Positions 1 through 41,573 of a DNA stretch of 41,573 nt are shown piece by piece. Position 1 is the stretch's first letter. The number at the start of each line of letters is the position of its first letter. The notes under the pieces were generated by a model. That model was not told the origin of the DNA and did not search any database. It saw only the letters and a list, made by a program, of their open reading frames with translations. The translations under genes and the position numbers were made by a program. Source of the stretch: Clostridiales bacterium. GTDB taxonomy: Bacteria; Bacillota; Clostridia; Oscillospirales; Oscillospiraceae. The stretch spans positions 1 through 41,573 of the forward strand of contig JAAYBH010000447.1 of the NCBI GenBank assembly GCA_012718935.1. The letters are read 5' to 3'.

Positions 1-246
1 GCTAGGCCAAAAACCGTTCTTGACTGGGCTGTTGAGATTGGCCGGACTCCCCTCGCGCGAATCGGCGCGATGCTCCACCATGAATCAAGCCCCGGTGTTA
101 TTACAAAACATCCTGAATCTTCACCGGGTGAAATCAAGTCGCTTGCAAAAGCCATACTGCCTGGTGTCTATATGCGTCAGGCACTGTATTATCGCTATCT
201 CCTATTTTGGAGAAAACCACCTTCCTCCCGGGGTAATGCCTCATAA
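1..246 (+). CDS. 3' end of an unrecognised protein (5' end outside window)
   Basis: An open frame runs from the first base to a TAA at 244-246 and gives the last 81 residues of a protein. It reads plausibly as coding sequence, with a tail rich in Tyr, Arg and Trp (for example YYRYLLFWRKP). I do not recognise the family. It lies 41 bases upstream of aroA on the same strand, so it may be the preceding gene of the aromatic operon, but it does not resemble the C terminus of AroB, AroF or TyrA as I know them. A frame that is open by chance is possible, so confidence is low. Confidence 0.4.
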   Translation, partial: ARPKTVLDWAVEIGRTPLARIGAMLHHESSPGVITKHPESSPGEIKSLAKAILPGVYMRQALYYRYLLFWRKPPSSRGNAS

Positions 247-287
247 AGCAGGAATTCATCCAAATCCTTCAGCACCGGAGGTTATCC

Positions 288-1556
288 ATGACCATTAAAA
301 TCACAAAACCCCTGCAGGGCGGCACGATCGGCGCGATAGCTTCCAAATCGCAGGCGCACCGGCTTCTCATATGCGCGGCTTTGTCGTCGAAGGAGTCGCA
401 GGTTAATTGCTCCGAAAAAAATAACGATATCAATGCCACCGTCCGGTGCCTCAACGCGCTGGGCGCGCTGATTATTTATGAAAGCGGCGTTTTCAGTATT
501 TCACCGATCAAGACGCCGATACGCGGCGAAAGGATTCTTGACTGCGGTGAAAGCGGCTCCACACTGCGCTTTATGCTCCCCGTCGTCTGCGCCCTTGGCG
601 CCGACGCTCAATTTCGCATGGGCGGGCGGCTGCCGTCGCGCCCCCTGTCCCCCCTATACGAGGAACTGATGGCCCACGGCTGCGCCATATCTCCCTACGG
701 CATGAATCCGCTGCACGTCAGCGGCTACCTGAAAAGCGGCAGATATACTATGCCGGGCAATATCTCGTCTCAATTTATCAGCGGCCTCATGTTCGCGCTG
801 CCGCTTCTGAGCGGTGACAGTATGATTATGATCACAGGCGATATGGAATCAAAGCCCTATATCGATATGACAATATCCGCACTGAAGGACTTTGGCGTTG
901 TGATCAGTCAAGGCCGCCACAGCTACACGGTTAAAGGCAAGCAGCACTACACCCCCGGAAAGACCGTCGACGTCGAAGGCGATTGGTCCAACGCCGCCGT
1001 ATGGCTCTGTGCCGGTGCGGTCGGTTCCGGCGAGCTGACGGTAACGAATCTAAATATGAACACCCTCCAGGGCGATCGGAAAATCCTGGATTTTCTGGAG
1101 TGCTTCGGGGCCCGCGTCAACCGGGGGGACGACTGCGTCACTGTCATGCGGGGCGAACTCCGGGGGATCGACATCGACGCCGCCGACACGCCGGATCTTG
1201 TTCCCGTTCTGGCCGCCGTCGCTTCCGTCGCCAAAGGTACGACCTTCATCCGCAATGCCGGACGGCTGCGCATTAAGGAAACTGACCGGCTTCAAACCGT
1301 TACCGCTGCGCTTTCCTCTCTTGGCGCTGATATAATAGAAGCAAAAGACGACCTGATCATTAACGGCAGGTCACGTTTGAACGGCGGTACCGTCGTGGCC
1401 AGCAACGACCATCGTCTTGCCATGCTGGGAGCATTGGCCGCGACTGTCTGCGACAACCCCGTCACAATAACAGACGCGGATGCCGTCAACAAATCCTACC
1501 CGGAATTTTTCAGCGATTTCGCCGCGCTGGGCGGTATTGCGGAGGAGGTAATTTAA
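288..1556 (+). CDS. aroA: 3-phosphoshikimate 1-carboxyvinyltransferase (EPSP synthase)
   Basis: This cytoplasmic enzyme joins phosphoenolpyruvate to shikimate-3-phosphate, the sixth step of the shikimate pathway. At 422 residues it is the usual length. Visible family motifs are SKSQAHRLLICAAL near the N terminus, CGESGSTLRFMLP for substrate binding, SSQFISGLMFALPLL, the late RLRIKETDRL, and NDHRLAMLGAL near the C terminus. GGAGG lies a few bases upstream of the ATG. Its TAA overlaps the aroC ATG by one base (TAATG), and the aroC ribosome binding site GGAGGAGG lies inside its last codons, so the two are probably translationally coupled. It opens an aroA-aroC-pheA run. Confidence 0.97.
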   Translation: MTIKITKPLQGGTIGAIASKSQAHRLLICAALSSKESQVNCSEKNNDINATVRCLNALGALIIYESGVFSISPIKTPIRGERILDCGESGSTLRFMLPVVCALGADAQFRMGGRLPSRPLSPLYEELMAHGCAISPYGMNPLHVSGYLKSGRYTMPGNISSQFISGLMFALPLLSGDSMIMITGDMESKPYIDMTISALKDFGVVISQGRHSYTVKGKQHYTPGKTVDVEGDWSNAAVWLCAGAVGSGELTVTNLNMNTLQGDRKILDFLECFGARVNRGDDCVTVMRGELRGIDIDAADTPDLVPVLAAVASVAKGTTFIRNAGRLRIKETDRLQTVTAALSSLGADIIEAKDDLIINGRSRLNGGTVVASNDHRLAMLGALAATVCDNPVTITDADAVNKSYPEFFSDFAALGGIAEEVI

Positions 1557-2698
1557 TGTCCTCGATCTATGGTAAAAACATCAGAATCACGATTTTCGGG
1601 CAGTCCCACAGCAGCGCCGTCGGCGTTGTGATCGATGGCCTTCCTGCCGGTTTTCGGATTGATTTCGAGGAGCTTCATCGATTTATGCAGCGGCGGGCGC
1701 CTGGTCAGAAAAGCTGGTCGACGCCGCGCTGCGAAAAGGATATACCCGAATTTCTTTCAGGTCTCGCGGGGGACGTAACCTGCGGCGCGCCGCTCTGCGC
1801 CGTCATCCGCAATTCGGATACGCGCTCCTCCGACTACGAGCAGCTGAAGGACATACCCAGACCCGGTCATGCCGACTTCACGGCACAGCTCAAGTATAAA
1901 GGCGCACAGGATACGGCGGGCGGCGGCCATTTTTCGGGCAGGCTCACAGCTCCCCTGTGCATCGCCGGCGGTATCTGCCTGCAGCTTCTGAATGAATTGG
2001 GCGTTGAAATCGGTGCGCACATCGTGTCCGTCGGCAGCGTCAGGGACGCGTTATTCGATCCTGTTCGCGTTGACGCCGATACGCTCAGCGCCGTTAAAGC
2101 CGCCGACTTTCCGGCCTCCGACAGCGTTAAAGGCGCGTTAATGGAAAAGGCCATCGAGGAAGCGCGGCTTGACGGCGACTCCCTGGGCGGCGTCGTTGAA
2201 TGCGCCGCTGTCGGCGTCCCCGGCGGATTGGGTGACCCGATGTTCGACGGGATGGAGAACCGCATTGCAGCCATTGTCTTCGGCATTCCCGCCGTCAAGG
2301 GCATCGAATTCGGCAGCGGCTTCGGCGCCGCCGCCCTGCGCGGATCGGAGAATAACGACAGTTTTTGTTTCGACCCTTACAGCTTCGGTACGGAGCATTC
2401 AAGCGCCGTGAAAACGAAGACAAACAATCACGGCGGTATTCTCGGCGGTATCACCTCAAGTATGCCCGTCATTTTTCGGGTGGCGGTCAAGCCGACGCCG
2501 TCAATTTCAAAGCCGCAGCAGAGTGTCAGTCTTTCTAAGGGCTGTGACGCAGCTCTGACCGTCAAGGGCCGCCACGACCCCTGCATCGTCCCCAGAGCCG
2601 TTCCCTGCGTCGAAGCGGCGGCCGCCATTGCGATATATGACGCATGGCTGGACAACAACAAGTATAAATACGAGGAGTATATAAATGGACATCAATGA
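1556..2698 (+). CDS. aroC: Chorismate synthase
   Basis: It makes chorismate from EPSP with reduced FMN, the last common step of aromatic synthesis. The length of 380 residues is normal. The N-terminal signature reads GQSHSSAVGVVIDGLPAG; the catalytic His18 is kept, but the usual Glu and Gly either side are Gln16 and Ser19. The second signature region reads GGGHFSGRLTAP and the C-terminal one GRHDPCIVPRAVPCVEAA, which fits the family pattern. The start overlaps the aroA stop by one base, and the 3' end overlaps pheA by 14 bases, which indicates one tightly packed transcript. Confidence 0.96.
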   Translation: MSSIYGKNIRITIFGQSHSSAVGVVIDGLPAGFRIDFEELHRFMQRRAPGQKSWSTPRCEKDIPEFLSGLAGDVTCGAPLCAVIRNSDTRSSDYEQLKDIPRPGHADFTAQLKYKGAQDTAGGGHFSGRLTAPLCIAGGICLQLLNELGVEIGAHIVSVGSVRDALFDPVRVDADTLSAVKAADFPASDSVKGALMEKAIEEARLDGDSLGGVVECAAVGVPGGLGDPMFDGMENRIAAIVFGIPAVKGIEFGSGFGAAALRGSENNDSFCFDPYSFGTEHSSAVKTKTNNHGGILGGITSSMPVIFRVAVKPTPSISKPQQSVSLSKGCDAALTVKGRHDPCIVPRAVPCVEAAAAIAIYDAWLDNNKYKYEEYINGHQ

Positions 2699-3827
2699 AT
2701 TGCGAGCACAGATCGATGAAACGGACAGCGTTCTGCTGGACGCTTTCAGCCGCCGCATGGACGTTTCCGCCCAGCTGGCGGTTTATAAAAAAGAAAATAA
2801 CATCCCGGTCTATGACCCGGCGAGAGAGCGCCGGAAGCTGAGCGATATCCTTTCCAAAACACCGGAGGAGCTGCGGACCTACGCCTCGTCGCTCTATTCC
2901 CTGCTGTTCGACCTCAGCCGTTCGTATCAGGAAAACATCCTGAACCCCGAAGCGCCGCTCATCAGGGACATCACCGGCGCCATTGACAGCACAAACAGGC
3001 TCTTCCCCCGGGATGCCGTCGTTGCCTGCCAGGGCATTGAGGGCGCTTACTCACAGCTGGCCTGCGAGAAGCTGTTTGCCGTCCCGAATATCATGTACTG
3101 CACAACCTTCGAAAGCGTTTTTTCGGCCATCGACTCCGGCCTGTGCAAATACGGCGTGCTGCCGCTGGAGAACAGCACGGCCGGCTCCATCAACAAAATA
3201 TACGATCTGATGATGAAGTACCGCTTCTATATCGTCCGCAGCACACGGCTGAAAATCGACCACAACCTGCTGGTCAAAAAAGGGGCATCCCTGAAGGACA
3301 TCAAAGAGGTTTACTCCCATGAGCAGGCCATCACCCAGTGCGGCGCCTTCTTAAAGTCTCTCACCGGCGTGAAGCTCACGTCCTGCGAAAACACAGCCAT
3401 GGCGGCACAGATGGTGGCCGACTCCCCCCGGAGCGACGTTGCCGCTCTCTCCTCCCGCTACTGCGCCGACCTCTACGGGCTTGACTGCCTGGCCGATTCC
3501 GTCCAGGACAAGGGCAACAACTACACGCGTTTCATTACGATATCGAAGGACCTTGAAATTTATCCCGGCGCGGATAAAACAAGCATTATGCTGTCGATTC
3601 CCCACAAGCCCGGCTCCCTCTACCGAATCCTGGCCCGCTTTTACGCTCTGGGCATCAACCTCATCAAGCTCGAGAGCCGTCCCATCCCCGACCGGGACTT
3701 CGAGTTCATGTTTTACTTTGATTTGGAGACGCCCGTCTACTCCTCCGAGTTCATCCAGCTCATGAACGAGCTCAGCGGTATCTGCGAGGAATTCCGGTAT
3801 CTGGGGAGCTATTCGGAGATCGTATAA
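2685..3827 (+). CDS. pheA: Bifunctional chorismate mutase / prephenate dehydratase (P-protein)
   Basis: It converts chorismate to prephenate and then to phenylpyruvate, the committed branch to phenylalanine. Three domains are visible: an AroQ-type chorismate mutase helix bundle at about residues 1-85 (MDINELRAQIDETDSVLL, PARERRKL); a prephenate dehydratase domain at about 105-285 (GIEGAYSQLA, PLENSTAGSINKIYDL, and NYTRFITIS holding the TRF motif); and an ACT domain at about 298-375 (HKPGSLYRIL, LESRPIP), the known site of phenylalanine feedback inhibition. It overlaps aroC by 14 bases and is likely co-transcribed. Its stop is followed by a palindromic repeat, so the transcript may weaken or end there. 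Confidence 0.96.
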   Translation: MDINELRAQIDETDSVLLDAFSRRMDVSAQLAVYKKENNIPVYDPARERRKLSDILSKTPEELRTYASSLYSLLFDLSRSYQENILNPEAPLIRDITGAIDSTNRLFPRDAVVACQGIEGAYSQLACEKLFAVPNIMYCTTFESVFSAIDSGLCKYGVLPLENSTAGSINKIYDLMMKYRFYIVRSTRLKIDHNLLVKKGASLKDIKEVYSHEQAITQCGAFLKSLTGVKLTSCENTAMAAQMVADSPRSDVAALSSRYCADLYGLDCLADSVQDKGNNYTRFITISKDLEIYPGADKTSIMLSIPHKPGSLYRILARFYALGINLIKLESRPIPDRDFEFMFYFDLETPVYSSEFIQLMNELSGICEEFRYLGSYSEIV

Positions 3828-3851
3828 GCATCGACTTTCGGGCAGCTACGA

Positions 3852-3918
3852 GGGGCGATTATCAATCGCCCGCCTCCGCCTCCATCTTCGCATACAGGCG
3901 GTTAATAACCGCCCCTAC
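3852..3918 (+). repeat. Paired-palindrome intergenic repeat (copy A)
   Basis: Two palindromes in tandem, GGGCGATTATCAATCGCCC and GGCGGTTAATAACCGCC, are separated by a short spacer and end in CCTACA. A second copy with nearly the same left palindrome and the same CCGCCCCTACA end lies at 38001-38054, and a related one in the opposite orientation lies near 22098. It fills the gap between pheA and the aroE-aroK fusion. It is probably a REP/MITE-like non-coding repeat, and its RNA could fold into two hairpins. Confidence 0.85.
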
Positions 3919-3956
3919 ATACAAATTTGTAAATCAATCCGCACGGGGGTGCTGTT

Positions 3957-5180
3957 ATGAAAACCTTCGGCCTTTTAGGCGCGCATCTCTCCCACAGCTT
4001 TTCGCCGCTGATTCACTCCATGCTCGGCAACTACGAATACAGTCTCTTCGAGAAGGCGCCCGAAGACCTTGAGGCGTTTTTGAAACACGGCGATTTCAGC
4101 GGCTTGAACGTCACGATCCCGTACAAGAAAACCGTCATCCCCTATTGCGACGCCCTCTCCGATTGTGCAAAACGTATCGGCAGCGTCAATACGCTGCTCA
4201 AGGAGGCCGACGGCAGCCTTTTCGCCGACAATACGGACTACGACGGCTTTTTGTACCTGACGAAAAAGCTGAACATCAACATCACTGGTAAAAAAGCGCT
4301 CATACTGGGCAGCGGAGGCTCTTCCCTCGCCGTCCGGACAGTTCTTGAAGACCTGAAAGCCGGGGAGATCAATATCGTCTCACGCACCGGTGAAAACAAC
4401 TATCATAACCTGCACCGCCATCGGGACGCCGCGCTCATTGTCAACACGACCCCCGTCGGCATGTATCCGAATAACGGCGCAGCAGCCCTTGAGCTCTCGG
4501 GCTTCCCCATCTGCGAGGCTGTGATTGACATCATATATAACCCCTCCAGGACGACGCTGCTGCTGGACGCCGAGGATATGAACATCCCCTGCGTCAACGG
4601 CCTTCCGATGCTTGTGGCCCAAGCCAAACGCGCCGCCGAGATTTTTACTGGAACTGTGATTGAGGATTCCGTAATTGATGGTATCACAGGTCAAATCGAG
4701 CGCCGAACGAAAAATATTATTCTTCTCGGTATGCCCGGCAGCGGCAAATCCACAACCAGCCAGGAACTCGCACGTTTAACCGGTCGGGAGTTCATCGACA
4801 CGGATGAGCAAATAATTAAAAAAGCCGGGAAAAGCATCCCTGAGATATTTTCGGATTCAGGCGAAGAAGCTTTTCGTCAAATAGAGACGGAAGTGCTGCG
4901 GGAAGCCTCAAAAAAAAGCGGCTGCGTCATCGCAACCGGCGGCGGCATCGTCAAGCGGCCTGAAAACCTGCGGCTCATCCGCCAAAACGGCTTCTGCGTC
5001 TTCCTGGACCGCGACATTGCCTCGCTGCCGACAGACGGCCGCCCCCTTTCCCGACAAACCGGCGTCAAGGCGCTTGCAAAGGAGCGCCTGCCCCTGTACA
5101 ATAGCTGGTGCGACTTGAAAGTCAACGTAAACGGCGTTTACGAGACGGTCACGGCAATCATGAAGGCAATAGGAATGTAA
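3957..5180 (+). CDS. aroE-aroK: Fused shikimate dehydrogenase - shikimate kinase
   Basis: One 407-residue protein carries two consecutive shikimate pathway steps. Residues 1 to about 245 are shikimate dehydrogenase: SHSFSPLIHSML binds shikimate, NVTIPYKK holds the catalytic lysine, NTDYDGF the catalytic aspartate, LILGSGGSSLA is the NADP-binding loop, and NTTPVGMYPN and GLPMLVAQA follow. From about residue 250 on it is shikimate kinase: Walker A GMPGSGKST at 258-266, IDTDE, FRQIE, ATGGG, and a lid with GRPLSR. There is no stop or frameshift between the halves, so the fusion is real in this sequence. GGGGGTG lies just before the ATG. It sits between repeat copy A and a short palindrome ahead of aroQ. 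Confidence 0.95.
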   Translation: MKTFGLLGAHLSHSFSPLIHSMLGNYEYSLFEKAPEDLEAFLKHGDFSGLNVTIPYKKTVIPYCDALSDCAKRIGSVNTLLKEADGSLFADNTDYDGFLYLTKKLNINITGKKALILGSGGSSLAVRTVLEDLKAGEINIVSRTGENNYHNLHRHRDAALIVNTTPVGMYPNNGAAALELSGFPICEAVIDIIYNPSRTTLLLDAEDMNIPCVNGLPMLVAQAKRAAEIFTGTVIEDSVIDGITGQIERRTKNIILLGMPGSGKSTTSQELARLTGREFIDTDEQIIKKAGKSIPEIFSDSGEEAFRQIETEVLREASKKSGCVIATGGGIVKRPENLRLIRQNGFCVFLDRDIASLPTDGRPLSRQTGVKALAKERLPLYNSWCDLKVNVNGVYETVTAIMKAIGM

Positions 5181-5216
5181 CCGAAGCTAGCGTTTATCTG
5201 CATCCCGCAATCATAG

Positions 5217-5238
5217 GGGACGCTGTCCTCAGCGTCCC
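5217..5238 (+). repeat. Short perfect palindrome upstream of aroQ
   Basis: GGGACGCTG and CAGCGTCCC form a nine-base stem around a TCCT loop. It sits in the 81-base gap between the aroE-aroK fusion and aroQ. It has no T-run after it, so it is not a convincing terminator. Its form (AGGGG, palindrome, CCCG) resembles the other intergenic repeats in this window, and it may belong to the same class. Confidence 0.6.
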
Positions 5239-5261
5239 GCTGTCACGGAAAGGATAATAAA

Positions 5262-5708
5262 ATGAAAATCCTCGTCATCAACGGGCCGAATATCAATATG
5301 CTGGGCATTAGGGAACCCGACGTCTACGGTAAAAAAAGCTACGCCGATCTTCTGGCTTTTATCAGACAGTCGGCCTGCGGTATCGGCGTTGACGTCGATT
5401 TGTTTCAATCCAACAACGAAGGGGCCATCGTCGACATCATCCAGTGGGCCTACGGGAAAATAGACGGCATCGTCATCAATCCCGCCGCCTACACCCATAC
5501 CAGCATCGCCATTCTCGACGCGCTGAAAGCCGTCGTCATCCCTGCTGTGGAGGTGCATATATCAGATATCAATAACCGCGAGGAATTCCGCCGTCACTCA
5601 TATATTTCACCAGCCTGCCTTAAAACAATCGCAGGTAAGGGATTTGACGGATATAAAGAGGCAATAGAATATCTCAGGAAATATATCACAGAGGCTGCCG
5701 GCTCATAA
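5262..5708 (+). CDS. aroQ: Type II 3-dehydroquinate dehydratase
   Basis: It dehydrates 3-dehydroquinate to 3-dehydroshikimate, the third step of the shikimate pathway. It is 148 residues long, typical of the dodecameric type II enzyme. Motifs seen are NGPNINMLGIREPDVYG with the catalytic Tyr loop, FQSNNEGAIVDIIQWA, NPAAYTHTSIAILDAL, and VEVHISDINNREEFRRHS with the catalytic His. GGAAAGGAT precedes the ATG. It is the last gene of the plus-strand aromatic run and ends inside a strong hairpin that faces the convergent whiA. Confidence 0.97.
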   Translation: MKILVINGPNINMLGIREPDVYGKKSYADLLAFIRQSACGIGVDVDLFQSNNEGAIVDIIQWAYGKIDGIVINPAAYTHTSIAILDALKAVVIPAVEVHISDINNREEFRRHSYISPACLKTIAGKGFDGYKEAIEYLRKYITEAAGS

Positions 5709-5723
5709 GCGGCAGCCTCTGTG
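5687..5723 (+). terminator. Hairpin between convergent aroQ and whiA
   Basis: CACAGAGGCTGCC pairs perfectly with GGCAGCCTCTGTG (13 base pairs) around a short loop that contains the aroQ stop codon. The following sequence is only moderately T-rich (TATTATATT). It stands exactly between two convergent genes and probably ends transcription from both sides. Confidence 0.75.
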
Positions 5724-5725
5724 TA

Positions 5726-6655
5726 TTATATTGAGCTTCCCGCAGGCTTTCCCCCCAGCTCTACAAGCTTTCTCAGTCGGTGGTTCAGGCAGGATTTTGT
5801 GATTGACATTAAGTCGGCCAGCTCGTTGAGGCTGAGTTCAGGGTTTTCAAGCCGCCGGGCTGCCGTCTCTCGAAGCTTGTCCGGCAGGCTGTCCAGACCG
5901 GTTGCCGCCGCGATTCTTCCGATAGCTTCGATCTGAAGGAGCGCGGCGTCGACGGTTTTTGAGACGTTGGCCGTATCGCAGTTGACCTTTCTGTTGATGC
6001 TGTTGCGCATGTCCTTTTCGACCTTCTGCGACATCAGCGACATCGCCGACAATGGCGCGCCGATGGTCGTTAGAAAATCCTCGATCGCCGAGCTCTGTTT
6101 AAAATAATTGACAAAGTTGCCTTTTCTCTTTGCTTCCTTCGGTTCAAAGCCCATTTCCAAAAGCAGTGAATACGTCTCCCTGCTGACATTGTAATGGTCG
6201 GTAACGAGCTCAAGGTGATACCGCTTGGCCGGGTCGGTCACCGACCCTCCCGCTAAAAAAGCACCTCTCATAAAGCTCGCCCGGCAGCACTCGTCCTCCA
6301 GAACGCCGAGATTGATATGGTGGGCAACCAGCCGGCTGCCTGCAAAGCCGAAGGTCTCCAAAATGGCCTGCAGCTTTTCAGGCTGATTGATGATAAACGT
6401 CTGTTTTACGACTTTCGCCCCGGCCTCAGACTCGTTGTCCAATGGCGGCGATATATCGAACGCCAGACCGAAAGCGCGCCTGATCAGCCTGGGCAGCCTT
6501 TTCGCCAGCTCGCGGCTCTCCGTAATGATCTTTATATCCCGAGCCGAAAAGGTGTTGCAATAGAGCAGGAGGCCGTAGCTTTCCGCCAGCGCGCAGCATT
6601 TACGCGCAAGCTGGTCTCTGCAAAGCTCTGCCTTTGTGCTGTTTGAAAACGACAT
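5726..6655 (-). CDS. whiA: DNA-binding protein WhiA
   Basis: WhiA is a conserved Gram-positive regulator tied to cell division and, in Streptomyces, sporulation. The fold joins LAGLIDADG-homing-endonuclease-like domains to a C-terminal helix-turn-helix. I place the start at MSFSNSTKAELCRD (309 residues), where AAAGGGGG precedes the ATG; an ATG 12 codons upstream lacks a good ribosome site. The N-terminal WhiA region shows RLIRRAFGL, and the C-terminal helix-turn-helix is NELADLMSITKSCLNHRL at about residues 275-295. It is the last gene of hprK-murB-rapZ-whiA, 39 bases after rapZ. The yvcK gene that normally lies between rapZ and whiA is absent. Confidence 0.93.
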   Translation of the reverse strand: MSFSNSTKAELCRDQLARKCCALAESYGLLLYCNTFSARDIKIITESRELAKRLPRLIRRAFGLAFDISPPLDNESEAGAKVVKQTFIINQPEKLQAILETFGFAGSRLVAHHINLGVLEDECCRASFMRGAFLAGGSVTDPAKRYHLELVTDHYNVSRETYSLLLEMGFEPKEAKRKGNFVNYFKQSSAIEDFLTTIGAPLSAMSLMSQKVEKDMRNSINRKVNCDTANVSKTVDAALLQIEAIGRIAAATGLDSLPDKLRETAARRLENPELSLNELADLMSITKSCLNHRLRKLVELGGKPAGSSI

Positions 6656-6694
6656 GCCGAAACCCCCTTTGCTGTCCGGATGCCGGATCATGAG

Positions 6695-7552
6695 TTATTT
6701 TTCCAGATCGCGGTGGATGCAGTCTACCGGGTATCCCTTTTCAGCCAGAAATTCCGATAGGGACTGCGCGATGGCAACCGATCTGTGATGGCCGCCGGTA
6801 CAGCCGATGCTGATCACGATATGGCGTTTTCCCTCTTCAACATAACACGGCAGCAGAAACTCCATCATATCCAGAAGCTTTTTATAAAACTCTCTTGTCT
6901 GCTCGTAGTCGAAGATAAACTGCTTCACAGGTTCGTCGAGACCGCTCTGTTCCCTGAGACCGCTGTCATAATAGGGATTGGGAAGGAATCTGACGTCGAA
7001 CACCAGATCCGACTCGATGGGAATACCGTATTTGTAGCCGAAGGAAATGATATTGACGCTCATCGGCTTCTCATCCGTGTTCCTCCTTAATATCGCAAAC
7101 AGGCGGCGCTGCAGCCTTCCAAGGGTCAGATCCGTCGTGTCGATGATGATATCGGCCTGTTCACGGACCGGCGCCAGAATCTCGATCTCGCGGCGGACAG
7201 CCTTCTCAAGCTCGCCGCCGTCCGGGTCCAGCGGATGCCGCCGGCGCGTCTCCTTGTACCGTTTGACGATCGTTTCGAAGCTGGCTTCCACGAACAGTAT
7301 CCGGTGATCGCAGCCCATGTCCCGCATGACATCAAGTGCCACGAACAGCTCATTGAAATCCTCAATGGCGCGGACATCAGTAACAAGGGCAACGCGCTCG
7401 TATCTCCCCCGCGTCGCAAGGCACAGCTCGGCAAATTTCGGCATCAGAGCGACGGGCATATTGTCGACACAATAAAAATCCATATCCTCCAATACGGCGG
7501 CGACACGGCTTTTCCCCGCGCCCGAAAGCCCCGAAATTATCAGTATCTCCAT
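6695..7552 (-). CDS. rapZ: RNase adapter protein RapZ (YvcJ family nucleotide-binding protein)
   Basis: In enterobacteria RapZ steers RNase E to small RNAs that control glucosamine-6-phosphate synthase; in Firmicutes its homolog YvcJ binds and hydrolyses nucleotides and its role is less clear. The protein is 285 residues, the family norm. Walker A GLSGAGKS is at residues 8-15, VDNMP follows, and the conserved C-terminal block SIGCTGGHHRSVAIAQSL is complete. It lies 12 bases after murB and upstream of whiA, so it is part of the same transcript. Confidence 0.94.
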   Translation of the reverse strand: MEILIISGLSGAGKSRVAAVLEDMDFYCVDNMPVALMPKFAELCLATRGRYERVALVTDVRAIEDFNELFVALDVMRDMGCDHRILFVEASFETIVKRYKETRRRHPLDPDGGELEKAVRREIEILAPVREQADIIIDTTDLTLGRLQRRLFAILRRNTDEKPMSVNIISFGYKYGIPIESDLVFDVRFLPNPYYDSGLREQSGLDEPVKQFIFDYEQTREFYKKLLDMMEFLLPCYVEEGKRHIVISIGCTGGHHRSVAIAQSLSEFLAEKGYPVDCIHRDLEK

Positions 7553-7564
7553 AACATACCTCTC

Positions 7565-8491
7565 TTACTGCTGTCTGCTTCGGATGATTTTAACCTCCGG
7601 CTCAAGCTCGATTCCGAATTGCCTCATGACCGTTTCCCTGATGTGATCTATGATATTCATCACATCCTTGAATGTGGCGTCCCCGCGGTTGACGACAAAG
7701 CCCGCGTGCTTTTCAGAAACCATCGCCCCGCCGACAGCATAGCCCTTTAGGCCGGCCTGCTCGATGAGGGCGGCGGCGTAGCCTTCCTTCGGCCGTTTAA
7801 ACGTGCTCCCGGCGCTGGGCATATTGAGCGGCTGGCTCTCCCGTCGTTTTTTTGCCAGCATATCCATTTGGCCTTTGATTTCGCCCGGGTCTCCTCTTGT
7901 CAGCTTCAGCGCGGAGGAGAGTATCACATCGCCCGAGTCGGAGAATCGGCTGTGTCTGTAAGAAAAATCGTGCGCATCGCCGGTAATTTCAAAAAGCGCT
8001 GCGTCCGGAGTGAGGGCTGTAGTTTTCATCACAGCGTTTTTCATTTCCCCGCCGTAGGCGCCTGCGTTCATAGAAACGGCGCCGCCCAGCGTTCCGGGTA
8101 TGCCGTGGGCAAATTCGAGGCCGGTCAGGCCGCACTCAAGGGCGAAAGAGGCGAGCTTTGACAGCAGAACGCCGCTGTCCGCTGTTATCTCCGCGTCATC
8201 AGTCAGCCTTATACTATTGAGGCCGCCGTATGTCTTCATTGCCAGGATATTCAGAAGGCCATCCTCAGCAAGGAGATTCGTCCCGTTGCCGATAATCAGC
8301 GGCTTTACTCCGAATCCGTGCAGTATCTCAATGAGCTTTACAACTTCGTTTTGCGTCACGGGGAAAAACATCGTTGTCACATTTCCGCCGATCTTGAACG
8401 AGGTGTGTTTTTTCATCGGCTCGCCCGTGCGGTATTCCATCTCCGGCAACTGTTCCCGTATGGCCTTAAACGCGTCGGAAATATGATCCAT
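7565..8491 (-). CDS. murB: UDP-N-acetylenolpyruvoylglucosamine reductase
   Basis: This FAD enzyme reduces UDP-GlcNAc-enolpyruvate to UDP-MurNAc in peptidoglycan precursor synthesis. It is 308 residues. The N-terminal HTSFKIGGN and IGNGTNLLA are FAD-binding motifs; GLEFAHGIPGTLGGAVSMNA and YRHSRF are typical; the catalytic Ser lies in PSAGSTFKRP; and the C-terminal EPEVKII holds the active-site Glu. It sits 15 bases after hprK and 12 bases before rapZ, an arrangement common in Clostridia. Confidence 0.96.
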   Translation of the reverse strand: MDHISDAFKAIREQLPEMEYRTGEPMKKHTSFKIGGNVTTMFFPVTQNEVVKLIEILHGFGVKPLIIGNGTNLLAEDGLLNILAMKTYGGLNSIRLTDDAEITADSGVLLSKLASFALECGLTGLEFAHGIPGTLGGAVSMNAGAYGGEMKNAVMKTTALTPDAALFEITGDAHDFSYRHSRFSDSGDVILSSALKLTRGDPGEIKGQMDMLAKKRRESQPLNMPSAGSTFKRPKEGYAAALIEQAGLKGYAVGGAMVSEKHAGFVVNRGDATFKDVMNIIDHIRETVMRQFGIELEPEVKIIRSRQQ

Positions 8492-8506
8492 ATGTTACCT
8501 CAAATA

Positions 8507-9442
8507 TTACGATAATTTCTCATCGAAATGCCTGTTGATCTGCCGGGTGAATTCAATCGCCGCGTTATATCCCATGAATTTCATGCGTTGGTTCATGGCC
8601 GCGACCTCCAGGATGATCGCCAGGTTGCGGCCGGGCTTGACAGGGATCGTCACGGCGGATACGTCCACGCCCAGAATCGTCATGTGCTGCTCGTTGATGC
8701 CCAGCCTGTCGTACAGCATCCCCTCGCGCCAGGGCTCAAGGTTTACAATCAGATGGATGTTCTGCCGGGCCTTGATGGCGCCGACGCCGAAAATCTGGCG
8801 CACATCGATGACGCCGATGCCGCGAAGCTCCACGTAATGGCGGATGAGCTCCGGCGCCGTACCTTCCAGCGTATTGGCGAGCGCCTTGATCTCGACAGCG
8901 TCGTCGGCAATCAGGCGGTGACCGCGCTTTAACAGCTCGATGGCGGCTTCGCTCTTGCCGACGCCGCTTTCGCCCATGAGCAGCAAGCCGATGCCGTAGA
9001 CCTCGACGAGCACACCATGGCGTGTCACGCGCGGCGCCAGCGCGGACTTGATGATCCTGATGATTTCCGACATGATGTTGGACGTATTCTGGCTCGTGGA
9101 AAACAGGGAGACATCGTATTTCTCCGCCGCCTCTATATAAACCTGCATCATCTCCACATCGTGACAGACAATAAGCGCCGGTATCTTTTTCGACAGCAGA
9201 ACCTCGATTTTCGCTCTCCGCTCCTGTTCATCGAACTTGTTGAGAAATGCCGTTTCCATCCGGCCGATCAGCTGGATGCGGGTCGGATCAAAATAATCGT
9301 AAAATCCGGTCAGCTGCAGCCCCGGGCGGTGGACGTCCCCCGTCAAAATGTTCACCTTCTCGTAATCCGTCGAAGGGTAAACAATATTGAGCTTCATCTC
9401 CTCCACCAGGGTTTTGAGCTTGTAACTGTACTCCCGATCCAT
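8507..9442 (-). CDS. hprK: HPr kinase/phosphorylase
   Basis: HprK phosphorylates and dephosphorylates Ser46 of the PTS protein HPr, the sensor step of carbon catabolite repression in Firmicutes. I choose the start MDREYSYKL (311 residues) because AGGAGG lies seven bases before this ATG; a longer frame upstream has no such site. Walker A GESGVGKSE is at about residues 157-165, the HPr-kinase signature ELRGIGVIDVRQIFGVGAI follows, and the C-terminal PVKPGRNLA is present. It is the first gene of the minus-strand cluster, behind a promoter at 9496-9524. No ptsH (HPr) or crh gene is in the window. Confidence 0.96.
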   Translation of the reverse strand: MDREYSYKLKTLVEEMKLNIVYPSTDYEKVNILTGDVHRPGLQLTGFYDYFDPTRIQLIGRMETAFLNKFDEQERRAKIEVLLSKKIPALIVCHDVEMMQVYIEAAEKYDVSLFSTSQNTSNIMSEIIRIIKSALAPRVTRHGVLVEVYGIGLLLMGESGVGKSEAAIELLKRGHRLIADDAVEIKALANTLEGTAPELIRHYVELRGIGVIDVRQIFGVGAIKARQNIHLIVNLEPWREGMLYDRLGINEQHMTILGVDVSAVTIPVKPGRNLAIILEVAAMNQRMKFMGYNAAIEFTRQINRHFDEKLS

Positions 9443-9495
9443 ATATTCCTCCTGCGACGCCAATGATCTGTGTCACTTTAAGTGCCGCTGCTTAA

Positions 9496-9524
9496 ATTGT
9501 ATACAATACCGTCATCATTTGCAA
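9496..9524 (-). promoter_or_regulatory. Putative sigma-A promoter of the hprK operon
   Basis: On the minus strand TTGCAA (9519-9524) and TACAAT (9496-9501) are 17 bases apart. The -10 overlaps the palindrome ATTGTATACAAT, which could also bind a regulator. It lies about 55 bases upstream of the hprK start. Confidence 0.6.
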
Positions 9525-9590
9525 GATTTTTATATACACGATGTCTGAACAGCCTCCGCCAACACGCTCACACTTGATGTAAATTAATGC

Positions 9591-9619
9591 TTGCATTTTA
9601 TCCGTCTGTCTGTTAATAT
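9591..9619 (+). promoter_or_regulatory. Putative sigma-A promoter of rpmB
   Basis: TTGCAT (9591-9596) and TAATAT (9614-9619) are separated by 17 bases and lie about 50 bases upstream of the rpmB start. It is divergent from the hprK promoter. Confidence 0.65.
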
Positions 9620-9667
9620 AATAAAGCTGTTCAAAAAGCAATACGTACACGCAAGGAGGTGCAGCAG

Positions 9668-9856
9668 ATGGCAAAGTGCGAAGTATGCGACAAGGGCGTT
9701 TCTTTCGGTATCCGGGTGAGCCACTCCCACAGGCGCACGAACAGAACATGGAAACCGAACATCAGGAGAGTATCGGCTATCGTGAACGGTACCCCGCGCC
9801 ATATTTACGTTTGTACTCGGTGCCTCCGCAGCGGCAAGGTTACGCGTGCAGTGTAA
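9668..9856 (+). CDS. rpmB: 50S ribosomal protein L28 (zinc-binding form)
   Basis: A 62-residue large-subunit ribosomal protein. The start MAKCEVC is chosen because AAGGAGGT lies eight bases upstream; an in-frame GTG three codons earlier overlaps that site. Two CxxC pairs, CEVC near the N terminus and CTRC near the C terminus, mark the zinc-binding (C+) paralog type. The core SHSHRRTNRTWKPNI is typical. It is a single gene with its own promoter and a clear intrinsic terminator. Confidence 0.96.
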   Translation: MAKCEVCDKGVSFGIRVSHSHRRTNRTWKPNIRRVSAIVNGTPRHIYVCTRCLRSGKVTRAV

Positions 9857-9868
9857 ATCAAATCCGAG

Positions 9869-9900
9869 TGCTCACAGCTCCCGCTGTGAGCATGTTTTTT
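9869..9900 (+). terminator. Intrinsic terminator of rpmB
   Basis: TGCTCACAGC pairs with GCTGTGAGCA around TCCC and is followed by TGTTTTTTA. It begins 12 bases after the rpmB stop. Confidence 0.9.
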
Positions 9901-10015
9901 ATTGGGGGGAATCCTCAGTTGAAAAATCGATTGAAATCGCTTTTTCGACAGCTTAGATCGCTTTTCATGCGATCCCGATGAAAAGGAGCCTTTTTGGTAT
10001 AGGGGAGGTTATATT

Positions 10016-10765
10016 TTGAAAATCGCCATCATCGGCTTCGGCAATCTTGGGCACTCTCTTGCCGAAGGCCTTATCAAATCGGGCACAGCGTCCGGCAAGG
10101 ACATCTGCGTGTGTGATAAAGCGCCGGAGATCCGGGAACTTGCTTCAGTCAAATACGGCCTCTCTGCGACCGACGACATCAATTGCGCCATCAGCGGCAC
10201 CGAAGTCGTTTTCCTTGTCGTTAAGAGCTATGTTTTTGAGGAACTGGCGCCGGCTGTCAACCGGGAGCTTCTCGAAGGCAAAACCGTCGTCAGCTTTATG
10301 GCCGGCGCCCCATTCGAGATGATTTATTCGCTGATCGGTCAGGTCGATCTCGTCCGCGGCATGCCGTCCCTGGCTATTGCCGCCTGCGACGGCGTCGTCG
10401 CCTACACAAAGGCGCCGCCACACGTCGCGGATATCTTTCACAAACTCGGCTACGCCTTTGAGGTCGCCCCCGGAGACGTTGAAAAGGTTATGGCCTTCTC
10501 CTCCTGCGGCCTCGGTTTCGCCGCCTATCTCATCGACGCCTTTGCCGCGGCTGGTGAAAAAATGGGCTTTTCTCCCGAGACATGTACCCAAATTGCCGCC
10601 CGGACCTTTCAGAATGCCATCGACCGGGGCGATTATAAAAACACAGTCAAGGCCGTCGCCACAAAGGGCGGCGCCACTGAGCAGGGTGTCCTCCACATGG
10701 ACGCGTCAAACGTCTACGGCATTATGGCCGAAGCTGTACAAAAAGCCTACGACCGGATGAAATAA
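10016..10765 (+). CDS. Pyrroline-5-carboxylate reductase-like NAD(P)-dependent oxidoreductase
   Basis: The 249-residue protein has a Rossmann N terminus (IAIIGFGNLGHSLAEGL) and the helical C-terminal domain of the ProC family. Known ProC reduces pyrroline-5-carboxylate to proline. Two features differ from classical ProC: the first-domain motif reads VVKSY where ProC usually has VKP, and the late signature reads TKGGATEQG where ProC usually has SPGGTT. Substrate use may therefore differ. The start is TTG, with AGGGGAGGT about six bases upstream. It converges on a glycyl radical enzyme; hydroxyproline dehydratases of that class feed ProC, but the link here is only suggestive. Confidence 0.75.
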   Translation: MKIAIIGFGNLGHSLAEGLIKSGTASGKDICVCDKAPEIRELASVKYGLSATDDINCAISGTEVVFLVVKSYVFEELAPAVNRELLEGKTVVSFMAGAPFEMIYSLIGQVDLVRGMPSLAIAACDGVVAYTKAPPHVADIFHKLGYAFEVAPGDVEKVMAFSSCGLGFAAYLIDAFAAAGEKMGFSPETCTQIAARTFQNAIDRGDYKNTVKAVATKGGATEQGVLHMDASNVYGIMAEAVQKAYDRMK

Positions 10766-10783
10766 GAACAATAAAACACGCGC

Positions 10784-10805
10784 GGCGGGATGTCTTCATC
10801 CCGCC
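10784..10805 (+). terminator. Bidirectional hairpin between the ProC-like gene and the glycyl radical enzyme gene
   Basis: GGCGGGATG pairs with CATCCCGCC around a TCTT loop. T-rich sequence follows on the plus strand (TTAATTCT) and TGTTTTATTG follows on the minus strand. It stands between two convergent genes. Confidence 0.75.
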
Positions 10806-10821
10806 TTAATTCTGCGCCGTT

Positions 10822-13239
10822 TTACCCTACCAACTGGTCTGTCCGGCTGATCAGATCGTTCTGGAGCGAATGGTCCAGCTCCACGAAGTAGGCGGAAAAG
10901 CCGGCGATGCGGATGACGAGGTTCTTGTATTTCTCCGGATCTGTCTGTGCCTCCCGTAGCTGGTCGCCGCCGACGACGTTGTACTGGAGGTGCATGCCGC
11001 CCAGAGAGAAGAAGGTCTCCACAAGCATCCGGAGCTTTTTGACACCCTCGTCCCCCTGCACGGTGGCGGGGTGGAATTTCATATTGAGGAGCGTGCCGTT
11101 TCTGAACGTGGAATGATTGATGGCGGCGACGGATTTGAGGACGGCTGCCGGGCCGTTTTTATCCAGCCCCTGTTTCGGTGAAACGCCTTCCGCCAGGGCT
11201 TCGCGCGCCAGCCGCCCGTCGGGGGTGGCCCAGGTGCGCCTGCCGTTGACCACATGGGTCGACACGGGGTAAATACCCACCTGCCACTGATTCCCCCGGT
11301 CGCCGGTGCCCTTAAGAAAAGCCGACGCGAAGATCTCCATTGATTCCCGGGCGAGCTCATCCGTATAAGGGTTATCGTTCCCGTAGCGCGGCACCTCGTT
11401 CAATATCCGCTGGCGCAGGGACTCATGCCCCTCCCAGTTTTTCATAATGGCATCATACAGCTCCCGCGCCGTCACAATCTTTTTGTCAAACACCATGTAC
11501 TTGATCACCGCCAGACTGTCCACCACATTGGCGCAGCCGACGCCAGAGGAGCCGTTGGAATTGTATTTGGCCCCGCCGTACATGACGTCCTTGCCGGACT
11601 CCATGCAGCCGTCCATGGTGGACGATACGGAGATGAGCGGCATTTTGTCGCGCATGACGAGCCAGAAAAGGTTCGACATGGAGATGTGCCAGTTCACATA
11701 GTGCGTCACGTGTTTCCTATACGCTTCCATGACCTCGTCAAAGGATTTGTAATCATACAGGTATCCTGTACCGAAGCCGGTATTCTCCCCATTCAATGGA
11801 TTTTCGCCGTTATTGATGAGCATGGTGATAATGTTGCCCATATTGAGATAGGTGGCGCGCCCCAGGCCGCCGCAAGCCGGAAAATCGTTGCCGGACCCCG
11901 CCGGCTCTACGCAGCCGATGATGCAGTAATCCCTGGCGTCCTCCATTGTAAAGCCGCGCTCGAGAAGCGTCGGAATGATAATATCGTCGTTCTGCAGTGT
12001 GGGGATGCCGCCGCATTCCATGGTGCAGGCGATGGCCGCCTCCCAGAGCTTTCCCGGTGTGCCCTTGTGGATTCGAAGGGACAGCGGCGGCTCGTGGAGA
12101 TGCAGCCGCCCCATGGCCTGCAGCATGAGATAGGACACGTCGTTCGTGGCGTCGTTCCCTTCCCTGTCGACACCCCCCAGGGACATGTGCTGCCCGGAGG
12201 AGTAGCCGCCGGAATTGACGGCCGCCGCCGTCGTCTTGGCCACGACAGCCTCGGAAATCTTCAGGAAAAAGCAATCAATGATCTCCTGGGCCTGGTCCTG
12301 GGTGATCGTGCCTTCCTCCAGCTCCTTTTTCAAAAACGGATACGCATACTGATCGAAGCGACCCAGGGTGAGGCCGTGCATCTGCCCGTCGAAGCAGAGC
12401 GTCAGATGATAGATGAGCGTCGCCTGAACCGCCTCCCTGAAGCTGCGGGCGGGATATTCGATGATATGGTCCAGCGAATCGGCCATACCGGCCAGCTCCG
12501 CCCTTCGCTCGGGCGTGTATTTGTCAAGCAGTGACATGCGCCGGCATTCGGCAGCATAGCGCTTACTCAGCGTCATCACAGCGTCGCAGTAGATGGCGAC
12601 GGCACGGTAAAACAGATGCTTTTCCGCGTCTCCCTGCATCAAATTTCCGCTCAGTGCTGCGAGCGTCTCCAGCGCTTCCGCCTTGATGGCCGCGAACCCC
12701 TTGTTGATCGCTTTTGAATAATTCGCCGAAAAGTGACCGATAGGGTTCCCACCCGTGCCGGTCCTGTTGAAGGGCAGAATCGTCGCCGTCTCCACCGGAT
12801 AAAATTCGTCGGGAATCAAGGCGTCGCAGAACGCGGCGAGAGAACGAGTATTCCAGTATTCTTCAATAGAGCATATATAGTCGGCGTCCTCCGGATCGAT
12901 CTCGTTATACTCCTCATAAGCTTCCCTTTTATTATACTGTCCGCTTTTGAGTTCCTCCACCATCCATTTGACGCCGCCGTACTCGGGGTTCATGGTGGAG
13001 CCCCGGAAGGTCGGCGCCTGGTTCCCGACGATCAGGTCGTCGTCGCCGACGACGACCGTCATTTTGCTGCAGATCTCCAGCATACACTTGGCCCGTTTGA
13101 GCATGGGATGCTCCGTCTCGTGGGCTTTGTAAAACTCCGTTATAATCCTTGGGCGCTCGCTCGAAAACTTCGGCGTCGTCGTCCTGTAGCGCTCCCTGAT
13201 GCGGGCAACCCTGTCGCTGACGGGTGAAAAAGTATACAT
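10822..13239 (-). CDS. Glycyl radical enzyme of the dehydratase/lyase (PFL2) type, substrate unknown
   Basis: An 805-residue glycyl radical enzyme for anaerobic radical chemistry. The thiyl Cys443 and base Glu445 lie in IIGCVEPAG, and the radical glycine Gly780 lies in IRIAGFSAYF, 25 residues from the C terminus. GCVE is the signature of the dehydratase, choline lyase and related groups rather than of classical pyruvate formate-lyase. The length suits HypD or glycerol dehydratase relatives, but the sequence after the Cys (GSGNDFPACGG) differs from those I can recall. No activating radical SAM enzyme lies beside it; one must be encoded elsewhere. AGGAG precedes the ATG, and a promoter lies at 13279-13307. 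The neighbouring ProC-like gene makes a hydroxyproline or proline-related role possible, not shown. Confidence 0.9.
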   Translation of the reverse strand: MYTFSPVSDRVARIRERYRTTTPKFSSERPRIITEFYKAHETEHPMLKRAKCMLEICSKMTVVVGDDDLIVGNQAPTFRGSTMNPEYGGVKWMVEELKSGQYNKREAYEEYNEIDPEDADYICSIEEYWNTRSLAAFCDALIPDEFYPVETATILPFNRTGTGGNPIGHFSANYSKAINKGFAAIKAEALETLAALSGNLMQGDAEKHLFYRAVAIYCDAVMTLSKRYAAECRRMSLLDKYTPERRAELAGMADSLDHIIEYPARSFREAVQATLIYHLTLCFDGQMHGLTLGRFDQYAYPFLKKELEEGTITQDQAQEIIDCFFLKISEAVVAKTTAAAVNSGGYSSGQHMSLGGVDREGNDATNDVSYLMLQAMGRLHLHEPPLSLRIHKGTPGKLWEAAIACTMECGGIPTLQNDDIIIPTLLERGFTMEDARDYCIIGCVEPAGSGNDFPACGGLGRATYLNMGNIITMLINNGENPLNGENTGFGTGYLYDYKSFDEVMEAYRKHVTHYVNWHISMSNLFWLVMRDKMPLISVSSTMDGCMESGKDVMYGGAKYNSNGSSGVGCANVVDSLAVIKYMVFDKKIVTARELYDAIMKNWEGHESLRQRILNEVPRYGNDNPYTDELARESMEIFASAFLKGTGDRGNQWQVGIYPVSTHVVNGRRTWATPDGRLAREALAEGVSPKQGLDKNGPAAVLKSVAAINHSTFRNGTLLNMKFHPATVQGDEGVKKLRMLVETFFSLGGMHLQYNVVGGDQLREAQTDPEKYKNLVIRIAGFSAYFVELDHSLQNDLISRTDQLVG

Positions 13240-13278
13240 ATATTCTCCTCACGGTTCGCTATCATTACTCTTGCGTCT

Positions 13279-13307
13279 ATTATAATAGAACACACTCCGT
13301 AAATCAA
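13279..13307 (-). promoter_or_regulatory. Putative sigma-A promoter of the glycyl radical enzyme gene
   Basis: On the minus strand TTGATT (13302-13307) and TATAAT (13279-13284) are 17 bases apart, about 40 bases upstream of the start codon. Confidence 0.6.
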
Positions 13308-13351
13308 TCGCCCGGATGATGCCTTCTCTGCGCCTTCCTGACTCTCAATGC

Positions 13352-13855
13352 CTACCTTTCGTGTGTCTGGAAATAATGGTGCTGCTCTTGAAGCAGCCTG
13401 TTGAAACCGTCAATATCCCCCAGCGTCAGGTCGGGTATCTCCACTACATAAGCGCCGCACCGCACAAACTCCGTCCCGTCCGGCAGCCGGCAGCGATATC
13501 CCCGCTCACCCTCCCTGACGTGACAGACGCCGCAGTCTGTGCATGGATACTGCCCTTTCGACCGCAACACGGCATTTCGCACCGCATCTGCAAACTTTTC
13601 CGGCGGGTTCTCGCAGGCATAGAACTTCAGGCTGTAAAACACCCCTCTGTTCCTGCCTACTCTGATCCCGATCTTTGCTATCGTCTGCCTGACCCCGCTG
13701 TTTTTGAACGACAGCACGAGGCCTTTGACATTCTCTTTATGCGGTGTGTAACCAAATTCATTCAGGTCTTCGATGATACGCCTGCAAATCTGCTGATCCT
13801 CCTCGCCCAATTCTGATAGCAAAGCGTCAATCAGCGCCTCCCGCTTATTTATCAA
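13352..13855 (-). CDS. Hypothetical protein with a Cys cluster
   Basis: 167 residues, family not recognised. The N-terminal half is predicted helical with no membrane segment. A cluster CTDCGVC at about residue 106 and two later cysteines (YRCRLPDG, VRCGAYVVEIP) could hold a metal. The start is TTG, with GAGAGGGGAT upstream. It precedes the glycyl radical enzyme gene on the same strand, but a promoter lies between them, so co-expression is uncertain. Confidence 0.65.
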   Translation of the reverse strand: MINKREALIDALLSELGEEDQQICRRIIEDLNEFGYTPHKENVKGLVLSFKNSGVRQTIAKIGIRVGRNRGVFYSLKFYACENPPEKFADAVRNAVLRSKGQYPCTDCGVCHVREGERGYRCRLPDGTEFVRCGAYVVEIPDLTLGDIDGFNRLLQEQHHYFQTHER

Positions 13856-13883
13856 GCCATATCCCCTCTCCGAGCTGCGTTAC

Positions 13884-14024
13884 TCACAGCTTTTTAATCA
13901 TGATCAGGCACGGGTTTTCTTCGCTCCACATTTCCGTCAGCGTCAGCAGCTCCTCATAACCCACGCCTTTAACAAACAACCTGGTCCGCTCGTACGGCGC
14001 GTATTGCGCTGTATCGCTCACCTT
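13884..14024 (-). pseudogene. Short gene remnant or 45-residue ORF
   Basis: A frame between two stops gives about 46 residues ending in TEMWSEENPCLIMIKKL. A GTG at 14019-14021 could start a small ORF, but its ribosome site is weak. The text looks like the C terminus of a larger soluble protein and lies directly downstream of the GNAT gene. It is probably the tail of a gene whose front has been lost. Confidence 0.4.
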
Positions 14025-14041
14025 TCAGGTTTTTTCCTTTC

Positions 14042-14479
14042 TCACTTTATAACTTTATACATGAACACCACATGGTCAGCCGGAGCGAAATCGTTCTTTT
14101 TATAAAAGTCCAGCGCCGGCATATAACGATTCGTCAGCAGCGTGAACCCGGCGAGCGAGTGCTCCTTTATGTACGCTTCGATGGCCTGCAGCAGCTGCTT
14201 GCCATACCCCTGCCTTTGATACTGCGGCGCAATAAAAAGCTCCTCAACTTTTATCTCGTCTTTATTCCACCACGTCTTTTCCCGGCAGAACGCCGCGCCT
14301 ATAAGCGCTCCGCCTTCCCATAACGTAAAACCAAAAAAGCGCGGGCTTTCTTCAAATTCCTTCAAATACCGCGTTGCTGTCTCCATCATCCAATGGTCAT
14401 TCCACGGCGGTCCGTTGTACGCTTCAATCATGACCCGGACGCATGACTCCATATCCGTGCTCATATATGGCTTAATCAT
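14042..14479 (-). CDS. GNAT family N-acetyltransferase
   Basis: A 145-residue acetyl-CoA-dependent acyltransferase of unknown substrate. The acetyl-CoA loop is QYQRQGYGKQLL, preceded by the strand VEELFIAP, and the C-terminal PALDFYKKNDF block is typical of GNATs. The ATG at 14479 is preferred because GAGGT lies just upstream and the family start MIKPYMSTDMESC fits; a longer frame adds 22 unlikely residues. It stands among small genes and remnants. Confidence 0.85.
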   Translation of the reverse strand: MIKPYMSTDMESCVRVMIEAYNGPPWNDHWMMETATRYLKEFEESPRFFGFTLWEGGALIGAAFCREKTWWNKDEIKVEELFIAPQYQRQGYGKQLLQAIEAYIKEHSLAGFTLLTNRYMPALDFYKKNDFAPADHVVFMYKVIK

Positions 14480-14576
14480 ACATAACCTCACATCTATCGT
14501 ATATTTCACGGACACTATATAACAATAATAGCCATTTGAATACACAAATGGCTACTTTGTAAAATAACAGTAATAC

Positions 14577-14798
14577 TTACAGCAGCGCCTTCAGCTCCAG
14601 GGCCCGCTTATACAGCGGGTCAAACTCGCAGCCGCAGCTGCCGCAGACCTTGTCCGCCTCTTCGATGGCGGCGATCAGCTTGTTCCTGTTGCCGCTGCCG
14701 TCCAGCCACGCCTGGGACGGCGCGTCAATTAAGTCCCAGCCCGACCCGGCAAACTTATTCATGATCCGAACCAGCTCTTCCCGCTCATTTTTTTTCAT
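14577..14798 (-). CDS. Small hypothetical protein with CxxC motif
   Basis: 73 residues, no family recognised. GGAGGG lies just upstream of the ATG, which supports translation. The sequence is acidic-basic mixed and helical, with CGSCGCEFDP near the centre of the C-terminal half. It could bind a metal through its three cysteines. It lies upstream of the GNAT gene on the same strand, with about 100 bases between them. Confidence 0.65.
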   Translation of the reverse strand: MKKNEREELVRIMNKFAGSGWDLIDAPSQAWLDGSGNRNKLIAAIEEADKVCGSCGCEFDPLYKRALELKALL

Positions 14799-14923
14799 GC
14801 TTAACCCTCCAATTCATCAATCAGATTTACACTATTCAGGATACTAATAAAAAGCACTATTTGTCAACGAATATTTTCCGTTATGTGGTATACGGTCCAT
14901 ATATAGGATTGCCTGCTAGCGTT

Positions 14924-15025
14924 TCATTTTGCTGCTTTTTCCGCCAGCAGCGTATAAAATGTATCCCATTTGCTCGGCTTGCCGACGCGCTCTTTCGGCA
15001 GATAGGATTTGTTTATCTTACCATA
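14924..15025 (-). pseudogene. Gene remnant (C-terminal fragment)
   Basis: Thirty-three codons are open between stops, ending SKWDTFYTLLAEKAAK. There is no start codon or ribosome site. It looks like the tail of a lost gene; the parent family is not recognised. Nothing else is seen in the roughly 280 bases between the neighbouring small genes. Confidence 0.35.
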
Positions 15026-15082
15026 TCAATCACAAAAAGCCAATTGCATTAACAACCGGCTTTCAGCAATTATGAATTTTTC

Positions 15083-15307
15083 TTAATGTCTGCGCTTTTG
15101 TTTATTTGGCTTCTCCGCGAGCTTTTCAACCGTGACCTGCCTGCCGCTGATTTTGCAGCCCGCCATCGCTTCAATAACGTCATCGGCGCTGCCTTCGGGA
15201 ATTTCGACGACAGTCTGGATGGGTGTCGCGTCGTCAAAACCCATCAGGGCAATAGCCCGCTCGACCTTCGGCGTCAGGCTCAGCAGTGAAAACGGAATCT
15301 TTGTCAT
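15083..15307 (-). pseudogene. DEAD-box RNA helicase collapsed by an in-frame internal deletion
   Basis: The 74-residue ORF starts MTKIPFSLLSLTPKVERAI and runs through the helicase Q motif GFDDATPIQ. It then jumps directly to TVVEIPEGSADDVIEAM and ISGRQVTVEKL, which match the end of the DbpA-type RNA-binding domain at the C terminus of DEAD-box helicases. Walker A, DEAD, SAT and all other helicase motifs are missing. The frame is kept across the join near 15215. GAGG precedes the ATG, so a mini-protein could still be made. A sequencing or assembly collapse is possible; otherwise it is a relic. Confidence 0.75.
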
Positions 15308-15437
15308 TAAAATCCTCAATTCTTATTAAAAGCAAATCGCCCCGTCCGTTGTAAATACCGCTTATATTATTGCAATCCGCCGAACGCTTTATGATGCGCA
15401 TATAACTTGAGAGGGAACTTGCGCTCCCCCGTAACAG

Positions 15438-16454
15438 CTATCCGACCCAGCTCTCCTCGCCGGAGGCATCCTCGCGCTTTTTATCGCGCGCCATCAGGTC
15501 CCTCATGGCGTCACGCGGCGATTTGCAATCGTACAGGACCTTATAGGCCTCCTCGCAGATAGGCATATCGATACCGTTCTGCGCCGCCAGCTCGTGGGCG
15601 GCTTTTGCCGCGTAATAGCCTTCAACGACAGCGCCAACCTGCTTCATGGCCTCCTGTACGGGAACGCCCTTGCCGATCAGGACGCCGGCACGGCGGTTTC
15701 TCGAGTGCTGTGAGGTGCAGGTAACGATCAGGTCGCCCAGGCCGGCGAGACCGGCCAGCGTTGATTTTTTTCCGCCCAATGCCACGCACAGCTCCGCCAT
15801 CTCGGCCAGGCCCCGGGTCATCAGCATGGCGATGGTGTTGTCGCCGAAGCCGAGGCCGTCGCTGATGCCGGCGCCGAGGGCGATGACATTTTTGAGCGCC
15901 GCGCCCAGCTCCACACCGATCACGTCGGTGGACGTGTAGACGCGCATATAGTCGTTCATAAAAACGTCCTGGACTTTCTCGGCGATTTCGTGATCCTCCG
16001 AGGCGACGACGCAGGCCGTCGGGATCTGTCGGCCGACCTCTTCCGCGTGGGTCGGACCGGAGAGCGAGGCGATTTTGGCGTCCTTTCCGAACGTCTCCCG
16101 CAGTATCCGGGAAAACAGGCGCATCGTATCCTTTTCGATGCCTTTCGAGATGCAGACGATGATGCAGTCCCCCGGCAGCTTATCTTTAAACAATTCAGCC
16201 GTCTCGGAAACGGCAAAGGACGGTGTCGCAAAAACGGCGATATCTGTCCCCCTGGCCGCCTCATCCGCCAAGGCTGTGATTGTGACGCCGTCAGGGATGA
16301 CGACACCCTTCAAAAAGGGATTTTCCCGCAATGTCCGGAGCGTTGACGCCTCGTTTTCAAACTTAGACCACAACGTCACGTCATGGCCGTTTTCATTAAG
16401 TAATTTGGCGACAGCCGTCCCCCAGCTGCCGCTGCCCAATACCGAAATTTTCAT
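15438..16454 (-). CDS. gpsA: Glycerol-3-phosphate dehydrogenase [NAD(P)+]
   Basis: It reduces dihydroxyacetone phosphate to sn-glycerol-3-phosphate for phospholipid synthesis. 338 residues. The NAD-binding loop is VLGSGSWGTA; SGPTHAEEV and the catalytic Lys in GVELGAALKNVIALGAG are present; GLGDLIVTCTS follows. The tail after DLMARDKK is slightly longer and acidic. It lies two bases after plsY, which uses its product, and both follow der and the DUF512 gene. Confidence 0.96.
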   Translation of the reverse strand: MKISVLGSGSWGTAVAKLLNENGHDVTLWSKFENEASTLRTLRENPFLKGVVIPDGVTITALADEAARGTDIAVFATPSFAVSETAELFKDKLPGDCIIVCISKGIEKDTMRLFSRILRETFGKDAKIASLSGPTHAEEVGRQIPTACVVASEDHEIAEKVQDVFMNDYMRVYTSTDVIGVELGAALKNVIALGAGISDGLGFGDNTIAMLMTRGLAEMAELCVALGGKKSTLAGLAGLGDLIVTCTSQHSRNRRAGVLIGKGVPVQEAMKQVGAVVEGYYAAKAAHELAAQNGIDMPICEEAYKVLYDCKSPRDAMRDLMARDKKREDASGEESWVG

Positions 16455-16456
16455 AG

Positions 16457-17119
16457 TTATGCTTCCTTTTTTCTTCTGAAGCTGAATTTTGATTCCTTGC
16501 CCTCAATCAGTCTCTTGATGTTTTCCCGGTGCCGGTAAATGAGGAGTGCCGCGCTGGCGATGGCGACAATGAGCTCCCAGGTCCCGCCGAGGCCCATCAG
16601 CGCCTGGGATATGGGATAAGCCGTGACGCCGATAACGGAACCGAGGGAAACATACCGGGTTAAAAGCGTCAACAGGATGAATGCCCCCCAGCCAAACAGG
16701 GCGATGCGCCAGTCGACAAAAAAGAGGATCGTACCCATTGCCATGACACCCTTGCCGCCTTTGAATCCGTAGAACAACGGAAAGCAGTGGCCGAGCATGA
16801 CAAACAAGCCGGCAAACTCGCTTCCGAACAGGCTCAGATTAAAGAACCCCACATCAACGAAATAATCCGCGTCCAGAAAACGGGAGAACAGGAAACCGCC
16901 GATGATGACCGGCGCAACAGTTTTAACCACATCGATAATGACAACTGCGATAACGCCGCCCTTGCCGAAGACGCGATAGAAGTTCGTCAGTCCCGCGTTG
17001 CCGCTGCCGTATTTGCGGATGTCCTTTTTATAAAAATACTTGGATGTGATGATGGCCCCGTTGACGCTGCCGATGACATAAGCCTGTATCGCCGTAATAA
17101 TTAACAATAATATCAACAC
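16457..17119 (-). CDS. plsY: Acyl-phosphate:glycerol-3-phosphate acyltransferase
   Basis: This membrane enzyme transfers an acyl group from acyl-phosphate to glycerol-3-phosphate, the first acylation in phospholipid synthesis in Gram-positives. 220 residues with about five membrane segments. Conserved loops are GSVNGAIITSKYF, YGSGNAGLTNFYRVFGK and GHCFPLFYGFKGGKGV, in line with the PlsY active site. It sits directly upstream of gpsA, and a short gap separates it from der. Confidence 0.95.
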   Translation of the reverse strand: MLILLLIITAIQAYVIGSVNGAIITSKYFYKKDIRKYGSGNAGLTNFYRVFGKGGVIAVVIIDVVKTVAPVIIGGFLFSRFLDADYFVDVGFFNLSLFGSEFAGLFVMLGHCFPLFYGFKGGKGVMAMGTILFFVDWRIALFGWGAFILLTLLTRYVSLGSVIGVTAYPISQALMGLGGTWELIVAIASAALLIYRHRENIKRLIEGKESKFSFRRKKEA

Positions 17120-17177
17120 GTTCGTATACCTCCGAGATTCTCCGAGTGTCTATTATATGATAATAAAATCAGGTTTG

Positions 17178-18506
17178 TCACTTGTCTTCGTCGCCTTTTT
17201 GCCGGATATAAAGGCGGATAGGCGTCCCTTCGAGGCCGAAAACGTTACGGATCTGGTTCTCAAGATATCGCTGGTAAGAAAAATGGAAAAGCGCTGCGTC
17301 GTTGCAGAAGCAGACGAAGGTGGGCGGGCGGACGCCGATCTGCGTCATATAGTAAATTTTCAGCCGTTTTCCCTTGTCCGTCGGCGGCTGCACCCTTGAT
17401 GTAGCGTCCGACAGCACGTTATTGAGCATACCTGTCGTGATCCGCATGGCGGACTGATTATCGACATACCGGATCAGCTCAAAAAGGCGCTCGACCCGCT
17501 GGCCGCTTTTGGCCGAAATAAAAAGGACCGGTGCATACGTCATATAGCTGAGCTCTTTCATGATCTCCTGTCGCATGCGGTCCATCGTGTTGCTGTCTTT
17601 TTCCACCAGGTCCCATTTGTTGACGACGATGACGCTGGCTTTCCCCGCCTCATGGGCCAGTCCGGCGATTTTTGTATCCTGATCGGTCACGCCCTCCCGG
17701 GCATCGATCATAATAAGGCAGACATCCGCGCGTTCGATAGCCATCTCCGAACGCAGCACGCTGTATTTCTCTATTCTGTCGTCAATTCTGGAACGCCGCC
17801 GTATCCCGGCCGTATCTATTAAAACATAACGGCCCGTCTCATTTTCGAAAAGCGTGTCGACGGCGTCGCGTGTCGTCCCCGCCACGTCGCTGACGATAAC
17901 GCGGTTTTCACCGAGAATATGGTTAATAAGCGAGGATTTACCCACGTTCGGCTTGCCGATAACAGCCACGTGGATCACATCCTCCTCCTCACCCTCGTCT
18001 GTAACGGCGGGGAAATGCTGGATGCAGGCGTCCAGCACGTCACCCGTACCATGGCCGTGAGCCGCCGACAGGGCGATGGGGTCTCCGAGCCCCAGCGAAT
18101 AAAACTCATAAATATCAGGGTTCGTCGGCCCGACGGAATCCATCTTGTTGACAGCCAGAACAACAGGTTTCCCTGAGCGCAGCAGCATGTTGGCAATCTC
18201 CTGATCGGCTGCCGTCACACCTGTGGTGATATCCGTCACAAAAAGGATAACGTCTGCCATCTCAATCGCCAGCAGCGCCTGCTCGCGCATGAACAGCAAA
18301 ATCTCATTATCCGTCGTCGGCTCAATACCACCCGTATCGACGATGGAAAACTCCCGTCCGCTCCAGTCTCCTGACGCATAGAGTCTGTCCCGGGTCACGC
18401 CGGGGGTATCCTCAACAATGGAGAGGCGTTGGCCCGCTATTCTGTTAAAAAGCGCCGACTTGCCCACATTCGGACGCCCAACAATCGCTATTAACGGCTT
18501 TGCCAT
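17178..18506 (-). CDS. der: Ribosome biogenesis GTPase Der (EngA)
   Basis: A tandem GTPase needed for maturation of the 50S subunit. 442 residues. First G domain: GRPNVGKSALFNR, DTGG, NKMD. Second G domain: GKPNVGKSSLIN, DTAG, NKWD. A KH-like C-terminal domain follows (KIYYMTQIGVRPPTFVCF). It is flanked by the DUF512 gene and plsY-gpsA, a neighbourhood found widely in Clostridia. Confidence 0.97.
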   Translation of the reverse strand: MAKPLIAIVGRPNVGKSALFNRIAGQRLSIVEDTPGVTRDRLYASGDWSGREFSIVDTGGIEPTTDNEILLFMREQALLAIEMADVILFVTDITTGVTAADQEIANMLLRSGKPVVLAVNKMDSVGPTNPDIYEFYSLGLGDPIALSAAHGHGTGDVLDACIQHFPAVTDEGEEEDVIHVAVIGKPNVGKSSLINHILGENRVIVSDVAGTTRDAVDTLFENETGRYVLIDTAGIRRRSRIDDRIEKYSVLRSEMAIERADVCLIMIDAREGVTDQDTKIAGLAHEAGKASVIVVNKWDLVEKDSNTMDRMRQEIMKELSYMTYAPVLFISAKSGQRVERLFELIRYVDNQSAMRITTGMLNNVLSDATSRVQPPTDKGKRLKIYYMTQIGVRPPTFVCFCNDAALFHFSYQRYLENQIRNVFGLEGTPIRLYIRQKGDEDK

Positions 18507-18532
18507 ATTACCTCTCTCTCCTATAGCGTGTC

Positions 18533-18583
18533 ATCCTGAGCGATCGAGAAATGACCTGCGGGTCATTTCCGTTTGCTCAGGAT
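18533..18583 (-). repeat. Nested inverted repeat between the DUF512 gene and der
   Basis: An outer stem ATCCTGAGC / GCTCAGGAT encloses an inner stem GAAATGACC / GGTCATTTC with a TGCG loop; GTG/CAC extends the outer arms. The TGTCATCCTGAGC edge is a type often seen in scattered bacterial repeats. It fills the gap between two co-oriented genes and may act as a processing or attenuation hairpin, but there is no T-run to call it a terminator. Confidence 0.7.
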
Positions 18584-18594
18584 TACACAAAGCG

Positions 18595-19896
18595 TTAGTC
18601 CCCGAAAATTGCCCTGATCAGATCGGCTCCGTCCTGACCGACAACGCGGATGTCGACGCCTAATTCAGCAGAAACCTCATGGAGCGTCACGTCATCAAGA
18701 AAGACATTCTCACCATGACGGAGCATGTTTTTGGTGATCAGAAGGCGCGCGCCCAGGTCGCGTCCCTTCAGCTGCCGGAGCAGGTCGCCGCCTGTCACAA
18801 GGCCAGCCACATCCACCTGCCCGCCGAAGAAATCGTTTTGTATCGTCACGACGGTGCCATTAATATTAGCACATATTTCCGCTGCGGAATCTAAAACTTT
18901 TTGTAAACAATTTGCCGCCGCCGCGCCCGTGGCAATGGTGAACGGCGTTTTTGGCGCCGTCGTCTGAACCTTAAGGGCCTTGTCGGCCTGTACCAACAGG
19001 AGCCGAAGCATGCCTACCCCGTTTTCAAGCTGTGGATACCCCTCGTAAAAACCATCCGGGGGAATATCCAATCCGGCTTTCAGATACAGCTCGTCCGCCG
19101 GGTAAAAAAGCCGCTTTCCGAGCGTTTTCAGGCATCTATCCCCGAAGTGCTCCGCCTGACGGATTGTTTTGCGCGCAAGCTCCCTGTCAAAGGGCCTAAG
19201 CTCATAGAGTCCAGCCCTGTATTTCGTCAAACCGACGGGGACAACAGAAACGCTCAGAACGGCGGGATGCATGTCCATGAGGTCGCTCATGGTGCGCTCC
19301 AGATGCGCGCCGTCGTTCAGGCCGGGGCAGAGGACGATCTGGCAGTTCATGGCTATGCCGGCTTCTTTGAACCGCTTCATCGCCTCCAGGCCCCTTGTAC
19401 TTTTCCTGTTGCCCAGCAGCAGGCTGTGAAGCGCCGGCTCAGTAGAGTGGACGGATATGTTCAAAGGCCCAAGGCGCATGTCGATCATCCGCTGGATTTC
19501 GCTGTCCGAGAGGTTCGTCAGTGTGACGTAATTGCCCTGGAGAAAGCTCAGCCTGTTGTCGTCATCCTTGAAATAGAGGGTTTCCCGAAGCCCCTTCGGC
19601 AGCTGGTCCACAAAGCAAAATACGCATTTGTTGGCGCAGGAGCGCGGCGTGTCCATAAGATAAGACTCAAAACCAAGGCCCAGCTCAGCCCCTTCCGGCT
19701 TATGAATGCGCAGGAGCCTGATCCTCCCCCCCGCTTCATGGATTTCAAGCAGCAGCCGCGCGTCGTAAGAATAGTACTTGTAATCAAGCACGTCTTTTAT
19801 TTTATGTCCGTTAATTCTGACAAGCCTGTCGCCGGCCTTGATATTCTTCACATCTGCCGGGCTGTTTTCATCGATATATGTGATTAGGGAACCCAT
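18595..19896 (-). CDS. DUF512 family radical SAM-like protein with N-terminal PDZ domain
   Basis: About 433 residues. The N terminus is PDZ-like (SPADVKNIKAGDRLVRINGH), then CANKCVFCF gives the CX3CX2C iron-sulfur motif of radical SAM proteins, and the C-terminal half is the DUF512 domain. Its reaction is unknown. It regularly lies next to der in Clostridia, which hints at a ribosome- or RNA-related task, but this is only inference. Two ATGs lie side by side; the second is better spaced from GGAG. Confidence 0.9.
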   Translation of the reverse strand: MGSLITYIDENSPADVKNIKAGDRLVRINGHKIKDVLDYKYYSYDARLLLEIHEAGGRIRLLRIHKPEGAELGLGFESYLMDTPRSCANKCVFCFVDQLPKGLRETLYFKDDDNRLSFLQGNYVTLTNLSDSEIQRMIDMRLGPLNISVHSTEPALHSLLLGNRKSTRGLEAMKRFKEAGIAMNCQIVLCPGLNDGAHLERTMSDLMDMHPAVLSVSVVPVGLTKYRAGLYELRPFDRELARKTIRQAEHFGDRCLKTLGKRLFYPADELYLKAGLDIPPDGFYEGYPQLENGVGMLRLLLVQADKALKVQTTAPKTPFTIATGAAAANCLQKVLDSAAEICANINGTVVTIQNDFFGGQVDVAGLVTGGDLLRQLKGRDLGARLLITKNMLRHGENVFLDDVTLHEVSAELGVDIRVVGQDGADLIRAIFGD

Positions 19897-19973
19897 CATA
19901 GCTCCATTCCGACTCCGGCATTTCCGGTACTATCAAATATAATACCACATCATTCAGTAAATATGTCGTCTTC

Positions 19974-20002
19974 AAAAAACGCGGCGGGGGTGATCCCCCG
20001 CC
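19974..20002 (-). terminator. Intrinsic terminator of rpmF
   Basis: On the minus strand GGCGGGGG pairs with CCCCCGCC around a four-base loop and is followed by GCGTTTTTTG. It begins just after the rpmF stop. Confidence 0.9.
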
Positions 20003-20009
20003 GGCTGTT

Positions 20010-20195
20010 TTATTTCGATTCGATCTTGATAACTTCGCGCCCGTTATATGTGCCGCAGGCTTTGCATACTCTGTGCGGGAGTCGGAGCTCGCCGCATTTG
20101 GAGCATTTGACAAGGCCCGGTGTTTCAAGCTTCCAGTGGGACGAACGCCGCTTGTCTCTTCTCGCCTTTGATGTTTTACTCTTTGGTACCGCCAT
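20010..20195 (-). CDS. rpmF: 50S ribosomal protein L32
   Basis: A 61-residue large-subunit protein with the typical basic N terminus [20 protein letters not shown] and a zinc ribbon of two CxxC pairs, CSKC and CKAC. AGGAGGTGT lies just before the ATG. It follows yceD on the same strand, a pairing conserved across bacteria, and ends at a clear terminator. Confidence 0.97.
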
Positions 20196-20218
20196 GGTGA
20201 CACCTCCTGTTATTCAAT

Positions 20219-20288
20219 TTCCAGGAGCTGCCCTAGGGCAGTGACCTGGGTGCTGTTCACTCGTGTTCCAGGAGCTGCCCTAGGGCAG
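20219..20288 (+). repeat. Direct repeat of 23 bases covering the yceD 3' end
   Basis: TTCCAGGAGCTGCCCTAGGG followed by CAG occurs at 20219-20241 and again at 20266-20288, 47 bases apart. The right copy encodes the last codons of yceD (GQLLE); the left copy lies after its stop, before rpmF. Each copy contains the palindrome CTGCCCTAGGGCAG. It looks like a recent local duplication. Confidence 0.85.
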
Positions 20289-20754
20289 CAAGCCCGGGGT
20301 CTGTCTCCAGCTTGCATCCACACGGCCCCTCGTTTAAATCGGCGCCGCATTTTTCACAGAGTCCCCTGCAGTCCTCGCTGCATAAAAACCTCTGGTCCAT
20401 GTTCAGAATAAATTCTGTGGTGATGATCTCGTCCGCGTCGATGAAATCCCCCTCGAGGAAAAACACATCCGGCTCGTCCTCATCGTTTTCCGATTCCTTC
20501 AGCGTCGTTTCAATCGGCAGATGCACAGGATATTCAAAATCCTTCAGGCACCTGGCGCAGGAACACACCAGAACGGCATCGACCTCGGCAGAAAAGCTGA
20601 GCACGCCCGCAATATTCCGGACGCTTCCGACAGCCCTCACCGGCGGCTTGACGCCGACGAGCGAATCGTTCAACGCTTCCGTCAGGTCAGGCTCATAGTC
20701 AAACGTGACGCCGCTGCCCGGAATGTTGATGATTTCACGAAGATCAAGACGCAT
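20257..20754 (-). CDS. yceD: DUF177 family protein (YceD)
   Basis: 165 residues, acidic. The family is linked genetically to ribosome and 23S rRNA maturation and nearly always precedes rpmF. Seen: an N-terminal LDLREIINIPGSG block, CSCARCLKDF in the middle, and a C-terminal Cys cluster LCSEDCRGLCEKCG with GPCGC, suggestive of a metal site. It reads from the strong promoter at 20781-20809. Confidence 0.9.
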   Translation of the reverse strand: MRLDLREIINIPGSGVTFDYEPDLTEALNDSLVGVKPPVRAVGSVRNIAGVLSFSAEVDAVLVCSCARCLKDFEYPVHLPIETTLKESENDEDEPDVFFLEGDFIDADEIITTEFILNMDQRFLCSEDCRGLCEKCGADLNEGPCGCKLETDPGLAALGQLLEHE

Positions 20755-20780
20755 ATCACACCTCGCACATTCGCTTTGAC

Positions 20781-20809
20781 ATTATAATTGATAAAGCAAA
20801 TGTTGTCAA
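20781..20809 (-). promoter_or_regulatory. Consensus sigma-A promoter of yceD-rpmF
   Basis: On the minus strand the perfect boxes TTGACA (20804-20809) and TATAAT (20781-20786) stand exactly 17 bases apart, about 27 bases upstream of the yceD start. It is the best match to consensus in the window, fitting for a ribosomal protein transcript. Confidence 0.9.
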
Positions 20810-20863
20810 ACATATTTTTGTATTGTATTATTATATTTCAACAGATTCATCTTATCCGCAGCT

Positions 20864-21298
20864 TCATACCACAACACGCTCAAAGTCCTGCAGAGCGATG
20901 GCATCCAATGCCTTTTTGTACCGTGCCCAGGCCATAGCGCCGCTCTCGCCGTTCGGATACGCCAAATCTTCTTCATGCTTCAACCATTTTTCATGTAGCT
21001 CCGGATAGTTGCTCCAGGACGCTAAATGGATATCTCCCATATCGATCTCGCGGAAAAGCGCGTCTTCAACCAAATCGCACCGAACCCTGCCGCCAAGTAT
21101 CTTCGCTGTTTCGATGGCACGGTTCAGGTCGCTGTGAAAAATCCGGTCAAACCTGACAGCCGCGAGCCGTTCCGCGAGCCGGCGGGCTTGGATAATCCCC
21201 TTCTCTGTCAGTTTTGGGTTAACTGTTTTCTTTTCATAATCATAATTTTCTCGTCCGGGCTCTTCGCAATGGCCATGCCGAATCAGATAAATTTCCAT
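20864..21298 (-). pseudogene. C-terminally truncated histidine phosphatase family gene
   Basis: The N terminus IYLIRHGHCE carries the RHG catalytic motif of the phosphoglycerate mutase-like superfamily, and FREIDMGD gives the acid region. The frame stops at 144 residues right after DFERVVV, exactly where the family continues with the second catalytic His (normally SHG). That half is missing and is not found in other frames downstream, so the protein should be inactive. The break is about 55 bases from the yceD promoter. Confidence 0.75.
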
Positions 21299-21389
21299 TC
21301 TGCCTGCCTCTTAATCGATAATTGGTATTTCAAATGTATCATAATTCCGGTATTTTTACGCCGTGCTCTATCTTCAGAGCTCCCTTTCA

Positions 21390-21992
21390 TCAATCCCGTC
21401 TCAATAATACCGCTCGCGTCAGCTCTTTACCCTCATAAACCGCCGACCTGCATTCGGCAGCATCAAAACCGTAACCTCTCAGTACCTCATCCACACACGG
21501 CACCCGACTGTCATTTTTCGACGAACGGTACTCGCAGACAAGCAGCGCCCCGTCTGCTGTTAGAAATTCTCTCCTAAGCCGCTCTATGTATTGCTTCTGG
21601 TATGCTTCAGGCACATAGACAAGCTCCGTCCGGACATAGTCAAAACGCACCGGCGGTCGCCAGTCAAACGCATTGCCGACGAGCATATTCGCGTCGAATT
21701 CGGGCAGGCGCTCCTTGGCAAGCCTGACGAGCCTTTCCCCGATATCGAGTCCGAACGGCGTGATGCAGATGCCCTCATCCCGCTTCCATTTCATGATGCA
21801 CTCCAGCAGATAGCCGTTCGCGCACCCGATATCCAGCAGCGTCCCCGATTTGGTGATCAGATCAGCAATCACCCTGCGGCATTTTTCCCACCGCTCCTCC
21901 GGTCCGCTAAACCCGGATTGCTTCCACGGCTCATCGGATGCCAAATAGGTGCTTTCTAAATTGCAGACGTTTTCGTTATACCAATCATCCAC
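21390..21992 (-). CDS. Class I SAM-dependent methyltransferase, substrate unknown
   Basis: 200 residues. Motif I is LLDIGCANGYLLE, the second strand ends PFGLDIGERLV, then NAFDWRPP follows, which fits a Rossmann methyltransferase. The N terminus (DDWYNENVCNLESTYLASDEP) gives no hint of the substrate. It stands alone on its strand, about 90 bases upstream of the truncated phosphatase gene. Confidence 0.8.
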   Translation of the reverse strand: MDDWYNENVCNLESTYLASDEPWKQSGFSGPEERWEKCRRVIADLITKSGTLLDIGCANGYLLECIMKWKRDEGICITPFGLDIGERLVRLAKERLPEFDANMLVGNAFDWRPPVRFDYVRTELVYVPEAYQKQYIERLRREFLTADGALLVCEYRSSKNDSRVPCVDEVLRGYGFDAAECRSAVYEGKELTRAVLLRRD

Positions 21993-22437
21993 TCAGCATT
22001 ACTCCGTTTCTATTATGTCGTCTTGGTGTAATGATCTATAATTATAAGGCAACTCATACCTTATTTCCATTTTTTTATTACGCAATGATTTTATCGTTGT
22101 AGGAGCGATTCACGAATCGCCCTCTCCCGCGCCGCGCCGCACCGTGCGGGTGGACAGACATCTATCAAATATACGGTTTCGCATGATATAATAAGCCTGT
22201 CACAAGGCCGCAAATTCGGAATTTCTCCAAAAGCTTATACACACACCGCATGTCATAATGCACAAGATAAAAGCAACATTTCAGCAACCGCAATGGTTTG
22301 AAGCCAGTCTATTTAATACAATTAACAATATTTAACAGTTTCTTAACACATTTGAGGCTCATAATCCTCGAATACAGCAGCATTTCAATCATGTTTTCAA
22401 TAAAACAGCATCATTTTGCGATAAAGGCGGTACCTGC
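21993..22437 (+). other. Gene-free spacer with one repeat
   Basis: No credible coding frame is seen in these 445 bases on either strand. A palindromic repeat lies at 22098-22155, and the rest is AT-rich, presumably holding the promoters of the divergent methyltransferase and pseudouridine synthase genes. I could not fix a convincing promoter for either. Confidence 0.6.
22098..22155 (-). repeat. Intergenic palindromic repeat (copy C, opposite orientation)
   Basis: It starts TGTAGGAGCGATTCACGAATC with the palindrome GCGATTCACGAATCGC, continues through a GC-rich run and ends GTGCGGGTGGACA. TGTAGG matches the reverse complement of the CCTACA end of copies A and B, which suggests the same family in reverse orientation. 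Confidence 0.65.
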
Positions 22438-23406
22438 TTGAAACAATTCACCGTACAAAAAAATGACGCGGGGCAGCGGCTGGACAGGTTCGTGGCGAAA
22501 ACGGTGCCGCTTTTGCCGTCGTCCCTGGTGCAGAAATATATCCGCACGAAGCGCATCAAGCTCAACGGCAGGGGCGCGAAGCAGGATACGAAGCTCAGCC
22601 TGGGCGATATCATTCAAATGTATATCAACGATGAATTCTTCGAGGCGCCGACCGGGGAAAACGCGTATCTGAAAATCACGGAACCCCGGCTTGATATCAT
22701 ATATGAAGATGAAAACATCCTGCTGGTTAACAAAGAAGCGGGAGTTTTATGTCACCCGGACGGCGACGGGACATATAATACGCTGATCACACATATTCAG
22801 GCGTATCTGTATCTGAAGCGTGAATGGCGGCCAATGGAGGAAAACGCTTTCGCTCCGGCTCTCTGCAACAGGATTGACAGAAATACCTCAGGCCTCGTGA
22901 TTGCCGCAAAAAACGCCGAGGCGCTCAGAATCATGAATGAAAAAATAAAAAACCGCCAGGTGGAAAAGTATTATCTGGCCGTTATTCATGGCGGGATCAA
23001 GCCTGAAAGCGGACGCCTTGAGGGCTATATTTTTAAGGACGCCGTCAAGAATCAGGTATTCGTCTCGGATAAAAGCACCATCGGTTCAAAAACGGCGATA
23101 ACGGAATATAAAACACTGGCTTTTAAAAACGGCCTCGCCCTTCTGGAGTGCCGGCTCATCACCGGTCGAACCCATCAGATCCGTGCCCAGCTCAGTCATG
23201 CAGGCCATCCGCTTCTGGGCGACGGCAAGTACGGGAGCGGTAAAACGAACCGCCCCTATGGCGAAAACGGTCAGGCGCTCTGCTCATACAGGCTGGTTTT
23301 TGATTTCAAAACCGATGCCGGTAACCTGTCATATCTGCAGGGCCAGGAGTTTAAAATAACAAAAGTTCATTTCGTCGAAAAATACTTCGGGGATTTTGTC
23401 GATTAA
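22438..23406 (+). CDS. RluA family pseudouridine synthase
   Basis: 322 residues. An N-terminal S4-like RNA-binding domain (GQRLDRFVAKTVPLLPSS, KRIKLNGRGAK) precedes the catalytic domain, whose Asp lies in NRIDRNTSGLVIAAKN (usually HRLD). GRTHQIRAQLSHAGHPLLGD is the other RluA signature. It makes pseudouridine in rRNA or tRNA; which position is not clear. The start is TTG, with AAGGCGGT upstream. Confidence 0.92.
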   Translation: MKQFTVQKNDAGQRLDRFVAKTVPLLPSSLVQKYIRTKRIKLNGRGAKQDTKLSLGDIIQMYINDEFFEAPTGENAYLKITEPRLDIIYEDENILLVNKEAGVLCHPDGDGTYNTLITHIQAYLYLKREWRPMEENAFAPALCNRIDRNTSGLVIAAKNAEALRIMNEKIKNRQVEKYYLAVIHGGIKPESGRLEGYIFKDAVKNQVFVSDKSTIGSKTAITEYKTLAFKNGLALLECRLITGRTHQIRAQLSHAGHPLLGDGKYGSGKTNRPYGENGQALCSYRLVFDFKTDAGNLSYLQGQEFKITKVHFVEKYFGDFVD

Positions 23407-23420
23407 TCCCCTGATATCAA

Positions 23421-23449
23421 TTGACATTCCCATATATAAAATGTATATT
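23421..23449 (+). promoter_or_regulatory. Putative sigma-A promoter of the pot operon
   Basis: TTGACA (23421-23426) and TATATT (23444-23449) are 17 bases apart. A leader of about 60 bases follows, containing a weak GGGAG/CTCCC hairpin, before the potA start. Confidence 0.8.
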
Positions 23450-23514
23450 AATGCTGTTTATTTAGGGAGATTCACGCCGGCAGGCGGGAAGCTCCCAGGA
23501 TAGGGGGCCGATAG

Positions 23515-24681
23515 ATGTCCAAAGAGTTGATTCGCCTGACTCAATGCACGATGGCGTTTGACGGTGAAGTTGTTTTAAACAGCATGAATCTCGTCATAAA
23601 TGACAAGGAATTCCTCACACTGTTAGGGCCCAGCGGCTGCGGCAAAACCACAACGCTGCGGATCATCGGCGGCTTCGTGACACCTACGTCCGGAGACGTC
23701 TGTTTTGACGGTGTGAGGATTAATGATGTTCCGCCTCATAAGCGGGCCGTCAATACGGTTTTTCAGAAATACGCCCTTTTTCCCCACCTGAACGTCTACG
23801 AAAATGTCGCCTTCGGCCTGCGCATCGCCAGAGGTAAAAACAGCAGGCTATCCAAAGCCGAGATCGATGAACGCGTGATGGAGATGCTTGCGGTCGTCAG
23901 TCTCAAGGGTTTCGAGCACCGGGACGTCTCTTCCCTGTCCGGCGGCCAGCAGCAGCGGGTTGCCATCGCCCGGGCCCTCGTCAACCGCCCCAAGGTGCTG
24001 CTCCTGGATGAGCCGCTGGGCGCTCTCGACATGCGCCTGAGAAAGGATATGCAGAACGAGCTTAAACGCATACACGAGGCTATGGGCATTACCTTCATCA
24101 ACGTCACCCATGACCAGGAGGAAGCCCTCGCCATGAGTGACACGGTCGTCGTCATGGACGGCGGTGAGATCCAGCAGATCGGATCGCCCGAGGCCATTTA
24201 CAATGAGCCTGTCAACGCCTTTGTCGCCGATTTCATTGGCGAGAGCAACATCGTCGACGGAACGATGATCTCCGACGGCGTGGTGGAAATTTTCGGCCGA
24301 AAATTCAAATGCCTTGACAAGGGCTTCGGTGAGAATGAGCCGGTCGACGTCGTCATCCGTCCGGAGGATGTGGATATTGTCAATGTGAAAGACGGCATGC
24401 TCACCGGCACCGTGACAAACACCACCTTTAAGGGCGTCCATTACGATGTCATCGTCGACTTCAAGGGCTTCAAATGGCTCATTCAGACGACGGATTTTTG
24501 CCCCATCGACTCCCGCATCGGCATCAAGATCGACCCCGACGGCATCCATGTCATGAAAAAAAGCCAGTATTCCGGTATGTTCGGCGATTACAGCTCCTAC
24601 AGCGCCGAGTACGATGATATCGGCGACGCCGAATATATGCCGGAAGAGGAGACGGCGGAGGTCGAGAGCTATGAAGCTTAG
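23515..24681 (+). CDS. potA: Spermidine/putrescine ABC transporter, ATP-binding protein
   Basis: The ATPase of a polyamine importer. 388 residues. Walker [11 protein letters not shown] is at about 38-47, Q-loop FQKYALFPH, signature [15 protein letters not shown], Walker [13 protein letters not shown], and switch His [13 protein letters not shown]-like regulatory domain fills the last third, followed by an acidic tail. It overlaps potB by 11 bases. Confidence 0.95.
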
Positions 24682-25483
24682 ATCGCTTTCGATCCCCTAT
24701 GTCGGCTGGATGGCGCTTTTTGTGGTGACGCCCGTCATCATCATTCTCGTCTATTCACTGACGAATTCTACCGGCGGGTTCACTTTCGAGAATTTCTCAT
24801 CCATGGGCGGCTATGTCTCCGTTTTCATCCGATCCTTTTATCTCGCCCTGATCTCGACGGCAGTCTGTCTGCTGATCGGTTATCCCGTAGCTTATATCCT
24901 CTCAAAGGAACGCCCGCGTGTCCAGCGCCTATTGCTCATGCTGATCATGCTTCCGATGTGGATGAACTTCCTGCTCCGAACCTACGCCTGGATGTCCATT
25001 CTCGAGAATACCGGGCTGTTGAACCGCCTTCTTACCGCCATCGGGCTTCCGACGCTCAATATCATCAACACGCCTGGCGCCGTCGTCATCGGCATGGTCT
25101 ATAACTTTATGCCGTTCATGATCCTGCCGATCTACTCTGTCATTGTAAAAATCGACAGGAGCCTCATTGAGGCGGCACAGGACCTGGGCGCCGGCTCTGC
25201 CTCTGTGTTCAGGAAGGTCATTTTTCCTCTGAGCCTGCCGGGCATCCTGTCGGGTATCACAATGGTTTTCGTTCCTGCCGTATCGGCGTTTGTCATCTCG
25301 CAGCTTCTGGGCGGCGGAGACAATATGCTGCTGGGCGACCTGATAGAAATGCAGTTTCTCGGCTCTTCGTACAACCCCCATCTGGGCAGCGCCATCGCTC
25401 TCGTCATGATGGTCGTCGTCATGCTCTGCATGTGGCTGATGAACAAATTCGGCGCCGGTGAGGAACAGGCGGTGCTGCTGTGA
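24671..25483 (+). CDS. potB: Spermidine/putrescine ABC transporter permease
   Basis: 270 residues, about six membrane segments, with the permease EAA loop [19 protein letters not shown] that contacts the ATPase. The start [13 protein letters not shown] is chosen because it begins just before the membrane region; longer frames run inside potA. It overlaps potA by 11 bases and potC by 4 (GTGA). Confidence 0.94.
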
Positions 25484-26301
25484 AAAAACGTCCGATTTTT
25501 ACAAGCCGTATCTTTATGGGTCTCATTTTCCTGTTCCTGTATGCGCCCATCTTCCTTCTCATCGCCTTCTCCTTCAATTCAACTAAAAGCCGCACTGTCT
25601 GGTCCGGCTTCACCCTCGACTGGTACAGCCAGCTGTTTCACGACAGTACCATTATGAATTCGCTGACAACGACGATTGCCGTTTCCGTTTTCGCCGCCCT
25701 CATCGCCACAGTCGCCGGAACGTTCGCCGCCATCGGGTTTTTCAACATGAAGCGGCGCTGGCAGAGTCCGCTCCTGGCCATCAACAACATTCCGGTCATC
25801 AACGCCGACATTGTGACGGGCGTCTCCCTGTGCCTCCTGTTCGTATCGCTCGGCTCGCTCCTGAAATTCGAGCTGGGCTTCGGTACGCTCCTCATCGCAC
25901 ACATCACCTTCAATATCCCGTATGTGATCCTCTCCGTCATGCCGAAGCTGTATCAGCTGGATAAAAATCTCGTGGACGCGGCCCAGGACCTGGGCTGCAC
26001 CTGGATGCAGGCATTTTATAAGGTCATCATACCCGAGATCATGCCCGGCATCATTAACGGCATGATCATTGCCTTCACGATGTCGATCGACGATTTCGTC
26101 ATCAGTTACTTCACGGCTGGTTCCAAGGTTCAAACGCTGTCCATGACGATCTATGCCATGACGCGCAAGCGTGTCAGCCCGAAGATCAACGCCGTGTCAA
26201 CGCTCCTCTTCGTCTTCGTTCTCATCATGCTGCTCATTATTAATGTCAGGGAAATACGTCAGGAAAAACAGTTGAATAAAAAGAAGCTGTCGAATAAATA
26301 A
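25480..26301 (+). CDS. potC: Spermidine/putrescine ABC transporter permease
   Basis: 273 residues with about six membrane segments and an EAA loop LVDAAQDLGCTWMQAFYKV. The GTG start overlaps the potB stop, typical of translational coupling. It pairs with PotB to form the membrane channel. Confidence 0.94.
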   Translation: MKKRPIFTSRIFMGLIFLFLYAPIFLLIAFSFNSTKSRTVWSGFTLDWYSQLFHDSTIMNSLTTTIAVSVFAALIATVAGTFAAIGFFNMKRRWQSPLLAINNIPVINADIVTGVSLCLLFVSLGSLLKFELGFGTLLIAHITFNIPYVILSVMPKLYQLDKNLVDAAQDLGCTWMQAFYKVIIPEIMPGIINGMIIAFTMSIDDFVISYFTAGSKVQTLSMTIYAMTRKRVSPKINAVSTLLFVFVLIMLLIINVREIRQEKQLNKKKLSNK

Positions 26302-26320
26302 GTCCGGGAGGATTCTGACC

Positions 26321-27415
26321 ATGAAAAAGCTTATTGCCGCATTTGCGGCTGTCCTGCTCCTGCCTGCGCTTTTTGCCGCCGGCTGCTCTAAACCGGGTGC
26401 AGGGGAAAACACGGGCGCCCCCACAAACGAACCCGGCCTTAAGGATGCGGGCGAAGTCAACGTGTACAACTGGGGTGAATACATCGACGAGAGTATTTTC
26501 GCCGATTTTGAGGAGGAGACCGGCATCACGGTCAACTATGCGACGTTTTCGAGCAACGAGACGATGTACTCCGTTCTGAAAACCGGTGGCTCCGATTACG
26601 ATGTTATCATACCGTCCGACTATATGATCTCCCGCCTCATCAGCGAGGGAATGCTTGAGAAGCTTGACTTTTCCAACATCCCGAACAGCAGCCTGATCGA
26701 CGAGCAGTATAAAAACCTCGAATACGACCCGACGGGCGAGTATTCCGTGGCATATATGAGCGGAGTCGTCGGCATCATATATAATACCTCCATGATCAGC
26801 GACACGATTAAAAGCTGGAGCGCGCTGTTCGATTCCAAATATGCCGGGCAGATATTAATGTTTGACAACCCGCGTGACGCGATGGCCATCGCCCTGCTGT
26901 ATCTTGGTTATTCGGTCAACACGACAGACACGGACGAGCTGAACGCCGCTTATGACCTGCTTTTGCAGCAAAAACCGATCAAGCAGGCCTATGTCATGGA
27001 TCAGATCTTTGATAAGCTCGAAAGCGGCGAAGCCGCCATCGGGCCGTACTATGCCGGCGATTATCTGACGATGCGGGAAAACAATCCCGATCTCAAATTC
27101 GTGGTTCCGGAGGAGGGTACGAACCGTTTTGTCGACGCCATGTGCATCCCCAAGGGCGCCGAAAACAAGAAAAACGCCGAGCTCTTCATCAATTTCATGT
27201 GCTCTGTGGATGCGGCGATCAAAAACACCGATATGATCTGGTATACGACGGCCAATAAGGAGGCCGCGCAGCAGTATGCCGAAACCCTCGATGAGGAAAC
27301 CGCCGCCATCATGTTCCCCCCCCGTGACATACTCGATAAAAGCCAAATCTATATCAATCTTCCCCAGGAGACACTCAAGCTGTACGACGAGCTCTGGGTT
27401 ATGCTGAAATCATAA
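26321..27415 (+). CDS. potD: Spermidine/putrescine-binding lipoprotein
   Basis: 364 residues. The signal peptide ends in the lipobox LFAAGC, with Cys22 as the lipidation site, so it is anchored outside the membrane. The mature part begins VNVYNWGEYIDESIFADFE, the PotD/PotF family hallmark, with SDYDVIIPSDYM further on. GGGAGG precedes the ATG. It captures polyamines and hands them to PotBC. Confidence 0.95.
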   Translation: MKKLIAAFAAVLLLPALFAAGCSKPGAGENTGAPTNEPGLKDAGEVNVYNWGEYIDESIFADFEEETGITVNYATFSSNETMYSVLKTGGSDYDVIIPSDYMISRLISEGMLEKLDFSNIPNSSLIDEQYKNLEYDPTGEYSVAYMSGVVGIIYNTSMISDTIKSWSALFDSKYAGQILMFDNPRDAMAIALLYLGYSVNTTDTDELNAAYDLLLQQKPIKQAYVMDQIFDKLESGEAAIGPYYAGDYLTMRENNPDLKFVVPEEGTNRFVDAMCIPKGAENKKNAELFINFMCSVDAAIKNTDMIWYTTANKEAAQQYAETLDEETAAIMFPPRDILDKSQIYINLPQETLKLYDELWVMLKS

Positions 27416-27438
27416 AAAAAACATAAGGAGGCACCGTC

Positions 27439-28260
27439 ATGAATACTATTGAAGCATTCAACCAAGCGGGAAAAGACCTTAAGGCGCTGCTGCTGCTCCG
27501 CTTCCCTGCCATCGCATTCAAGCTGATTTTCAGCGAAGACGAGATACCGGAAGGCTCTTCAGTCCCCTTAAGGGATACGGGCAAGCATGTGGCGATGTGC
27601 CAGGCGTTTGCCATGGCGCGGCGGAACCGCAGCGCGCTGGCGCTGTTCAAGGAGGACAACTGGTGCGTATGGCCCAACGCGTGCTTCAAGTTCTGTCCCC
27701 TGGACGAGGACGATGTGAATTACGTCGGCAGGATGCTCTTCATGAAAGATCAGGAGAAAAGCCTCAGATTCTTCAAGGAAAAATACCCCTGGCTCAACAC
27801 AGAAAACTATGACAAACCGCCCATCGGCTATGCCGTCGCGCCTCTTGACACGTGCAATTTTATCCCGGATGTCGTCGTGATCTACTGCCGTATCAGCCAG
27901 ATGCGCTCGCTCATTATGGCGACAAAGCTGCAGGACGGCGACGTGTTCGACGTGATGCCCGACACCATCGTCTCCTGCTGCTACGCGACGATTCCGCTTT
28001 TAAACGGCAAGAAATACAATATCGCCGTTCCCGATCCCGGAGAGTATGAGCGGAGCCTTGTGGACGAGGACGAAATCATTTTTTCCTCCCGCGCCGACGC
28101 TCTTGAAAACCTCATGAACGGCCTTAAGGGCCTCGACGCCATGCATTTCGGTTATGCCCATCTGAAATACGACATGAACTTGGATTACCCCCGCGCCGAG
28201 TTTTATAACAGGCTCAACCAAAAATGGGGCCTCGACGTCGGTGAGACCTGGACGCACTGA
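27439..28260 (+). CDS. DUF169 family protein
   Basis: 273 residues, of unknown function. The early KLIFSEDEIPEGS and CQAFAMARRNRSALAL blocks are typical of DUF169. It has several Cys residues, no signal peptide and no membrane segments. AAGGAGGC precedes the ATG, and it begins 23 bases after potD, so it is probably on the same transcript. Whether it relates to polyamines is unknown. Confidence 0.8.
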   Translation: MNTIEAFNQAGKDLKALLLLRFPAIAFKLIFSEDEIPEGSSVPLRDTGKHVAMCQAFAMARRNRSALALFKEDNWCVWPNACFKFCPLDEDDVNYVGRMLFMKDQEKSLRFFKEKYPWLNTENYDKPPIGYAVAPLDTCNFIPDVVVIYCRISQMRSLIMATKLQDGDVFDVMPDTIVSCCYATIPLLNGKKYNIAVPDPGEYERSLVDEDEIIFSSRADALENLMNGLKGLDAMHFGYAHLKYDMNLDYPRAEFYNRLNQKWGLDVGETWTH

Positions 28261-28296
28261 CTCCTGCAATGATGCGACTTTAAAGGAGGTACAGCG

Positions 28297-29166
28297 GTGA
28301 AGGATTTTGTAATTACAGCAGATTCAAATTGCGATTTGCCCGAGCAATACATCAAAGAGAATCATATCGGCATCATCCCGCATTATTACGTTCTGGAGGA
28401 TATTACTTACGGCGATGAAGTGAATCTGTCTCCGAAGGAGTTCTATGACATAATGCGGGCCGGGCAGATGCCGACAACTATAGCCAGCAATCCCGAGGTT
28501 ATTCGCACGACATTTCAAAAATACATTGACCGGGGGTTGGATATTTTACATATCAGCTTTTCTTCCGCCTTAAGCGGCGGCTACAGCAACGTCGTCACGG
28601 GAGCGCAGGAAATCTGCGAGGAGAATCCCGGCTCAAAAATTGTCGTCTTTGATACCCTGAACGTTTCTCTGGGCGAAGGCATGTTTATCATGAAAGCAGT
28701 CCGGATGAGAGAAGAAGGCAGATCAATTGACGAGGTCGTGAAATGGCTGGAGGAGCACAAGCAGGAGTTCTGCGTGCGCTTTACCGTCAATGATCTGTTC
28801 CATCTCCACCGTGGCGGCCGTATTTCCAAAACAACCGCCATCGTCGGCTCCATGCTCAACATCAAGCCCGTTCTGTATGTCAACCCAGAAGGACAGCTTG
28901 TGGCGCTCAAATCCATCAGAGGCCGCAAAAACGCTTTGTCAGCCCTGTGTGACGAGATGATGGACAGTATCGGCAAGTACAGGGATACCGACGACCCGGT
29001 CTGCATCCTCCACGGAGATGCCGACGAGGACGCGAAATATCTGGAGAACCGCATCCGCGAGCTGCTCCCCGAAAAGAAGCTCATCATCAATTATGTCAGC
29101 CCCAGCATCGGCGCCCATTCCGGCCCCGGCGCCATCGGCCTGATCTTTATGGGTGAGGAGAGATAG
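28297..29166 (+). CDS. DegV family fatty-acid-binding protein
   Basis: 289 residues. DegV proteins bind fatty acids and, as FakB, present them to the kinase FakA. Seen are TADSNCDLPEQY at the start, the conserved SSALSGGYSN and VFDTLNVSLGEG, then HRGGRISKTTAIVGSMLNIKP and, near the end, SPSIGAHSGPGAIGLIF. The start is GTG after AAAGGAGGT. No fakA gene is nearby. It is last in the row before a terminator. Confidence 0.92.
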   Translation: MKDFVITADSNCDLPEQYIKENHIGIIPHYYVLEDITYGDEVNLSPKEFYDIMRAGQMPTTIASNPEVIRTTFQKYIDRGLDILHISFSSALSGGYSNVVTGAQEICEENPGSKIVVFDTLNVSLGEGMFIMKAVRMREEGRSIDEVVKWLEEHKQEFCVRFTVNDLFHLHRGGRISKTTAIVGSMLNIKPVLYVNPEGQLVALKSIRGRKNALSALCDEMMDSIGKYRDTDDPVCILHGDADEDAKYLENRIRELLPEKKLIINYVSPSIGAHSGPGAIGLIFMGEER

Positions 29167-29174
29167 CGTTGCAT

Positions 29175-29220
29175 AAAAGCCCTTCCGGGATGTCGTCAAA
29201 ACATACCGGAAGGACTTTTT
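29175..29220 (+). terminator. Bidirectional terminator between degV-type and MATE genes
   Basis: AAAAGCCCTTCCGG pairs with CCGGAAGGACTTTTT around a long loop, with T-runs on both strands. It stands between convergent genes. A similar hairpin is found after yebC. Confidence 0.85.
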
Positions 29221-29290
29221 GATATCTGATTTTGCGTTCTCTTATTGCACCGCGCGTTTCGGATGTCGCCGCCGGCATCGGTTTAAGTCT

Positions 29291-30652
29291 TCAGTTTCTG
29301 TCAATAGATCGGTTAAGCCTTTTATATAACACCAGGGCTACGATGAACGCGATCGTATCGACGATCGGCTGAACCATCAAGCACCCGTAAAGCGGTATCA
29401 ACCCATTCAGGATGAATAACAAGGGGACATCCAGAACGCCTTTGCGCAAAACAGAGCAAATGAGGGATTCCCGTGCTTTCCCCAATGCCTGGAATTGAAC
29501 GATCATGGGATAGCATAGAGACATCATCGGCATCGCGGTAACCATAATCCTCAAAAATACCGTGCCGTAGGCGATAGTGGCACTATCTTTAATGAACAGA
29601 CCGATCAGGTAAGGGGCAAACGCTTCATAGACAATAAGGCAAAGCAAGGAGAAGCCGAGAGAAACCAGACATCCGAATACAAAGGCCTCGTGACGGCGCT
29701 GATGGTTATTGGCCGCGTGATTATAAGCGAGCAGGGGCAAAAGACCGTTGGAAACACCTATGGAGAAATACAGCGGCAGCAGGTCGAGCTTTCTGACAAT
29801 GCCCAGACCCGCCACGGCCTCTGTAGCATATCGGGAAACAAAATTCAACAGCAGCGAGACCGCTGCGACGGTCAGCGCATATTGCACAGCGGACGGCAAC
29901 CCGATCGCCATGATGTTTCTTATATGCCGGCACGTGAATTTCAGATTTCGGATATGGAGGCTGATCACCGTCGTTCTTCTCTTGAATGCGATATAACCAA
30001 GAAAATACAGTGTTGATATCAGGTTTCCAAGCGCGGTTGCGATGCCTGCGCCTGCAGCGCCATATCCTAAAAATTGCGGCAATATAAAAAGCGGATCCAT
30101 AATGATGTTTGCAATGCCGCCCAGCGAAACACCGATAAAAGCATGGGCGGCGGAACCCTCTGCCCGCAGAAGGCTGGCCAGCAGCATATTCAGGATGGTC
30201 GCGCAGCCGCCAAAAACAATCACCAATTGAGCGTAGCCGAAAGCAGCCTCAAAGGTGCTGTCGGTTGCGCCGCATAAATATAGAATCGGTGAAGCAAACA
30301 TAAAAAACAGGAGCGAAAAAAGAACGGCGCCGGCAAAACCGCCGTAAAAGGATACGGCGGAAATTTCTTTCGCCCGGTTGGGATTTTTCTGGCCAAGCGC
30401 ACCCGCGATGAGGCTCGCACCGCCCACGCCAAACAGGTTTGACAGTGCCGTCATCATGAGAAATGCTGACGCGACGACGGTCACCGCGGCGGTTTGATTC
30501 GGATCATTCATCATCCCGACAAAATAAGTATCGGCCATATTGTAGATGAGTGCGATCATTTGGCTTGCGATAGCCGGAATAATTTGTTTGCATACTGCCC
30601 GGCGAACGGGCATGCTTTCGAATATCTCGGCTCTTTTTTCTTCGGCCGTCAT
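29291..30652 (-). CDS. MATE family efflux transporter
   Basis: 453 residues and about twelve membrane segments in two six-helix halves, the MATE fold; these export drugs or toxins with Na+ or H+. Early block IIPAIASQMIALIYNMADTYFVG and the second-half IGLPSAVQYAL are typical. The substrate cannot be read from the sequence. It has its own promoter at 30685-30712. Confidence 0.92.
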   Translation of the reverse strand: MTAEEKRAEIFESMPVRRAVCKQIIPAIASQMIALIYNMADTYFVGMMNDPNQTAAVTVVASAFLMMTALSNLFGVGGASLIAGALGQKNPNRAKEISAVSFYGGFAGAVLFSLLFFMFASPILYLCGATDSTFEAAFGYAQLVIVFGGCATILNMLLASLLRAEGSAAHAFIGVSLGGIANIIMDPLFILPQFLGYGAAGAGIATALGNLISTLYFLGYIAFKRRTTVISLHIRNLKFTCRHIRNIMAIGLPSAVQYALTVAAVSLLLNFVSRYATEAVAGLGIVRKLDLLPLYFSIGVSNGLLPLLAYNHAANNHQRRHEAFVFGCLVSLGFSLLCLIVYEAFAPYLIGLFIKDSATIAYGTVFLRIMVTAMPMMSLCYPMIVQFQALGKARESLICSVLRKGVLDVPLLFILNGLIPLYGCLMVQPIVDTIAFIVALVLYKRLNRSIDRN

Positions 30653-30684
30653 CCTTCTGCCTCTCTTTAATACGCTTACATCAT

Positions 30685-30712
30685 ATTATAAGACACAGAA
30701 GTCAATATTCAA
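30685..30712 (-). promoter_or_regulatory. Putative promoter of the MATE gene
   Basis: On the minus strand TTGAAT (30707-30712) and TATAAT (30685-30690) are 16 bases apart, about 35 bases upstream of the start codon. Confidence 0.6.
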
Positions 30713-30769
30713 GTGCTAATAAATATTTAGAATATATTCACCTGCTGATGCTCGTATTTTTTCTTCTCT

Positions 30770-30816
30770 AAAAAGCCCTCCCGGCGTATGGAGTCCTGAC
30801 GACACGCCGGAAGGGC
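30770..30816 (-). terminator. Intrinsic terminator of yebC
   Basis: On the minus strand GCCCTTCCGGCGT pairs with ACGCCGGGAGGGC with one mismatch and is followed by TTTTT. It lies about 20 bases after the yebC stop and resembles the terminator at 29175-29220. Confidence 0.85.
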
Positions 30817-30837
30817 ATCAAATATTTAAATTAAGAG

Positions 30838-31572
30838 TTATTCCTGCTCCCAGTTGTGCCAGACGTTCTGGACGTCATCGTTGTCTTCCATGTGCTCTAT
30901 AAGCTTTTCCATGTCCTTGATGTGATCGGGGTCGGTGAGCTTGATGTAATTTGACGGTACCATCTCCAGCTGGGCGGACAGGAACTTGTATTTTTTCTTT
31001 TCCAGTGCCTCGGTGACGGAGTTGAAATCCTCGACGGTTGTATAAACCTCGAATACCGCGTCGTCTGTGACAATATCCTCGGCGCCGGCGTCCAGCGCGT
31101 CGGTCAGAACAGTGTCCTCGTCCAGGTCGCCGTCCTCGTTGTCGATAATGATGACGCCCTTGCGCGCGAACGACCAGGAGACGCAGCCTGTGGCGCCCAT
31201 ATTCCCGCCGTATTTGTCAAAGTGATGGCGCACTTCCGAGGCCGTTCTGTTGCGGTTGTCGGTCATGGCTTCCACGATGACGGCGACGCCGGCCGGCCCG
31301 TAGCCTTCGTAGGTGACGCTCTCGAAATTGTCGCCGCTGGCGCTGCCGAGCGCTTTTTCAATGGTGCGCTTGATATTGTCATTGGGCATGTTCGCCGCTT
31401 TCGCTTTTGCTATGACGGCAGCCAGACGTGAATTGTTGTTCGGGTCGCCGCTGCCGCCTTCCTTAACGGCAACGATCATTTCGCGGGCTATCTTTGTGAA
31501 GGCCTGCGCTCTTTTTGCGTCAGCCGCGCCTTTTGTTTTTTGAATATTATGCCATTTTGAATGCCCTGACAT
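30838..31572 (-). CDS. yebC: YebC/PmpR family regulator or translation factor
   Basis: 244 residues, the family norm. The start MSGHSKWHNIQKTKGAADAK is the conserved N terminus and is preceded by AAGGAGAG; a longer frame adds 27 improbable residues. YebC proteins were described as DNA-binding regulators, and some members were later linked to relief of ribosome stalling at proline runs. EF-P, which acts in the same process, is encoded nearby (34663-35226). Confidence 0.94.
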   Translation of the reverse strand: MSGHSKWHNIQKTKGAADAKRAQAFTKIAREMIVAVKEGGSGDPNNNSRLAAVIAKAKAANMPNDNIKRTIEKALGSASGDNFESVTYEGYGPAGVAVIVEAMTDNRNRTASEVRHHFDKYGGNMGATGCVSWSFARKGVIIIDNEDGDLDEDTVLTDALDAGAEDIVTDDAVFEVYTTVEDFNSVTEALEKKKYKFLSAQLEMVPSNYIKLTDPDHIKDMEKLIEHMEDNDDVQNVWHNWEQE

Positions 31573-31772
31573 GTCAATCTCTCCTTGCTGCATTGTCTGC
31601 GTCACTTGCTTAGTGAACACCGTGATAGTAACATATTTTTGTTTATGTGACAAGCCTTGCGGGCGTATTTGATCATATGCAGGCGCATGCTCCTCAATAT
31701 TCCTTTACCGGTATAATTTCCATGATTGATGTCCAGAATACAAGAAAGCTAAAGTGAAGGAGGTGTGCCTCA

Positions 31773-31919
31773 ATGTCCTCAAAGGGCAAAAATCAGCAAA
31801 ATCTGAACAGCAGCGCAATTCAGCAAAACCCGCAGAACCCGCAAAACAGGAACTTAAACCAGGCTCAAAACCAATCGGCAATCAACCAGCCTCAGGAGAA
31901 AAATAACAACGGAAAATAA
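31773..31919 (+). CDS. Asn/Gln-rich 48-residue protein (possible spore-type small protein)
   Basis: A short ORF reading MSSKGKNQQNLNSSAIQQN and continuing with repeated NP, NQ and QN pairs. More than half of its residues are Asn, Gln or Ser, and it has no hydrophobic core, so it is probably disordered. AAGGAGGTG lies nine bases before the ATG, a strong ribosome site, and two hairpins follow the stop. Composition recalls gamma-type small acid-soluble spore proteins, but clear homology is not visible. TATAAT at 31712-31717 may be its -10 box. Confidence 0.6.
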   Translation: MSSKGKNQQNLNSSAIQQNPQNPQNRNLNQAQNQSAINQPQEKNNNGK

Positions 31920-31928
31920 CCCTACGTA

Positions 31929-31985
31929 ATAGAAGCAGCCGGAAGGCTGCTTCTATTTGAAGCAAGCCGGAAGACTGCTTCTATT
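31929..31985 (+). terminator. Duplicated hairpins after the small N/Q-rich gene
   Basis: First hairpin: ATAGAAGCAGCC, loop GGAA, GGCTGCTTCTAT, then TTG. Second: GAAGCAAGCC, loop GGAA, GACTGCTTC, then TATTTTG. They look like a duplicated terminator and may serve both the N/Q-rich gene and the convergent ATPase gene. Confidence 0.7.
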
Positions 31986-31997
31986 TTGTTCGCTTAT

Positions 31998-33923
31998 TTA
32001 ATCCTCATCATCGTTATTATGCTGGCGTATTTCTCTGATGTCACGCCCTTTGATACCGAAAGCGCGTTTGGCATTCATCATAACGATCAAGGCAAAAACA
32101 GCGTCGGCCAATGCTGCCATCCACATTGACGCGAGCCCAAACGCTGCCAGCAGCAGGATAAGGCTTTTTAACCCAATCGCCAGCATGATGTTCTGCCTGA
32201 CAACCTTATCCGTATTTCGGGCAAGCGTAACGGCGGTGGCGATTTTTGAAGCTTCGTCGGTCATTATGATCATATCGGCGGCATCCGTCGTTTCATTGGA
32301 GGTAAATCCGCCGACTGCAATGCCGACATCGGCCATTTTCAGGATCGGCGCATCATCGGCGCCATTTCCGGCAAATATCAGTTTGTCGCCTTTGAGCTGC
32401 ATATCCAGAAGCCCTTTAAGTCTTGAGAACTTATCCTCCGGCAGACATTCGGCATAAAATTCCTTGATGCCAAGCTGACCGGCGACATCAGCGGCCACTT
32501 CCTTTTTATCCCCGGTAAAAAGGACAATTCTGTCGATTCCTATGATATGCAGATCCTTGACTGCTTTGACGGAATCTGGTTTCAAGGTGTCTCTGAGCAG
32601 GATACGTCCGGCGTATTGCCTGTTGACGGCGATATATACGGCGCTGTATTCCACCTGGGATATATCAGGCCTGACCCCCAATTCCTCCATCAACAGCGCA
32701 TTGCCTGCGGTAACAGAATTGCCTCCGATCTCAATCTCGGTTCCCTTTCCGGGGTACTCACGGAAATCGGATACCTTTGTGATATCCAGCATGATATCTG
32801 CGGCTGCCACGATCGAACGTGCAATCGGATGGTCCGAAAAGAGCTCGGCATAAGCCGCCAGCATTAACAGCCGGTTCTCCGGCAGACCGAGAGCGCTGAC
32901 ATCAACCACCCGGTAAATCCCGTCCGTCAGTGTCCCGGTTTTATCAAACACGACGGATGTGGTGCGCGAGATCGTATCGATCACATCGGCGCCCTTAAAG
33001 ATGATGCCTTTTTTGGAAGCGCCGCCGCTGCCGGCAAAATAGGTCAGGCTCACTGAAATCACATACGCGGCAGGACTCGCCAGGACGAGAAGGCCAAGCG
33101 CTCTTTGCAGCCATAGGTTTATGGGCATGCCGCCGATTACCGGGACAAGTATGCCGATGATCAAAGCTGCCGCCGCAACGGCGGGCGTATAGAGACGCGC
33201 GATTTTTCCGATTTTCTTCTCCGGCGCGGCCTTTCTGTTTTCAGCTTCTTTAACAAGCTCCAGAATCTGCGAGACTGTCGAATTGTCAAAGTCCGATGTT
33301 ACCCGGATATTGAGCGCATCCTTCAGATTGACGCTTCCGGAAAGGACCTTACTGCCCGCCGTCACAGAAAGCTGAGCGGCTTTCCCGTTCAGCGCCGAGG
33401 TATCCAACTCGGATTCCCCGCTGATAACAACGCCATCAAGAGCGATACGCTCGCCCGGTGATACGGAAATGACATCGCCAACATTGATTTTTCCCGGCGC
33501 CATCTGAACGATCGCTCCGTTGATAACGGCGTTGACGGCCTCAGGGCGCAGATCCATAAATCTCTCAATGTCATTTGCCGATCTTCTGACAAGCTTGTTG
33601 CAGGCGAGCTCGCCCAGCCTGAAAATCAGCATGACTGCGGCGCCCTCCGCACCTTTATCGATGGCAAAAGCTACGGCAGCCGTGATGACAATCAGCAGGC
33701 CGGCATTAAACTCCGATTCCCTGATCAGCTTCGTCACGGTATCAATCAATATGTCATAGCCTGTTATAACGACGCAGGAGGCAAAAATAAAGGTTTTCAG
33801 CCAGGGCGCCACCGGAATGAAGAGGCCTGCTGCATAAAACAGTGCTGCGACGATGATGCAAATGGAAACGAGTAAATCCGGCGGCAGGGTTAACATCGGT
33901 TTTCTCATTTTTTCTTTGTTCAA
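31998..33923 (-). CDS. P1B-type ATPase with altered metal and catalytic motifs
   Basis: About 641 residues with eight membrane segments and no N-terminal metal-binding domain. The phosphorylated Asp327 lies in DKTGTLT; SGES (actuator), SDHPIARS (nucleotide domain) and FTGDKKE are kept. Yet the sixth-helix metal motif, usually CPC, is Ser283-Pro284-Ala285 in LASPAAYVIS, and the usual GDGxNDAP reads GNGADDAP (Asn520, Asp523). The last-helix Asp of zinc pumps persists in ALADAVFALIV. Metal transport is thus uncertain. I choose the TTG at 33923 because AGGGGAG precedes it. Confidence 0.85.
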   Translation of the reverse strand: MNKEKMRKPMLTLPPDLLVSICIIVAALFYAAGLFIPVAPWLKTFIFASCVVITGYDILIDTVTKLIRESEFNAGLLIVITAAVAFAIDKGAEGAAVMLIFRLGELACNKLVRRSANDIERFMDLRPEAVNAVINGAIVQMAPGKINVGDVISVSPGERIALDGVVISGESELDTSALNGKAAQLSVTAGSKVLSGSVNLKDALNIRVTSDFDNSTVSQILELVKEAENRKAAPEKKIGKIARLYTPAVAAAALIIGILVPVIGGMPINLWLQRALGLLVLASPAAYVISVSLTYFAGSGGASKKGIIFKGADVIDTISRTTSVVFDKTGTLTDGIYRVVDVSALGLPENRLLMLAAYAELFSDHPIARSIVAAADIMLDITKVSDFREYPGKGTEIEIGGNSVTAGNALLMEELGVRPDISQVEYSAVYIAVNRQYAGRILLRDTLKPDSVKAVKDLHIIGIDRIVLFTGDKKEVAADVAGQLGIKEFYAECLPEDKFSRLKGLLDMQLKGDKLIFAGNGADDAPILKMADVGIAVGGFTSNETTDAADMIIMTDEASKIATAVTLARNTDKVVRQNIMLAIGLKSLILLLAAFGLASMWMAALADAVFALIVMMNAKRAFGIKGRDIREIRQHNNDDED

Positions 33924-34119
33924 TTGACGCTCCCCTATTCTCCACACGAGTGCTTCGGCGCTGTCTCAAGGAGCTGCGTGATATGCGCGTCAGCCATGGT
34001 TGGAAATACGCTTTAAGCGCTTCGTTCCCGGTCATTGAAGATGCATTCAAGTCTATTTATACCATACAGCTTTATTCCGGCTGCTGTCAAGGTAATTTGG
34101 ATATTTCCGGCAATATAAT

Positions 34120-34150
34120 CGGCGTCTCCAGCTATCAGCCGGAGACGCCG
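34120..34150 (-). terminator. Hairpin after the CD1247-type gene
   Basis: CGGCGTCTCC pairs with GGAGACGCCG around an 11-base loop, 20 bases beyond the stop codon. The following minus-strand sequence (ATTATATT) is only weakly T-rich. The rest of 33924-34119 holds no recognisable gene. Confidence 0.55.
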
Positions 34151-34169
34151 AAAAATTTAACCGTGTGAA

Positions 34170-34613
34170 TCAGTCGGTTTCCTCTTCTTCATCCTCGTCA
34201 AACTCAAATTCCAGTTTCTCCCCGCATTTTGGGCAGGAGATCACACCGGTTTCAAGGTCTGCTTCATCAATGACAATGTCTTCCCCGCAGGAAGGGCATG
34301 TCACCTCATAAGCGCATTCATCGTCCCCGCAGCAGCAGTCATCATCAGAGCAGCAGTCGTCATCATCGTCGTCCTCATCATCATCGTCGTCATCGCCGAA
34401 GAGAACTTCCTCCACATCTGCCAGATCATCGGATACCGCGTCAATCTCCTCGCCAAGGTCGAGTGCGTTTTCATTGAGCTCGTCCAGCTCGTCTGCTATA
34501 TCCGCGAGAGTATCAATAATCGCCGATATGAGCTTCCCTTCCTTGGTCTCTGTATCAAGCTTCAGTCCTTCCGCGAGGCCTTTTAGATATGCAACCTTTT
34601 CCAATACTGTCAT
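34170..34613 (-). CDS. CD1247-type acidic protein with Asp/Cys tract and zinc ribbon
   Basis: 147 residues. The N-terminal helical part (VAYLKGLAEGLKLDTETKEG) matches the CD1247 N-terminal domain of Clostridia. Residues 74-100 are nearly pure Asp and Cys, with Cys at 87, 88, 93, 94, 95 and 100. A zinc ribbon follows (CPSCG at 106-110, CPKCG at 127-131), then an acidic tail. Function is unknown. AAGGAGGT precedes the ATG. It is upstream of the odd ATPase gene, so a metal-related role is conceivable but unproven. Confidence 0.85.
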   Translation of the reverse strand: MTVLEKVAYLKGLAEGLKLDTETKEGKLISAIIDTLADIADELDELNENALDLGEEIDAVSDDLADVEEVLFGDDDDDDEDDDDDDCCSDDDCCCGDDECAYEVTCPSCGEDIVIDEADLETGVISCPKCGEKLEFEFDEDEEEETD

Positions 34614-34662
34614 AATGATACCTCCTTCAGATATTCAACATTTTGTATATAGCCAGACTGTT

Positions 34663-35226
34663 TCAACTCTTTGAGCGCTCCAGATACTCCCCGGTTCTCG
34701 TGTCAATCCGGACCTTTTCTCCTTCACTGATAAATAGCGGCACCTTGATTTCAGCACCCGTCTCAACAGTTGCGGGCTTCGTCACGTTCGTCGCTGTGTC
34801 CCCCTTAAAGCCCGGATCCGTCCGCGTGACGACAAGATCAACAAAATTCGGAGGATCAACATTGAAGACCTTGCCTTTATATGAGTATATTGTGCAGGGC
34901 ATATTTTCTTTCACGAACTTAAAGCTGTCGCCCATAAGGCTGCTGTCGATCGGTTCGAGCTCGAAGGTCTCCATATCCATAAAGTAATACAGATTTCCGT
35001 CATTGTAGCTGTATTCCATGTCACGGCGCTCGACAAACGCGTTTTCGAACTTATCCGTTGGGTTGAAGGATGTTTCAACCACGGCGCCTGTTATGACATT
35101 TTTCATCTTTGTGCGGACAAATGCTGCGCCCTTTCCCGGCTTTACATGCTGGAATTCGACGACCTGCATGACTTTTCCGTCCATTTCAAATGTAACGCCG
35201 TTTCTGAACTCACTGGCAGAGATCAT
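34663..35226 (-). CDS. efp: Elongation factor P
   Basis: 187 residues. EF-P enters stalled ribosomes and helps form bonds at consecutive prolines. The N-terminal loop [15 protein letters not shown] carries Lys32, the residue modified in many bacteria, and the C-terminal OB domain includes [17 protein letters not shown] precedes the ATG. Its neighbour on the same strand upstream is an M24 aminopeptidase, an old Firmicutes pairing. Confidence 0.97.
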
Positions 35227-35298
35227 TTTTTATCCTCCCGTATATTGTCTTCTCTGTGAGAGATTTTATCCTATATTCGGTATGTTTGCAAGGGCATT

Positions 35299-36360
35299 TT
35301 ATACAATTAGGAGCTTCTTTGGCAGATTCGTTATGTTTTCGCTCCCGACCCCGGTGATGTATATCACATCCTCAATACGCACGCCGTACCGACCGGGAAT
35401 ATAGATGCCCGGCTCGGCTGAAATAACGGCGCCTTCCGGTATTTCGCCGTCATTGGAGGGGGCTGCATTGGGCGCTTCATGCACCTCAATACCCAGGCTG
35501 TGGCCGAAGCCATGTCCGAAATACCTGCCGTAACCCGCGTCGCAGATAATACGGCGGGCGGCGCTGTCGATATCGCTGCCCCTTACGCCTGCTTTCGCTG
35601 CCGCAATACCGGCCAGCTGAGCGCTTAAAACAGTCTCATATACCTTGATCATCTCGTCATCGGGCTGTCCGACGCATACCGTCCGCGTTGTATCGGAGCA
35701 CCACCCGCCGATTTTTACACCGAAGTCAATCGTCAAAAATCCTTTCTGAATGAGAGCATCCGTCGGAACCCCGTGGGGCATGCTGGACCGGACACCCGAC
35801 ACCACTATGGGATCAAAGGATTTGTCATCGGCGCCGTTTTTCATAAAAAGGCAGATAAGCTCGGCAGCAAGTTCTTTTTCCGTGATTTTATCGGAAATGA
35901 GCGGCAACAGCTCAGTGAATGACTTTTCAGCAATCCGCTGCGCCCTGATCATGCCGTCCAGGTCTTCCCTGCTTTTAACGGCGCGGAGATCCGTCAGGAG
36001 CTTCTGCGACGGCAGCAGCTCGGCAGTCAGGTTCGCGCTCCACTCGGTATATTCGGAATATGCGAGGCGGCCGTCCTCGAAACCCAGTATTTTGATATCA
36101 TGATCCAGAATGATTTTGTTTATTCGCTTACTGTATGTCTCCTCCCGGTCCACAAGCAGGATCTCGGCGCCTCGAATCGCACCGGCTGCCTCCACATATC
36201 GGGAATCGGTCAAAAACCAGGCCTTTTCGGCGGTTACAACGGCGATGCCAGCCGTCGAGTGAAATCCCGTCGCGTACAGCCGGTTCGCCTCGCTTGTGAT
36301 CAGCAGAGCGTCAGCCTCGCTGTTCTTGACAGCCGCTTTGATTTTTTCAATATTGTTCAT
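35299..36360 (-). CDS. Xaa-Pro aminopeptidase/dipeptidase (M24 family)
   Basis: 353 residues. N-terminal creatinase-like domain (ITSEANRLYATGF), then the metal-dependent pita-bread domain: VDFG-like TIDFGVKIGGWCSDTTRT holds the two metal Asp residues, GHGFGHSLGIEVHE the His, and SAEPGIYIPGRYGVRIED the Glu residues. It removes or cleaves proline-linked residues. It lies next to efp. Confidence 0.93.
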   Translation of the reverse strand: MNNIEKIKAAVKNSEADALLITSEANRLYATGFHSTAGIAVVTAEKAWFLTDSRYVEAAGAIRGAEILLVDREETYSKRINKIILDHDIKILGFEDGRLAYSEYTEWSANLTAELLPSQKLLTDLRAVKSREDLDGMIRAQRIAEKSFTELLPLISDKITEKELAAELICLFMKNGADDKSFDPIVVSGVRSSMPHGVPTDALIQKGFLTIDFGVKIGGWCSDTTRTVCVGQPDDEMIKVYETVLSAQLAGIAAAKAGVRGSDIDSAARRIICDAGYGRYFGHGFGHSLGIEVHEAPNAAPSNDGEIPEGAVISAEPGIYIPGRYGVRIEDVIYITGVGSENITNLPKKLLIV

Positions 36361-36366
36361 GTCATA

Positions 36367-36876
36367 TTACCTCATCTTGTTCCTGCACAGCGCGCGGAAG
36401 GGCGCTTCCAGCCAGTAGCGCAGGTTTAAAAGTGGATTTCTGAGCTTCAGGGGCTCCACAACAATGGAGAGAACGCCGGCGCTGTTGGCGGCGATAACGT
36501 CTGTATAAATCTGATCGCCGGCCAAAGCCGTTTCAGAGGGTTGTCTTCCAAGCTGTTTGAGCGCCCTTTTGATGCCGGTGGCAAAAGGTTTTTTAGCGCT
36601 CATGATATAACCGACGTCAAAGGCCTCCGCCAGGCTCTCAACACGTTTTGAACCGTTATTGTTGGTGATGATAAACAGATCAATGCCGCTCTTTTTAATA
36701 TCTCTCGCCCAGATCGCAATACTCTCGGGCGGCAGCTCGGTACCGTACGGAGCCATCGTATTGTCAAGATCAAGAAGGAGCAGACGAATGCCGTGCCCCT
36801 TAAGAAAATCGGGTGTAATCCCGCGCAAGCTGGGAAAAGAATATTTCGGTATCGGAGAAAAGCTCATAAAAGACAC
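36367..36876 (-). CDS. YqeG family HAD IIIA-type phosphatase
   Basis: 169 residues. HAD motif I is LLDLDNTMAPYG, motif II IITNNN, the Lys in SAKKPFATG and the final GDQIYTDV give the full catalytic set. Substrate unknown; distant relatives act on phosphatidylglycerophosphate. It is close upstream of the M24 peptidase gene on the same strand. Confidence 0.9.
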   Translation of the reverse strand: MSFMSFSPIPKYSFPSLRGITPDFLKGHGIRLLLLDLDNTMAPYGTELPPESIAIWARDIKKSGIDLFIITNNNGSKRVESLAEAFDVGYIMSAKKPFATGIKRALKQLGRQPSETALAGDQIYTDVIAANSAGVLSIVVEPLKLRNPLLNLRYWLEAPFRALCRNKMR

Positions 36877-37005
36877 CTTTGCATCATATTTTTATTATGT
36901 CAAAACACATATTAACACTGTACATCCTATGCGTCACCAGTCAGAGTTGAAATAAACGGCGTTAGAAAACGATTGATATTACCACATATCGGGAGGGTTG
37001 CACAA

Positions 37006-37800
37006 TTGGATATAATGACAAACATTATTGTCGCCGTACCGCCGGAGTATCTGGAAGCCGCTTCCCGTTCCGGCTATCCCCTCGCCTATATGATTTACAG
37101 GATCGGGCGCGGCCATCACCTGTTCCGTGCACAGGGCGTCAGCCGTATCGCCGGCGGTGTGATGGTTTTAGATACGGGCGGGTATATCGGCGGCGGGCCA
37201 TCAGCCACGCTTATCATGGAAATACTGGGTGAGTGCGAAAGGAATAAATTCAGCGGCATTGTCCTGGATACGGGCGGCAAGGTCACCTCGCAACTGATGC
37301 TGCTTACAAGTCACCTGGCATCGGAAGCCATAGCGCGCGGTCTGAAGGTGTATGTCCATGAGATACTGTCAGACGCCAGTAAGCATGTGATCGTCCTGAT
37401 CCCGACGGCGCTGTCCGGCGGAACCCTTGCCGGACATATCGGCGATGCCCTTCAAAAATACGGTCCCGGCAGAGTCGCGCTGGAGATTGAACGCGTCCGT
37501 ATGGACTTCTCCCTGCCGGCGGCGCAGGGGACGGGTATTGAGCTTACCGCCGATGAGCTCCAGTCGCTGATTGACGAATATCACCCGCAGTCGTTTTTGT
37601 CAAAGGATCTCTGTGCCTACTATTTTACATACCACGATAAAAAAGGCACCCATTTCGTTTTGTACGACAATGGCTCCAGCATCAATCGCAAGCTTTCCGT
37701 CGCTTCAAAAATGGATATTGAGGACGCATTTATATTTTACCCTCATACAGCGGATATCATCGACAAAATCAAGCCTTCTCTTCCCGGGCAATCTTTTTGA
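37006..37800 (+). CDS. Unrecognised 264-residue protein, possibly a degenerate GH18-like barrel
   Basis: The TTG at 37006 follows GGGAGGG at the right spacing. The sequence alternates strands and helices as in a TIM barrel (FSGIVLDTGGKVTSQ, GLKVYVHEI, VIVLIPTALSGGT). Near the end YDNGSSINRKLSVASKM followed by AFIFYPHTAD recalls the YD-S-K segment of GH18 spore and chitinase barrels. The GH18 catalytic DxxDxDxE is not seen. No signal peptide. Function is not known, and the barrel idea is inference. Confidence 0.7.
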   Translation: MDIMTNIIVAVPPEYLEAASRSGYPLAYMIYRIGRGHHLFRAQGVSRIAGGVMVLDTGGYIGGGPSATLIMEILGECERNKFSGIVLDTGGKVTSQLMLLTSHLASEAIARGLKVYVHEILSDASKHVIVLIPTALSGGTLAGHIGDALQKYGPGRVALEIERVRMDFSLPAAQGTGIELTADELQSLIDEYHPQSFLSKDLCAYYFTYHDKKGTHFVLYDNGSSINRKLSVASKMDIEDAFIFYPHTADIIDKIKPSLPGQSF

Positions 37801-37957
37801 TATGCCTCTCAATGTTGCTCCTTGCACTCATGATCTCATGGCCGCAGCCCGTACACCGAAGTTTAAAATCAGCCCCTATCCGAAGCACCTGCCAGGTCGC
37901 CGACCCGCACGGGTGCTTTTTTTTCATCGTCAGAACATCGCCGACCCGAACGTCCAA
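37769..37957 (-). CDS. DUF951 family protein
   Basis: 62 residues. VGDVLTMKKKHPCGSATWQV, then GADFKLRCTGCGHEIM, are the conserved DUF951 blocks with Cys residues likely to bind a metal. It starts at TTG after GTGGAG. Its 3' end overlaps the convergent 264-residue gene by 32 bases. Function unknown; the family lies near ychF or other translation genes in many Firmicutes. Confidence 0.88.
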   Translation of the reverse strand: MDVRVGDVLTMKKKHPCGSATWQVLRIGADFKLRCTGCGHEIMSARSNIERHIKKIAREEKA

Positions 37958-38000
37958 AAAATCATCTCCACGTGTGAATTTTCCGGGATATGTGTACGAG

Positions 38001-38054
38001 TGGCGATTATCAATCGCCCGTCTACCGTCTCGGGCGGCTGATAGCCGCCCCTAC
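38001..38054 (+). repeat. Paired-palindrome intergenic repeat (copy B)
   Basis: TGGCGATTATCAATCGCCCG, then a short spacer, then GGGCGGCTGATAGCCGCCC ending CTACA. The left palindrome is almost identical to copy A at 3852. The rarA stop codon TAG (CTA on the plus strand, 38051-38053) lies inside the repeat edge. Confidence 0.85.
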
Positions 38055-39316
38055 ATTAAGCCCTTGATCATATCCCAATATTTCTTTGCCGCCTGCTCTG
38101 TTTTATTATCGCCATACGTATAATATTTTGCGTTTTTGATCGTGTCGGGCAGGTATTGCTGCTTTACCCAGTGATTGGGGTAATCGTGGGGGTATTTATA
38201 GTTCTGATCCCGTTCCATACCTGTCGAATCGGCGTGGACGTTCTGGAGCTCCCGGGGGATATCACCGCTCTTCCCGATGCGTATATCCTCTCTTGCTGCG
38301 CTAATAGCCATCACCGCAGAGTTGGATTTCGGCGCTGTGGCCAGGAGGATGACAGCTTCCGCCAGCGGGATTTGCGCTTCTGGCAGCCCCAGCTGGAACG
38401 CGCTGTCGACACAGGCCTTCACGATCACGATAGCCTGGGGGTGCGCCAGGCCGATGTCCTCGGCGGCAATCACCAATAAGCGCCGGCAGGCAGATATCAT
38501 GTCCCCCGCCTCAAGCAGCCGCCCCAGATAGTGCACCGCCGCGTCCGGGTCGCTGCCCCGGATCGATTTTTGCAGCGCCGAGAGAATATCATAATGGCTG
38601 TCGCCGTCCCTGTCATAACGCATGGCGCTCCGCTGGGACAGCATAACGGCGTCTTCAAGTTTCAGGGTGGCCGTTTCTCCTGTTTTTTCAGCCGACGTAA
38701 ACAGGAGCTCGACAGAATTAATTGCCTTCCGCACATCGCCGCCGCACGACGATGCGATGTGGTCGACGACGCCGCCCTCAACCGCCGCCTCGACACCCTC
38801 CCGCTGCTCTATCATCCCGATGGCGCGCAGAACGGCGGGCTTGACGCTTTTTGCCGTCAGCGCTTTGAACTCAAACACCGTGCTGCGGCTGAGTATCGCA
38901 TTGTATACGTAAAAATAGGGGTTCTCCGTCGTGGAGGCGATGAGCGTGATCTTCCCGTTTTCTATGAATTCCAGCAGCGACTGCTGCTGCTTTTTATTAA
39001 AGTACTGTATCTCGTCAAGGTATAACAGCACACCATTGGGCGTCAGAAGGGTGTCAAGCTCGGCGATGATGCTCTTGATATCCGCCGTCCCCGCCGTCGT
39101 GGCGTTGAGCTTGTGGAGCGCCCTTCCCGACCGGAGTGCGATGATATTGGCCACCGTCGTCTTCCCCGACCCCGACGGCCCGTAAAAGATCATATTCGGG
39201 ATACTGCCGCTGTCAATGATGCGCCGCAAGAGCCCCCTCGGGCCCAATATATGCTCCTGCCCGACCACATCATCCAGCGTCGTCGGCCGTATCTCGTCAG
39301 CCAAAGGACGGTACAT
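38051..39316 (-). CDS. rarA: Replication-associated recombination protein A (RarA/MgsA)
   Basis: 421 residues. An AAA+ ATPase that acts at stalled replication forks. DDVVGQEHILG, Walker A GPSGSGKTT, Walker B LLYLDEIQYF (usually DEIHRF), and the C-terminal tetramer domain with HPQAIVIVKACVD are present. Its stop codon is contributed by repeat copy B, so the last residues may have changed on repeat insertion. Confidence 0.95.
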   Translation of the reverse strand: MYRPLADEIRPTTLDDVVGQEHILGPRGLLRRIIDSGSIPNMIFYGPSGSGKTTVANIIALRSGRALHKLNATTAGTADIKSIIAELDTLLTPNGVLLYLDEIQYFNKKQQQSLLEFIENGKITLIASTTENPYFYVYNAILSRSTVFEFKALTAKSVKPAVLRAIGMIEQREGVEAAVEGGVVDHIASSCGGDVRKAINSVELLFTSAEKTGETATLKLEDAVMLSQRSAMRYDRDGDSHYDILSALQKSIRGSDPDAAVHYLGRLLEAGDMISACRRLLVIAAEDIGLAHPQAIVIVKACVDSAFQLGLPEAQIPLAEAVILLATAPKSNSAVMAISAAREDIRIGKSGDIPRELQNVHADSTGMERDQNYKYPHDYPNHWVKQQYLPDTIKNAKYYTYGDNKTEQAAKKYWDMIKGLM

Positions 39317-39381
39317 GCCATCACCACCTTTACGTACAAATCTACCCGATTATTGGTAAAATATCAATATCAAATGCAACA

Positions 39382-39399
39382 GGCGGGATCACTCCCGCC
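39382..39399 (-). terminator. Short hairpin after glyA
   Basis: GGCGGGA pairs with TCCCGCC around a four-base loop, about 20 bases past the glyA stop on the minus strand. The T-run after it is weak (TGTTGCATTTG). Confidence 0.5.
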
Positions 39400-39417
39400 C
39401 GTTCTGCTATTATTCAC

Positions 39418-40665
39418 TTATTCGTACAGCGGATACTTCGATGTGAGCTTACCCACCTCACTGCGGACATAATCCGCTTTATTTTTATAGTCCGACGCCG
39501 TCAGGTAGATGAGCTCGGCGACCTTCACCATATCCTCTTCCTTGAAGCCGCGGCTTGTGACGGCAGGCGAACCGAGGCGGATGCCGCTGGTGAGGGATGC
39601 GTTTTCGGGGTCGTTGGGGATTTTGTTTTTGTTGGCTGTTATATACACCGTATCCAGGAGCTTTTCCATGTCTCGCCCCGTTGTCTTGAATTTCCGGAGG
39701 TCGACAAGCATCAGGTGGTTGTCCGTTCCGCCCGAGACGAGATCGAAGCCATACGTAAGCAGCTCGGCGGCCAGCGCCTTGGCGTTCTTTCGAATCTGCT
39801 GCTGGTAGACCTTGAATTCCGGCTTGAGCGCCTCGCCAAGAGCGATGGCCTTGGCGGCAATGATGTGCATCAGGGGTCCGCCCTGGGCGCCCGGAAACAC
39901 GGAGCTGTTGATTTTTTTTGCAAGGGCTTCGTCGTTTGTCATGAGCAGACCGCCTCTGGGGCCGCGCATAGTTTTATGTGTCGTCGTCGTGACAATATCG
40001 GCGTACGGAACTGGCGAAGGATGCTCGCCAGCGGCAACCAATCCCGCAATATGGGCGATGTCCACCATCAGATAAGCGCCGACTTCCTTTGCGATCTCCG
40101 AGAAGATTTTAAAGTCGATGATACGCGGATAAGCGGAGGCGCCCGCGACGATCATCGTGGGTTTGTGCTTCTTCGCCAGATCCCGCAGCTGGTCGTAATC
40201 AATCAAATTCGTGTCGGCAGTGACACCGTAGGAGACGATATTATGATACTTGCCCGAAAAGTTGGCAGGACTGCCGTGGGAGAGATGGCCGCCGTGATCA
40301 AGGTTCATGCCCAGAACGGTATCGCCGGGCTTCGTCAGGGACATGTAGGCCGCGTAATTGGCCGAGACGCCGGAATGGGGCTGGACATTAACAAATTTCG
40401 CGCCGAACAGCTTCTTTGCCCGTTCGATGGCGATCGTTTCAACCACGTCTACTTCCTCGCAGCCGCCGTAATAGCGGTGACCGGGATAGCCTTCAGCATA
40501 CTTATTTGTCAGTACGGTGCCCGCCGCCAGCAAAACAGCCTCGCTCACGCAGTTTTCCGATGCGATGAGCTCAATATTCCTGCGCTGCCTGACATACTCT
40601 TTCTCGATTGCCGCGCCGACCTCGGGATCGTAGCCGGTGATAAACGCCATCATATCTTTAATCAC
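39418..40665 (-). CDS. glyA: Serine hydroxymethyltransferase
   Basis: 415 residues. This PLP enzyme converts serine and tetrahydrofolate to glycine and methylene-tetrahydrofolate. [37 protein letters not shown] and the PLP-lysine motif [13 protein letters not shown] are all present. The start is GTG after GGAGGAG. It has a good promoter (40699-40727). Confidence 0.97.
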
Positions 40666-40698
40666 GGGTTCTCCTCCAATTATTTAAAGTGCTAATGT

Positions 40699-40727
40699 AT
40701 TATATCCGAGTGATATGACATTTTCAA
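40699..40727 (-). promoter_or_regulatory. Putative sigma-A promoter of glyA
   Basis: On the minus strand TTGAAA (40722-40727) and TATAAT (40699-40704) are 17 bases apart, about 35 bases before the GTG start. Confidence 0.8.
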
Positions 40728-40809
40728 CGGGTAAAGCGCAAAAAAAGTGGTTTTTATACATCTGTTATGGTATCATAATGCATATAAAATCGTCATCTGG
40801 AGTATTACG

Positions 40810-41442
40810 ATGCAGCGTCAGAACAGAATCAGTCAAATCATCCGCCTGCTGGAAAAGGATTATCCGGAAGCGCAGTGCTCTCTTGAATACATGAAGGATT
40901 ATGAGCTGCTGTTCGCCACCCGTCTGGCCGCCCAGTGCACGGACGAGCGCGTCAATAAGATTACACCCGCATTTTATGCGGCTTACCCCACCCTGCAGGA
41001 CATCGCGGCCGCTGACATCGCCGATGTGGAAAAGTATATCCACTCCTGCGGCTTTTATCATGCCAAAGCCCGCGATATCGTCGCCTCGGCGCAGATGCTG
41101 ATCGGCGATTTCGGAGGCCGCGTTCCCGATACGATGGAGGCTCTTTTAACGCTGCCCGGCGTCGGAAGGAAGACCGCCAACCTCATCCTCGGCGATGTTT
41201 TCGGCAAGCCCGCCGTCGTCGTCGACACCCACTGCATCCGGCTCACGAACCGGATTGGTCTCGTTGCCACGGAGGATCCCGCTAAAATCGAAACAGCGCT
41301 CCGCGAACTGCTGCCGCCCGAGAAATCAAACGATTTCTGCCACCGGCTTGTCCTCCACGGCCGCGCCGTCTGCCCGGCAAGGAGCCCGAAATGCGGCGAG
41401 TGCAGTATTCGGGAGTATTGCGATTATCATAAGAATCACTGA
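40810..41442 (+). CDS. nth: Endonuclease III
   Basis: 210 residues. A DNA glycosylase/AP lyase for oxidised pyrimidines. The helix-hairpin-helix LPGVGRKTANLILGD has the catalytic Lys, VVDTHCIRLTNRIGLV the catalytic Asp, and CPARSPKCGECSIREYC the four Cys of the 4Fe-4S cluster (spacing 6-2-5). The ATG at 40810 follows GGAG; a longer frame upstream runs into the glyA promoter. Confidence 0.96.
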   Translation: MQRQNRISQIIRLLEKDYPEAQCSLEYMKDYELLFATRLAAQCTDERVNKITPAFYAAYPTLQDIAAADIADVEKYIHSCGFYHAKARDIVASAQMLIGDFGGRVPDTMEALLTLPGVGRKTANLILGDVFGKPAVVVDTHCIRLTNRIGLVATEDPAKIETALRELLPPEKSNDFCHRLVLHGRAVCPARSPKCGECSIREYCDYHKNH

Positions 41443-41450
41443 ATAAGAAT

Positions 41451-41533
41451 ATGGATTCCCGCCTTCGCGGGAATGACATGTCAGGGAGCCATACCATCTC
41501 TCCTTTGTCATTCCCGCGAAGGCGGGAATCCAT
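41451..41533 (+). repeat. 28-bp perfect inverted repeat downstream of nth
   Basis: Arms at 41451-41478 and 41506-41533 are exact reverse complements, beginning ATGGATTCCCGCCTTCGCGG; each arm also folds on itself (TTCCCGC/GCGGGAA). The loop is 27 bases. Related TGGATTCCCGC-GGGAATGAC elements are common scattered repeats in bacteria. It starts nine bases after the nth stop and may also end its transcript. No gene is seen in the last 131 bases. Confidence 0.9.
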
Positions 41534-41573
41534 TGCCCGTCCGAGAACTCTTTAACCCCCGCTAGAATCCCCC

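Follow-up and report, generated by a model that had tools for sequence, protein, structure and literature searches.

A putative P1B-2 pseudo-ATPase encoded upstream of yebC in Sporobacter

Pseudoenzymes are well known among kinases, where pseudokinases work in the way that is considered here for a P-type ATPase, a protein of another fold: catalytic residues are lost, and the fold and the selection on it are kept. Our literature search found no paper on a P-type pseudo-ATPase or pseudoenzyme. The closest described systems are the ZntA/CadA-like P1B-2 ATPases (TIGR01512; 4umv, 4umw). In P1B pumps, the cysteine-containing metal motif of helix M4 reads CPC, SPC, TPC or similar. According to the accessible part of a review (PMC10654040), the Glu of the phosphatase motif is present in all pumps; the part of a second source that was available (PMC8880997) describes the TGE motif as responsible for dephosphorylation and, for ZntA, K693 as a built-in counter-ion, D714 as the metal-binding aspartate and E202 as a suggested transient ligand that aids release, and assigns all three to the ion site and exit path.

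The window, that is, the whole stretch of 41,573 nucleotides that was analysed, comes from a Sporobacter genome and holds a gene with an open minus-strand frame, as the preliminary description had stated (about 640 codons, 31998-33923). The features referred to below are the following.

31998..33923, minus strand: gene for a putative P1B pseudo-ATPase of 641 aa, beginning with TTG
33378..33386, minus strand: N179-G180-K181, the site of the actuator TGE by alignment with canonical pumps, Glu changed to Lys
33069..33077, minus strand: S283-P284-A285, aligned with the CPC metal site of canonical pumps
32931..32945, minus strand: D327-KTGT phosphorylation motif, intact in the window copy
32352..32369, minus strand: G519-NGADD (residues 519-524), in place of the GDGxND hinge
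34061..34090, minus strand: promoter-like TTGACA-18-TATGGT, 10 of 12 consensus matches, 5' of the gene
34119..34151, minus strand: terminator-like hairpin 3' of the upstream CD1247-type gene
31929..31956, minus strand: 12-bp perfect hairpin 3' of the stop codon, identified by eye
30838..31572, minus strand: yebC, the conserved downstream neighbour

The TTG start codon at 33923 has GGGGAG 6 bases to its 5' side; a longer alternative frame begins with GTG at 33947 (649 aa), and all residue numbers and motif coordinates follow the 641-aa numbering. Along the minus strand, the hairpin of the CD1247-type gene is followed by the promoter-like site and then by the TTG start, and this terminator-like hairpin suggests, by pattern match, that the pseudo-ATPase gene has its own transcript. 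Promoter-like sites, which are consensus matches only, numbered 8 in the region compared to 3.1 expected in shuffles, and terminator-like hairpins numbered 4 compared to 3.2 expected. The 12-bp hairpin behind the stop codon received no terminator call in the pattern scan of the region, and a search of the window brought up no RNA family above its gathering score. Between the pseudo-ATPase gene and yebC, on the opposite strand, lies a 48-aa Asn/Gln-rich ORF (31773-31919, plus strand) with a strong Shine-Dalgarno sequence and no match in a Pfam search; similar short N/Q-rich ORFs occupy the same place in four other Sporobacter genomes (G005, G003, G002 and G004), and none was seen in G120, a genome of another genus.

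The window protein scored above the NCBIfam cut-offs for both pump profiles that were compared (443.3 bits vs. a cut-off of 346.25 for TIGR01525, and 393.4 bits vs. 313.5 for TIGR01512), and its sequence matches zinc, cadmium and copper pumps of solved structure. An AlphaFold2 model built from 5 sequences (pLDDT 74.5, pTM 0.69) has the P1B fold: a Foldseek search with the model matched 4umw (E = 6.8e-43, TM 0.55) and 7r0g (TM 0.76), and alignment of the model to 7r0g with VIA-align 2 gave a Z of 34.1 and an rmsd of 5.2 over 604 residues. By profile and predicted fold, the gene is a P1B-2 (ZntA/CadA-like) ATPase, so that the P-type fold claimed in the preliminary description holds, as does the lack of an N-terminal metal-binding domain, none being found by Pfam. 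The protein shares with ZntA and CadA the common fold and set of helices, the HP and DKTGT motifs and the equivalents of E202, K693 and D714, and differs from them in the missing CPC cysteines and TGE Glu, the altered hinge, the missing metal-binding N-terminus and the surroundings of its gene, where no ArsR-type gene was seen to adjoin.

At the level of individual residues, D327 in DKTGT and the HP motif (H365-P366) are present, as described previously, and so is TGD. The SPA at 283-285 and the GNGADD hinge were likewise read correctly; in the hinge, the first Asp of GDGxND has become Asn and the Asn has become Asp. Cys occupies both position 283 and position 285 in all 50 canonical relatives compared, so SPA is not a common variant. 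The preliminary description also took the actuator motif to be kept as SGES. That SGES belongs to a loop upstream of the catalytic motif (VVISGESELD), and the true TGE site aligns with N179-G180-K181 (SALNGKAA), which means that the dephosphorylation Glu, too, has been lost.

We compared 15 such altered proteins (hereafter dead copies) with the 50 canonical pumps, from which L059, L034 and L033 were left out for their long branches. The TGE Glu was kept in none of the 15 dead copies (substituted in 6, deleted in 9), the hinge Asn in none of the 14 that cover the hinge, and an Asp aligned with D327 in 10 of 15. Across the canonical pumps, 108 columns are invariant at a threshold of 97%; the window protein keeps 79 of these, and the full-length dead copies keep between 28 (G217) and 83 (G005); by this count, the window protein is among the least altered. 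Three residues that the preliminary description did not mention, E93, K586 and D607 in M2, M5 and M6, are the equivalents of ZntA E202, K693 and D714. The E202 equivalent is kept in 13 of 15 dead copies (Ala in G003, Gln in G127), and the K693 and D714 equivalents in 13 of 14 each, the exception being G002 with a conservative Arg and Glu, respectively. This retention may be structural, since four glycines and a further Asp are just as widespread among the dead copies as the Glu-Lys-Asp set.

The gene was identified in all six Sporobacter genomes of the collection: the window genome, G005 (S. termitidis DSM 10068), G003, G002, G004 and G001. Identity to the window protein is 56% in G005, 48% in G003, 46% in G002 and 34% in G004, and the G001 copy is cut by a contig end to 326 residues. 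Five of the six genomes have the gene upstream of yebC, both on one strand; in the sixth, G001, one contig breaks off within the gene and a different contig carries yebC at its start. An assembly artefact is an unlikely source of the gene because it is present in the one-contig genome G003 and in the cultured strain G005.

Both CPC cysteines and the TGE Glu are absent from all six copies, and the hinge Asn from all five that cover the hinge. The position of the actuator Glu is occupied by Lys in the window protein, Ser in G005, Asp in G003, Ala in G002 and Gly in G004, and the M4 motif reads SPA, GAS, SGT, SFS and GHN in the same order. The phosphorylation motif is DKTGT in the window protein and G005, DKTGV in G003 and SKTGT in G002; in G004 and G001, the motif is gone, with an Asp still aligned at 327. 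The hinge reads GNGADD in the window protein, GDGASD in G005, GDGVAD in G003 and GDGDAD in G002, and is lost in G004. The G004 ortholog falls below both profile cut-offs (180.9 bits for TIGR01525 and 149.2 bits for TIGR01512). Thus, the replacement letters differ from species to species and the dead clade is defined by loss: the expected clade with SPA and GNGxDD was not found, SPA and GNGADD occurring together in the window protein only among the loci tabulated.

The six copies form one clade in the first tree (SH-aLRT 100), and the sister of this clade is an intact CPC/TGE/GDGIND pump of G120 (SH-aLRT 88; 85 in the second tree, which was built without L030-L034, L059, five rows of the outgroup and the truncated G001 protein, and in which long branches make the placing of G004 relative to genus g76 unsure). 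Like the window gene, the G120 gene (L120:5585-7834) is directly upstream of yebC, and its product is 48% identical to the window protein and shares the acidic DDED end; unlike the window protein, it has all catalytic motifs and CPC intact and a Cys/His-rich N-terminus. In G186, a C-terminal fragment 77% identical to the G120 pump stands at a contig edge before yebC. Given this intact sister at the same place, the dead copy would most simply descend from a working pump at the same locus. A canonical CPC/TGE pump is also present in all six Sporobacter genomes and falls elsewhere in the first tree. An ArsR-type gene adjoins the canonical pump in all five loci tested (G000, G003, one of the two such pumps of G005, G001 and G004); none was seen to adjoin the dead copies in the neighbourhoods examined.

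We estimated dN/dS with an in-house pairwise codon model. The pair G004/G001, in which both copies are without DKTGT, gave a dN/dS of 0.115 (dS 1.47, 326 codons, likelihood ratio 156 against a value of 1). For other genes of the same two genomes, dN/dS was 0.078 (canonical pump), 0.035 (yebC), 0.049 (EF-P), 0.092 (M24 peptidase) and 0.162 (the protein at 36973). Within the dead copies of this pair, dN/dS was 0.111 for M1-M2 and 0.194 for the actuator, and lowest for M3-M4 (0.031, a rough value from 89 codons with dS near 4). The pairs window/G005, window/G003, window/G002 and G005/G003 have dS above 13, and their dN/dS values are not used as numbers; because every pair with the window gene is saturated, the estimate for this lineage rests on one pair, G004/G001, the sole unsaturated one in Sporobacter, which covers half of the gene. 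The frame is open in all five full-length Sporobacter copies, the sixth being truncated at a contig end. When the window gene was made to evolve neutrally in a simulation, 1% of frames were still open after 0.1 changes per site, and from 0.27 upwards not one of 300 was. The window lineage is under purifying selection, a conclusion of which we are all but certain. Relatives have neither the dN/dS near 1 nor the interrupted frames of a pseudogene, in agreement with the earlier statement that the gene is not simply decaying; what is found instead, catalytic residues lost and the protein kept by selection, is the pattern of a pseudoenzyme.

Similar losses were identified outside Sporobacter. Of the 30 yebC loci listed (with 1.5-kb flanks), nine hold a P1B gene or fragment. 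In a second genus, g76, relatives of 535-557 aa are encoded upstream of yebC in three of five genomes, and these proteins join the Sporobacter copies in the second tree (98). Their actuator region has 38 residues compared to 126 in canonical pumps (38-47 across g76, g111 and G127), two of the three have CPG in M4, thus keeping one Cys and the Pro of CPC, and the G080 protein of this genus matched no Pfam family at 0.01. The matches listed for a profile of the dead-copy proteins bring in genus g111 and one further genome, G127; the family may hold further dead copies beyond the matches and loci listed. G127 has one dead P1B copy (L202:2395-4149), which sits on a long branch, reads EKTGI and ARPLA, and retains 47 residues of the actuator region.

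In g111, all 35 genomes, one per species, have a match (in G774, in two pieces on separate contigs). In place of the actuator there is a linker of 25-39 residues (38 in 33 of 35, 32 in one and 25 in one), compared to 125 for the same region in four pumps measured likewise. CPC is kept in 35/35, the M5 Lys in 35/35 and the M6 Asp in 34/35; intact DKTGT, HP, TGD and GDGxND are each found in 0/35; and all 34 proteins with the N-terminus covered have an HGHxCxCxxC cluster there (33 by pattern, one by eye). Ten pairs among five proteins gave a dN/dS of 0.027-0.070 (0.051-0.070 in the four pairs with dS below 2.1), and the P and N domains gave 0.024-0.029 with saturated dS. We examined five g111 loci: each has a fructose-bisphosphate aldolase gene directly upstream and a histidine kinase gene nearby, and a response regulator could be identified in four. 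In G201, a canonical pump comes after an aldolase, recognised by its N-terminus only, and an ArsR gene. The g111 proteins resemble the window protein in having lost catalytic motifs under purifying selection while keeping the P/N part and the membrane Lys and Asp; they differ from it in that the actuator domain is deleted, CPC and the His/Cys N-terminus are kept, and the gene follows the aldolase gene rather than adjoining yebC. Three separate origins of dead copies are likely, the joining points of g111 and G127 being unsettled in the second tree. A wider search of 394 genomes of the order with an actuator-less g111 profile matched 32 genomes at E ≤ 1e-95. DKTGT, GDGxND and CPC are present in every one of the 30 loci read (CPC by pattern in 29 and by eye in the remaining one), and 24 gave a clean TGE, the pattern matching elsewhere in the other six; these 30 loci thus contained no further dead copy, a thin test, since no g111 genome was among the matches.

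The residues lost indicate that the window protein is, with high confidence, not a working pump: with no Glu to drive hydrolysis of the phosphoenzyme, the pumping cycle could not be completed. ATP binding and even phosphorylation may persist, since D327, HP, TGD and the 79 invariant residues are kept and the pump cut-offs are passed. On balance, we consider the protein a P1B-2 pseudo-ATPase, a former Zn/Cd export pump kept for a non-pumping, probably metal-responsive job as a membrane regulator. As its kept membrane charges and P/N domains suggest, such a protein would act as a conformational switch that responds to a metal or some other ligand and signals through the P/N domains to a partner; the canonical pump, whose gene lies at another place in the genome, may be that partner. 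Of the non-pumping sensor proposed in the preliminary description, the first half is thus supported by the lost Glu and by the orthologs without DKTGT, and the second half is what we infer from the retained parts; we give a sensor or regulator, as opposed to some other non-pumping role, about an even chance. The case that fits sensing most clearly is g111, with a complete CPC, a His/Cys N-terminus, no actuator and a kinase gene nearby, a neighbour that fits sensing and that was found in g111 only, with none near the window gene. In the window branch, the metal-site cysteines are gone, but the rest of the protein is less altered. Three groups, g76, g111 and G127, have lost nearly the whole actuator domain as well. 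That P-type ATPases repeatedly became pseudo-pumps in one bacterial family, losing the phosphatase motor and serving now as membrane metal receptors or regulators, is a broader proposal to which we give slightly less than an even chance.

Other readings explain parts of the same evidence. The membrane domain, deprived of its motor, could let a divalent cation through by way of the retained exit-path residues, as a passive facilitator or channel. The wide retention of the E202, K693 and D714 equivalents (13/15, 13/14 and 13/14), their assignment to the ion site and exit path in the part seen of PMC8880997, and the low, if rough, M3-M4 value of 0.031 in G004/G001 all agree with this, but the entry site is gone with both Cys in the window lineage, and a channel gives no reason to retain P and N domains, which in g111 evolve at a dN/dS of 0.024-0.029 (saturated dS); we regard a facilitator as rather unlikely. 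A non-catalytic partner that tunes or stabilises a canonical P1B pump of the same cell in a mixed dimer, a reading that overlaps with the regulator, would account for the retained fold and surface domains, and each of the six Sporobacter genomes has a canonical pump to pair with. However, such pumps are common in the family anyway (matches at E ≤ 1e-130, dead copies included, occur in at least 252 of 300 genomes), so co-occurrence says little, and the genes of dead copies and canonical pumps are not neighbours; this, too, we hold to be unlikely.

It is very improbable that the protein still uses ATP to pump, moving an unusual substrate through an altered cycle. D327, HP and TGD are kept and the pump profiles are passed, but the TGE Glu is Lys, the hinge Asp is Asn, the hinge Asn is Asp, there is no Cys in the metal site, and orthologs at the same locus are without DKTGT; residues of the cycle itself are lost besides those of the metal site, which leaves the earlier suggestion of a pump with a new substrate unsupported. 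A decaying pseudogene could explain the many lost catalytic residues and the long branches, yet the five full-length Sporobacter copies are open where neutral frames soon close, and the most altered pair has a dN/dS of 0.115, which makes decay the least credible reading by far. If the pseudo-ATPase is confirmed, profile-based annotation labels as heavy-metal pumps genes whose products would be unable to pump, and there would be a class of P-type pseudo-ATPases of which our literature search found no description. Dead pumps would then serve as natural deletion experiments on the role that remains to a pump without its actuator and on the residues that selection keeps, questions made directly testable by the retained membrane Glu-Lys-Asp and P/N domains; the g111 branch, with CPC intact, would be a clean candidate for a pump that has been turned into a metal receptor.

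Three further proteins were noted in the window and its genome. The CD1247-type protein (34170-34613, minus strand), encoded beside efp, is acidic and rich in Cys over one stretch, DDDCCSDDDCCCGDDEC, and matches a zinc ribbon weakly. Another P1B paralog of the window's genome, L002 (G000:C82), has CPG in M4 with TGE, DKTGT and GDGVND intact. A 275-aa protein (36973-37800, plus strand) has no Pfam or NCBIfam match, and the G120 stretches L120 and L133 were searched for it without success; it occurs in the same neighbourhood in five other Sporobacter genomes (one copy is cut by a contig end), with a dN/dS of 0.12-0.16.
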